Assembly: GCF_017316025.1 (NCBI RefSeq)
Contig: NZ_JAFLVT010000018.1
Coordinates: 1-44,353 of the forward strand
Length of the DNA stretch: 44,353 nucleotides
Source: Candidatus Enterococcus myersii
GTDB lineage: Bacteria > Bacillota > Bacilli > Lactobacillales > Enterococcaceae
Direction of reading: 5' to 3'
How positions within the stretch are numbered: the first letter of the stretch is position 1; each line of letters begins with the position of its first letter. Positions 1 to 44,353 of the stretch are shown here, piece after piece. Made by a program: the position numbers and the translations under genes. The notes under the pieces are model-generated. The model was given only the letters and a program-made list of their open reading frames with translations. It searched no databases and was not told the origin of the DNA.

Positions 1-60
1 TTAAATGTATTTATTTAACCTGCAGTTGGTTGCTTTTTGAAATGTTTCAGCAACTCTTAT

Positions 61-89
61 ATCTTATCAGCTGACTTAATTTCTGTCAA
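61..89 (-). promoter_or_regulatory. rRNA-operon-type promoter P2, reading out of the window
   Basis: On the minus strand a perfect -35 TTGACA (84-89) and -10 TAAGAT (61-66) are separated by exactly 17 bases. Just upstream is an A/T-tract palindrome (100-122) that could serve as an UP element. It is the downstream member of a tandem pair spaced about 107 bp, the usual layout of Firmicutes rrn promoters. Transcription would start near position 53 and leave the window. That an rRNA operon follows is inferred; its genes are not visible. Confidence 0.75.
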
Positions 90-167
90 CTGTTTTTTTC
101 AAAAAGTTTTAAAAACTTTTTGAAATGATATTTCAACAACTCGCTTTTTAATAACAGCGACTTTGTT

Positions 168-196
168 AGTTTAACATCTTAAAAATCAGATGTCAA
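168..196 (-). promoter_or_regulatory. rRNA-operon-type promoter P1
   Basis: On the minus strand -35 TTGACA (191-196) and -10 TAAACT (168-173) are 17 bases apart. This is the upstream member of the tandem pair with the promoter at 61-89. The repeated GTTGTTGACA or GTTGACA context of both copies supports a common origin. Confidence 0.65.
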
Positions 197-548
197 CAAC
201 TTTTTCGAACTGTTTTGTTAGTTGTAAATAACAACTCATTCGCAACAGCTTTATTAGAATATCATGCCCGATTTAGCACGTCAAGTAAAAGTTTTAACTT
301 TTTTTAAGACATAGCATTTGTTCGGAACAAATAATAATATAGCAATTCTAAATCCAAAAAGCAACAAAAAACACTAATAAATTTTGATTTTTTTCACGAC
401 CGAATTTTATTATCGTAACCCAGACGTATAAAGCATTTCCATCTAACAAATGACGTACAATAACTCTCTTAATTCACAAATCATTCGCATAAAATTATGG
501 AATGATTTCTATTTTTTTAAAGGCGTAATCTAACAAATAGATCTCACG
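197..548. other. Intergenic stretch without a gene
   Basis: About 350 very AT-rich bases between the tandem leftward promoters and the etaS terminator. I see no open reading frame with a ribosome site, no tRNA-like fold and no clear terminator. Part of it may be upstream activating DNA for the strong promoters. Confidence 0.6.
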
Positions 549-617
549 ACAAAAAAATACCCGACTAGATACAACTTTTATTGCATAACCGCAAAAAGAT
601 ATATCTAGTCAGGTATT
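549..617 (-). terminator. Rho-independent terminator of etaRS
   Basis: Arms at 602-617 and 556-571 (16 bp, one non-pairing position) enclose a 30-base loop. On the minus strand they are followed by seven T residues (551-557). It lies 29 bases past the etaS stop codon. Confidence 0.85.
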
Positions 618-645
618 CCATAGAAAAATTATCCCATGAAATAAA

Positions 646-2133
646 CTATTTAATTGGAATATATATTTTGAACACCGTTCCTTGTCCTACAACACTATCA
701 ACCACAATTTCACCTTTGTAACTGTCAATTAACTGCTTGGCTATAGAAAGACCTAAGCCGTTGCCTCCTTTTGTGCGCGCACGGGCCTTATCAACACGAT
801 AAAACCGATGGAAAACTTTTTCTAAGTCTGTTTCCGAGATGCCTTCGCCAAAGTCTTGAATATCAATTTCAAAAAATTGGTTACTTTTTCCAATTTTTAA
901 GTGTACTTCTTTTCGTTCAGTTGAATATTTCACGGCATTATCCAAAATAATAATAATAATTTGTTCGAAATGGTTGCGATAAATTGCCAACGTCTCTTCT
1001 TTTGTTAAATCATCATCCAACGTAAAGGTAAATTCTGGATACAGCATTTTAAAGTTATTAAAGACCTGATACGTCACTTCTTTTGCTTGCGTTACTTCAT
1101 TTGCATAATGAAGCTCCACTTGTTCAGCACGAGATAAATCAAGCATCTCTTGAACTAAGCTTTTCATGCGACTAATTTCTTGTTGACTTGCATTCAAGGC
1201 TTCATCTAATATTTCAGGTTCATTTTTTCCCCAGCGCTGCAACATACTTAAATGTCCTTCTATAACCGCTACTGGCGTTCGCAATTCATGGGAAACATCT
1301 TCAACAAATTGCTTTTGTTGTTCAATGTACATCCGCATCCTCTCTAACATATCATTAAAAATATCCGCCAAATCTGCTAATTCATCATCGGTGTCAATTT
1401 TAGGCATATATGCATCAGATTCTGGATCTTTACGGATAGTATCCATTGTATCGCGCAAAACTTTTAATGGTTTCAAGAAATACGTCGACAAAAAGAAGCC
1501 TAAGAAACTAGATAAAATTAATGAAACTACTTCTAAAATAATTAAAGTTAATAATAGCTTACTGCGAATTTCGTAAAAAGAAGACAACTCATAAAAAGTT
1601 TGTGCATAACCAATTTTTTCTCTTGTCACTTTGGAAAAGATTGGATGAATGGATAAAAAGCCAGTTGAACCTTTCATCGTAATAATAGTTGGCTCTTTAC
1701 GTTTTGTCTGCACTAATTCGAAATCATTTTCATGAGTTTTTAAAATGGGCTCTTTTTTCAAGTTGTAGACATACAAGTTTAATTCGGGTTGCCCTAATTC
1801 TGAGACAAACTGATCAAGTTGTAAAATATCGCCATCTAAATGGGAAATAGCATCGGGCGTACGATCTTCATTGGAAATTTTTGCAATCGCAAAATAGGCA
1901 CTTTGCGTTGTCAATTCTTCTTGTCCATTAGCCAAGCGGGAAGTGACCTCTGAAATGACTTCTTCTACATTGTGTCGTTCTTTAGCTACGATTAAGTTAA
2001 TCGAAGACTTATAGGTAATAACCGCAAAAATCGTAAAGACGATAAATATAAAGAAAGAACTTGCAAAGGCCCACTTAATTGTTAAGGATGGGCCTTTCAG
2101 TTCTTTGTTAAAAGTTCTATTTTTTTTGCTCAC
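646..2133 (-). CDS. etaS: Sensor histidine kinase of the EtaRS/LisRK type
   Basis: A membrane sensor kinase of 495 residues that autophosphorylates on His and passes phosphate to the neighbouring response regulator. Visible in order: a first membrane helix at about 20-42; an extracytoplasmic sensor region of about 150 residues; a second helix at about 194-218; a HAMP linker; the H-box SHELRTP with His282; the N-box DNAVKYS with Asn399; the G1 box DFGEG at 427-431; and the G2 box GGNGLGLSI at 456-464. All catalytic boxes are intact. Translation starts at GTG within GTGA, overlapping the regulator's stop codon by 4 bases, so the two are translationally coupled. The regulator homology and the position beside gnd match the E. 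faecalis EtaRS locus (related to Listeria LisRK); the symbol is assigned on that basis. The signal sensed is not evident. Confidence 0.88.
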
Positions 2134-2816
2134 GAGCGCATCACATAACCAGTTCCCCGGACAGTTTGGATGTAGCTTTCTTCCCCAGGAACATCAATTT
2201 TATTACGCAAATAACGAATATACACGTCGACTACATTTGTTTCGACTTCTGTTTCATATCCCCAAACTTTATTTAATAAAACATCGCGGGCTAAAACAAC
2301 ATTCACATTTTCCATTAAGGTTAATAGTAATTCATATTCTCGTTTGGTTAATTCAATTACTTCATTGCCACGACGAACGACACGGTTTTCCTTTTCGATG
2401 ACTAAGTCACGATAAGTAATAGTCGTTTGTTTTGCGACATTTTTATCCCCTTCAATATCAATCCGGCGAAGTAATGCACGTAAACGAGCTAGTAATTCCT
2501 CAATTGCAAAAGGTTTTACAATATAATCATCTGCGCCATGATCAAGACCAGATACGCGATCAATAACAGAATCTCTCGCTGTCATCATGATGATTGGTGT
2601 GTTTTTAACTTGGCGCACACGGCGACAAACTTCTAAACCGTTTAATTCTGGTAGCATTAAGTCTAACAAAATTGCATCCCAGTCATTATTTAGTGCTGCA
2701 TCTAAACCAGTCCGTCCGTTGTAATGAACTTCAGTATGATACCCTTCGTGCGTCAACTCTAGTTCAACAAAACGAGCTAAGTTCTTTTCATCTTCAATAA
2801 TTAAAATATTACTCAT
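2130..2816 (-). CDS. etaR: OmpR-family response regulator of the EtaRS/LisRK type
   Basis: A 228-residue two-domain regulator. The N-terminal receiver has the acidic pocket (Asp9), the phosphoacceptor Asp52 in LLDLMLP, Thr79 and Lys101 in the VKPF motif. From about residue 130 to the end is a winged-helix DNA-binding domain, ending in the typical YIRYLRNKI and TVRGTGYVM segments. The start is ATG with an AAGGGA ribosome site about 11 bases upstream. It is the first gene of a two-gene operon with the kinase and lies downstream of gnd, from which it is separated by a strong terminator. A possible -10 (TATAGT) sits near 2882-2887 on the minus strand, but no convincing -35 accompanies it. Members of this group control cell-envelope, acid and virulence responses in enterococci and Listeria. 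Confidence 0.88.
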
Positions 2817-2915
2817 TTGGTTTTAGATCCCTTTTCTTTATATTTTTTTGTAATAAAAAATAGTTGTTTTTTTATTAAAATACTATAGTCATTTTACCAT
2901 GAAACTATGAAAGAA

Positions 2916-3039
2916 AAAAGAGGTATCTGAAAATCTTATTAGTAGGTTAATAATCGTCAAAAGTCACACGAGATACCACTTTTATTCACTAAAGATAAAA
3001 AAAAGACTGTTGATATTTTCAAAAACACCAACAGTCTTT
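2916..3039 (-). terminator. Terminator of gnd, with a second long-loop hairpin
   Basis: The main terminator has 11-bp perfect arms (3029-3039 and 3002-3012) followed on the minus strand by a run of eight T residues (2997-3004). A second inverted repeat (2971-2983 with 2916-2928, one mismatch, loop about 42 bases), also flanked by A/T runs, lies before etaR and may act as backup. Confidence 0.8.
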
Positions 3040-3083
3040 CCCATAAACAAATTAGAATTATTCAAATTTTCATTGTTTTTTAC

Positions 3084-4505
3084 TTATTCTTCATGATACC
3101 AGCTGTAGTGGTAAATTCCTTCTTTATCTGTCCGTTCATAAGTATGTGCCCCAAAATAATCCCGTTGTGCTTGGATAATATTTGCTGGCAAACGTTCCGA
3201 ACGATAAGAGTCAAAGTAAGCAATTGCCGAAGAAAATGTAGGCACAGGAACACCTGCTTGGACTGCTAAAGCGACTACTTCGCGTACGGCTTGCTGATAT
3301 TTTTTGGTAATTTCCAAGAAGTAATCATCTAGTAACAAGTTTTCTAAGTCTGGTTTATGGTCATAAGCATCGGTGATTTTTTGCAAGAAACGGGCACGGA
3401 TAATACAACCCGCACGCCAAATTTTAGCAATTTCACCAAAAGGCAAGTCCCAATCGTATTCTTTTGATGCGGTACGTAATTGCGCAAAACCTTGTGCATA
3501 ACTCATAATTTTACTGAAGTATAAAGCTTCACGAATTTTTTCGATCAATTCTTTTTTATCGCCTTGATAGTTAAATTTCGCTGGAGCAGGTAAGACTTTG
3601 CTTGCAGCTACCCGTTCTTCTTTGTAAGCAGAGATATAGCGCGCAAAAACAGACTCCGTAATGAGTGGTAGTGGCACCCCTAAGTCTAATGCACTTTGGC
3701 TTGTCCATTTACCGGTACCCTTATTACCAGCAGCATCTAAAATAACATCGACAATTGGTTTGCCTGTACCAAGATCATCTTTTCTTGTTAAAATGTCCGC
3801 GGTGATCTCAATTAGATAACTATCAAGTTCCCCTTCATTCCATTCTTTAAAAATGTCAGCCATCTCAGCAACAGAAAGTCCCAACACATTTTTCATTAAA
3901 TCATAAGATTCGGCAATTAATTGCATATCACCATATTCAATTCCATTATGAACCATCTTCACGTAATGACCTGCACCATTTGGTCCGATATAGGTTACAC
4001 ATGGCGCACCATCTTCTGCTTTAGCAGAGATTTGTTCTAGAATAGGTGCTACTAAGTCATACGCTTCTTTTTGTCCGCCAGGCATAATAGAAGGACCTTT
4101 TAAGGCGCCTTCTTCTCCACCAGAAACACCCGTACCTATAAAGTTGATACCAGAGTTAGCCAATTCTTCATTTCGACGGATCGTATCTTTGAAGAAAGTG
4201 TTGCCACCGTCGATTAAAATATCACCTTTATCCAAATGAGGTAATAATTCTTTAATTGTCGCATCTGTTGCCGCACCTGCTTTAACCATTAGCAAAATCC
4301 GGCGTGGTTTTTCAATTGCTTCGACAAAATCTGCAATTGTATACGTCGCTTTAAATTTCTTATCTGGATGTTCTTTTACTACCGCTTCTGTCTTCGCAGC
4401 TGTTCGGTTGAACAACGCTACTGAATAGCCACGGCTTTCAATATTTAGGGCTAAGTTTTTCCCCATGACGGCCATGCCGACAACACCAATTTGCTGTTTT
4501 GTCAT
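3084..4505 (-). CDS. gnd: 6-phosphogluconate dehydrogenase, decarboxylating
   Basis: Converts 6-phosphogluconate to ribulose 5-phosphate and CO2 with NADP+, the oxidative step of the pentose phosphate pathway; a cytosolic homodimer. The 473-residue length is normal. Seen: an N-terminal Rossmann nucleotide-binding loop (GVVGMAVMG, residues 7-15), the substrate motif [19 protein letters not shown] at about 126-144, the catalytic Lys183 and His186 in [12 protein letters not shown], the helical dimer domain with [12 protein letters not shown], and the C-terminal substrate-binding tail with [20 protein letters not shown]. The ATG start has AGGAGG 8 bases upstream. The gene has its own promoter and terminator, so it is probably monocistronic, between rpmF and etaRS as in E. 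faecalis. Confidence 0.97.
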
Positions 4506-4538
4506 TTTGAGTTCCTCCTAGTAGCTTTAATCTTTTCT

Positions 4539-4566
4539 ATTATAACGTAAAAAGCCTTGCTTTCAA
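4539..4566 (-). promoter_or_regulatory. Promoter of gnd
   Basis: Minus-strand -35 TTGAAA (4561-4566) and perfect -10 TATAAT (4539-4544) with 16 bases between, about 34 bases upstream of the gnd start codon. Confidence 0.75.
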
Positions 4567-4673
4567 ACTAAAGGAGGCTATAAATTACAATGTGGTAAAT
4601 AAAATACAACATAGCCAAAAATCGACTATTGTTTCTTGCTTTGTCTTTGCTCGTGTTTTTAAAAATACAAAAT

Positions 4674-4712
4674 AAAAACCCGCAAAGCTCCATGGTTAGC
4701 TTTGCGGGTTTT
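4674..4712 (-). terminator. Terminator of the yceD-rpmF operon
   Basis: Perfect 15-bp arms (4698-4712 and 4675-4689) around an 8-base loop, with the GC-rich core CCCGCAAAGCT and a T-rich tail on the minus strand. It begins 28 bases after the rpmF stop. The sequence is symmetric enough to work in both directions. Confidence 0.9.
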
Positions 4713-4739
4713 CTTCATTCATTTTCTCAAAAAAATGAA

Positions 4740-4919
4740 TTATGCTTCTTTAGTCGTTACGTCCTTGCCATCGTAGTAACCGCAGTTGGCACATACGTGG
4801 TGGCTTTTTTTCAATTCACCACAGTTTGGACATTCGTTCAAACCGTTGATAGTCAATTTGTAATGAGTACGACGTTTGTTTTTCTTAGCTTTAGATGTTT
4901 TACGAGCTGGTACTGCCAT
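4740..4919 (-). CDS. rpmF: Ribosomal protein L32
   Basis: A 59-residue protein of the large ribosomal subunit. It begins [17 protein letters not shown], the basic N-terminal signature of bL32, followed by a zinc-ribbon pair: CPNC at 30-33 and CANC at 43-46, so this is the four-cysteine, zinc-binding form. The ATG start is preceded by AAGGAGGTG with 7-base spacing. It follows yceD by 60 bases with no terminator between, and is closed by a strong hairpin. This yceD-rpmF order is widely conserved. Confidence 0.97.
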
Positions 4920-4979
4920 TTGTTACACCTCCTTGTTTATGAAAAGCAAGCTATAAATAGATTGCTATTTATTCCAATC

Positions 4980-5540
4980 TTACTTATCATCATCTTCTGT
5001 TGTATTAAACAGTTCTGATAATTTCGCAAGACGAGGATCAATTTTGGGTGCGGCTGTTTCTTTTTGTTGCAGATAGTCTTCTTCAGAGATGACTTCCCAA
5101 TCTTGCCCAGCAGGCATTTGGTTGGAGAGTTCTTCTTCTTTTGTTAAAACCTGCAACGGAATTGCTAACAAGATATTGTCAGCCACTGATTCATCCAAAT
5201 CGATTGTCTGACCTTCAATAAGCAAGACCTCTTCTTCTGAAATCAGTTCAGTCCGCATTTGCAACTGCTCAGGCGTCATAAAAACTTCGTCAACAACTAA
5301 ATCCAGTGGTAAATCAACTGGGTCTAAACTTCTTGATGAAGGAAGCGTCAACGTCGCCTTCAATGTGTAATGAATAAGATAATCACTTTTTGATACAGTA
5401 ACAAGCCCACTTACTTCAATGGGAGTGATATCTAGTATTTGATTGTCCCGTTTCATTAATTCTTTTTTCAAATCCAATGTCTCTGAAAAAGTTAACGGCG
5501 TTTCATGGTATTTGTTTAATTCCAATAAAGACCACTTCAT
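4980..5540 (-). CDS. yceD: YceD family (DUF177) protein
   Basis: A soluble acidic protein of 186 residues, of the family linked to 23S rRNA accumulation and nearly always encoded just upstream of rpmF, as here. The start is placed at the ATG of MKWSLLELNKY because AGAGGTG lies 6-7 bases before it; the longer frame back to 5621 would run through the promoter. Visible: many Glu/Asp residues in the C-terminal half, the segment VDLPLDLVVDEVFM and the C-terminal DPRLAKLSELF motif typical of the family. No membrane segment. The gene has a near-perfect promoter and is cotranscribed with rpmF. Molecular function is known only by association with ribosome assembly. Confidence 0.88.
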   Translation of the reverse strand: MKWSLLELNKYHETPLTFSETLDLKKELMKRDNQILDITPIEVSGLVTVSKSDYLIHYTLKATLTLPSSRSLDPVDLPLDLVVDEVFMTPEQLQMRTELISEEEVLLIEGQTIDLDESVADNILLAIPLQVLTKEEELSNQMPAGQDWEVISEEDYLQQKETAAPKIDPRLAKLSELFNTTEDDDK

Positions 5541-5567
5541 TTTTATCACCTCTAAGCAACAAAAGCT

Positions 5568-5596
5568 ATTATACAGGGAGTATTTTAGCTTGTCAA
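5568..5596 (-). promoter_or_regulatory. Promoter of yceD-rpmF
   Basis: Perfect consensus on the minus strand: -35 TTGACA (5591-5596), 17-base spacer, -10 TATAAT (5568-5573), ending 27 bases before the yceD start codon. The strength suits a ribosomal protein operon. Confidence 0.9.
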
Positions 5597-5618
5597 TGAA
5601 ATTTTCTTGACACCTTTT

Positions 5619-5654
5619 CAAAAAATAAAACGAAGTAGCCTAGACTACTTCGTT
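5619..5654 (-). terminator. Terminator of pfkA-pyk
   Basis: Perfect 10-bp arms (5645-5654 and 5629-5638) with a 6-base loop, followed on the minus strand by a tail of ten T residues broken by one A. It begins 27 bases past the pyk stop. Confidence 0.88.
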
Positions 5655-5680
5655 CTAGTAATAAAAAGCTAAATAGCTTC

Positions 5681-7465
5681 TTAGATAGCTGTTGTTTCAC
5701 CACGGTATACAATACCACGACGAGGGTCAACAGTGACTAATTCACCATCTTGAATTGTTGTTGTTGCATCAGCAGCACCAACGATAACTGGAATATCTTT
5801 TGCGATACCCACAACAGCAGCATGAGAAGTTAGGCCGCCTTCTTCAACGATAACAGCAGCAGCTTTTTCAAATGCAGGCATGTAATCTTTGTCAGTTGTT
5901 GGTACAACTAAGACCATTCCTTCTTTAGCACGAGAATTTGCTTCTTCAGCTGATTTAGCGACAACTGCATTTGCGACAACCGTTCTTTCACCAACGCCTT
6001 GAGCGTCTAATAGTTTAGAACCGATTAATTGGATCTTCATAACGTTTGTGGTTCCACGTTCGCCAACTGGTACACCGGCTGTAATTAAGATTAGTTCGCC
6101 TTCTTTAGCAAAACCTAATTCAACAGCTTTTTTAGCAGCTAAATCAAACATTTCATCTGTTGTTGTTGGTTTTTGTGCAACTGTTGGGAATACACCCCAG
6201 TTAAGCATTAAACCGCGTTTTGTACGTTCGTCAAATGTAACAGCCAAGATGTCTGCATCTGGACGGTATTTAGAAATCATTTTAGCTGTATAGCCTGATT
6301 CAGTTGCAGCAACGATTGTTTTAACACCTAAGTTTTTCGCTGCACGAGCCACAGATAAACCAATTGTTTCAGTAACATCAGTTTTATCAAATTCATTGAT
6401 TTGGAATGAACCTAATTCTGATAAAGCTTTTTCAGCTTCAACGTCAATACGAGCCATTGTAGCTACTGCTTGAACTGGGTAGTCACCATTTGCAGATTCA
6501 CCAGAAAGCATTGTTGCATCTGTACCGTCAAAGACAGCATTCGCAACGTCAGAAGCTTCTGCCCGTGTTGGACGTGGATTTTGTTGCATAGATTCTAACA
6601 TTTGAGTTGCTGTAATAACAGCTTTACCAGCAGCATTACATTTTTGAATAATACGTTTTTGCACCATTGGTACTAATTCTGGCGCAATTTCAACACCCAT
6701 GTCACCACGAGCGACCATAATACCATCTGAAACTTTGATGATTTCATCGATATTATCAATACCTTCTTGTGATTCAATTTTAGGGAAGATTTGAACATGT
6801 GTCATGTTCTTTTCTTCTAAAATTTCACGAATTTCAAGAACGTCTTGTGCTTTACGGACAAATGAAGCCGCGATAAAGTCAATATCGTTATCTAGGCCAA
6901 AACGAATATCGTCTGCATCTTTTTCAGTAATACCAGGCAAGCTAATTGAAACGCCAGGAGCGTTAACACCTTTTCTTGAACCTAACATACCAGCATTTTT
7001 CACTACGACGATTAATTCGCGGTTTGCTTCGTCTTTTTCAGTGATTTCCATGTCGATTAAACCATCATCGAATAAGATGTGACCACCAACGTGAACGTCA
7101 TCGAACAAGCCTGGGTAAGTTACAGCAATTTTTTCTTTAGTTCCTTTTAATTCTGGATCCATCGCGATACGTGTTGTATCTCCAACGTTGAATTGGATAT
7201 AACCGGCACGACCGAAGTCTGCTTCAGTTGTATCTTGAACAGTAGTCCGGATTTCTGCCCCTTTTGTATCTAATAAGATAGCGACATCTTTACCAGTTTT
7301 CTTCACTGCTTCTCTTACCATATTCATCCGGCCTAATTGTTCTTCATGGTCACCATGAGAGAAATTAAAACGGAAAACATTAGCTCCAGATTCGATTAAT
7401 TGTGAAATAATTTCCACGCTATTACTTGCTGGTCCTAACGTACTAACGATTTTGGTTTTCTTCAT
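5681..7465 (-). CDS. pyk: Pyruvate kinase with C-terminal PEP-utiliser domain
   Basis: Transfers phosphate from phosphoenolpyruvate to ADP, the last glycolytic step; cytosolic tetramer. The 594 residues exceed the ~475 of the E. coli type because the protein carries the extra C-terminal swivelling domain found in Bacillus and relatives, with TSHAAVVG near residue 545. Seen from the N-terminus: KTKIVSTLGPAS, the PKIESQEGIDN loop, MVARGDMGVE, and the signature TRAEASDVANAVFDGTDATMLSGESA. The ATG start has AGGAGCG upstream. It lies 69 bases after pfkA on the same strand with no terminator between, so the two glycolytic genes form an operon, as in most lactic acid bacteria. Confidence 0.97.
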   Translation of the reverse strand: MKKTKIVSTLGPASNSVEIISQLIESGANVFRFNFSHGDHEEQLGRMNMVREAVKKTGKDVAILLDTKGAEIRTTVQDTTEADFGRAGYIQFNVGDTTRIAMDPELKGTKEKIAVTYPGLFDDVHVGGHILFDDGLIDMEITEKDEANRELIVVVKNAGMLGSRKGVNAPGVSISLPGITEKDADDIRFGLDNDIDFIAASFVRKAQDVLEIREILEEKNMTHVQIFPKIESQEGIDNIDEIIKVSDGIMVARGDMGVEIAPELVPMVQKRIIQKCNAAGKAVITATQMLESMQQNPRPTRAEASDVANAVFDGTDATMLSGESANGDYPVQAVATMARIDVEAEKALSELGSFQINEFDKTDVTETIGLSVARAAKNLGVKTIVAATESGYTAKMISKYRPDADILAVTFDERTKRGLMLNWGVFPTVAQKPTTTDEMFDLAAKKAVELGFAKEGELILITAGVPVGERGTTNVMKIQLIGSKLLDAQGVGERTVVANAVVAKSAEEANSRAKEGMVLVVPTTDKDYMPAFEKAAAVIVEEGGLTSHAAVVGIAKDIPVIVGAADATTTIQDGELVTVDPRRGIVYRGETTAI

Positions 7466-7534
7466 TACGTAAACGCTCCTATTCCTTTATTTAAAACAGA
7501 CATTGCTGTTTTATTAACTTTTAGTAGCTGTCAA

Positions 7535-8497
<963 letters not shown>

Positions 8498-8570
8498 CTA
8501 CAATTTCACCTCATTAAAATATTTTTAGGTTTCCCTAAATAATACCATTTTGGCATTAACCACGTTGTCC

Positions 8571-8599
8571 ATTTTACCATTAAAATATGGAAATGTCTT
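8571..8599 (-). promoter_or_regulatory. Probable promoter of pfkA-pyk
   Basis: Minus-strand -35 AAGACA (8594-8599), 17-base spacer and -10 TAAAAT (8571-8576). A small hairpin, TTTAGG-GAAA-CCTAAA, lies in the leader between promoter and start codon. No catabolite-control site is evident. Confidence 0.55.
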
Positions 8600-8655
8600 G
8601 AGATACGAGCAGAAAATTGAAAAAATTGAAAGCGAAAAGTAAAATTTACTGAAAG

Positions 8656-11600
8656 TCACTTGAAAACTACGTTATTTTCACCAAAAATATTCTTCAAGTC
8701 TTGCGTTACAACAGGATTTTCCGCAATTTGATATTTTTCTGCTAGTATTTTTTTTGTTCCAGTACTTTCATAAAAAAGAATTATTTTACTTGCTCCTGGC
8801 GCTTGTTTAATTAAAGCGTACAAGGCTGATAGTTGCTTGTCTGTATCAGCTATACCAGTTAGACGAATATAGCAAGTTGGTGCACTTTTTATGTCGCTAA
8901 TTTTTTTGGCTAACACAATTTGATCTGCAATTACTTGCATCTCTTGATTATAGGTGCTGATTTCAGTTTTTCCTTCAACGTAGACGACGTCATCGACTGC
9001 AAAAGTTTGGCGCACATGACGATAACTATTTGGAAAAATAGTTAAAGAAACTTCGCCAGTCGGATCATTAGCCTCCACAAAGGCCATCTGCTCACCTTTT
9101 TTCGTGCGAATCTCGCGGATTCCTCGAACGTATAAAAGAAGATGCACGTTTTGTTTAGGTAGTAGTTCACTAATCAGCTGTACTTGACGCGCAGCTTTTA
9201 ATACAGGATAACTTTCAGTCGGATGTCCGGAAACATAAACACCTAAATATTGTTCTTCTAAATTCAAGCGCTCAGTCAACGAATAATCACTAATTTCAGT
9301 TGGTTTTAACGCCATAATATCTAATAAATCCATACTGCCGCCACTATATTCAATATTTTGAATTTTACTGTCTAAGCCTGTTACAAGTTGTCGTCGATTT
9401 TTTTCAACCTCATCGAAAGCACCAATCTCCACCAAAGGCTGAATTAAATCCGATTTAAGCCACTTTGCTGGCAAGCGATACAAGAAATTATCCAGTGATT
9501 GAAAAGGACCATTCTCCTTTCGTTCCGCGATAATTGCGGCAATAAAGTCACGACGAGTACCTTTAATACTGCTTAACCCAAAACGAATTTCATGATTGTT
9601 CACCAAATAAAAACTAAAACCACTGGCATTAATGCTAGGCGGCAAAATTCTAATTCCTTGTTTTTTCGCCTCTGTTAAATATTCTTTGACTTTAGCAGTA
9701 TTATTGCGAACCGAGTGAAGTAAGGCGGCAAAAAAAGGCGCCGGATAATGCACTTTTAAAAAGCCCATTTGAAAACCAACAAAAGAATAAGCAAAAGCGT
9801 GAGAACGATTAAAGCCGTAATCAGCAAATCGTTCAATATAATCGTAGACCTCATTGGCTTTTGTTTTACTATGTCCCATTTTTACAGCGCCCTTAACGAA
9901 ATGGCGCCGTTCTTCATCTAAAACATCTTTTTTCTTTTTACTGATGGCGCGGCGCAAAATATCGGCTTGTCCCAAAGTGAACCCTGCCATTTTAGCTGCA
10001 ACTTGCATAACTTGTTCTTGGTAAACCATAATGCCATAGGTATTTTTTAATATTGGTATCAAACTATCATCCAAATAAGTTACTTTTTCTTGTCCTTTTT
10101 TCCGCTTAATAAAGTGATCGATATTTTGCATCGGACCTGGTCGATATAAGGCGTTGACTGCAGCAATTTCTTCAATATTTTCTGGACCTAAACGACGTAA
10201 GACATTTTTTATCCCCGCGGATTCAAATTGAAAGACGCCAGATGTATTGCCTGCTTGAAAAAGCTTCAACGTCTTCTCATCAGTTAGGGGAATATCTTTT
10301 TGCGAAAGTTTATCCCCTGTAACTTTTTTGATTCCCTTTAGCGTATCGTCAATAATGGAAAGATTACGTAAGCCTAAAAAATCCATTTTTAATAAGCCAA
10401 CAGCTTCCACATCATTCATGGTAAACTGCGTTAATAAAATATCATTGGCTCCAGCTTGTAAAGGAATTAATTGCAGTAAATTTTTATCACTAATCACTAC
10501 CCCGGCAGCATGGGTGGAAACATGGCGCGGTAGTCCTTCCAATGTTAAAGCAACTTCAAATAATTGCCGATTTCGCTCACTTAATGCAATCAGATCCCGC
10601 AGACTACTGGATTTTTCCAGTGCTTTTTTTAGCGTAATTTTCAAGGTATTTGGAATCGCCTTGCTCCATCGATTGGCCTCACTTTGTGATAAACCAAAAA
10701 CCCGAGCAACGTCTCGAAGGACCATCTTGGCAGCCATTGTACCAAATGTAGCAATTTGGGCTACTTGAAAAGTGCCATATTTTTCTTTCACATAATGTAG
10801 CACTTCATCTCGGCGATTATCGGGAATATCCAGATCAATATCTGGCATTGTGTAGCGCTCTGGATTTAAGAAGCGCTCAAACAACAGGTCGTATTCAATC
10901 GGATCAACATCTGTAATTGCTAATACAAAAGCAACGAGGGATCCTGCCGCAGAACCCCGGCCTGCACCTGTCACAATATTACTACGGTGAGCAAAATCCA
11001 TTACATCCCAAACAATTAAAAAATAGTCATCAAAACCCATTTGGTGGATAATTTGCAGTTCATAGTCAAGGCGCTGTTTATATTCAGCCGTGATATTTTC
11101 AACCCGCTGTTTCAGCTTCGTTTCACACAACTGTCGCAAAAATTCAGCAGCAGGTCTATTTTGGGGAACAGGATAATGGGGCAATAGCTTTTGGTGTAAG
11201 GGTAGCTCAAACTGACTACAAACCGCTGCAGTTTTTTGCGCATTTTCTAATGCTTGCGGTTGGTTCTGGCGAAAATACTCCGTTAGTTGACTTGCGTTAA
11301 CTAAGTATTCGCCACTTCCTTGCTCCAATTCAGCAACATCTTGCATTTGCGTGCCGCCTTTTAGGTGCTGCATTACTGCAATTGCTGCTTTTTCCGCTGG
11401 ATCAATTGTATTTACTTCATTAATAGCAAAAGGTGCTACGCCTTGTTGAAGATAAAAATGCACCAATTCTTCCGCTAATTGTTTTTGAGGAGAAACACCA
11501 TAAAAAAATTGTTCTTTAGGAAATAGTTCCTGAAAAAAATTAAGACGGTTTTCTGCTTTAGCAACATCTTTTGAAAAAAAGTAATCGACTTCATTTCTTA

Positions 11601-11964
11601 GTGGTAAAACACCATATAAATTATCTAGTGGAGCAAAATCAGTCAAATCAACTTGACCATTGATTTCTTTTTGACTACTTAAAGCCATTAGCTGTTGATA
11701 ACCAGCAAAATTTTTAGCAAATAATAAGATCTCATTTTCACCTGCTTGAACAGGTGAATAGTAATCTAAGTGCAAACCAATCACTGATTTTAGACCCGCA
11801 CGCTGACATGCGTTATAAAAAGTGACTGCTCCAACCAAGACATTGCGATCACATATTCCTAATGTATCGTAGCCTCTTTGTTTAGCCGTTTGCACGAGCC
11901 GATTTATCTCAATTGTACTTTGCAACAAAGAATAAGCAGTCACGGTATATAATTGTGGCAGCAC
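8656..11964 (-). CDS. dnaE: DNA polymerase III alpha subunit (DnaE)
   Basis: Replicative polymerase subunit of 1102 residues; in Firmicutes DnaE works alongside PolC, extending primers on the lagging strand. Domains: an N-terminal PHP domain (about 1-270); the polymerase core with GRGSAAGSLVAF at about 335-346, the catalytic aspartates in PDIDLDI (375-379), YGIMVYQEQVM and FNRSHAFAYS; a helix-hairpin-helix region; and an OB-fold near 930-1010 (LLLYVRGIREIRTKKGEQMAF). The PHP metal ligands are missing: the usual HLHVHTEYSLL is QLYTVTAYSLL and the TDH motif is CDR, so this domain should have no proofreading activity. The start is GTG with AGGAGG 7-8 bases upstream. It is followed by pfkA, the conserved order of the group. 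Confidence 0.95.
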   Translation of the reverse strand: MLPQLYTVTAYSLLQSTIEINRLVQTAKQRGYDTLGICDRNVLVGAVTFYNACQRAGLKSVIGLHLDYYSPVQAGENEILLFAKNFAGYQQLMALSSQKEINGQVDLTDFAPLDNLYGVLPLRNEVDYFFSKDVAKAENRLNFFQELFPKEQFFYGVSPQKQLAEELVHFYLQQGVAPFAINEVNTIDPAEKAAIAVMQHLKGGTQMQDVAELEQGSGEYLVNASQLTEYFRQNQPQALENAQKTAAVCSQFELPLHQKLLPHYPVPQNRPAAEFLRQLCETKLKQRVENITAEYKQRLDYELQIIHQMGFDDYFLIVWDVMDFAHRSNIVTGAGRGSAAGSLVAFVLAITDVDPIEYDLLFERFLNPERYTMPDIDLDIPDNRRDEVLHYVKEKYGTFQVAQIATFGTMAAKMVLRDVARVFGLSQSEANRWSKAIPNTLKITLKKALEKSSSLRDLIALSERNRQLFEVALTLEGLPRHVSTHAAGVVISDKNLLQLIPLQAGANDILLTQFTMNDVEAVGLLKMDFLGLRNLSIIDDTLKGIKKVTGDKLSQKDIPLTDEKTLKLFQAGNTSGVFQFESAGIKNVLRRLGPENIEEIAAVNALYRPGPMQNIDHFIKRKKGQEKVTYLDDSLIPILKNTYGIMVYQEQVMQVAAKMAGFTLGQADILRRAISKKKKDVLDEERRHFVKGAVKMGHSKTKANEVYDYIERFADYGFNRSHAFAYSFVGFQMGFLKVHYPAPFFAALLHSVRNNTAKVKEYLTEAKKQGIRILPPSINASGFSFYLVNNHEIRFGLSSIKGTRRDFIAAIIAERKENGPFQSLDNFLYRLPAKWLKSDLIQPLVEIGAFDEVEKNRRQLVTGLDSKIQNIEYSGGSMDLLDIMALKPTEISDYSLTERLNLEEQYLGVYVSGHPTESYPVLKAARQVQLISELLPKQNVHLLLYVRGIREIRTKKGEQMAFVEANDPTGEVSLTIFPNSYRHVRQTFAVDDVVYVEGKTEISTYNQEMQVIADQIVLAKKISDIKSAPTCYIRLTGIADTDKQLSALYALIKQAPGASKIILFYESTGTKKILAEKYQIAENPVVTQDLKNIFGENNVVFK

Positions 11965-11997
11965 TGTATGTCCTCCTTTTTGAAAACACTTGAAAAC

Positions 11998-12025
11998 TTT
12001 ACATTCAAGAAAAATATGGTAAACT
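11998..12025 (+). promoter_or_regulatory. Probable promoter of the YjzD-like gene
   Basis: Plus-strand -35 TTTACA (11998-12003) and -10 TAAACT (12020-12025) with a 16-base spacer, 36 bases before the start codon, in the divergent spacer with dnaE. Confidence 0.5.
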
Positions 12026-12061
12026 GTAATCGAGAAATGAGCAAGAGAAGAGGTGTCTGCT

Positions 12062-12241
12062 ATGAAATATTTGGTTACTTTGTTTTGGACGTATATCTTA
12101 GGTCAAGTCGTTGGCTACCTGGGTAGTGCTTTAAACAGCGGCACTTATGATTTTAAACTTAGCTCAATCATTTCCCTAATTTTAGGAGTTATCATTATCC
12201 TAATTGCCGAAGTGGCTACGCCCAAAAAGAAACACGCATAA
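12062..12241 (+). CDS. Small YjzD-like membrane protein (DUF2929)
   Basis: A 59-residue protein with two membrane helices (about 2-22 and 33-52) and a basic C-terminal tail, PKKKHA. Length, the opening MKYLVTLFWTYILGQVVGYL and the two-helix plan match the YjzD family of Firmicutes, whose function is unknown. The ATG at 12062 was preferred to the in-frame GTG at 12053 because AGAGGTG lies 6 bases before it. Divergent from dnaE, single gene followed by two hairpins. Confidence 0.75.
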   Translation: MKYLVTLFWTYILGQVVGYLGSALNSGTYDFKLSSIISLILGVIIILIAEVATPKKKHA

Positions 12242-12247
12242 GCAAAC

Positions 12248-12306
12248 AGTTGTGTCTTTTACACAACTTGACTCAAAAAGATTGCAGTTTGTTGCAATCT
12301 TTTTTT
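12248..12306 (+). terminator. Terminator of the YjzD-like gene
   Basis: Arms AAAGATTGCA (12277-12286) and its complement (12293-12302), with a T-run at 12300-12306. A second perfect 8-bp hairpin (12248-12255 with 12261-12268) lies immediately before it, just after the stop codon. Confidence 0.85.
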
Positions 12307-12378
12307 GTTTCTTTTGCTTCATTAAACAAATTTACTTTTGTTCAAGTTTAATCCTGGCTTTCGTTGCAACAAACAATT

Positions 12379-12413
12379 AAAAGGCTGTGATAAAAGCCGT
12401 ATCACAGCCTTTT
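12379..12413 (-). terminator. Terminator of the MFS exporter gene
   Basis: Perfect 13-bp arms (12401-12413 and 12379-12391) with a 9-base loop and a T-rich tail on the minus strand, about 50 bases beyond the stop. Confidence 0.8.
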
Positions 12414-12463
12414 ATTATGAATAACTTTTTTATAAATAGCTTTTTTCCGCTGAATTAATCAGA

Positions 12464-13660
12464 CTAAAGTCTTTTGTTTAAAACTTTGCGAAAATTAAAA
12501 GTCGACAAACAAATGTTTAAGAACACAAAACCACTGGTTACCCAAAAAACAGCACGATACCCCATCCCGTGTGCCACTGTTGAACCCACCATTGGGCCTA
12601 GTACTTGACCAAAGTTTGTAAACATTTGATTGTAACTATAAATTCGACTAACGCCTTCTGGTGGTGTGATTTTTGAAATCAACGTATTAATAGAAGGCAT
12701 TAAAGCTCCGGTTGAAAAACCGAGAATAAAACGTAGAACACCTAACTGAAACGGTGTTTTAACAAATCCCATTGGAATAAAACAAATAAAGGACAGTACT
12801 AAGCCAAAGAGTAGAATTTTTTGATTTCCAATTTTATCCCCTAATTTTCCCAATGTTGGCGAAGAAATAATAGCAGAAACACCAGCGACTGAAACAATTA
12901 AGCCACTGACAAATAAGATGTTACTACTATCGCCACTTAATTGGCGAATATAAAGCGTCAAGATGGGACTAATACTCGTTACCCCAACTTGTAAAATTAA
13001 CGAAGTGATAAATAAACCAATCAATACTTGAAGGTTAGAGACTCGGTTGAATATCTGCTTAACAGTCAATAAGTCGGTTTTTTCAATTGGTACAAAGTCT
13101 TCTTTAACAAAGAAAATCGTTAAAATAGTCGTAATTGCTAAAACCGTCCCGGTAATAATGAATACATTTTCCATACCAAACCACTGAGCCAACGCGCCTC
13201 CCATTGATGGACCGATTAAATTCCCCGCAACTGCACCAGTAGACAATGTTCCAAGTGCCCATCCACTTTTTTCTCTTGGTGCTTGGGAGGCAATTAATGC
13301 CGTTGCATTCGGAATATAACCTGATAAAATCCCCGTCATAAACCGCATAATCAAAAGCCAGTATACATTAGGTACAAAAGCCAACGAGCCCATCGTAAAC
13401 GTCATCCCAATTGCAGCACGAATCATCATTAAGCGGCGACCCTTGCGATCTGCCAAATTCCCCCAAATAGGTGCAACAATGGCCGAGGCAAAGGCTGTAA
13501 CGGAAATTGCCAAACCAGCAAACAATTCTACTTGATTTTTGGGTGTGCCCAACTGCTCAATATAAATAGGAATAAAGGGCATCACCAAACTAAAACTAGC
13601 ACCGGTAAAAAAACACCCAATCCACGAGATAAATAAATTTCGTTTCCAATCTAACTTCAT
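12464..13660 (-). CDS. MFS multidrug exporter, PmrA-like
   Basis: A 398-residue major-facilitator transporter with about 12 membrane helices. The first-loop signature is GNLADRKGRR near residues 73-82, and the fourth and fifth helices carry the drug-antiporter pattern (MRFMTGILSGYIPNATALIASQ and LGTLSTGAVAGNLIGPSMGG). Overall it resembles pneumococcal PmrA and related fluoroquinolone/dye efflux pumps, so proton-coupled drug export is likely; substrates cannot be read from sequence. The start is placed at the ATG of MKLDWKRNLF, which has AGAGGGT upstream. The spacer to the purine permease contains that gene's terminator, so this gene is transcribed alone. No regulator gene is adjacent. Confidence 0.85.
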   Translation of the reverse strand: MKLDWKRNLFISWIGCFFTGASFSLVMPFIPIYIEQLGTPKNQVELFAGLAISVTAFASAIVAPIWGNLADRKGRRLMMIRAAIGMTFTMGSLAFVPNVYWLLIMRFMTGILSGYIPNATALIASQAPREKSGWALGTLSTGAVAGNLIGPSMGGALAQWFGMENVFIITGTVLAITTILTIFFVKEDFVPIEKTDLLTVKQIFNRVSNLQVLIGLFITSLILQVGVTSISPILTLYIRQLSGDSSNILFVSGLIVSVAGVSAIISSPTLGKLGDKIGNQKILLFGLVLSFICFIPMGFVKTPFQLGVLRFILGFSTGALMPSINTLISKITPPEGVSRIYSYNQMFTNFGQVLGPMVGSTVAHGMGYRAVFWVTSGFVFLNICLSTFNFRKVLNKRL

Positions 13661-13798
13661 AGTCAACCCTCTTTCATTACTACTATAGCCTATTTTCCAC
13701 AACAGGTGAATTGGAAAGCCAAGATATGTGGCAAAAAGACAGCAATTTTTTAATGAATTCGCTTATCTTCCATGAAATATTTTTAAAGAATTAATCGA

Positions 13799-13846
13799 CA
13801 AAAAAATCTAGAGTAAAAGCCGAAACGACTTTTTCCCTAGATTTTT
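13799..13846 (-). terminator. Terminator of the purine permease
   Basis: Arms AAAAATCTAG (13802-13811) and CTAGATTTTT (13837-13846) with an inner stem AAAAG/CTTTT, followed by a T-run on the minus strand. Confidence 0.8.
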
Positions 13847-13874
13847 ATCTTATAAATGAGATAGTAATTTTTAA

Positions 13875-15314
13875 TTAAGCAATTACAGCTAAAATAATAA
13901 AGTTTAAGATAAATAAAATGTCTACAACCCAAAGAATTGGAGAAATTTCATTAAATTTGCCTTTAATTACTTTCACAATTGTATAGAAAATGAAGCCAGC
14001 TGCGATACCGTAAGAAATACTGTAACAAAAGCCCATAAAAATTGCAGCAAAGAAAGCTGGTACTGCCTCTTCTAAATCAGTCCACTCAATATCTTTGAAA
14101 GAAGCCATCATCATGACCCCAACTAAGATTAAAGCCGGTGCTGTCGCTTGCGCAGGTACAATAGAAATTAAAGGTGAAAAGAAACTGCTAATTGCAAATA
14201 AACCAGCCACAACAACAGATGTTAAACCAGTTCGTCCGCCAGCACCAATCCCGGCTGCAGACTCAACATAAGTAGTCGTGTTTGACGTACCAAAAATCGC
14301 ACCAATTGAAGTTGCAATCGCATCTGCAAATAAGGCTTTGTCCATTTTGGTGTTAAAACCACGACTGTCTTCTAAAGCATCTTCGTCTTCTTTAGAGAAA
14401 ATTCCGGTTCTGCGACCAGTACCGATAAATGTCCCAATCGTATCAAAAGTATCGGATAAACTAAAGGCAATAATCGTCATTAAAACTTGTGGAATTTTAC
14501 CAGCATCACGAAACAGTGATTGCATACCTTCACTACCAAAAGCTGCACCAAATGTGGTTTTTAACTCGTTAATGGAACTGCCTAAAGAATTAGCTTTCCA
14601 ATCGATTGCACTAAGATCAACAACACCCATGAAAATACCTAAAATTGTCGTTGCCACAATCCCAATTAAAATAGCACCACGAACATTACGTACGACTAAA
14701 ATCGTCGTTAACACTAACCCAATAACAGCTAATAAGACCGGAGCATTATTAAAGTTAGCTAAAGCTGGGACAATCCCACCATTCATCGTAACGTTAACGG
14801 CTTTATCCCCTTCCACAACACTACTTGTAATGGTTGCAGAATCCGCACTAAAGCTCAAAAGGTTCGCGTTTTTCAACCCAACATAGGCAACAAAAATCCC
14901 GATTCCGCCACCAATAGCATGCTGCATACTTTCTGGAATTGCGTGGATAATCATTTTACGAATTTTGGTAATCGTAATAAAAATATTAATCAAACCGCAA
15001 ATAAAGACCATCGCCAAGGCTTGTTGCCACGTGTAACCAAGGCCAAAAACAACCGTGAAAGTGAAAAAGGCGTTAAGCCCCATCCCAGGTGCTTGTGCAT
15101 ATGGCACATTGGCAAAAAGTCCCATTACTAAAGTTCCAATTACTGACGCAATAATTGTCGCAAGGAACACCGCTTGAAACGGCATACCAGAAGCTGATAG
15201 AATCGTCGGATTTACGAATAAAATATAACTCATCGCAAAGAAAGTCGTTAAACCTGCGACAAATTCCGTTGAAACATTTGTGTTACTTTCCTTCAATTTA
15301 AAAAACTTTTCCAT
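13875..15314 (-). CDS. NCS2-family purine permease (AzgA/PbuG type)
   Basis: A 479-residue membrane protein with about 12 helices, in the AzgA-like branch of the nucleobase:cation symporters (hypoxanthine, guanine or adenine uptake). Seen: an N-terminal TEFVAGLTTFFAMSYILFVNP, then YAQAPGMGLNAFFTFTVV, the signature loop LSDTFDTIGTFIGTGRRTG, and ESAAGIGAGGRTGLTSVVV, all characteristic. The start is put at the ATG of MEKFFKLKE; GGAG lies 12 bases upstream, rather far but better than alternatives. The longer frame to 15371 would start inside the promoter. Divergent from a HAD phosphatase gene. I looked for a purine riboswitch in the short leader and saw none. Exact substrate is uncertain. Confidence 0.88.
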   Translation of the reverse strand: MEKFFKLKESNTNVSTEFVAGLTTFFAMSYILFVNPTILSASGMPFQAVFLATIIASVIGTLVMGLFANVPYAQAPGMGLNAFFTFTVVFGLGYTWQQALAMVFICGLINIFITITKIRKMIIHAIPESMQHAIGGGIGIFVAYVGLKNANLLSFSADSATITSSVVEGDKAVNVTMNGGIVPALANFNNAPVLLAVIGLVLTTILVVRNVRGAILIGIVATTILGIFMGVVDLSAIDWKANSLGSSINELKTTFGAAFGSEGMQSLFRDAGKIPQVLMTIIAFSLSDTFDTIGTFIGTGRRTGIFSKEDEDALEDSRGFNTKMDKALFADAIATSIGAIFGTSNTTTYVESAAGIGAGGRTGLTSVVVAGLFAISSFFSPLISIVPAQATAPALILVGVMMMASFKDIEWTDLEEAVPAFFAAIFMGFCYSISYGIAAGFIFYTIVKVIKGKFNEISPILWVVDILFILNFIILAVIA

Positions 15315-15377
15315 TAAAATGTTCACTCCTACAAAAGAATAAGGGCATATTTCGGATTTATCATCCAACAAAGACTG

Positions 15378-15406
15378 ATTATAATTTCTCAGTAAAAATA
15401 AAACAA
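15378..15406 (-). promoter_or_regulatory. Promoter of the purine permease
   Basis: Minus-strand -35 TTGTTT (15401-15406) and perfect -10 TATAAT (15378-15383) with 17 bases between. The leader is about 55 bases. Confidence 0.65.
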
Positions 15407-15534
15407 TCTTTTTCTCGATGTTTTTTGATCACCGCCTTGATAATGTTCGTGTTTTGCTGTGAAAACAAATTATTCCCCCTTTATTTCACTTCGCTAATTT
15501 TTTTTAAAGGTATCTTTGTTATGAACCAGTCCGC

Positions 15535-15562
15535 TTGTGAAAAATATAAAATATGTTAAACT
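15535..15562 (+). promoter_or_regulatory. Probable promoter of the HAD phosphatase gene
   Basis: Plus-strand -35 TTGTGA (15535-15540), 16-base spacer, -10 TAAACT (15557-15562), 36 bases before the start codon. Confidence 0.5.
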
Positions 15563-15598
15563 AAAACAGCGTATCTTTTATACGAGGGGAGAATATAT

Positions 15599-16402
15599 AT
15601 GAATAAAAAACTAATTGCCATTGACCTAGATGGTACAACTTTAAACGCCAAATCCCAAATTAGTCCTAAAACTGAAGCTGTTTTAAAAAAAGCGATGGCA
15701 ACTGGGCACATCGTCAGCATTGCGACTGGTCGCCCATTTCGCATTAGTGAAAAGTTTTATCACCAATTGGCTTTAAATACGCCAATGGTTAATTTTAATG
15801 GTGCTTTAGTCCACGTGCCTTATACAAAGTGGGCTGCAGAATCTGAAACACTCTTTAGCCGTGATATTGTCTTTGAAATTTTAAAACAAAAAAATGATCT
15901 TCAATTAGATTTTGTTGCCGCTGAAAATCGCGACACATTCTATGTCGATCGTTTGGATTTTGGCAGTGAATATCTCTTTGATAATCAGAAACCAACCCCT
16001 GATAATTTGTTAGAAAATCTAAAATCAAATCCAACTTCGATGTTGATTCAAACAAAAACTGAATTGGCACAAACGGTTTCAGATACCTTAAAAGCGCAGT
16101 TTTCTGACTACATTGACGTTAGAACTTGGGGTGGTCCTAATGCAATTTTGGAAATCGTAGCCAAAGGAATTCAAAAAGCGCGGGGTGTTGAAATTATCGC
16201 TGATTCTATGGCAATCGATCGAAAAGATATCATCGCGTTTGGCGATGAGCATAATGACTTGGAGATGCTTGATTACGCAGGTTGGGGCGTCGCAATGAAA
16301 AATGCGAGTCCTGAAGCAAAAGCAATTAGCAATGATATTACAACTAAAAGTAATGATGAAGATGGTTTAGCAGATTATTTGGAAAAATACCTTGCTATTT
16401 AA
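15599..16402 (+). CDS. Cof-type HAD-IIB sugar-phosphate phosphatase
   Basis: A 267-residue cytosolic phosphatase of the HAD superfamily. Motif I is DLDGTTL, with nucleophile Asp9 and acid/base Asp11. Motif II is SIATGR (the Thr). Motif IV is GDEHNDLEML near residues 220-229, which binds Mg. The large cap between motifs II and III and the overall length place it in the Cof/YidA subfamily, which dephosphorylates sugar phosphates and other small phosphates; the substrate is not predictable. ATG start with GAGGGGAG about 7 bases before it. Transcribed alone, divergent from the purine permease and closed by a strong terminator. Confidence 0.88.
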   Translation: MNKKLIAIDLDGTTLNAKSQISPKTEAVLKKAMATGHIVSIATGRPFRISEKFYHQLALNTPMVNFNGALVHVPYTKWAAESETLFSRDIVFEILKQKNDLQLDFVAAENRDTFYVDRLDFGSEYLFDNQKPTPDNLLENLKSNPTSMLIQTKTELAQTVSDTLKAQFSDYIDVRTWGGPNAILEIVAKGIQKARGVEIIADSMAIDRKDIIAFGDEHNDLEMLDYAGWGVAMKNASPEAKAISNDITTKSNDEDGLADYLEKYLAI

Positions 16403-16413
16403 GACTTCTAGAG

Positions 16414-16459
16414 AAAAAAAGGTTGGGAATTTTCAGAATGAGAATTCCCAACCTTTTTT
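16414..16459 (+). terminator. Terminator of the HAD phosphatase gene
   Basis: Arms of about 17 bp (16416-16432 and 16443-16459, core GGTTGGGAATT) with a 10-base loop and a six-T tail. An A-run precedes the left arm, so it could also work leftward. Confidence 0.9.
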
Positions 16460-16461
16460 CT

Positions 16462-16490
16462 TTGCAGCTTTGTATAGTTTGTATTATAAT
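16462..16490 (+). promoter_or_regulatory. Probable promoter of the yxlEFG-like operon
   Basis: A perfect -10 TATAAT (16485-16490) with a weak -35 TTGCAG (16462-16467) at 17 bases. The -10 lies inside the large inverted repeat at 16471-16509, so a bound repressor would block it. Confidence 0.55.
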
Positions 16491-16509
16491 TATTAATACA
16501 AACTATACA
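16471..16509. promoter_or_regulatory. 16-bp perfect inverted repeat, candidate operator
   Basis: The left arm TGTATAGTTTGTATTA (16471-16486) is exactly complementary to the right arm (16494-16509) across a 7-base AT spacer. It covers the -10 element and probable start point of the following ABC operon. It is not followed by a T-run and follows a complete terminator, so an operator is more likely than a terminator. The regulator is not encoded next to it. Confidence 0.65.
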
Positions 16510-16544
16510 ATCAAAATAATTTAACTAAATAAGGAGTGATTTAC

Positions 16545-16748
16545 ATGCAATTAAATGTCCACGAATATTTACCTATTTTAATACCACTAATTATTTTACA
16601 ACTTGGCCTGGCAATTTACGCTATTATCGACGTATTAAAACATCCCCACTACAAATTTGGTAATCGAATTGTTTGGATTATTATTTGTGCTGTATTTTCT
16701 TTTATCGGACCGATTGTCTATTTTGCTTTTGGTAAAGGAGAAGATTAA
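16545..16748 (+). CDS. Small PLDc_N-type membrane protein (YxlE-like)
   Basis: A 67-residue protein with two membrane helices (about 9-29 and 43-61), the linker DVLKHPHYKFGNRIVW and the ending GPIVYFAFGKGED. This is the pattern of the short N-terminal phospholipase-D-like domain family (PLDc_N), and it contains no catalytic HKD motif. In Bacillus subtilis a similar protein, YxlE, precedes ABC genes yxlF and yxlG in the sigY operon and is implicated in restraining SigY; the same order is present here. ATG at 16545 chosen because AAGGAGTG precedes it by 7 bases. The stop directly abuts the next start codon. Confidence 0.75.
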   Translation: MQLNVHEYLPILIPLIILQLGLAIYAIIDVLKHPHYKFGNRIVWIIICAVFSFIGPIVYFAFGKGED

Positions 16749-17654
16749 ATGACTTCCATGTTAACCCTGCAAAATGTAAAAAAACAATTTGGTAGTAACC
16801 TTATTCTTGATAATTTAAGCTTAACCATCCCCAAAGGCAGTATTTTTGGCTTTGTTGGTGAAAACGGGGCCGGAAAAACAACCACGATGAAGATTATTTT
16901 AGGACTTTTAGCTGCTGATAGTGGTTCTGTTACTATTGCCGGACAGACAGTAAAATACGGCGATACCACAACCAATCAAAAAATCGGCTACCTTCCCGAT
17001 GTGCCCGCATTTTATGATTACCTCACGGCTACAGAATATTTAAGTTTATGCGGTCGTACGAGCGGTATGTCAAAAAGTGAACTGCAGCTGAAAATCCCCT
17101 CCTTACTAACAAAAGTTGGTTTACAAACAACAAATCAAAAAATTAGTGGCTTCTCACGGGGAATGAAACAGCGCTTAGGTTTAGCCCAAGCTCTCTTAAA
17201 TGAACCGCAGTTATTAATCTGTGATGAACCAACTTCCGCCCTCGATCCATTAGGACGCAAAGAAGTATTAGGCATTCTAGCAAGTTTAAAAAATGAAACC
17301 ACAGTTTTATTTTCTTCTCATATTTTAGCTGATGTAGAAGCCATATGTGATCATGTGGCCATTTTAAATGAGGGAAAAATCCAATTAACTGGCCCACTAG
17401 CAGAAATTAAAACAGCTCAGCCTAATCACTATGAATTACGCTTTGAAAGTCCCGCTGATACGGCTCTTTTTTTAAAGCAAAATCCACAAGACTGGCAGCA
17501 AGTCGCGCAAAAACTCGTCCTACCAAGTTTACCGCAAGAAGATTTAGGCTTACAAATTATCAAAAGAGTCGCTACATTAAACCTAGTGCCGTTGGAATTT
17601 AAACTAGTCGAGCCAACATTAGAAGCTATATTTTTAAAGGTGGTGACAAAATGA
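16749..17654 (+). CDS. ABC transporter ATP-binding protein (YxlF-like)
   Basis: A 301-residue ATPase. Seen: Walker A GENGAGKTT at 37-45, the Q-loop region near residue 80 (GYLPDVPAFYDYLTATEYL), the signature SGFSRGMKQRLGLAQAL, Walker B LLICDEPTSALDP and the switch His in LFSSHILADVE. About 85 further residues at the C-terminus follow the nucleotide-binding domain, as in the CcmA/DrrA-like exporters. It should energise the permease encoded immediately downstream (4-base ATGA overlap). The start codon follows the stop of the YxlE-like gene with no gap, and GGAG lies 8 bases upstream. Confidence 0.9.
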   Translation: MTSMLTLQNVKKQFGSNLILDNLSLTIPKGSIFGFVGENGAGKTTTMKIILGLLAADSGSVTIAGQTVKYGDTTTNQKIGYLPDVPAFYDYLTATEYLSLCGRTSGMSKSELQLKIPSLLTKVGLQTTNQKISGFSRGMKQRLGLAQALLNEPQLLICDEPTSALDPLGRKEVLGILASLKNETTVLFSSHILADVEAICDHVAILNEGKIQLTGPLAEIKTAQPNHYELRFESPADTALFLKQNPQDWQQVAQKLVLPSLPQEDLGLQIIKRVATLNLVPLEFKLVEPTLEAIFLKVVTK

Positions 17655-18415
17655 AACAACTCCAACTTTTCCTGGCTAAAGAATTTTTTGCTAATTGGCG
17701 GACTAAAAAAATTCCGATTTTATTTATCATTGCTCTTGCTGTTGGTATTTTATCGCCTTTTTTAGCCAAAATTATGCCAGATATGATGGCTTCATTACTG
17801 CCAGAAAAAATGACTATCACCTTACCTGCATCTACTTCTATTGATAGTTGGACACAGTATTATAAAAATTTGCCACAATTTCTTTTATTAGCAATCGTCT
17901 TATTATCAACGGGTATAATCAGTACTGAAGTTGAAAAAGGCACGCTTATTCCTTTTATCACAAAAGGATTATCCCGTTCTGTTTTGGTAATAAGTAAAGC
18001 ACTATATCTCTTTTTTATTTGGACTTTTACGCTTTTTCTGTCGTTTGTGACCAATCTGGGCTACACTGCATATTATTTTAATGATGGCAAAAGCCCGCAT
18101 CTTTTGTTACCACTTTTTGGTTTTTGGCTATATGGCAGCATCATTTTAGCCGCCACTATTTTCGCCTCTAGCTTGGCCAAAAATATGGGCCAAAGTCTTT
18201 TGATCGTCGCAGTCTTTTATTTAATTAGTAGTTTGAGTGGTATCTTTAAGAAAATAGACCATTACAATCCTTTTATCTTGGGTACTAATTCTCTTAATTG
18301 GTTAACCGGTAAAAGTGATTTTACCCCCTATTGGCCTGGTGTTATGCTGGCTATTCTCCTTATTCTTTTATTTATTGGCTTAAGTTTAGCTATTTTTAGA
18401 AAGCGGCGCTTATAA
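17651..18415 (+). CDS. ABC-2 type permease (YxlG-like)
   Basis: A 254-residue membrane protein with six helices: about 20-40, 75-96, 115-138, 152-174, 182-202 and 228-250. After helix 2 comes ISTEVEKGTLIPFITKGLSRS, the amphipathic coupling segment of ABC-2 exporter permeases. It overlaps the ATPase gene by 4 bases and must form the transporter with it. The ribosome site is AAAGGTGG at the end of the preceding gene. The substrate is unknown; by comparison with yxlEFG, it may be linked to envelope stress. Confidence 0.85.
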   Translation: MKQLQLFLAKEFFANWRTKKIPILFIIALAVGILSPFLAKIMPDMMASLLPEKMTITLPASTSIDSWTQYYKNLPQFLLLAIVLLSTGIISTEVEKGTLIPFITKGLSRSVLVISKALYLFFIWTFTLFLSFVTNLGYTAYYFNDGKSPHLLLPLFGFWLYGSIILAATIFASSLAKNMGQSLLIVAVFYLISSLSGIFKKIDHYNPFILGTNSLNWLTGKSDFTPYWPGVMLAILLILLFIGLSLAIFRKRRL

Positions 18416-18423
18416 GGACTTCT

Positions 18424-18453
18424 TTGGTAAAAAAGCCACGTTTTCGTTACAAT
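18424..18453 (+). promoter_or_regulatory. Probable promoter of nnrE
   Basis: Plus-strand -35 TTGGTA (18424-18429) and -10 TACAAT (18448-18453), 18-base spacer, immediately after the permease stop codon. No terminator separates nnrE from the ABC operon, so readthrough is also possible. Confidence 0.5.
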
Positions 18454-18486
18454 CTAGCTAAAGGATAAAAAGTAGGAGGAATTAAT

Positions 18487-19125
18487 ATGACCCAATTAGT
18501 GAACGTACAACAAATGAAGACCTGTGAGCAATACACCATTGACACGATCGGTATTCCTAGCATGGTCCTCATGGAAAAAGCCGCATTAGCAGTCTTTGCA
18601 AAACTAACAAATGAAAAAAAGAATGACCTTTCGCAAATTCTCATACTCTGTGGCAGTGGCAATAATGGCGGCGACGGTTTTGCACTTGCGCGTTTACTTC
18701 ACCTTGCCGACAAAAATGTTACGATTTATTTCGCCGGAAATTTAGATCATCTAACAAAAGAATGCCGACAACAATATAATATTTGCCAATATTATCAAAT
18801 TCCTATTTTACACCACTTAGAAACTTTCTTAGGTTTTACAATTATCATCGATAGTTTCTTAGGGATTGGCGCTACAGGTGAGCTAAGCACAAAGGCAAAA
18901 AATGTTATCGTGCAAATAAACAACAGCAAATTACCCATCGTAGCCATTGATGTCCCTTCTGGCATTGATGCTTCAACAGGTAGCTCCCTAGGTGCATTTA
19001 TTCGTGCGGACACAACAATCACCTTTCAATTTAAGAAAACTGGCTTCACCGTCTCACCAGGAAGTAACGCCTGTGGTAATTTGCACGTTGTCGATATCGG
19101 TATAAGTGATGCGCCTTTAAAATAA
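18487..19125 (+). CDS. nnrE: NAD(P)H-hydrate epimerase (YjeF N-domain)
   Basis: Epimerises damaged R-NAD(P)H hydrates to the S form so the partner dehydratase can repair them. A 212-residue protein made only of the YjeF_N domain. The N-terminal QMKTCEQYTIDTIGIPSMVLMEKAA, then CGSGNNGGDGFALARLL (residues about 56-72), DSFLGIG and IDVPSGIDASTG are the family's conserved blocks. The dehydratase half (NnrD) is absent from the window and must be elsewhere. ATG start with AGGAGG 6-7 bases upstream. Confidence 0.9.
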   Translation: MTQLVNVQQMKTCEQYTIDTIGIPSMVLMEKAALAVFAKLTNEKKNDLSQILILCGSGNNGGDGFALARLLHLADKNVTIYFAGNLDHLTKECRQQYNICQYYQIPILHHLETFLGFTIIIDSFLGIGATGELSTKAKNVIVQINNSKLPIVAIDVPSGIDASTGSSLGAFIRADTTITFQFKKTGFTVSPGSNACGNLHVVDIGISDAPLK

Positions 19126-19223
19126 AAAACTTTGCGACCGCTCTTAAGCTTTACCACAATCAGAAAAGTTAAGGGACTCCCTAGCCATAAGCCATAAGCA
19201 AAAATTTGCAAATCTGTCAGATA

Positions 19224-19313
19224 AAAAAACCAAACGTTTGACCTTTCAAGTGGCAACGCCTAAAAGTTAGACTTTCAGACGCGCCTTTTGAAAAGTTTTA
19301 CGTTTGGTTTTTT
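19224..19313. terminator. Long-loop bidirectional terminator between nnrE and asnB
   Basis: Outer perfect 13-bp arms (19224-19236 and 19301-19313) have A/T-runs on both outer sides, so they can end both the rightward nnrE and the leftward asnB transcripts. The 64-base interior is itself structured, with AAAGT-TAG-ACTTT in the centre (19263-19275). The size is unusual for a simple terminator. Confidence 0.7.
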
Positions 19314-19315
19314 CA

Positions 19316-21211
19316 TTATAGTGTTTCGTAAGTAATTGCTTTTGCGGTAGGAATTTCTTCATCGATAAAGTAAACTTTATACCAAGTTAGGAAAGTAAAG
19401 ATTGTCCAAATTTTACGTTGTACTTCGGCTTTACCTTCGTGATGATCGTTTAATAATTTCATGATTTTTGCTTGATCAAAGAATTGTTTAGCAAAATCAG
19501 CCGTAAACAACGCTTTAACTTCTTCATAACCATGATCTTCTTTTAACCAAGCTTTAATTGGCACAGGAAAACCTAATTTTTCCCGATTTGCCCATTCTTC
19601 TGGCAAGTGACGATTAGCTGCTTGGCGGAAAGCATCCTTAGTATTGTTTTGATTCATTACATATTTTGCAGGAATGCGTTGTGCTAATTTCATCACTTCG
19701 ATATCCAACAGTGGCACTCGTAATTCAAGGGAGCTGGCCATAGAAAGTTTGTCTGCTTTTAATAAAATATCTTTTGGCATCCATTGGTGGACATCCACGT
19801 ATTGCATTTTATTAACTTCACTTTCAATTCCTTTTGTTTGATCAAAGTGAGGATTCATAATTTCTTTGACAGAAGGCGCATTTTGAAATTCTGGCTGCAA
19901 GTAGCTAGCCGCTTCTTGTTCTTCAAAAACTTTAGCATGGCCAATAAAGAAATCGCGTGCTGGTGCGGTTGCTTCATACAAATGAATGCGACCATGGAAA
20001 TTACTCATTTTCCCAAACTTGCGACCAATAGAATAGCGCATCCCTTTTGGTAATTTTTTTAATCCTTGGGCAAAAACGCGTACCATTTTAGAGTTGGTAT
20101 GGAAACCATATGTTTGGTAACCGGCAAATAATTCATCTGCTCCTTCCCCTGATTGTACTACCCGAACAGATTGTGAAGCTAGGTTCGCCAAGAAATAAAG
20201 GGGTACACAAGATGGGTTAGAATCTGGTTCATCTAGATGATATTGAATTAATGGAAATGCCTTAAAGGACATATCGCCATCAATAACAGCTGCTGTATTG
20301 TTTAAGTCCAACATTTTGGTTAACTTGCGTGCTTCAATCGCTTCGTTATAGGTCTTGTCATCAAACCCAATTGAAAAGGAATGATCCGGACGTAAAACCG
20401 AAGTCACATAACTTGAGTCAACCCCACTCGATAAAAAGGCTCCCACTTCAACATCGGCAATCCGGTGAGCAGCAATTGAAGCTTCAACTGTCTTATCAAT
20501 TTCTTCTACCCATTCTTCTTTTGAATGGTCATCTTTTTTCGTAAAGTCAGCATCCCAATATTCTTTAATTGTTAGTTTACCGTCTTTATACGTATAATAA
20601 TGTCCTTCTGGTAAACGGTAAACATTTTTAAAGAATGTTTCACCGTTTAATGGTGAATATTGGAAAGTCATATAAGGTTTTAAAGCGGCTGTATTTAGTT
20701 CTTTGTTGAAATCTGGATGAGGTAAAAAGCTCTTGATTTCTGAACCAAACATAAACGTACCATTCATTTCAGCATAATAATACGGTTTAATACCAAAATG
20801 ATCGCGGGCACCAAATAATTCTTGTTTTTCAATATCCCAAATGGCAAAAGCGAACATTCCCCGTACTTTTTGTAAAAGTTCAGCACCCCATTCTTCGTAA
20901 CCATGCAATAATACTTCTGTATCTGCATGCGTAGAAAAAACGTGTCCAGCGGCAATTAATTGTTCTCTCAAAGGTTGAAAATTGTAAATTTCACCATTAA
21001 AGATAATAACCTTGCTACGATCTTCATTATAAATAGGCTGTGAGCCGCCCTCTAAGTCAATAATTGACAACCGACGAAATCCCAACGCTACATTTTTATC
21101 TGTATATTTACCAGAACTATTAGGACCACGGTGGACGATGCGATCCATCATATCTTCAATAATTTCTTGTTTTTGATCCTTGCTATTCACAAAGCCGACA
21201 ATGCCACACAT
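19316..21211 (-). CDS. asnB: Asparagine synthetase, glutamine-hydrolysing
   Basis: Makes asparagine from aspartate, ATP and glutamine; cytosolic. The start must be the ATG of MCGIVGFVN because Cys2 becomes the N-terminal nucleophile of the glutaminase domain; an in-frame extension to 21301 is not used. The glutaminase half (about 2-200) shows RGPNSSGKY, RRLSIID, FNGEIYN and the Asp-Thr-Glu loop. The synthetase half has the pyrophosphate loop SSGVDSS near 265 and SLELRVPLLD. Full length 631 residues. A short ribosome site (AGGACGTG) precedes the start. Transcribed alone, convergent with nnrE. No T-box or other leader structure is seen in the ~50-base leader. Confidence 0.95.
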   Translation of the reverse strand: MCGIVGFVNSKDQKQEIIEDMMDRIVHRGPNSSGKYTDKNVALGFRRLSIIDLEGGSQPIYNEDRSKVIIFNGEIYNFQPLREQLIAAGHVFSTHADTEVLLHGYEEWGAELLQKVRGMFAFAIWDIEKQELFGARDHFGIKPYYYAEMNGTFMFGSEIKSFLPHPDFNKELNTAALKPYMTFQYSPLNGETFFKNVYRLPEGHYYTYKDGKLTIKEYWDADFTKKDDHSKEEWVEEIDKTVEASIAAHRIADVEVGAFLSSGVDSSYVTSVLRPDHSFSIGFDDKTYNEAIEARKLTKMLDLNNTAAVIDGDMSFKAFPLIQYHLDEPDSNPSCVPLYFLANLASQSVRVVQSGEGADELFAGYQTYGFHTNSKMVRVFAQGLKKLPKGMRYSIGRKFGKMSNFHGRIHLYEATAPARDFFIGHAKVFEEQEAASYLQPEFQNAPSVKEIMNPHFDQTKGIESEVNKMQYVDVHQWMPKDILLKADKLSMASSLELRVPLLDIEVMKLAQRIPAKYVMNQNNTKDAFRQAANRHLPEEWANREKLGFPVPIKAWLKEDHGYEEVKALFTADFAKQFFDQAKIMKLLNDHHEGKAEVQRKIWTIFTFLTWYKVYFIDEEIPTAKAITYETL

Positions 21212-21259
21212 ATTTTCACGTCCTATTATTAAAATTTCATTTTCTACAAACCAGGACTT

Positions 21260-21268
21260 ATCATAACA
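21260..21268 (-). promoter_or_regulatory. Extended -10 promoter of asnB
   Basis: On the minus strand TGTTATGAT forms an extended -10 (TG, one base, TATGAT at 21260-21265), about 48 bases before the asnB start. The -35 region is poor, which fits an extended -10 promoter. Confidence 0.45.
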
Positions 21269-21415
21269 TAAAATTAATAATCCTACGACTGAATTTACCA
21301 AATGCCCTTTTATCCAAAAAAGTTTTTTACTTTCTCTTAATATTTTATAAAAAATTAGCCCGCTGTCTTAAAAGCAGCATGTATTTTCTACTACCTTTAT
21401 TGCTTTTTTCCACAC

Positions 21416-21892
21416 TTATGGCGTGTGGACTTTTGCAGTCATGCTATTGACTTTAATTGCAATCACCGCTGTGGCATTTAGCGCTTTGGTAGGGATTACC
21501 ACTTCTTTTTTCGGGTCATAATGCGTGATAATTTTTTGTAACGCCGCTCTCTTTTTCTTTTCATCGGTTAAAATCAATGCCTCCCCGGTCCCAATTATGC
21601 TTTGGTAGGCATAAGAATAAGATTGTCTTTTTTCATCTATGAGCAGTTGCTGCCCACAATCCATTTCAAAACCAATCTTATTATTTTTAGCCAGCAACGC
21701 CAATTTTAGCCCTGTCTTTGCACCATGAATAAAAAGCGTCAAATCATTTTCTCCTGACCATTCATAACCAAAATTAACGGGCACAATATAAGGGTAGTCT
21801 GCTTGCGTCATTGCCAAACGTAAAACCAAACATTGGGCCACTATTTGCTTTATTGTTGCTACTTCTGTAACTTCGCGATCTTTTCTACGCAT
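21416..21892 (-). CDS. Pyridoxamine-phosphate-oxidase-like flavin-binding protein
   Basis: A 158-residue soluble protein of the split-barrel FMN-binding fold, closest in layout to the NimA-like group. It starts MRRKDREVTEVATIKQIVAQC, then YPYIVPVNFGYEW, LFIHGAKTGLKLALLAKNNKIGFEMD and SYAYQSIIGTGEALIL, which are the typical blocks for flavin and substrate contact. Function is often unknown; some members reduce nitroimidazoles. The ATG was chosen because AGGAGG stands 6 bases before it. Upstream, a TATAAT sits beside a 10-bp palindrome TAGATATCTA (21919-21928 region) that could be an operator. The neighbours do not suggest a pathway. Confidence 0.75.
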   Translation of the reverse strand: MRRKDREVTEVATIKQIVAQCLVLRLAMTQADYPYIVPVNFGYEWSGENDLTLFIHGAKTGLKLALLAKNNKIGFEMDCGQQLLIDEKRQSYSYAYQSIIGTGEALILTDEKKKRAALQKIITHYDPKKEVVIPTKALNATAVIAIKVNSMTAKVHTP

Positions 21893-21948
21893 AATTGCCT
21901 CCTGTTTTCTTTCTATTATATAGATATCTAACACTTTTAGCGAAATAA

Positions 21949-21972
21949 AAAAAGACCAAAATGAGTTTGGTT
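21949..21972 (-). terminator. Probable terminator of the unknown gene at 22073-22561
   Basis: Minus-strand ACCAAA, short loop, TTTGGT followed by C and a seven-T run. It lies about 100 bases after the stop of the unknown gene. A second weak hairpin (CACG/CGTG) sits between them. Confidence 0.55.
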
Positions 21973-22072
21973 AAAGTTTTATTTTCCCGCCATGCACGGA
22001 AAAATGCGTGGGGTATAAAAACTATCACTTCTCATTTAAGTCTTTCATTTCAAATTCACTTCATTTACAACT

Positions 22073-22561
22073 TCAAATCTCTGCAGCAACAGGTTTTAAT
22101 TCAAAAATAAATTTGAAATCTCGTTGTTGTATATCACCACTGTATGTCAAATCGTATTCGTGGGCTAAGACGTTAACCGTCTGCCCACCCAAACGAATCA
22201 CTGCATTTCCCACCAAAGCCAAACTGGTGTACATCTCTTTAGCTATGCCGTGAGCATCATTGTTACGTTTGGCTAACTTCATCAACAGCTCGGCACTATT
22301 GCAGTCATCTCCAGATTGCAACACAGAAGTAATCATTTTAGATGCTTTAATAAATGGAAATAATGGCACAACACTAATTAACAACATAAATGCAAGTTTT
22401 CCTTTCACCACAATTCTCTCTTCATTTCCTGTAATGGCGTCTTTAAGCTGTTTAAAATCTGAATACTCTGCTTGCGATAGCGGAACATTGGCAAAAGCAT
22501 TAAAATATCGCAAATCCTCTTTCGTCAAATCCGTTTCTATCTGATTTTCTTTGTGATTCAT
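22073..22561 (-). CDS. Unknown protein with one membrane segment
   Basis: I do not recognise this 162-residue protein. It begins with a charged soluble stretch (about 1-52), has one clear hydrophobic segment (KLAFMLLISVVPLFPFIKA, about 54-72), and continues as a soluble domain with GNAVIRLGGQTVNVLAHEYDL and an acidic/hydrophobic end. The segment contains internal prolines, so it may be a reentrant or single-pass anchor. ATG start with a strong AAGGAGGGA ribosome site. It stands between the flavin protein and tRNA-Ser and seems to be transcribed alone. The reading frame is intact and its codon use is like that of its neighbours. Confidence 0.6.
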   Translation of the reverse strand: MNHKENQIETDLTKEDLRYFNAFANVPLSQAEYSDFKQLKDAITGNEERIVVKGKLAFMLLISVVPLFPFIKASKMITSVLQSGDDCNSAELLMKLAKRNNDAHGIAKEMYTSLALVGNAVIRLGGQTVNVLAHEYDLTYSGDIQQRDFKFIFELKPVAAEI

Positions 22562-22951
22562 TTTAATCCCTCCTTAATTACTTTATGCCACTTTTTCTAT
22601 TTTTATTTTAACACTTTTTTAATCAATCGCAAATAAATTACCAACAACCTTATTTCAAAAAAAGTAAAAATAAAAAAATCGTAAAAAAATTTTACATAAA
22701 ACAACGAAAAAAAGGAGCAAATAGCGCTCTAATTCCTCATCACAAATAATTAAATAAAAAACAAGCTGCTACACTAAAACTATAATTTCCATCTGATTTG
22801 TTATTTTGAAAAACGGTACTAAAAAGCAAGCATATCACAAACACTTTTGGCAAAGCATTTGTTTTAATAAACCACCTTAACACGTTCAAATAAAAGCTTA
22901 CAAAAGATTATAGTCAGTAAAAAACTATATAAACATATCTTACGACAAAAA
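22562..22951. other. AT-rich spacer, possible small transcript
   Basis: About 390 bases without a convincing gene. On the minus strand there are a TATAAT (22907-22912), a 47-codon frame starting with GTG (22883 to 22740) that lacks a ribosome site, and a weak hairpin with a seven-T tail (22707-22730). These could mark a short RNA, but each piece is weak. Confidence 0.3.
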
Positions 22952-22988
22952 ACGCTAGGCAAAAGTCAAAATAACTTTTACCTAGCGT
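22951..22988 (-). terminator. Terminator of tRNA-Ser
   Basis: Arms 22974-22988 and 22952-22966 (15 bp, one G-T-type mismatch), 7-base loop, followed by a T-run on the minus strand. It begins 10 bases after the tRNA 3' end. Confidence 0.9.
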
Positions 22989-22997
22989 AATCTTTAA

Positions 22998-23084
22998 GGA
23001 GAGTACGGGATTTGAACCCGTGCACCGGTGTAAACCGGCTCGCTGGATTTCGAGTCCAGTGCATTACCGCTCTGCCAACTCTCC
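22998..23084 (-). tRNA. tRNA-Ser, anticodon CGA
   Basis: An 87-base class II tRNA. A 7-bp acceptor stem (GGAGAGT with ACTCTCC), an anticodon stem CTGGA/TCCAG with loop CTCGAAA giving anticodon CGA (reads UCG), a long variable arm (GAGCCGGTTTACACCGGTGCA) and a T-arm GGGTTCAAATCCC are all present. The 3' CCA is not encoded: the base after the acceptor stem is T, followed by TAAAG. Monocistronic, with its own terminator. Confidence 0.95.
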
Positions 23085-23267
23085 ATGGGCTACTTCTTTT
23101 ATTTTCGTCAAAATTGAAAAAAAGTCAATTAAGATGTACCTCATAAAAAAACGCGAATTAACTGTCATGAACTACTCCTTTTAAAAACAGCCTGCCTTTG
23201 AAAGAAAAAGTATTATGAACAGCTAAGACGCGTCTTTCTTTTATAAGCGTGATTTTTCACTAGTAAA

Positions 23268-23846
23268 CTAGCCTTCCCCATTAAAAATTTTTTCTGGGGC
23301 CTCCATTTTCAAAATACCATCAACAGCAGATTGAATTAATTCACCAATTTGTTCTTGAGAAGGGTGAATAATACCAGAAGACATCAAAGAAGCAATTCCT
23401 GTCACTGTGATCCAAGTCCCATCATGAAGTGCTTTGATGTACTCGTCAGACAAGTCAGCATATTCTGGGCAATTTGCCACCATATTTTTGAAGTATTCAT
23501 ATGAAAACTCGTGCATCATTTTGCCACCGCCATATTCATCAACAAATAAGGCAACATACAAATTACGATTTTCTTGAGCAAAATTAATGTAATTCAAACC
23601 CAAGTCAACAATTTGATTTCCTGTATGCTTAATCGGAAAGACATTTTCTTGTAAATCCCGCATAACTGTTTCAACCAAAGTGTTTTTAAGATCTTGCATA
23701 TTTTTAAACTCTAAATAAATCGGCTGGGTTGAAATCCCCATTTTTTTAGCAATGTTACGGGCTGTAAACTTACTGAAGCCATCTTTTGAAATAACTTCAT
23801 AAGCGGCTTTCAATATTTGATCTTTTGTATAAACCTTACGACGCAT
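23268..23846 (-). CDS. TetR-family transcriptional regulator
   Basis: A 192-residue repressor-type protein. The N-terminal helix-turn-helix domain (about 6-52) reads ILKAAYEVISKDGFSKFTARNIAKKMGISTQPIYLEFKNMQDLKN, a standard TetR DNA-binding domain. The rest is a helical ligand/dimerisation domain without recognisable specificity. ATG start with GGAGAGGTGAC upstream. It is divergent from the ThrE-like exporter pair, with a 406-base spacer holding an inverted pair of 18-mers (see 23884 and 24000). The closer copy overlaps the probable -35 of this gene, suggesting autoregulation. Control of the exporter is an inference from the layout. Confidence 0.88.
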   Translation of the reverse strand: MRRKVYTKDQILKAAYEVISKDGFSKFTARNIAKKMGISTQPIYLEFKNMQDLKNTLVETVMRDLQENVFPIKHTGNQIVDLGLNYINFAQENRNLYVALFVDEYGGGKMMHEFSYEYFKNMVANCPEYADLSDEYIKALHDGTWITVTGIASLMSSGIIHPSQEQIGELIQSAVDGILKMEAPEKIFNGEG

Positions 23847-23883
23847 AGAAAGTCACCTCTCCTTTATAATAACATTTATCATC

Positions 23884-23901
23884 CATAAGTTTATTGTAAA
23901 C
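23884..23901 (-). promoter_or_regulatory. Candidate operator 1 of the TetR regulator
   Basis: On the minus strand the 18-mer GTTTACAATAAACTTATG contains the palindrome GTTTA-caa-TAAAC. A near copy (16 of 18 identical) lies in opposite orientation at 24000-24017. It lies 38 bases upstream of the tetR start codon and overlaps a possible -35. Confidence 0.5.
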
Positions 23902-23999
23902 AAAAATAGAATTTTTGGGAAATGATATACCTCAAAAATAGTTATCTATCTTAAAGAAAAAAATTCGTACGATAACGAGAGATACCAAATTAACCAACA

Positions 24000-24017
24000 G
24001 TTCACAATAAATTTATG
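24000..24017 (+). promoter_or_regulatory. Candidate operator 2 of the TetR regulator
   Basis: GTTCACAATAAATTTATG, matching the site at 23884-23901 at 16 of 18 positions in inverted orientation, 98 bases away. The rest of the 23847-24252 spacer is AT-rich, with a small hairpin TATCTT-AAA-AAGATA at about 24026-24040; no gene is seen in it. Confidence 0.45.
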
Positions 24018-24252
24018 ACATAAAATATCTTAAAAAGATAATAAGACATTTCACAAACTATTACAACCGTTATTTTTATTAAATCTATATTAATTTATTT
24101 TAAGCTAAAACAAAAATTTCTCAATTTTCTGATATTTCTTTATCAGTGTTTTTGAATAAAACGGCAAAAAAACTTTTCACCTAATAAAAATTAAAAGCAA
24201 TTCAAACAACGAAATGATAGAATAGAAGCAACTTTACAAATGAGGTAAACAA

Positions 24253-25008
24253 ATGAAAGAAGAGCTTGTTTTAAGTACCTGTCTTATGGCGGGTAAAATT
24301 ATGATGGAGAATGGTTCAGAAGTATATCGTGTAGAAGATACGATGAATCGAATCGCAGAAAACGCTGGGATTTCTAACACTGTTAGTTATGTTACGGCAA
24401 CTGGCCTATTTATGAGTATACGTAATTCTTCTTTTTCTCAATTAGAAGAGGTACATGAACGTTCCATCAACTTAGAAAAAATTGTCGCCGTCAATCATCT
24501 TTCCCGCGAATTTGCAGCTAAAAAAATTACTTTAAACGAGTTAAATGCACGACTAAAACGTGTGAACTGTGATACACCGAGTTTTTCTTTACTTTGGCAA
24601 GTGCTGGCAGCAGGTTTTGTTAGTTGTACTTTAATGTATATCTTTGGCGGGACATGGCAAGATTTTATCCCGACGTTTTTTATTGGCTGTCTTGGATTTA
24701 TCGCAGGAATTTATGTAAAAAAATGGTTACAAATGCGTTTTTTAGATATGTTTGTTGCAGCTTTTGTTATTGGTGCGTTGGCTATTTCATGTGTAAAGCT
24801 GGGATTAGCCAGCAATGTTGACCACATTATAATCGGAGCGGTAATGCCTTTAGTCCCTGGTGTGGCCATCACGAACTCATTTCGTGACATTTTATCAGGG
24901 GATCTGCTAAGCGGGGTTGCTCGGGGGATTGAAGCTTTATTTATTGCGGCTGCTATTGGTGTTGGAATTGCGACCACGCTGCTTTTATTTGGAGGTGGTA
25001 TCGCATGA
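24253..25008 (+). CDS. ThrE-type exporter, large subunit (DUF1212 part)
   Basis: A 251-residue protein corresponding to the N-terminal half of the threonine/serine exporter ThrE. The soluble part (about 1-110) has MENGSEVYRVEDTMNRIAENAG, a hallmark of the family. Five membrane helices follow (about 112-132, 138-155, 163-184, 188-208, 225-248), including GAVMPLVPGVAITNSFRDILSGD. It overlaps the small subunit by 4 bases (ATGA), so both are made together. ATG start with GAGGTAAAC before it. Family members export small amino acids or dicarboxylates; the substrate here is not determined. Divergent from a TetR regulator. Confidence 0.85.
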   Translation: MKEELVLSTCLMAGKIMMENGSEVYRVEDTMNRIAENAGISNTVSYVTATGLFMSIRNSSFSQLEEVHERSINLEKIVAVNHLSREFAAKKITLNELNARLKRVNCDTPSFSLLWQVLAAGFVSCTLMYIFGGTWQDFIPTFFIGCLGFIAGIYVKKWLQMRFLDMFVAAFVIGALAISCVKLGLASNVDHIIIGAVMPLVPGVAITNSFRDILSGDLLSGVARGIEALFIAAAIGVGIATTLLLFGGGIA

Positions 25009-25454
25009 TCTTATATGGCATTCATTTTTTCTTTAGTTTTATCAGTACTGTAGCTTTTGGTATTATCACCAATATCCCCAAACGTTCCTTATTAGCAACA
25101 GGTTTAACCGGTGCCATCGGCTGGATGGTGTATTGGTTATTACGACAAAACGCGCAAGGATTAGGCTTTTCTAACTTTGTCGCTGCCATTGCGATTGGCT
25201 GTTTCAGCATCTTTTTTTCACGGCGTCTTAAAATGCCGATGATTATTTTCAACATCCCCAGTTTGGTGCCGCTAGTTCCAGGCGGTCCTGCTTATCAAGC
25301 CATTCGTGAATTGGTGTTAGGTGATTCTGCCAAATCGTTAGATAATCTAAAAATTGTCATTATGACTGCCGGTGCGATTGCCGCAGGCTTTATGATAACA
25401 TCACTCGTTGAAACACTGGTATTTAAATTTAATTCTCCTATCAAAAAAAGGTGA
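25005..25454 (+). CDS. ThrE-type exporter, small subunit (DUF3815 part)
   Basis: A 149-residue membrane protein with four to five helices, matching the C-terminal half of ThrE. It carries NIPSLVPLVPGGPAYQAIREL, the counterpart of the LVPG motif in the large subunit. The overlap with the upstream gene and the shared motif show that a two-polypeptide transporter replaces the single-chain ThrE of Corynebacterium. The stop codon lies inside the left arm of the terminator. Confidence 0.85.
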   Translation: MILYGIHFFFSFISTVAFGIITNIPKRSLLATGLTGAIGWMVYWLLRQNAQGLGFSNFVAAIAIGCFSIFFSRRLKMPMIIFNIPSLVPLVPGGPAYQAIRELVLGDSAKSLDNLKIVIMTAGAIAAGFMITSLVETLVFKFNSPIKKR

Positions 25455-25488
25455 GACAAAAGTTAGTTTACTTTTGTCTCACCTTTTT
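25443..25488 (+). terminator. Terminator of the ThrE-type operon, possibly bidirectional
   Basis: Perfect 18-bp arms (25445-25462 and 25471-25488, core GGTGAGACAAAAG), 8-base loop, T-rich tail. The A-run on the left lets it serve the leftward usp transcript as well. A further inverted repeat GCCATTT/AAATGGC lies at about 25518-25541. Confidence 0.9.
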
Positions 25489-25570
25489 TATTACGGCTAT
25501 ACCAGCAGACGTGGGCCATTTTATTACAAATAAATGGCGTTTTAATCGTGGTTTTTATCACAACTTTATT

Positions 25571-26002
25571 TTAGCGAATAATTAAAACTGAACAACTTGC
25601 TCCTTTTGCGAGTAAAGCAGCTTGACTTCCTAAAACTAGCGGGGCATGACTTGGTTTACTTTTGGAACCGCAAATTAGTAAGTCTGGTTTTACCGCGGGT
25701 AAAACTTTATCTAAAATAACTGTTGCCGGTGTTCCTTCATCGACCACAACCGTTGCCTCTTTTACTCCTTTGGTTAATGCTTGTTTACGGTAGTTTTCCG
25801 CTATTGCAATTGTATTTTGCTTATGCAGCGCAATTGTTTCAGGCGTTAGATACTCGTACACATTCAAGCGATTAATTTCGAAAATAGTTGTAATCGTCAA
25901 TGCTGCTTGATGCTCCATTGCATATGTTAACGCATATTCAAAAGCTTTTTTTGAATCATTCGAATCATCTACTGCTACTAAAATACACTTAAAAGTATTC
26001 AT
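25571..26002 (-). CDS. Universal stress protein (UspA family)
   Basis: A 143-residue single-domain protein of the Usp fold. It begins FKCILVAVDDSNDSKKAFEYAL (the nucleotide-facing Asp is present) and has VVVDEGTPATVILDKVLPAVKPDLLICGS. The C-terminal ATP motif, normally G-2x-G-9x-G-S, reads GSKSKPSHAPLVLGS: the first and last Gly and the Ser remain, but the second Gly is missing, so ATP binding may be altered. It starts 14 bases after mntH and is surely cotranscribed with it, a pairing also seen in E. faecalis. Confidence 0.88.
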   Translation of the reverse strand: MNTFKCILVAVDDSNDSKKAFEYALTYAMEHQAALTITTIFEINRLNVYEYLTPETIALHKQNTIAIAENYRKQALTKGVKEATVVVDEGTPATVILDKVLPAVKPDLLICGSKSKPSHAPLVLGSQAALLAKGASCSVLIIR

Positions 26003-26016
26003 TACTCCTCACCTTC

Positions 26017-27375
26017 CTACCCATTTGCACCTGTTAATGTGCTGTAGATTAAAAACAGATTTAAAACGGTCAAAACAATAGCGATCACCCAAGCTAAAAT
26101 TTTCATCCATGTTGGGTTAGCAAATCGACCCATGATTTTTTTATCACTCGTATAAATTGTTAATGGAATAATTGAAATCGGTAAGGCAATACTCAAAAAG
26201 ACTTGCGTATAAAGTAGCAAATCTTCAACTGCAGATTCTCTACCACCATATAAAATGACACAAATAATAACGGGCACAATTGCTAACAAACGTGTTACTA
26301 CTCGACGCATCCACAATGGCATCTTCAAATTAATGAAACCTTCCATCACAATTTGCCCTGAAAGTGTTCCGGTAATAGTAGAATTTTGACCAGAAGCAAG
26401 TAACGCAACAGCAAAGAGCGTACTTAAAAGTGGACTTGCGATATTTCCTACGATACTTGGATCTTTTAAAGCATCATATAAATCAACAAATTTTCCTAAA
26501 TCACTGTTTGTCCCATAAAATAATGCTCCACCTAATACTAATAATAAGCAGTTGACTACAAAAGCTACAGTCAGCTGAATGTTGGAATCCCAAGTGGTAA
26601 ATTTAATTGCTCTGGCTTTTTCTTCCTCATCGTTGCGGTCAAATTTACGGGCTTGTGAAATAGAGGAGTGCAAATATAAGTTGTGGGGCATAACAGTTGC
26701 GCCGACAATCCCCAATGCCAATAAAAGCATCGATTTATCGGTGGCAATTTTAGGATCTGGAATAAAACCACGTAACACTTCACCGAGCTGCGGTTGTGCT
26801 AACGCAACTTCATAGGCAAAAACCATGAAAATAACTGCGATTAAAACTGCAACAATCGCTTCAATCTTTCTAAAACCTAGTTTCGTCAATAATAGCAATA
26901 ATAAAACATCCAATGTAGTAATTAAAACCCCTATGATTAAAGGTAGACCAAATAATAACTGTAATGCCACCGCACCACCAATTACTTCGGCGATATCCGT
27001 TGCCATAATCGCTAATTCAGTAATAATCCATAAAACAAACCCGGTCTTTTTCGATGTGTGTTCCCGTGTTGCTTGGGCTAAGTCGCGTCCGGTAACAATT
27101 CCTAATTTTGCTGCCATACTTTGTAACAGCATCGCAATCAAACTCGATAATAAAATGACACTTAACAAAGCATATTTGTATTCTGCACCACCAGCAATTG
27201 AAGTAATCCAATTACCAGGATCCATGTAGCCTACAGCTACTAAAGCACCCGGGCCACTATAAGCGAGCAGTGTGCGAAAGAAACTAGCGTTTTTAGGAAC
27301 CTCAACTGTATTATTGATTTCCTCTAAGCTTGGTCCATTTGCGTATTCAATTAATTTTTCTTTTTTATGACTCAT
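26017..27375 (-). CDS. mntH: Nramp-type Mn2+/H+ symporter
   Basis: Proton-driven uptake of Mn2+ (and Fe2+). A 452-residue membrane protein with about 11 helices. The metal-binding motif DPGN is at 52-55 in helix 1 and MPHN at 229-232 in helix 6; both are intact, with the Met that favours Mn/Fe over Ca/Mg. A cytoplasmic N-terminal tail of about 35 residues precedes helix 1. The start is placed at ATG 27375 because GAGTG lies about 6 bases upstream; an in-frame start 27 bases earlier has no ribosome site. First gene of mntH-usp. A DtxR/MntR-type inverted repeat in the promoter suggests repression when Mn is plentiful. Confidence 0.95.
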
Positions 27376-27406
27376 CTCATCACTCTTTTCTATGCAACTC
27401 AATTAT

Positions 27407-27434
27407 TTTTTAGGTTAACCGAAACTTTTGACAA
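27407..27434 (-). promoter_or_regulatory. mntH promoter with DtxR/MntR-type operator
   Basis: Minus-strand -35 TTGTCA (27429-27434) and -10 TAAAAA (27407-27412), 16-base spacer. Between and over them lies the inverted repeat TTAGGTTAACCGAA (27410-27423), one base away from a perfect 14-bp palindrome. The form resembles operators of metal-responsive DtxR-family repressors such as MntR or EfaR. A GTGTACAC palindrome lies about 20 bases farther upstream. Confidence 0.6.
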
Positions 27435-27680
27435 ACTGAGTGTACACCTATTTTTTTTAGCTGTAAACTAGAAACACATTTAAAAAGCAACAAATAATCT
27501 TTAATTTTTATAAATCAGCCTTCAGTAGGATAGCTTTTCTTATTAAAAGCTCTTATAATACAGTTGGTTCAAACTTATTAGCCAACTTACAAATTTGTTT
27601 GTTCTTTGTCAGTCAAAACACAGGGCAAATAAAAAAATTCCTTGTATAATATTAGTATATCAAACAAAGGAGATGAGACC

Positions 27681-28277
27681 ATGAGTATCGCTCTTTCTCG
27701 CAAAATTATTAATACGATTTCTGTTATAGGCATTTTAGTTTCAATTGCCTTAACGATATATTTTATCAATTTAGGTGTCTTTAAAGATATCAACGCTCTA
27801 AGAGGATTAGTCGGTGACTCGATTATTTTAGGTCCGATCATCTTCATTCTCTTACAAATTTTACAAGTTGTCATTCCCATTATCCCCGGCGGTATTTCTA
27901 GTGCCGCGGGCGTGTTGATCTTTGGACCTTTTGCTGGTTTTGTTTACAATTATGTGGGCATTTGTATTGGTTCAATCATTATTTTCCTTTTAGGACGCCG
28001 TTACGGGAAACCATTTATTTTAAGCATGATCAGTGACAAGACTTATAATAAATATATTGGCTGGTTAGATAATCAAAGCCGCTTTGAAAAATTGTTTGCC
28101 CTAGCCATTTTCTTACCTGTTGCGCCTGATGATGCCCTTTGCTTAATGGCTGGTCTTACCAATATCTCAGTTAAAAAATACGTTTGGATTATTTTATTAG
28201 CAAAACCACTATCTATTTTCTTATACAGCATGGCTTTAATTTATGGTGGTTCATTTTTGACTGGACTGCTTGGCTAG
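27681..28277 (+). CDS. TVP38/TMEM64-family membrane protein
   Basis: A 198-residue integral membrane protein of the DedA/VTT superfamily. Seen: a first helix at about 11-32, then the core region with VVIPIIPGGISSAAGVLIFGPFAGFVYNYVG, GRRYGKPF, and FLPVAPDDALCLMAGLTNISVKKY. The PGG and the charged P-x-x-PDD motif are family signatures (half-helices thought to transport lipids or related molecules). The ATG at 27681 was preferred because AAGGAG stands 8-9 bases upstream. A TATAAT at 27645-27650 is the likely -10. Transcribed alone; its role here is unknown. Confidence 0.82.
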   Translation: MSIALSRKIINTISVIGILVSIALTIYFINLGVFKDINALRGLVGDSIILGPIIFILLQILQVVIPIIPGGISSAAGVLIFGPFAGFVYNYVGICIGSIIIFLLGRRYGKPFILSMISDKTYNKYIGWLDNQSRFEKLFALAIFLPVAPDDALCLMAGLTNISVKKYVWIILLAKPLSIFLYSMALIYGGSFLTGLLG

Positions 28278-28281
28278 AAAT

Positions 28282-28322
28282 AAAAATGCCCCACTTAGCT
28301 TAACTCTGAGTGGGGCATTTTT
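28282..28322 (+). terminator. Terminator of the TVP38-family gene
   Basis: Perfect 14-bp arms (28282-28295 and 28309-28322, core TGCCCCACT), 13-base loop, T-rich end. Confidence 0.9.
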
Positions 28323-28356
28323 ATCTGCAATTTAACTTTTACCCGCTCTATTTTCT

Positions 28357-28384
28357 TTGTTGAAAGTTGTTTTTCCGCTACAAT
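28357..28384 (+). promoter_or_regulatory. Probable promoter of the glycerophosphodiesterase gene
   Basis: Plus-strand -35 TTGTTG (28357-28362), 16-base spacer and -10 TACAAT (28379-28384), 17 bases before the start codon. Confidence 0.5.
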
Positions 28385-28401
28385 AGAGATAGGTGATGAA
28401 G

Positions 28402-30204
28402 ATGAAGTATTTAAAAGAGTCAGTAAAAAATACCTGGGATTTTTTAGTCAAAACAAATGTTTACTTTCGTGATGTCTTATTAATGCATGGCTTCATTTTA
28501 TTTGTTGTCATTCCCCTTTTAAGCAGCTCAACCAAATTTATTTTAAAACGCGGTGCGATTCATTATTTATCCTATGATAATTTAGGTGAAATTGCGACAC
28601 AACACCCAGCAGTTACTTTTTTGTTAGTGGTCATCTTGCTGCTGATTTTATTGTTGGTTTTCTTTGAGTTTACCTTTTTACTTTTAAGTGTGTACTTCAT
28701 TGAGAAAAAGCAACCCGTTTCGTTGAAACAACTGTTACGGATGACGATGATTCAGTTAAAAAAATTGCGGCCTAGCGTTTTTATCTTTTTTCTTTTTTAC
28801 TTTTTACTAATTTTACCCATCGGTGGTTTGAGCTTTAATTCTGATTTATTAGCACGCATTAAAATTCCTGCTTTTATTATGGATTTTATTTTTACCAACC
28901 GTTTGTTAATTATCTCAGGTTTTGTTTTGGGCTATCTTGTTCTTATTTATATCGGTATTCGTTTAATCTTTGCTTTACCAGAGATGATTTTACGTGATCG
29001 TCCCTTTAGAGGTGCCTTTAAGGAAAGTTTTTTGATTACAAAACGGCGCTTTTTTGCCATTATTGGTCGTTTTTTATTTATTGGTGGTGCAATTTTACTA
29101 ATAACCGGGCTTAGCTTTACCATTGTGGTAGGAGCACAAGCCTTGATTGAAGAATTTTTCCCCGACTATGCGTTAATTAGTGCAGTTTTTGCAATGACGT
29201 TGCTCCAATTTTTTTTACTTGTCAATTTGGTTTTATCAACGGTTGGAATTTTTTATATTATTATCGATTTTATGAACGACGAAGGCTTCTTGCCAGAAAT
29301 CCCTAAATGGTTTTATCAAGAATCGTTACCTAATCCGCGCCTTGAAGGAATTAAAAATACCTTACTCATTTTAATTGCAGTCTTTTTTGGAGTTGGTGTT
29401 AGCTTGTACAACATGGATTATCTCAATCAAGAAATTACGAAAATTCCACTTACAATTTCCCATCGTGGCGTAGATGATGGCAATGGTGTTCAAAATAGCT
29501 TGGCTTCTTTACAAAAAACCAGTCAAAGCCAACATCCTGATTATGTCGAGATGGACGTCCAAATGACAAGTGACCATCAATTTGTTGTTATCCATGACTT
29601 TAATTTGAAAAATTTAGGGGGTGTCAATCAAGCACCGGAAAAAATGACCCTTGCTGAAATTCAAAAAGTGACTTTAAAAGAAAATGATCAAACTGCGAAA
29701 ATCCCTACTTTTGATTCTTATCTGGCGGAAGCAAAACGCCTGAACCAAAAATTATTAGTCGAAATTAAGACGCAACAAAAAGATACTGCGCCAATCGTTC
29801 AAGTTTTTTTGAAAAAATATCAAAATGAAATTGTTTCAAACCATCATATGCTGCAAAGTCTATCTTTTTCAATTGTTGAATCCTTGAAAACACAGGTACC
29901 TCAACTTACTGTTGGCTATATTTTACCTTTTAACGTGGTAGGACCACCAATTACAAAAGCAGATTTCCTAACGATGGAATATTCGACGATTAATCATAAT
30001 TTCATTTCCTCTGCTAAAGAAGATGGCAAGAAGGTTTTTGTCTGGACGCCAAATAGTAGTGAGGATATGAGTCGGATGATTTTTTACGAAGTAGATGGCA
30101 TTATTACTGATCAAATGGCTACGTTAAATCAAACTATTAAAGATGCACAAACTAAAGTCACTTATTCTGATAAGCTATTAAACTTTGTTATCGGAGTTGG
30201 TTAA
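28402..30204 (+). CDS. Membrane-anchored glycerophosphodiester phosphodiesterase
   Basis: A 600-residue two-part enzyme. The N-terminal half (to about 340) is a membrane domain with about seven helices of the type that precedes GDPD domains in Firmicutes. The C-terminal half is a GDPD TIM barrel with the catalytic set: His354 and Arg355 in SHRG, Glu383 and Asp385 in EMD, and His398 in VIHD. It hydrolyses glycerophosphodiesters to glycerol 3-phosphate and an alcohol; the barrel follows a final helix (about 325-345) and probably faces outside. A role on lipoteichoic-acid or lipid breakdown products is plausible but inferred. Starts at 28396 and 28393 are also possible; ATG 28402 has AGGTG at the right distance. 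Confidence 0.88.
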   Translation: MKYLKESVKNTWDFLVKTNVYFRDVLLMHGFILFVVIPLLSSSTKFILKRGAIHYLSYDNLGEIATQHPAVTFLLVVILLLILLLVFFEFTFLLLSVYFIEKKQPVSLKQLLRMTMIQLKKLRPSVFIFFLFYFLLILPIGGLSFNSDLLARIKIPAFIMDFIFTNRLLIISGFVLGYLVLIYIGIRLIFALPEMILRDRPFRGAFKESFLITKRRFFAIIGRFLFIGGAILLITGLSFTIVVGAQALIEEFFPDYALISAVFAMTLLQFFLLVNLVLSTVGIFYIIIDFMNDEGFLPEIPKWFYQESLPNPRLEGIKNTLLILIAVFFGVGVSLYNMDYLNQEITKIPLTISHRGVDDGNGVQNSLASLQKTSQSQHPDYVEMDVQMTSDHQFVVIHDFNLKNLGGVNQAPEKMTLAEIQKVTLKENDQTAKIPTFDSYLAEAKRLNQKLLVEIKTQQKDTAPIVQVFLKKYQNEIVSNHHMLQSLSFSIVESLKTQVPQLTVGYILPFNVVGPPITKADFLTMEYSTINHNFISSAKEDGKKVFVWTPNSSEDMSRMIFYEVDGIITDQMATLNQTIKDAQTKVTYSDKLLNFVIGVG

Positions 30205-30270
30205 GTAAATAAGCTCAAAATCCGTTTTGAAAAGTTCTATCTTAACCGTACAGATTGCTTTTAAAGCAAA

Positions 30271-30318
30271 AAAAGGCAGCTGCGCCAAAAGTCAAACTAA
30301 CTTTGGCGCAGCTGCCTT
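30271..30318. terminator. Strong bidirectional terminator after the GDPD gene
   Basis: Arms of about 18 bp (30273-30291, one bulged A; 30301-30318) with core GGCAGCTGCGCC. An A-run stands on the left, so it can terminate leftward; the rightward tail is short in T. A small GCTTTTAAAGC hairpin precedes it. Confidence 0.85.
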
Positions 30319-30360
30319 CTTAATTATGAAATACAGCAGTCATACTGTACTCAATTTTTA

Positions 30361-30407
30361 AAATGACAATTCCTGTTTTCCTAGTCGTGACTAGAAAGTT
30401 GTCATTT
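30361..30407 (-). terminator. Terminator of the small Cys-pair protein gene
   Basis: Outer arms AAATGACAA (30361-30369) and TTGTCATTT (30399-30407), an inner stem CTAGTC-GT-GACTAG, and a T-rich tail on the minus strand. Confidence 0.7.
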
Positions 30408-30408
30408 A

Positions 30409-30615
30409 TTAGGCTACAACCGCAATATCTCGGATATCTTCATAACGTACCAACAAGCGATTTTGCGCTTCAATCACTTTAGGTCGATCACAACGCTCAC
30501 ATTCTGTAACTGAAATCAAGACTGTATTCGTATATGTATGTTCGACAAAGCCTGCGACTTCGCTCGTTAATCCGACTGGTTTGCATAAGTATGTTTTCCC
30601 AACTTCTACTTCCAT
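30409..30615 (-). CDS. Small soluble protein with a Cys pair, possibly DUF2187-like
   Basis: A 68-residue protein, beginning MEVEVGKTYLCKPVGLTSEVAGFVEHTYTNTVLISV and carrying CERC at about residues 42-45. The small beta-rich layout with GLT..VAGFVE recalls KOW-like DUF2187 proteins, but the match is from memory and weak. The CxxC could bind zinc together with the earlier Cys. ATG at 30615 has GGAGGTG before it. A promoter (-35 TTTTCA, -10 TATGAT) is visible on the minus strand, and a cre-like sequence overlaps its -35. Monocistronic. Confidence 0.6.
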   Translation of the reverse strand: MEVEVGKTYLCKPVGLTSEVAGFVEHTYTNTVLISVTECERCDRPKVIEAQNRLLVRYEDIRDIAVVA

Positions 30616-30660
30616 TAATAACACCTCCCTCACTTAATTTCAGGTATATCATAACAGAAA

Positions 30661-30686
30661 AAATTAAATTTGAAAACGCTTTTTGT
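30661..30686. repeat. Direct repeat copy 1, containing a cre-like site
   Basis: A 26-base sequence that recurs with only two differences at 30941-30966. Its right part, TGAAAACGCTTTTT (30673-30686), resembles a CcpA catabolite-response element with one half-site degenerate and overlaps the -35 of the leftward gene ending at 30409. Confidence 0.55.
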
Positions 30687-30940
30687 CTATTTTTTTAATT
30701 TTTCCCACTCTTTTATTTTCGATATAGACCAAAATGATTTTTTTATCAATTTCACTTCTAATATAATTTATCCTCTTTTTTACTCCATAATGAAAAGCGC
30801 AAAATAAAGCTACTTATTCAGATATTAATTTTTCTCAAACCATCTTCCAACTTCCTTTTCCACTTTCAATCAAAACCAATACCAATTTATAAATGAAACA
30901 ATATTAATAGAGATTATGATAAAAGAAGAATGTTTTTTTC

Positions 30941-30966
30941 AAAAATTAAATTAGAAAACACTTTTT
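30941..30966. repeat. Direct repeat copy 2
   Basis: Matches 24 of 26 bases of 30661-30686 in the same orientation. The CG at the centre of the cre-like part is CA here. It is about 94 bases upstream of the aquaporin promoter. The spacer 30616-31116 otherwise contains no gene that I can see. Confidence 0.6.
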
Positions 30967-31059
30967 AAAAAATAACTATCGCTATAAATAAAAACAACAC
31001 GAAATTTATTTCTTTTAATTTGAACACATCTTCTCTTTTTTGTATATAGGGCCTATCTT

Positions 31060-31088
31060 TTTACAGCCACCCACTTTATTACTATAAT
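31060..31088 (+). promoter_or_regulatory. Promoter of the aquaporin gene
   Basis: Plus-strand -35 TTTACA (31060-31065), 17-base spacer, perfect -10 TATAAT (31083-31088). The palindrome ATAGG-G-CCTAT (31046-31056) lies directly upstream of the -35. Confidence 0.75.
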
Positions 31089-31116
31089 TAATCTTATAGA
31101 AAGGAGATGAAAAAAT

Positions 31117-31788
31117 ATGGCTTTATTCAGAAAATGCTTTGGTGAATTTATGGGCACTTTCATGTTGGTTTTTGTCGGAACCGCCACTGTTGTTGTTGGT
31201 AAAACAGATCCACTTGCGATTGGTTTAGCATTTGGGTTGACGATTACTATTATGGATTTAGCAGTCGGTCACGGTGCGTTGTCAAATGGCTTGTTTAATC
31301 CTGCTGTTACCATTGCAATGGCAATTAACAAACGAGTTTCTTGGAAAGATTCAATCTTTTTTATCATTAGTCAATTTGTTGGTGCTATCGTCGCTTCATT
31401 CTTTGTCGGTATCTTTGGCAAAGCGTTGAAGGTTCCTGCTGGTTCTTACGGTCAAACAGACTTTAGTGAAATTAGCGCAGGTATGGCATTTGGTGTCGAA
31501 ACACTAATTACCTTCTTATTTATTTTTGTTATTATTATGGCTACTAGTAAAAAATATGGTAGTGGTGCGTTAGCATCTTTTGCCATCGGTCTTGTCTTGG
31601 CACTGTTAATTATTGTTGCCTTAAACTTAACGGGGGGATCTCTAAATCCTGCTCGTAGTTTTGGTCCGGCAATTTTTGCTGGTGGTACTGCTTTAAGTCA
31701 CTACTGGGTATACTTATGTGCACCGGTTGTCGGTGGCGTATTAGCGGCATTAGTCACACAATTTTTAGGTAGCGAAGAAGAAGCTTAA
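31117..31788 (+). CDS. MIP-family channel, aquaporin type
   Basis: A 223-residue channel with six membrane helices and two NPA half-helices: NPAVT at 61-65 and NPARS at 177-181. A Ser after NPAR favours the water-channel group over glycerol facilitators, which have NPARD. However, the position in helix 5 where AqpZ has the filter His is Ile here (VLALLIIVALNL), so permeability could be broader, including small uncharged solutes. ATG start with AAAGGAGATG upstream. It has its own strong promoter and terminator. Confidence 0.88.
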   Translation: MALFRKCFGEFMGTFMLVFVGTATVVVGKTDPLAIGLAFGLTITIMDLAVGHGALSNGLFNPAVTIAMAINKRVSWKDSIFFIISQFVGAIVASFFVGIFGKALKVPAGSYGQTDFSEISAGMAFGVETLITFLFIFVIIMATSKKYGSGALASFAIGLVLALLIIVALNLTGGSLNPARSFGPAIFAGGTALSHYWVYLCAPVVGGVLAALVTQFLGSEEEA

Positions 31789-31810
31789 TCTTCCTGCTAA
31801 ATAAAATACT

Positions 31811-31840
31811 AAACAGTTCCCATTGGGAGCTGTTTTTTTT
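31811..31840 (+). terminator. Terminator of the aquaporin gene
   Basis: Arms AAACAGTTCCC (31811-31821) and GGGAGCTGTTT (31825-31835), one G-U pair, 3-base loop and eight T residues. Confidence 0.9.
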
Positions 31841-32083
31841 ATAGTATTATCGCTATCTTTTTTAAAACTACAACAAAAAATTTAACACTTTTTAGCCGAA
31901 ATGAAGGTTCAGAATTAATTTTTAGCTGCTAATTTTAGCTTGATTTTAGTTTGTCCATTATTAATTTTACATGATACATGTAAGATATTTTTTTACTTGA
32001 ATTTTTTCTTTGAACTTCTTTCATGCAGGATTGTGCAAAAACCTTTATAATGATGAAAGAACATTTTAGATGAGGTGAAAAAA

Positions 32084-32353
32084 ATGGAAGAATTCGAAGG
32101 GCTGCTAGTAAAAACTGTCCTTTTACAAGAACAACCTATGCGCCTATCCTTAATCAAATTGGCTAAAGATGGTGAAATTACCGAAGGAATTATTAAAGAT
32201 CGCTATCTTTCTAACTATATTTTTCGATTACCTAATAATAAATACACACTAAAAGTCACTGGCAAACGCAACCAACGCAATCAACTGGTTATTAAACATA
32301 TGCAAATAAAAAATGTCGACGACTACATTAAAGTTATTGGCACGCCAGAATAA
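32084..32353 (+). CDS. Unknown small basic protein
   Basis: I do not recognise this 89-residue soluble protein. It alternates short hydrophobic strands with charged residues (EFEGLLVKTVLLQEQPMRLSL, YTLKVTGKRNQRNQLVIKHMQI), suggesting an all-beta fold such as an OB-like barrel, and its basic segment KRNQRNQ might contact nucleic acid; both are guesses. ATG at 32084 has GAGGTG before it. TATAAT at about 32047-32052 is a likely -10 with a poor -35. An inverted repeat TTACATG-ata-CATGTAA lies upstream (31967-31983). Monocistronic with a strong terminator. Confidence 0.65.
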   Translation: MEEFEGLLVKTVLLQEQPMRLSLIKLAKDGEITEGIIKDRYLSNYIFRLPNNKYTLKVTGKRNQRNQLVIKHMQIKNVDDYIKVIGTPE

Positions 32354-32376
32354 TTTGAAACGCTCTTTATAAACGT

Positions 32377-32418
32377 AAAGCTCCCAAGCCTAACATTGCG
32401 GCTTTGGGAGCTTTTTTT
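32377..32418 (+). terminator. Terminator of the unknown small basic gene
   Basis: Arms AAAGCTCCCAAGCC (32377-32390) and GGCTTTGGGAGCTTT (32400-32414), 9-base loop, seven-T tail. Confidence 0.9.
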
Positions 32419-32499
32419 ATTCGTATGATTTAAAACTTCACAAGGATTAAAGTATCCTGTTAGTTAGTATCTACTCGATATTGGCTACTTTACTCAGCA

Positions 32500-32877
32500 T
32501 CACTCAATCACAGCCAAGGCTGCTTGCGGAATATCGGTTTTTTTGACTTCTTCATAGGTTTTGACAAAAGCCCCTTTATTTTCCAATTTCAAATAGTGAC
32601 CTTTTTTTAATTCTGAGATTCCTGAAAATTCAATTGTGCGTTTATTACCTTTTTCATCAGCAGCCACTTGACGATAACGAGCTGTTCCGTATCCATTTAC
32701 TTCTTCAGGTTGCGTAGTCTTCACATAGACATTCCCCTCTTTAACAAAAGGATTCACACGATCAACTATTTGAGCAAACTCCCCAGAAGCATCATCTGAA
32801 AATACTACCGCGCCCCCAATTAACACACCTAAAATTACGGATACGCCTACTACACCTTTGATTAATCGTTTTAACAT
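32500..32877 (-). CDS. YxeA-family secreted or anchored protein
   Basis: A 125-residue protein with an N-terminal basic-hydrophobic segment (LKRLIKGVVGVSVILGVLIGGAVVF, about 2-26), a signal peptide or anchor without a lipobox Cys, then a domain of about 95 residues. YGTARYRQVAADEKGNKRTIEFSG, LKKGHYLKLENKG and VKTYEEV match the YxeA (DUF1093) family of small extracytoplasmic proteins of unknown function. ATG start; AAGGAGTT lies about 10 bases upstream. Transcribed alone. Confidence 0.75.
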   Translation of the reverse strand: MLKRLIKGVVGVSVILGVLIGGAVVFSDDASGEFAQIVDRVNPFVKEGNVYVKTTQPEEVNGYGTARYRQVAADEKGNKRTIEFSGISELKKGHYLKLENKGAFVKTYEEVKKTDIPQAALAVIE

Positions 32878-33347
32878 ATATTTGCAACTCCTTTAATTGT
32901 TTTTCTTGATGTATTTATCATAACGGGTTACAAGTAGAGAAGTATCGTACTTTAGACTTAGTTTTCCTAACACAATTGTCACCTCTGGGATAACTTTGTA
33001 AGATTTAAGGAGGAATTAAGTTTTTTTAGCGATCTTTAGTTTATTCTTTTAGTGGGCGAGTTTTGGTGATTTATTCAAAGGTAACTTGCGACGATAAGTT
33101 GTCTTTTTTTGAGAGGCAGGTTTTATTCCTGTCGTCCCCGTTATTTGCTTTTGGCATCACGATTTATTAACATCAAAAGCTGCCGCTAGAATCAAATGCA
33201 TTCAAGATGACAACCTAAAGAGCTGATCGATAAAATATAAAACACGGTTTGTAAATCAAATGATATTTTTTTCATCTATTTTAGCTACTGATACTTTTTC
33301 TTTAATCTGTTACACTAATCAAAAACTTATGTTTGGAGCGATTTAGA
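32878..33347. other. Long spacer with an orphan promoter and ribosome site
   Basis: About 470 bases without a coding frame. On the plus strand there is a good promoter: -35 TTGTCA (32976-32981), 17 bases, -10 TAAGAT (32999-33004). Right after it is AAGGAGG (33007-33013) with no start codon or open frame following. A short hairpin AACTT/AAGTT with a T-run ends at 33110. It could be a small RNA of about 100 bases or the remnant of a lost gene. Confidence 0.4.
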
Positions 33348-33605
33348 ATGATTACATCTACCCTTTCGTATTATCCCGGTAAAAAAGTAGTTAAAGATTT
33401 GGGCATTGTATACGGTTTTGACGATAAACTACGTCCAGTTCGAGCTGTTGCCGCTGTCTCAACATATCTAGATCAAGCGCTAAAAGATATTGAAAAAAGT
33501 GCTGAGATACTGGGAGCAAATGCTGTTTTAGGAATAAGCTTTGCGCTAACCGATAAAGCATTACCAACCGTAATGGGTACAGCAGTTGTTTTAGAAGACG
33601 CGTAG
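33348..33605 (+). CDS. Short YbjQ-like (heavy-metal-binding domain) protein
   Basis: An 85-residue protein. The start MITSTLSYYPGKKVVKDLGIVYG and the later ILGANAVLGISFAL and MGTAVVLE are the conserved edges of the YbjQ/UPF0145 family, a pentameric fold once proposed to bind metals. The middle is about 20 residues shorter than usual. No Cys or His cluster is present. ATG at 33348 with TTTGGAG before it. The gene is convergent with pgi and shares a bidirectional terminator. Confidence 0.72.
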   Translation: MITSTLSYYPGKKVVKDLGIVYGFDDKLRPVRAVAAVSTYLDQALKDIEKSAEILGANAVLGISFALTDKALPTVMGTAVVLEDA

Positions 33606-33638
33606 TTACTCGTTAATTGCTCAAAAGCTCGTAACCAG

Positions 33639-33679
33639 ACAAAAAAAGACGACTGCATTTTAGCAGCCGTCTTTTTTGT
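33639..33679. terminator. Bidirectional terminator between the YbjQ-like gene and pgi
   Basis: Arms of about 16 bp with core AAAAAAGACG and CTGC/GCAG, small loop TTTTA-type, A-run on the left and T-run on the right. Confidence 0.88.
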
Positions 33680-33686
33680 CTTCTGA

Positions 33687-35033
33687 TTATAGACGTTCGT
33701 TCAATTCTTTTGATAATTCTTCAAAGCCAGGTTTTCCAAGGAGTGCGAACATGTTTTTCTTGTAGGCTTCTACTCCGGGTTGGTCAAATGGATTAACACC
33801 ATTTAAGTAACCTGAAATACCAACAGCGATTTCAAAGAAGTACATTAAATAGCCTAATGTGTATGCATCCATTTCTGGAATTTTTACTAATAAGTTTGGC
33901 ACATCACCATCTGTATGGGCTAATAAAACACCTTCAAAGGCTTTTGTATTCACAAATTCAACTTCTTTACCTTGCAAGTAGCCTAATCCGTCTAAATCTT
34001 CTTTTGTTACGGGGATTTTCACTGATTTACGCGGTTTTTCAACTTTAACTACCGTTTCAAAAATATTGCGGCGTCCTTCTTGAATGTATTGCCCTAATGA
34101 GTGTAGATCAGTTGAGAAGTTAGCACTAGAAGGATAAATACCTTTTTGGTCTTTCCCTTCAGATTCGCCGAATAACTGTTTCCACCATTCAGAGAAATAT
34201 TGCATACCTGGTTCGTAGTTAATTAGTAATTCAGTGACTTTACCTTTACGGTACAAAATATTACGCATAGCGGCATATTGATAAGCTTCGTTTTCTTCTA
34301 ATTTATCCGAAGCATAATCGTTAGACGCATCTGCTGCACCTTGCATTAAAGCGTCGATGTCGGCGCCACTAGCAGCAATTGGTAATAAGCCAACCGCAGT
34401 TAAAACAGAAAAACGTCCGCCAACATCATCTGGAATTACAAAAGATTCCCAGCCTTCCGCATCAGCTTCAACTTTAACCGCACCTTTTTCTTTATCTGTT
34501 GTAGCGTAAATACGTTTGTTTGCTTCGTCTTGACCGTATTTATTAATTAATAATTCTTTGAAAACACGAAATGCAATAGCTGGTTCTGTTGTCGTCCCAG
34601 ATTTTGAGATAACGTTAACTGAGAAATCACGATCGCCAATAACTTCAATTAAATCAGCCAAGTAAGTTGAAGAAATTGAATTGCCGGCAAAGAAAATTTG
34701 TGGAGCTGACTTGTCATTTGCATTCATGTAGTTGTAAAATGAGTGATTTAGAAAATCAATGGCAGCACGGGCACCTAGGTATGAACCACCAATCCCAATA
34801 ACGACTAATACTTCTGAATCAGATTTGATTTTTTCTGCCGCTTTTTTAATGCGAGCAAATTCTTCTTTGTCATATTCTGTTGGCAAGTTAACCCAACCGA
34901 TGAAATCACTTCCAGCACCAGTGCCGTTACGCAATGCTTCATGGGCTGCAGTGACTTGACTTTGCATGTAGCCCAATTCATGTTCATTCACAAATGGTGC
35001 TACTTTTGAATAGTCAAATTTAATATGTGACAT
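33687..35033 (-). CDS. pgi: Glucose-6-phosphate isomerase
   Basis: Interconverts glucose 6-phosphate and fructose 6-phosphate in glycolysis; cytosolic dimer. The 448-residue length is that of the short Firmicutes form. Seen: [18 protein letters not shown] near residues 80-97, the sugar-phosphate loop [14 protein letters not shown], and [23 protein letters not shown] close to the C-terminus with the catalytic Lys. ATG start with AAGGAGGAG upstream. It has its own promoter, following gdhA on the same strand, the same pairing as in E. faecalis. Confidence 0.97.
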
Positions 35034-35061
35034 TTAAGCTCCTCCTTGAAATGGATAAATT

Positions 35062-35103
35062 TAATACATGTATTACTTTACGTTTTTTATGCTTTTTTTT
35101 CAA
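35062..35103 (-). promoter_or_regulatory. Promoter of pgi with a 14-bp palindrome
   Basis: Minus-strand -35 TTGAAA (35098-35103), 17-base spacer, -10 TAAAGT (35075-35080). Directly downstream, covering the likely start point, is the perfect palindrome TAATACATGTATTA (35062-35075), a candidate operator. Confidence 0.6.
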
Positions 35104-35150
35104 GTAACTTACTGTAAGAAAAGCGCAACAAACCAACCTGTTTGCCAGCT

Positions 35151-36500
35151 TTAGACAAGTCCTTGTGCTAACATTGCTTTTGCTACTTTAGCAAAACCGG
35201 CAATATTGGCTCCCATCATTAAATTATCCTTCTTACCGTAACGTTCCGCCGTATCCCGACAATTTTGATAGATATTTAGCATAATCGCATCCAACTGGCG
35301 ATCAACTTCTTCTTTACTCCATTGTTGTCGTTGTGAATTTTGCGCCATTTCTAACGCTGAAACGGCTACCCCGCCAGCGTTAGCTGCTTTGCCTGGACAA
35401 TAGAAAATATTTTGTTCAATAAAATATTCCGCAGCTTCCATCGTGCACGGCATATTGGCACCTTCTGCGACTACCTTCACGCCATTATCAGCCATTAATT
35501 TTGCTTTTTTAATATCAATTTCATTTTGCGTAGCACATGGTAGGGCAATATCTGCTTTAACTTCACTATCCCAGACTGATTCTCCGTCAAAATATTGCGC
35601 ATTCGAACGATTTTTAACATAAGCTGTTAAACGTTCCCGCTGAACTTCTTTGACCTCTTTTAATAAGTCTAAGTCAATGCCTTCTGGATCATAAACATAG
35701 CCACTAGAATCAGAGACAGTCACGGCTTTTGCACCAAGTTCCATTAGCTTTTCAATCGCATAAATCGCTACATTTCCGCTCCCTGAAACAATAACTGTTT
35801 TATCTTTAAAGCTGTCTTTTTTATCTTCTAATAAATGTTTGACATAATAAACGACACCATAACCGGTTGCTTCAGTCCGCCCCTTACTTCCCCAAAATTC
35901 CAAGGGTTTTCCAGTTAAAACCCCAGCATCGTATTGCTTTAAGCGTTTATATTGGCCAAACAAGTAACCAATTTCTCTAGCGCCAACACCAATATCTCCA
36001 GCTGGAACATCTGTATCTGGGCCAACGTGTTTGGCAAGTTCCGTCATGAAACTTTGACAAAAACGCATGATCTCATTATCAGATTTACCTTTAGGATCAA
36101 AATCAGCACCGCCTTTACCACCACCGATTGGCAAATCTGTCAAACTATTTTTAAAAATTTGTTCGAAAGCTAAAAATTTTAAAATACTTAAATTCACACT
36201 TGGATGAAAACGCAAGCCACCTTTATATGGTCCCAACGCCGAGTTGAATTGAATCCGGTAACCACGGTTTACTTGCCAATTTCCGTTGTCGTCTTGCCAC
36301 GGTACACGAAATTGGATTACGCGTTCTGGCAACGTAATCAATTGTAGCAAATTATTTTTTTGATACTCATCATGTTCTGCTAAAAAAGGCTCAATGGTTG
36401 AGAAAAATTCATCTGCAGCTTGTAAAAATTCTGTTTGATCACGATCTTTTTCGTGAAGACTTTGTTGGACTTGTTGAATATACTCTTTTGCGTTTGTCAT
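35151..36500 (-). CDS. gdhA: NADP-specific glutamate dehydrogenase
   Basis: Reductive amination of 2-oxoglutarate to glutamate, joining carbon and nitrogen metabolism; hexamer in the cytosol. The 449 residues and the motifs match the bacterial NADP-dependent 450-residue class: YKGGLRFHPSVN (Lys93 onward), the catalytic PIGGGKGGADFDPKGKS with Lys129, then the Rossmann motif GSGNVAIYAIEKL. ATG start with GGAGGG upstream. It has its own promoter and is divergent from the BaiN-like gene. No strong terminator is seen before pgi, so some readthrough is likely. Confidence 0.96.
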   Translation of the reverse strand: MTNAKEYIQQVQQSLHEKDRDQTEFLQAADEFFSTIEPFLAEHDEYQKNNLLQLITLPERVIQFRVPWQDDNGNWQVNRGYRIQFNSALGPYKGGLRFHPSVNLSILKFLAFEQIFKNSLTDLPIGGGKGGADFDPKGKSDNEIMRFCQSFMTELAKHVGPDTDVPAGDIGVGAREIGYLFGQYKRLKQYDAGVLTGKPLEFWGSKGRTEATGYGVVYYVKHLLEDKKDSFKDKTVIVSGSGNVAIYAIEKLMELGAKAVTVSDSSGYVYDPEGIDLDLLKEVKEVQRERLTAYVKNRSNAQYFDGESVWDSEVKADIALPCATQNEIDIKKAKLMADNGVKVVAEGANMPCTMEAAEYFIEQNIFYCPGKAANAGGVAVSALEMAQNSQRQQWSKEEVDRQLDAIMLNIYQNCRDTAERYGKKDNLMMGANIAGFAKVAKAMLAQGLV

Positions 36501-36535
36501 AATTTCCCTCCAAGTAAAATATTTGTCACGTTTTT

Positions 36536-36564
36536 ATTTTACCAAAAAACGTCCTTATCGTCAG
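36536..36564 (-). promoter_or_regulatory. Promoter of gdhA
   Basis: Minus-strand -35 CTGACG (36559-36564), 17-base spacer, -10 TAAAAT (36536-36541), 35 bases before the start codon. Confidence 0.6.
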
Positions 36565-36624
36565 AATTATTTGATAATAGAACAAACTTAAAAACTATGC
36601 TACACTTTTGCCAGAGGTGAAATC

Positions 36625-37887
36625 ATGGAAAAAAATTACGATGTAATTGTGATCGGAGCAGGGCCGGCTGGCATGATGGCTGCCATTAGTGCAGCTGAAA
36701 ATGACGCAGAAGTTTTATTAGTAGAAAAAAACAAACGCCTGGGTAAAAAAATGCTCTTAACCGGCGGCGGCCGCTGTAATGTGACGAATAATCGCCCCGT
36801 TGATGATTTAATTACCCACATCCCGGGTAACGGAAAATTTTTATATAGTACCTTTGCACAATGGAACAATACTGATATTATGGAATTTTTTAGCAGTCGC
36901 AATGTAGCGCTAAAAGAAGAAGATCACGGACGGGTATTTCCTGTTACCGACCGCGCTAAAACAATCGTCGATGCCTTATATGAAGAGTTAAAACGCCTTC
37001 ACGTTACCGTTTTAACTAATACTAGCGTTACCAAGTTGGTTCATGATGACACACAAGTTTATGGGATTCGTTGTGATAAAGAAGAATTTAACGCACCTTG
37101 TATCATTATTACAACTGGCGGTAAAACCTATCCTGGAACTGGTTCTACCGGGGATGGTTATAAAATGGCCAAATCCTGCGGACATACGGTTACCCCTCTT
37201 TTTCCAACTGAGGCTCCATTAATTTCAGATGCTGCATTTATTCAAAGCAAAACTTTGCAGGGTCTATCCTTACAAGACGTTAAATTAAGTGTTTTAGCGG
37301 GCAAAAAAATTGTAACGAGTCATACAATGGATTTACTTTTTACGCATTTTGGTCTCTCTGGTCCAGCTGCTCTTCGCTGTTCCTATGCAATAAATCAAGA
37401 ACTGCGTAACGGTGCCCCACATGTTCCAGTCTGCTTGGATTGTTTTCCTAAACAAACCAATGCAGAGCTGTTAGCGGACTTATCCTTACGATTGGAAACG
37501 AAAAAGAGCTTAAAGAATGCCTTATCACAGTGGTTACCAGAACGCCTATTGCAATTTTTTCTTAATCAATTAGATTTAAATGATATGACTGCTGACAAAG
37601 TGACCGTAGACCAATTGGAAAAATTAGTCTTACTTGCCAAAAATTTTGAAATTCCCATTATTCGTACTTTTGCACTGGAACGTGCTTTTGTTACTGGTGG
37701 TGGCGTAAATTTAAAAGAGGTGATTCCAAAAACTTTAGCAAGTAAACTTTGCCAAGGACTATTTTTTGCCGGTGAAGTATTGGACGTCAACGGTTATACA
37801 GGTGGCTATAATATTACAACTGCTTTATGTACAGGCCATGTAGCTGGCAAAAATGCAGCAGAAGTTGCCAGCTGGCAAAAATATTAA
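36625..37887 (+). CDS. BaiN/YhiN-like FAD-dependent oxidoreductase
   Basis: A 420-residue flavoprotein of the HI0933/BaiN family. The N-terminal FAD-binding loop is VIGAGPAGMMAAISAAE (9-25), followed by LLVEKNKRLGKKMLLTGGGRCNVTN, a strong family signature. Later come TTGGKTYPGTGSTGDGY, LFTHFGLSGPAALR, and the C-terminal FAGEVLDVNGYTGGYNITTALCTGHVAGKNAA, which closes the FAD site. The physiological substrate is unknown for most members. ATG start with AGAGGTG upstream; divergent from gdhA. Confidence 0.9.
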   Translation: MEKNYDVIVIGAGPAGMMAAISAAENDAEVLLVEKNKRLGKKMLLTGGGRCNVTNNRPVDDLITHIPGNGKFLYSTFAQWNNTDIMEFFSSRNVALKEEDHGRVFPVTDRAKTIVDALYEELKRLHVTVLTNTSVTKLVHDDTQVYGIRCDKEEFNAPCIIITTGGKTYPGTGSTGDGYKMAKSCGHTVTPLFPTEAPLISDAAFIQSKTLQGLSLQDVKLSVLAGKKIVTSHTMDLLFTHFGLSGPAALRCSYAINQELRNGAPHVPVCLDCFPKQTNAELLADLSLRLETKKSLKNALSQWLPERLLQFFLNQLDLNDMTADKVTVDQLEKLVLLAKNFEIPIIRTFALERAFVTGGGVNLKEVIPKTLASKLCQGLFFAGEVLDVNGYTGGYNITTALCTGHVAGKNAAEVASWQKY

Positions 37888-38045
37888 TCAGAAAAGTGCG
37901 TAAACTTCCCCTAACGCTAACATAAGCGCAAAATTTTTGGAGAGTTAAGGAAAAAAAGAGGTCGTTTGAAAAACTAGACATAAACAACCTGTTGTCATCA
38001 GGTGATTTATTCATGTGAACACTTCATACTTTTCTGATGGCTTAC

Positions 38046-38142
38046 AAAAAAAACACGATGTCAGGTGTGTAAAAATCTCAAACTCAAGCTGTTAGATTTT
38101 TGCTCTAACTTTTTGAACTCGGGATAAGTCTGATATCGTGTT
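38046..38142 (-). terminator. Large branched terminator of the aroD-ybaK transcript
   Basis: Outer arms at 38130-38142 and 38052-38064 (13 bp, one mismatch, core CACGAT) with eight T residues after them on the minus strand. The 65-base interior holds another perfect hairpin GTTAGA/TCTAAC (38091-38109). It starts 7 bases past the ybaK stop codon. Confidence 0.75.
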
Positions 38143-38148
38143 ATTTAT

Positions 38149-38634
38149 CTATTCGATTAAATCAACAAGTTCTCCTTGTACTAACCCTTCTAAATCCCCC
38201 ACAGCAATTTCTAGTTGCAAGCCACGCTTGCCTGCAGAAATTATTATAGTAGGAAATGTTTTTGCTGTTTGATCAATAAAAGTTGGAAACAACTTTTTCA
38301 TGCCAATTGGCGAACAACCACCTCGAATATAGCCTGTTGTTTGTTCCAAGTCTTTTAAATGTAGCATGTCAACTTTTTTATTGCCACTGGCTTTAGCCAG
38401 TTTTTTTAAATCCAGCTCATGATTACCTGGAATTACTGCGACAATTACACCGGTCTTATTGCCGATGGCTACCAACGTCTTAAAAACTTGAGCGGGGTTT
38501 TGACCTAATTTTGTCGCTACCTCTGCTGCGCCTAAATGATTTTCACTCCACTCATAAGAATACTCATGATAGGCAATCTTTTTTTGCTCCACCAAGCGAA
38601 TAGCATTCGTTTTAACTACTTTCTTTTTTGCCAC
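38149..38634 (-). CDS. ybaK: Cys-tRNA(Pro) deacylase YbaK
   Basis: Trans-editing enzyme that hydrolyses Cys-tRNAPro; cytosolic. The 161 residues make a complete YbaK/EbsC domain: TNAIRLVEQKKIAYHEY, LGQNPAQVFKTLVA (with the key Lys), VIPGNHELDLKKLAKASG, and GYIRGGCSPIGMKKLFPTFID are conserved blocks. The ATG start follows the aroD stop by only a few bases, so the two are cotranscribed. Enterococcal homologues have also been called EbsC. Confidence 0.92.
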   Translation of the reverse strand: MAKKKVVKTNAIRLVEQKKIAYHEYSYEWSENHLGAAEVATKLGQNPAQVFKTLVAIGNKTGVIVAVIPGNHELDLKKLAKASGNKKVDMLHLKDLEQTTGYIRGGCSPIGMKKLFPTFIDQTAKTFPTIIISAGKRGLQLEIAVGDLEGLVQGELVDLIE

Positions 38635-38640
38635 AACAAC

Positions 38641-39396
38641 TCACTCCTCTAGTGACAAAGCCGCTAAAATTCGGGACATTTCTGTAATATCGATTTGCCC
38701 TGGTGCAGAACTTTCTTCTAATGCGGCAAATGTCATGACTGACCCCATCAACTCACCTGCAACCCGCGTAATTTTACCTAAATCCCCCATGGCAATTAAA
38801 ATAAGCGGTACACTAGCTAAGCCCTGCATTTTTTGAGAAAGGCCCATAATTTGCAATACATCTTTTAAAGAATGGGGCATTACCGCAATTTTTCCAAAAT
38901 CAGCATCAAACTGGCGCATTACGCCTAATTTCATGACTAATTCTCCATCAGCTGGCGTTTTGTCAAAATTATGACTACTCAAAAGCAGTGCTGTTTTTTG
39001 TTTTTTTAACTGATTTAAAAAGCCTCGGCCTAAAAACTCAGCTCGCTCCAATTCCACATCAACAATATCAACCAAGCCGCTTTCGGCTACCGCAACATAA
39101 AGATTTTGGTATTCCCGTAACGATAAGTCAGCTTTTCCGCCTTCTTTTAATGTTCGGAAAGTAAATAGGAGAATTTTATCTTGTAACGCTGTTTTAAGAT
39201 GAGATAAAACTTCTAATACAGCGCTTTGATTTGAAAAGTCTGTAAAATAATCCACACGCCATTCTACTACTTCACAAACTGAAGTTGCTGCCAATTGTGC
39301 TTGTGCTAAGAGTGTTTGACTATCTTTACCGGTAAGTGGCACACAAATTTTCGGCACGCCCTTACCAAAGGTTACATTTTTTAACGTAACTTGCAT
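38641..39396 (-). CDS. aroD: 3-dehydroquinate dehydratase, type I
   Basis: Dehydrates 3-dehydroquinate to 3-dehydroshikimate in the shikimate pathway through a Schiff base. With the start at MQVTLKNV the protein has 251 residues. Active-site residues are Glu45 in EWR, His142 in SSHNFD, the Schiff-base Lys169 in GKIAVMP and Gln234 in the SAPGQ lid loop. The ATG at 39396 is favoured because AAAGGGG precedes it; an in-frame ATG 21 bases earlier is possible. The other aro genes are not in this window. Followed by ybaK 6 bases on. Confidence 0.93.
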   Translation of the reverse strand: MQVTLKNVTFGKGVPKICVPLTGKDSQTLLAQAQLAATSVCEVVEWRVDYFTDFSNQSAVLEVLSHLKTALQDKILLFTFRTLKEGGKADLSLREYQNLYVAVAESGLVDIVDVELERAEFLGRGFLNQLKKQKTALLLSSHNFDKTPADGELVMKLGVMRQFDADFGKIAVMPHSLKDVLQIMGLSQKMQGLASVPLILIAMGDLGKITRVAGELMGSVMTFAALEESSAPGQIDITEMSRILAALSLEE

Positions 39397-39449
39397 TTTT
39401 TTCGCCCCTTTTAACATTCATTTTCATTCTCAGCCGTAACTGAGGTCTG

Positions 39450-40619
39450 TTATTGTTTCACTTGATAAATTAAAACTTTCAAATAATTGCCCTCTAAAAA
39501 TGTTTGGCTTATATGAAAATCAGCTGGCAAACGTTTTATGTCCAATAATTTGTAGTCAACCTTGGCAGTAACAAACTCTTTTTCAATCATCTGTTGGAAT
39601 TTCTCTAAGGTAACATTAGCCGTATTGGCAGAGGCGATGATGATTCCTTCATCCGTCAAAATTGGCAGACTGTCAGCGATTAACTGACCGTAATTATTTT
39701 TTACTTTAAAAACCTGTTTTTTATTGCGGGCAAAACTTGGCGGATCTAAGACAATTACATCGTATTTCAACCCTTTTTTTAAAGCATAGGAAAAATAATT
39801 GAAAACGTCCATCACATGAATTTTTTGTGCTGCTAAGTCAAGTCCATTTACCTCAAATTGCTCCCTTGTTTTTGGCAAACTACGCTTGGCCAAATCAACG
39901 CTTGTTGTATGAAGTGCTCCCCCCATAGCTGCCGCGATTGAAAATGCTCCTGTATAACTAAACATATTTAAAACCGTTTTTCCAGCTGCTAGACCATCTA
40001 CTAAAAGGCCCCGTACTTGTCGCTGATCTAAAAAGATTCCTGTCATTAACCCTTCGTTTAAATAGGTCGCAAAATTGACAGAGTTTTCTTTTACAATTAA
40101 CGGTTCTGGTGCTTTTTTGCCATATACATATTGCGATTCTGGCAGCTCACTGTGAAAGCGAATCTTCTCATAGGCGCCTAAAACTTCCGGATAAATTTCT
40201 TTAAAGGCAGCGACAATTTTATTTTTTTCTTCATATAAAGTATCGTTGTACCAAGAAAAAACAACATAATGGTCATACCACTCGATTGTAATCCCCCCTA
40301 GCCCATCACCTTCACCATTAAAAATGCGAAATGCCGTCGTTTTTTCGTCATTAAAAAATGCTTGGCGAATTGCCTTGGCTTTGGCAAATACCTGAGTATA
40401 AAACCTGTGATCAATGGCTTCTTCTTGCCAAGTTAGCGCCCAACCGATACCTTTATTTTGTTTACCAAGATACCCCTTGGCCAAAAAATTGCCTTTTTGA
40501 TCCATAAAGTCCACCCAGCCGGATTTCATTTTTAGATCTGTGGCAATATCATCTGCTTGAATTAATGGATAGTGTTGGCGTAATTTTTTAACGCCGAATT
40601 TATTCATTTGAATTTTCAT
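39450..40619 (-). CDS. RlmI/RlmK-like rRNA cytosine methyltransferase
   Basis: A 389-residue SAM-dependent methyltransferase of the RlmI-like group (5-methylcytosine in 23S rRNA in E. coli). The N-terminal PUA-like RNA-binding domain (about 1-75) is followed by a linking domain and a Rossmann fold: FLDQRQVR, LNMFSYTGAFSIAAAMGG (SAM loop), SVDLAKRS, and the catalytic-side motif VLDPPSFARNKK. A methyl-accepting Cys like that of RlmI is not obvious. ATG start with AGGTGAAAGT nearby. Transcribed from its own promoter and likely continuing into aroD and ybaK. Confidence 0.88.
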   Translation of the reverse strand: MKIQMNKFGVKKLRQHYPLIQADDIATDLKMKSGWVDFMDQKGNFLAKGYLGKQNKGIGWALTWQEEAIDHRFYTQVFAKAKAIRQAFFNDEKTTAFRIFNGEGDGLGGITIEWYDHYVVFSWYNDTLYEEKNKIVAAFKEIYPEVLGAYEKIRFHSELPESQYVYGKKAPEPLIVKENSVNFATYLNEGLMTGIFLDQRQVRGLLVDGLAAGKTVLNMFSYTGAFSIAAAMGGALHTTSVDLAKRSLPKTREQFEVNGLDLAAQKIHVMDVFNYFSYALKKGLKYDVIVLDPPSFARNKKQVFKVKNNYGQLIADSLPILTDEGIIIASANTANVTLEKFQQMIEKEFVTAKVDYKLLDIKRLPADFHISQTFLEGNYLKVLIYQVKQ

Positions 40620-40646
40620 ACTTTCACCTGCTCTTCTTTCAAAAAA

Positions 40647-40675
40647 AGTATAGCAAAAATAACAGCATTTGTCTG
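40647..40675 (-). promoter_or_regulatory. Promoter of the RlmI-like-aroD-ybaK operon
   Basis: Minus-strand -35 CAGACA (40670-40675), 17-base spacer, -10 TATACT (40647-40652), 27 bases before the start codon. Confidence 0.6.
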
Positions 40676-40728
40676 TGCTTTATGAAGTTAAAGAATTACT
40701 TAATTAATTGGCCTTATCACAATTTCAA

Positions 40729-40757
40729 TTGACAGAAAAAAATCAGATTAGTAAAAT
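40729..40757 (+). promoter_or_regulatory. Promoter of ltaS
   Basis: Plus-strand perfect -35 TTGACA (40729-40734), 17-base spacer, -10 TAAAAT (40752-40757). The leader is about 65 bases. Confidence 0.8.
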
Positions 40758-40828
40758 GTAAACAGTGTATATTTTCATTTTTTCATTACAGCTTGCAAAA
40801 GCAGACTTGGAAAAGGAAGGATAAAACA

Positions 40829-42940
40829 GTGAAAAATATTAAAACTCCCGCTTTCTTAAATAAACGGCTGGGCTTCTTTACCTTATTAGCCGTTCTTTTT
40901 TGGGCCAAAAACATTTTTGCCTATTTTGTTGATTTTAACTTAGGCATTGAAAGTATGCGTCAATACTTCATCTTATTCATTAATCCAATCGCGACAACTT
41001 TATTCTTGTTGTCCATTGCATTATATGTCAGACGCACAAAAGCTTCTTATATAACTATGATGGTGATTTACTTTTTGATGTCGTTATTGCTTTTTGCTAA
41101 CGTTTCATATTACCGTGAATTCACCGACTTTATCACAATTAATACCATGCTTGGAGCTGGTAAAGTTGCTAGCGGTTTAGGTGAAAGTGCCATTCGCTTG
41201 TTCCGCCCTTATGATTTACTTTACTTCGTTGATATCTTGGTACTTGTTGCCATGCTATTTGCTAAAAAGATTAAGATGGATGATCGTCCCGTTCGCGCGC
41301 GGATGGCATTTGCTATCTCCACGTTATCTGTGATGATCTTCTCTGGTAACTTATTCTTAGCTGAAGTTGATCGCCCAGAATTATTAACGCGAACATTCTC
41401 TCGTGATTATTTGGTCAAATATTTAGGGATTAACGCTTTTACCGTTTATGACGGTGTTCAAACCTATCAAGCTTCTCAAGTTCGGGCTCAAGCAAGTGCC
41501 AATGACATGAAAGAAGCCCAAAGCTATGTCAAAAGTCATTATGCAGCACCAAATAGTGAATACTTTGGGATGGCCAAAGGCAAAAACGTTATTTACATTC
41601 ATTTAGAAAGTACGCAACAATTTTTAATTGACTACAAATTAAAAGATGCTGAAGGTAAAGAACATGAAGTAATGCCATTTATCAACAGTTTATATCATAG
41701 CAAGAGTACTTTTAGCTTTGATAATTTCTTCCATCAAGTGAAGGCCGGAAAAACTTCGGACGCTGAAACATTAATGGACAACTCATTATTTGGTTTAAAT
41801 CAAGGTGCTTTGATGACCCAATTAGGTGGAAAAAATACTTTCCAATCTGCGCCAAACATTCTAAATCAAACACTTGGATACTCCAGTGCCGTCTTTCATG
41901 GTAATGCCGGAACTTTCTGGAATCGAAATGAAACGTATAAACGTTGGGGCTATCAAAACTTCTTTGATGCTTCTTACTACGATGTAAATGACAGTAACTC
42001 ATTCCAATACGGTTTACATGATAAGCCATTCTTTGAACAATCTGTTAAATACTTGGAACAATTGCAACAACCGTTTTATTCAAAATTTATTGCCGTTTCA
42101 AACCACTTCCCTTACTCACAATTTACAAATGATGAAGCAGGTTTCCCAATGGCAGATACAAACGATGAAACAATTAACGGCTACTTCGCTACAGCTAACT
42201 ACTTAGATCGCGCAGTGGAAGAATTCTTCCATTACTTGAAAGCTAGTGGCTTATATGATAACTCTGTAATTGTTTTATACGGTGATCACTATGGTATTTC
42301 AACTTCACGGAATAAAAACTTAGCTGAACTATTAGGTAAAGATAAAGAAACATGGACAGGTTTTGACGATGCTCAAATGCAACGGGTTCCTTATATGATT
42401 CATATACCTGGTCAATCAAAAGGTGGCATTAACCATACTTATGGTGGTCAAGTTGATGCCTTACCAACCTTATTACACTTACTGGGTGTGGATACCAAAG
42501 ATTACATTCAACTAGGTCAAGACTTACTTTCAAAACAACACGAACAACTTGTAGCTTTCCGCGATGGTGATTTTGTTACTGACAAATACACTTATTACGG
42601 TGGAACGCTATACGATAACGCAACTGCTCAAGCGATTACTGCTCCAGATGAACAGTTGAAAACACAAGTTACAAAATGGAAAGATGAAGTTGGGAAACAA
42701 TTAGCAACTTCTGATCAGATCAATAATGGTGATCTGCTGCGTTTTTATACCGGTAATAACTTAAAAGAATTAGATCCTGAAAAATTCAACTATAAAAATG
42801 CTTTGGATCAATTAGGCAAACAAGAAAGCAAATTAGGGAATAAATCAACTAGTGTCTATTCCGAACATGGGAATAAATCAACTCAAGATTTATACCAAAC
42901 TAAGACCTACAAACAATACGAAGCAGAAGGTCATAAATAA
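40829..42940 (+). CDS. ltaS: Lipoteichoic acid synthase, LtaS type
   Basis: Polymerises glycerophosphate units from phosphatidylglycerol on the outer membrane face to build lipoteichoic acid. With GTG 40829 as start (GGAAGG 8 bases upstream) the protein has 703 residues; a TTG 36 bases earlier lacks a ribosome site. Five membrane helices lie in residues about 15-180, then an extracellular sulfatase-fold domain. Active-site features: Glu259/260 in IHLES, the nucleophile Thr309 in GKTSDAE, and YGDHYG near residue 485 with the metal-binding Asp-His. The tail after 620 is polar. Two homologues are usual in enterococci; which one this is cannot be told. Confidence 0.92.
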   Translation: MKNIKTPAFLNKRLGFFTLLAVLFWAKNIFAYFVDFNLGIESMRQYFILFINPIATTLFLLSIALYVRRTKASYITMMVIYFLMSLLLFANVSYYREFTDFITINTMLGAGKVASGLGESAIRLFRPYDLLYFVDILVLVAMLFAKKIKMDDRPVRARMAFAISTLSVMIFSGNLFLAEVDRPELLTRTFSRDYLVKYLGINAFTVYDGVQTYQASQVRAQASANDMKEAQSYVKSHYAAPNSEYFGMAKGKNVIYIHLESTQQFLIDYKLKDAEGKEHEVMPFINSLYHSKSTFSFDNFFHQVKAGKTSDAETLMDNSLFGLNQGALMTQLGGKNTFQSAPNILNQTLGYSSAVFHGNAGTFWNRNETYKRWGYQNFFDASYYDVNDSNSFQYGLHDKPFFEQSVKYLEQLQQPFYSKFIAVSNHFPYSQFTNDEAGFPMADTNDETINGYFATANYLDRAVEEFFHYLKASGLYDNSVIVLYGDHYGISTSRNKNLAELLGKDKETWTGFDDAQMQRVPYMIHIPGQSKGGINHTYGGQVDALPTLLHLLGVDTKDYIQLGQDLLSKQHEQLVAFRDGDFVTDKYTYYGGTLYDNATAQAITAPDEQLKTQVTKWKDEVGKQLATSDQINNGDLLRFYTGNNLKELDPEKFNYKNALDQLGKQESKLGNKSTSVYSEHGNKSTQDLYQTKTYKQYEAEGHK

Positions 42941-42945
42941 TTTAT

Positions 42946-42986
42946 AAAAAGAAGTTTCGGTTTTTAACCGGAACTTCTTTTTTTTG
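42946..42986 (+). terminator. Terminator of ltaS
   Basis: Perfect 17-bp arms with core GAAGTTTCGGTT (42946-42962) and its complement (42966-42982), 3-base loop, seven-T tail. Confidence 0.92.
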
Positions 42987-43046
42987 CAAAAACAACTTCA
43001 TACTTTATTCAAACTCACCTCGTATAATTTTTATGAGGTGAAAAAG

Positions 43047-43778
43047 ATGCGGACAGTTCATTATGCAGTTGCCAGTTTACGTTACCATAAAAAAATCTAT
43101 CTTCCTTATTTTATCGTACTAGTTCTTTTGACTGTCGCACTATTTTTTGCACTGTGTTTAGTCAATTCAGCTCAGGCCATTTACTATGGTCTCCAAGATT
43201 TACTTGCCAACAACCCAATTAATGAAAATAAACAATGGAGCGCCCCACTCCAATTTTTCTTTACACAAATGAAAAATATTTATTGGTTGGTGGTGTTAGG
43301 AACAGTCAGTTTGCTAACGCTGTTTACCTTCTTGTTTTCTGGTCATGCTTTTACTCGCCGCAAACGAGAACTACAGACTTTTTTTACTTCAGGTCGCTCT
43401 CATTTACGAGTTGCGTTGCAAATTGCTTACGAGTTTGTTTTACCCGCGCTTTTCATTGTTGGCTGTCTAATTTGCCTTGTTTTGATTTTCCAGCCACTAG
43501 TACAACGCCTTTGTGAATTGATTCATACCCATACTGCACAAATCATTCGATCCAATGATTTAGCAAATCTAAATAATAATATAAAATTTGGAGTCCGCTT
43601 ACCAAAGGACTACCCGCTTTTAATTCAGACAGTTTTCATTAGCAATCGTGATTGGCTACAAATTTTTACTAAAACAGCTTGGCAAACGTTACTTTTATTG
43701 CTAATTAACTTTGGTATTGGGTTACCCCTTGGGGCTTTATTAGCCAAAATACGCTTATTAAAAAAGAGCATAAATTGA
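43047..43778 (+). CDS. Small FtsX-like ABC permease
   Basis: A 243-residue membrane protein with four helices (about 17-38, 75-96, 127-150, 214-236). The stretch after helix 2, FTRRKRELQTFFTSGRSHLRVALQI, matches the coupling region of FtsX-type permeases (R-K-R-E-L...G-S). It is about one third the size of antibiotic-sensing BceB-type permeases and has no large extracellular domain; the helix 3-4 loop is about 60 residues. ATG at 43047 with GAGGTG before it; TATAAT at 43023-43028 is a possible -10. The next gene encodes an ABC-ATPase-like protein without catalytic motifs, and no terminator separates them, so they probably act together. Confidence 0.7.
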   Translation: MRTVHYAVASLRYHKKIYLPYFIVLVLLTVALFFALCLVNSAQAIYYGLQDLLANNPINENKQWSAPLQFFFTQMKNIYWLVVLGTVSLLTLFTFLFSGHAFTRRKRELQTFFTSGRSHLRVALQIAYEFVLPALFIVGCLICLVLIFQPLVQRLCELIHTHTAQIIRSNDLANLNNNIKFGVRLPKDYPLLIQTVFISNRDWLQIFTKTAWQTLLLLLINFGIGLPLGALLAKIRLLKKSIN

Positions 43779-43873
43779 TTCGTCATGATTCCATCATTAA
43801 GAAGCTATTGAAGTAAATAATTGTTATTTAGTTTGCGCAAAGGCTATTTATGTAAAGTAAAGGAAGTGTTTTT

Positions 43874-44353
43874 ATGGAAAAAATTAGCCAACAAAATTTT
43901 AAAGTTTTTTATGGTAGGACGTTATCAGAAGCCCAGCAAAATTTTCAGCGAGAATTACAACGTCTCACAGCAGATGTTGGCAAAATCAGCTTAACTCCTG
44001 ATTTTATTCCTTACCTTTCGATAACTGAAAATCTATTAATGGGCTTTCCCAATAAGTTTTATAAACAAAAAATTACCGAGCTGCCCTTAGCCAAAGAACT
44101 TCAAATCACCGCTGGACTTTTAAACAAAGAAGTCGCAAGCTTAACTATGGTAGAAATCATTCAGTTACAGCTTTTTCGTGCTTTATTAGCAAATAATAAA
44201 TTTATCTGTTTTGAAGATATCACCACCGCCTTAAATATCCCGCAACGTCAACAACTCTTCAACCTTTTTCGCGATTTGATTGAAAAAGATGACTTGGTAA
44301 TCTATCTTTTAACCACCGATGAGGCATTAGTCGATAATTTAAAACAAGTAGAA
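43874..44353 (+). CDS. Degenerate ABC-ATPase-like protein, cut by the window end
   Basis: 160 codons are visible, without a stop, from the ATG after AGGAAGTG. The protein follows the order of an ABC nucleotide-binding domain but has lost its catalytic motifs. No Walker A (GxxxxGKT) exists: the N-terminus reads MEKISQQNFKVFYGRTLSEA. KISLTPDFIPYLSITENLLMGF resembles the Q-loop region without its Gln. The signature LSGGQ is replaced by LTMVEIIQLQLFRALL. Walker B is FICFEDIT instead of LLLDEPT. The switch His is Thr in YLLTTDEAL. The frame is open throughout, so this is not a simple frameshifted pseudogene. It may be a regulatory or structural partner of the permease upstream. Confidence 0.65.
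   Translation, partial: MEKISQQNFKVFYGRTLSEAQQNFQRELQRLTADVGKISLTPDFIPYLSITENLLMGFPNKFYKQKITELPLAKELQITAGLLNKEVASLTMVEIIQLQLFRALLANNKFICFEDITTALNIPQRQQLFNLFRDLIEKDDLVIYLLTTDEALVDNLKQVE

Follow-up and report, generated by a model that had tools for sequence, protein, structure and literature searches.

An enterococcal ABC-type pair of a small FtsX-type permease and a predicted catalytically dead ATPase beside ltaS

Organization of the locus

The window analysed here, a stretch of 44,353 nucleotides from Candidatus Enterococcus myersii, is the first part of a 284-kb contig and ends immediately before a two-base assembly gap. The closest named species by LtaS are E. dispar and E. canintestini, at 96% identity. 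The features considered in this work are as follows.

40829..42940, + strand: ltaS, lipoteichoic acid synthase (NCBIfam LtaS 827 bits, below the 970-bit cut-off; Pfam Sulfatase 1.9e-38)
42946..42982, + strand: intrinsic terminator in the ltaS/permease intergenic region (17-bp hairpin of -19.9 kcal/mol plus T run; z -6.6, 0/200 shuffles as stable)
42997..43011, + strand: direct repeat TTCA-N7-TTCA with an 11-bp period, proposed PieR/YclR box (from comparison of named loci)
43023..43028, + strand: -10 element TATAAT, 11 nt past the repeat (fixed gap across named loci)
43047..43778, + strand: small FtsX-type permease of 243 aa without a large extracellular domain (from Pfam FtsX and profile matches)
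43368..43394, + strand: coupling-helix segment of the permease, E108 to G116 (from Gly116 conservation)
43874..44353, + strand: predicted catalytically dead ABC ATPase, 160 of 161 codons in the window (from profile, motif counts and AlphaFold2)
44003..44038, + strand: putatively retained docking segment of the ATPase, F44-L55 (FIPYLSITENLL), after the lost Q-loop Gln (from column counts)
44141..44155, + strand: position of the ABC signature, reads LTMVE (LSGGQ-like in 0/105 relatives)
44201..44218, + strand: former Walker B strand, reads FICFED (hydrophobic strand retained)

A preliminary description of this DNA had read the ATPase frame at 43874 as intact and preceded by a ribosome site. Both points hold: AAGGAAG lies at 43860-43866, the last codon and the stop fall beyond the window end, and in a one-contig genome of the same species the gene comprises 161 aa and a stop. 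A truncated or frameshifted gene is ruled out by this full 161-codon copy, there being no premature stop or frameshift beyond position 44353. The two-base gap, at 44354 onward (L033:6355), is flanked on both sides by a perfect inverted repeat, a likely hairpin 3' of the ATPase gene.

The same description had placed the pair directly 3' of ltaS, and the position is correct, but a strong terminator (z -6.6) stands between them. Given this terminator, the pair probably has its own transcription start, and simple co-transcription with ltaS is rejected.

Distribution, gene order and selection

The short ATPase was found in 71 of 105 genomes of the Enterococcaceae and in three further families, mostly 3' of ltaS; the call comprises best matches of at least 74 bits, the next matches, at no more than 66 bits, being longer ABC ATPase frames. 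Across the 73 loci read (71 in the family and two from other families), the family permease lies 5' of the ATPase in all 73, ltaS lies 5' and in the same direction in 68, a convergent PieS-like kinase lies 3' of the pair in 69, and rlmI lies past ltaS in 67; at least two of the five loci without ltaS end at a contig edge. Conservation outside the strain and linkage to ltaS, both proposed beforehand as checks, are thus observed. Given that rlmI is kept too, the linkage of the pair to ltaS may partly be inherited gene order.

An order-wide permease search of 395 genomes gave, among the matches listed, 30 further pairs that were read, in families f8 (which includes Vagococcus), f2 and f9. Here ltaS lies on the same strand in 25 of the 30 stretches, in two of them 1.7-2.1 kb off, and some of the stretches read contain the pair but no ltaS. 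The class-wide permease search returned 5 of 398 genomes at E<=1e-9, with a profile that is weighted to Enterococcus and gives no measure of range.

A survey anchored on ltaS and blind to the pair covered the best 80 of 358 named loci, in which the permease follows ltaS in 66, 44 of these with the ATPase and 22 without; among the remaining 14 are contig ends and a second copy of ltaS. For the 22 ATPase-less loci, frames were read to the kinase or beyond in 11, and the other 11 were assigned by profile search alone. The named and unnamed locus sets overlap and are not independent, all counts are of related genomes, and gene names in part of the genomes were inferred from profiles and primers.

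Several individual loci depart from the common arrangement. In the avium-group loci L152, L161, L167 and L189, a gene of about 480-510 codons, read from its sequence as a purine-type permease, occupies the place of the ATPase gene in the interval between permease and kinase. The ATPase of E. cecorum has shrunk to 134 aa (L169:8948-9352) and that of a near relative (L177) is similarly short, which represents an intermediate stage. The ATPase gene carries an in-frame stop in L096 (genome G023) and a split frame in L132 (genome G076), with the permease open in both. Locus L143, from the record Enterococcus faecalis 13-SD-W-01, is grouped by the LtaS tree with E. durans, E. lactis and E. mundtii, and its E. 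faecalis name therefore looks doubtful.

Both genes of the pair are under purifying selection and evolve faster than ltaS: interspecies dN/dS ranges over 0.06-0.13 (ATPase) and 0.09-0.19 (permease), compared with 0.01-0.03 for ltaS, the ratios being rough because dS exceeds 1 in all but two comparisons (both ltaS, 0.7). No defence-system match was obtained at E<=0.01.

Loss of the catalytic motifs in the ATPase-like protein

The window ATPase has no Pfam match at E<=10 and only weak matches to NCBIfam ABC ATPase models (best E 1.6e-7). A 43-row family profile, however, matches solved ABC ATPases with a best value of 1.1e-11, among them MJ0796 (3.2e-10), YtrE (1.1e-9) and BceA (3.1e-9), as well as the LolD and MacB ATPases. 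AlphaFold2, run on the ATPase alone, gave a mean pLDDT of 86.8 and a pTM of 0.82, with the element order strand-helix-strand-helices-helix-strand-helix-strand-helix; as modelled, this is the order of the ABC core minus the extra sheet. Judged by significant profile similarity together with this predicted core order, the protein is an ABC ATPase fold by descent.

The absence of Walker A, LSGGQ, the DE pair and the switch His, noticed earlier in the window protein, is confirmed, and the Q-loop Gln is missing too; the DE pair is counted here as the hhhhDE string. Motifs were counted in 105 ATPase sequences (the 73 and 30 described above and two of cecorum type), with five intact paralogues as reference. 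Walker A (G-x4-GK[ST]) and the LSGGQ signature are each present in 0/105 relatives vs 5/5 intact paralogues, and GK[ST] occurs nowhere in any of the 105. In the catalytic Glu column 67/105 have D and 4/105 have E, the window reading E-D, and an hhhhDE string is found in five of the 105. The switch His column holds His in 13 and Thr in the window, and a 16-residue stretch of the beta subdomain (residues 62-77 of an intact paralogue) has no counterpart in all 105. Near-invariant new residues are also present, with Gln in 96/105 at the window Q99 column and in 82/105 at the Q126 column. Since Walker A and LSGGQ are missing throughout, the loss is old; no relative with either motif intact, and hence no intact orthologue of the pair, is found among the 105, and the loss of these two motifs is common to all.

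Such a protein would no longer use ATP by the known mechanism. That it still binds or hydrolyses nucleotide by an unusual route could be argued from the acidic residues still found at the end of Walker B in many of the sequences and from a core fold predicted with fair confidence, yet the 105 sequences uniformly have no GK[ST], no LSGGQ-like signature for the opposite site and no counterpart of the beta-subdomain stretch, and we regard this route as very improbable. A slowly decaying relic without function is more improbable still: it would fit the disappearance of the ATPase from 22 named loci (best 80 of 358), the 134-aa remnant of E. cecorum, the in-frame stop in G023 and the split frame in G076, and it is opposed by dN/dS well below 1, by conservation over several families, by the near-invariance of the family-specific Q99 and Q126 and by a promoter layout that is unchanged (see below).

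The permease and its coupling helix

The preliminary description had also called the gene at 43047 a stripped FtsX-type permease, and this is borne out, with FtsX-type features kept. Pfam FtsX gives a sub-threshold match to the window permease (E 0.0019, residues 81-169, below the gathering score), and matches 15 of 19 permease relatives at E<=1, the best at 1.5e-7. Among solved structures, those matched by the permease profile are YbbP (5.5e-6), another ABC permease (1.6e-4), FtsX (0.0045) and, weakly, MacB (0.037). The sequence is consistent with four helices and a coupling helix between TM2 and TM3.

This coupling segment follows the ATPase closely. Its length is 36-37 residues in 105/105 permeases beside the ATPase, and it is shortened to 24-34 residues in 20 of the 22 permeases without it, which are those drawn from the 66 named loci (best 80 of 358). 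Gly116 is present in 101/105 permeases with an ATPase neighbour vs 2/22 without; an acidic residue at position 108 likewise occurs in 101 of the 105, and an alignment-free coupling motif in 92. E. columbae and E. aquimarinus retain the segment though the ATPase is missing. On the LtaS tree of the 66 loci (best 80 of 358), at least four changes of ATPase state, three of them forced by well-supported branches, and two changes of the coupling segment are placed; with so few events, an independent-pairs test of co-loss is without power.

The ATPase has a conserved counterpart to this segment just past the lost Q-loop Gln, with P in 92/105, L in 97/105 and N in 83/105. According to passages of a study on pneumococcal FtsEX, residues 86-96 of FtsE, the same region, contribute to the cavity that receives the coupling helix of FtsX, and FtsE is bound by the FtsX peptide ISREIQIMRLVGA (PMC7468199). 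The window permease, from E108 to G116, has an E-to-G spacing identical to that of pneumococcal FtsX. We infer that the two proteins bind and that the ATPase holds the permease at the coupling helix.

A coupling helix kept as though for a real ATPase could also point to a mixed pair of ATPases, in which the permease dimer carries the dead protein together with an active one encoded elsewhere in the genome (e.g., the intact Lmo1505-type protein) and is still driven by ATP. The own genome does encode an intact Lmo1505-type ATPase and many ABC ATPases (112 FtsE-profile stretches), and E. columbae and E. aquimarinus keep the helix in the absence of the dead partner. Nevertheless, the helix is mostly lost with the dead ATPase (20/22), so that no other ATPase seems to keep it, and FtsX-type complexes are homodimers as a rule; we consider a mixed pair unlikely.

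A conserved promoter before the permease

A block of about 75 nt upstream of the permease has hardly changed across five genomes, between most of which synonymous sites are saturated, and it carries TTCA-N7-TTCA-N11-TATAAT. In the named loci (best 80 of 358), TTCA-N7-TTCA lies within 560 nt after ltaS in 66/66, including all 22 without the ATPase, and TATAnT stands at exactly 11 nt from the repeat in 65, the 66th reading TACAAT. The permease promoter TTCA-N7-TTCA-N11-TATAnT in 65/66 named loci (best 80 of 358) is new here. A general promoter scan, with 8 found vs 6.8 expected, missed the permease site, which was found by comparison.

Controls covered the spacing and the place of the repeat. 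It occurs in 64 of the 66 ltaS-permease intergenics as cut vs a letter-shuffle mean of 0.49, and TTCA spacings of 3, 4, 5, 6, 8, 9, 10 and 11 in these intergenics give counts of 0, 0, 0, 0, 1, 0, 7 and 0. In uniform 250-nt upstream cuts it is found before the permease in 55/64, ltaS in 2/66, rlmI in 3/66, the kinase in 1/60 and the regulator in 9/59. Searches of whole genomes with the full pattern, which was derived from this permease site, found a single copy in each of 9 genus genomes out of 10, always at this permease, with 0 for the reversed-pattern control; the tenth genome, without the full pattern, is 88% complete and has no short ATPase found. Among the 30 loci of other families, 28 have the repeat, which is missing in L248 and L268 and present in L247 and L262, both without ltaS in the stretch.

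A looser repeat pattern gave 4 sites in the own genome vs 1 in the control. An htrA-like gene (L298, G000:C27:573059) has TTCATATTTTTTTCAAA upstream at a different distance to its -10-like element, and is not counted as a target because of that gap. An 11-bp direct repeat suits an OmpR-type regulator, and TTCATANTTT is reportedly the site of B. subtilis YclJ.

A proposed PieRS/YclRK-type regulator

The kinase and regulator beside the pair have PieS (432 bits) and PieR (312 bits) as their best NCBIfam matches, below the curated cut-offs of 850 and 450, and on these matches the two-component system belongs to the PieRS/YclRK family. Among control genomes, B. subtilis is the one match of the PieS model. 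By its numbering, E. faecalis EF1260-EF1261 is presumably the same neighbour of the pair. It is named YclRK in passages of one report (PMC6506618), and passages of another place it among strong signals for polymyxin resistance in E. faecalis (PMC7701990). Of the 26 pair-bearing genomes tested, 25 have PieS, but so do 34 of 39 genomes in which no pair was found, and the co-occurrence of PieS and the pair therefore says little.

Passages of a study in Listeria report that PieRS controls lmo0442, lmo0881, lmo1505, lmo1506, prsA1 and prsA2 (PMC12234432). Two Listeria-family loci contain the lmo1505 primer sequences printed there and are thus the Lmo1505/Lmo1506 locus. The exact repeat precedes the Lmo1506-type permease in four of five Listeria-family loci, the fifth differing at one position, and the hexamer at the 11-nt gap is a weak TAATCT; the exact repeat also precedes the lmo0881 orthologue that was read (identified by primer match), with TATAAT at that gap. 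Among prsA-type genes of five Listeria-family genomes, the exact repeat is found in 4/9, and in 0/5 of the other kind. In the four of these genomes that have two prsA-type genes (L354-L362), exactly one copy each bears the repeat. The -10 at the fixed gap of the four prsA-type repeats reads TATTCT in two and bears poor to no resemblance in two. We take the repeat-bearing copy in genome G158, by its position, to be probably prsA1; prsA2 is said to be PrfA-controlled too. A blind search for the exact repeat in seven Listeria-family genomes found 20 sites vs 6 reversed, 7 of the 20 with a hexamer having A2 and T6 at the gap and 13 without a -10-like hexamer there. Since the exact repeat stands before some of the known PieRS targets and not before the prsA2-type ones, it marks several, not all, of them.

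A PieR-type regulator would bind the repeat in the permease promoter, and the conservation of this control element suggests induction of the pair by a known envelope-stress system. The idea of a non-transporting regulator of envelope synthesis, put forward in the preliminary description, fares unevenly: a dead ATPase and a stripped permease are indeed conserved beside ltaS, while the role as a regulator stays inferential, with the evidence pointing more directly to PieRS/YclRK-type envelope-stress control than to regulation of LtaS.

The pair might instead act as the sensor of PieS, as BceAB does with BceS, in which case induction by PieR would form a feedback loop. Its place next to the kinase in 69/73 loci, the promoter repeat common to PieRS targets and the presence of PieS in 25/26 pair-bearing genomes tested are in line with this. 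PieS in 34/39 genomes without a pair found, however, can probably work alone, and the kinase is missing from the stretch read in the E. canis locus and in the f8 loci L251-L261. We regard a sensor role as improbable.

Origin and proposed function

The own genome encodes an intact side-by-side pair that is matched by both halves of the dead pair: the permease has 527 aa, and the ATPase, of 225 aa, carries Walker A and LSGGQ. Compared with the ABC pair beside PieRS-type genes in three Listeria-family genomes, the identity of this intact pair is 56-61% for the ATPase and 37-40% for the permease. This intact Lmo1505/1506-type pair (L246, G000:C27) adjoins a different two-component system, at 81 and 91 bits to PieRS-like proteins. 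The dead-pair permease profile aligns to Lmo1506-type permeases in two blocks, which in the intact protein are about 245-265 residues apart, the first 45-50 residues of the profile forming block one, weakly (2-7 bits), and positions ~43-56 to 168-173 forming block two (28-42 bits). By this alignment, the permease looks like an Lmo1506-type permease minus its extracellular domain.

We contend that the pair is probably an ancient, stripped, non-hydrolysing derivative of an Lmo1505/1506-type ABC complex that is induced by envelope stress and has the permease as its working part. Comparison establishes the family, the age of the loss, the docking co-conservation, the promoter layout and the occurrence of its repeat before several PieRS targets. 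The ancestor would have been a transporter of the Lmo1505/Lmo1506 type, which in Listeria lies beside PieRS. Of its permease, the membrane helices and the coupling helix would remain and the large extracellular domain would be gone; of its ATPase, the core fold and the coupling-helix groove would remain, and Walker A, a portion of the beta subdomain, the signature and the catalytic residues would be gone. Under envelope stress, the neighbouring PieRS/YclRK-type system would be activated, and its response regulator would most likely turn the pair on via the dedicated promoter. The ATPase would then serve as a cytoplasmic cap or sensor on the permease coupling helix without using ATP, and the permease as the acting part in the membrane, with an effect on the envelope, possibly on LtaS and lipoteichoic acid synthesis.

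The permease is taken as the working part because several lineages have lost the ATPase and still keep the permease behind the same promoter. In agreement with this, passages of the Listeria study describe an lmo1505 deletion as obtained and an lmo1506 deletion as not obtained, though insertions were viable (PMC12234432). Control by B. subtilis YclJ of genes for sugar decoration of the envelope, as given in passages of PMC7961091, together with the position beside ltaS makes teichoic acid a reasonable first guess, not more.

A further-reaching reading, which we offer tentatively and hold to be possible, is that an ABC complex has abandoned ATP entirely and is now an ATP-free membrane device of the envelope-stress response. 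Its stages could be traced from intact transporter to docked dead ATPase, shrunken ATPase, loss of the ATPase, loss of the coupling helix and permease alone, the later stages under one unchanged promoter. If true, a widely conserved ABC-type complex would have an ATPase subunit that still docks but no longer catalyses, extant forms would span the steps from an intact transporter to a stand-alone permease, and ATP-free work by an FtsX-type permease would become directly testable. The PieRS/YclRK family would also gain an enterococcal target, and the promoter layout is a tool for finding further targets of PieRS/YclRK-type systems.

Comparison with known systems

No description of the pair or of a dead FtsE-like ATPase was found in the literature as represented by titles, beginnings of abstracts or passages. 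The solved ATPases of the type VII ABC systems MacB, LolD, BceA and YtrE are matched by the dead-ATPase profile, and the permease profile matches MacB weakly (0.037). These systems have working ATPases and mostly larger permeases.

FtsEX, one of the reference systems of the preliminary description, resembles the pair in the E-8-G spacing of its coupling helix and in where the docking segment lies on the ATPase. FtsE is catalytically complete, though, and FtsX has an extracellular domain of its own. Membership in FtsEX is rejected: contig C26 alone passes both the FtsE and the FtsX_ECD cut-off, which places the true FtsEX of this genome at another site; the window pair falls short of each, its permease is not among the FtsX_ECD matches, and the dead ATPase is not among the 112 stretches matched by the FtsE profile in the own genome. 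The Lmo1505/1506-type pair is closer.

PieRS, YclJK and YclRK are the family that the neighbouring kinase and regulator match best; they are the proposed regulator of the pair, not the pair itself. Lmo1505/Lmo1506 of Listeria differ from the pair in that their ATPases have Walker A, their permease is about 250 residues longer between the aligned blocks, and their genes are divergent from pieRS, with no ltaS in the stretches read. They are nevertheless the nearest intact subfamily seen by both halves of the pair, and, like it, they lie beside PieRS-type genes and have the identical repeat before the permease in 4/5 loci.
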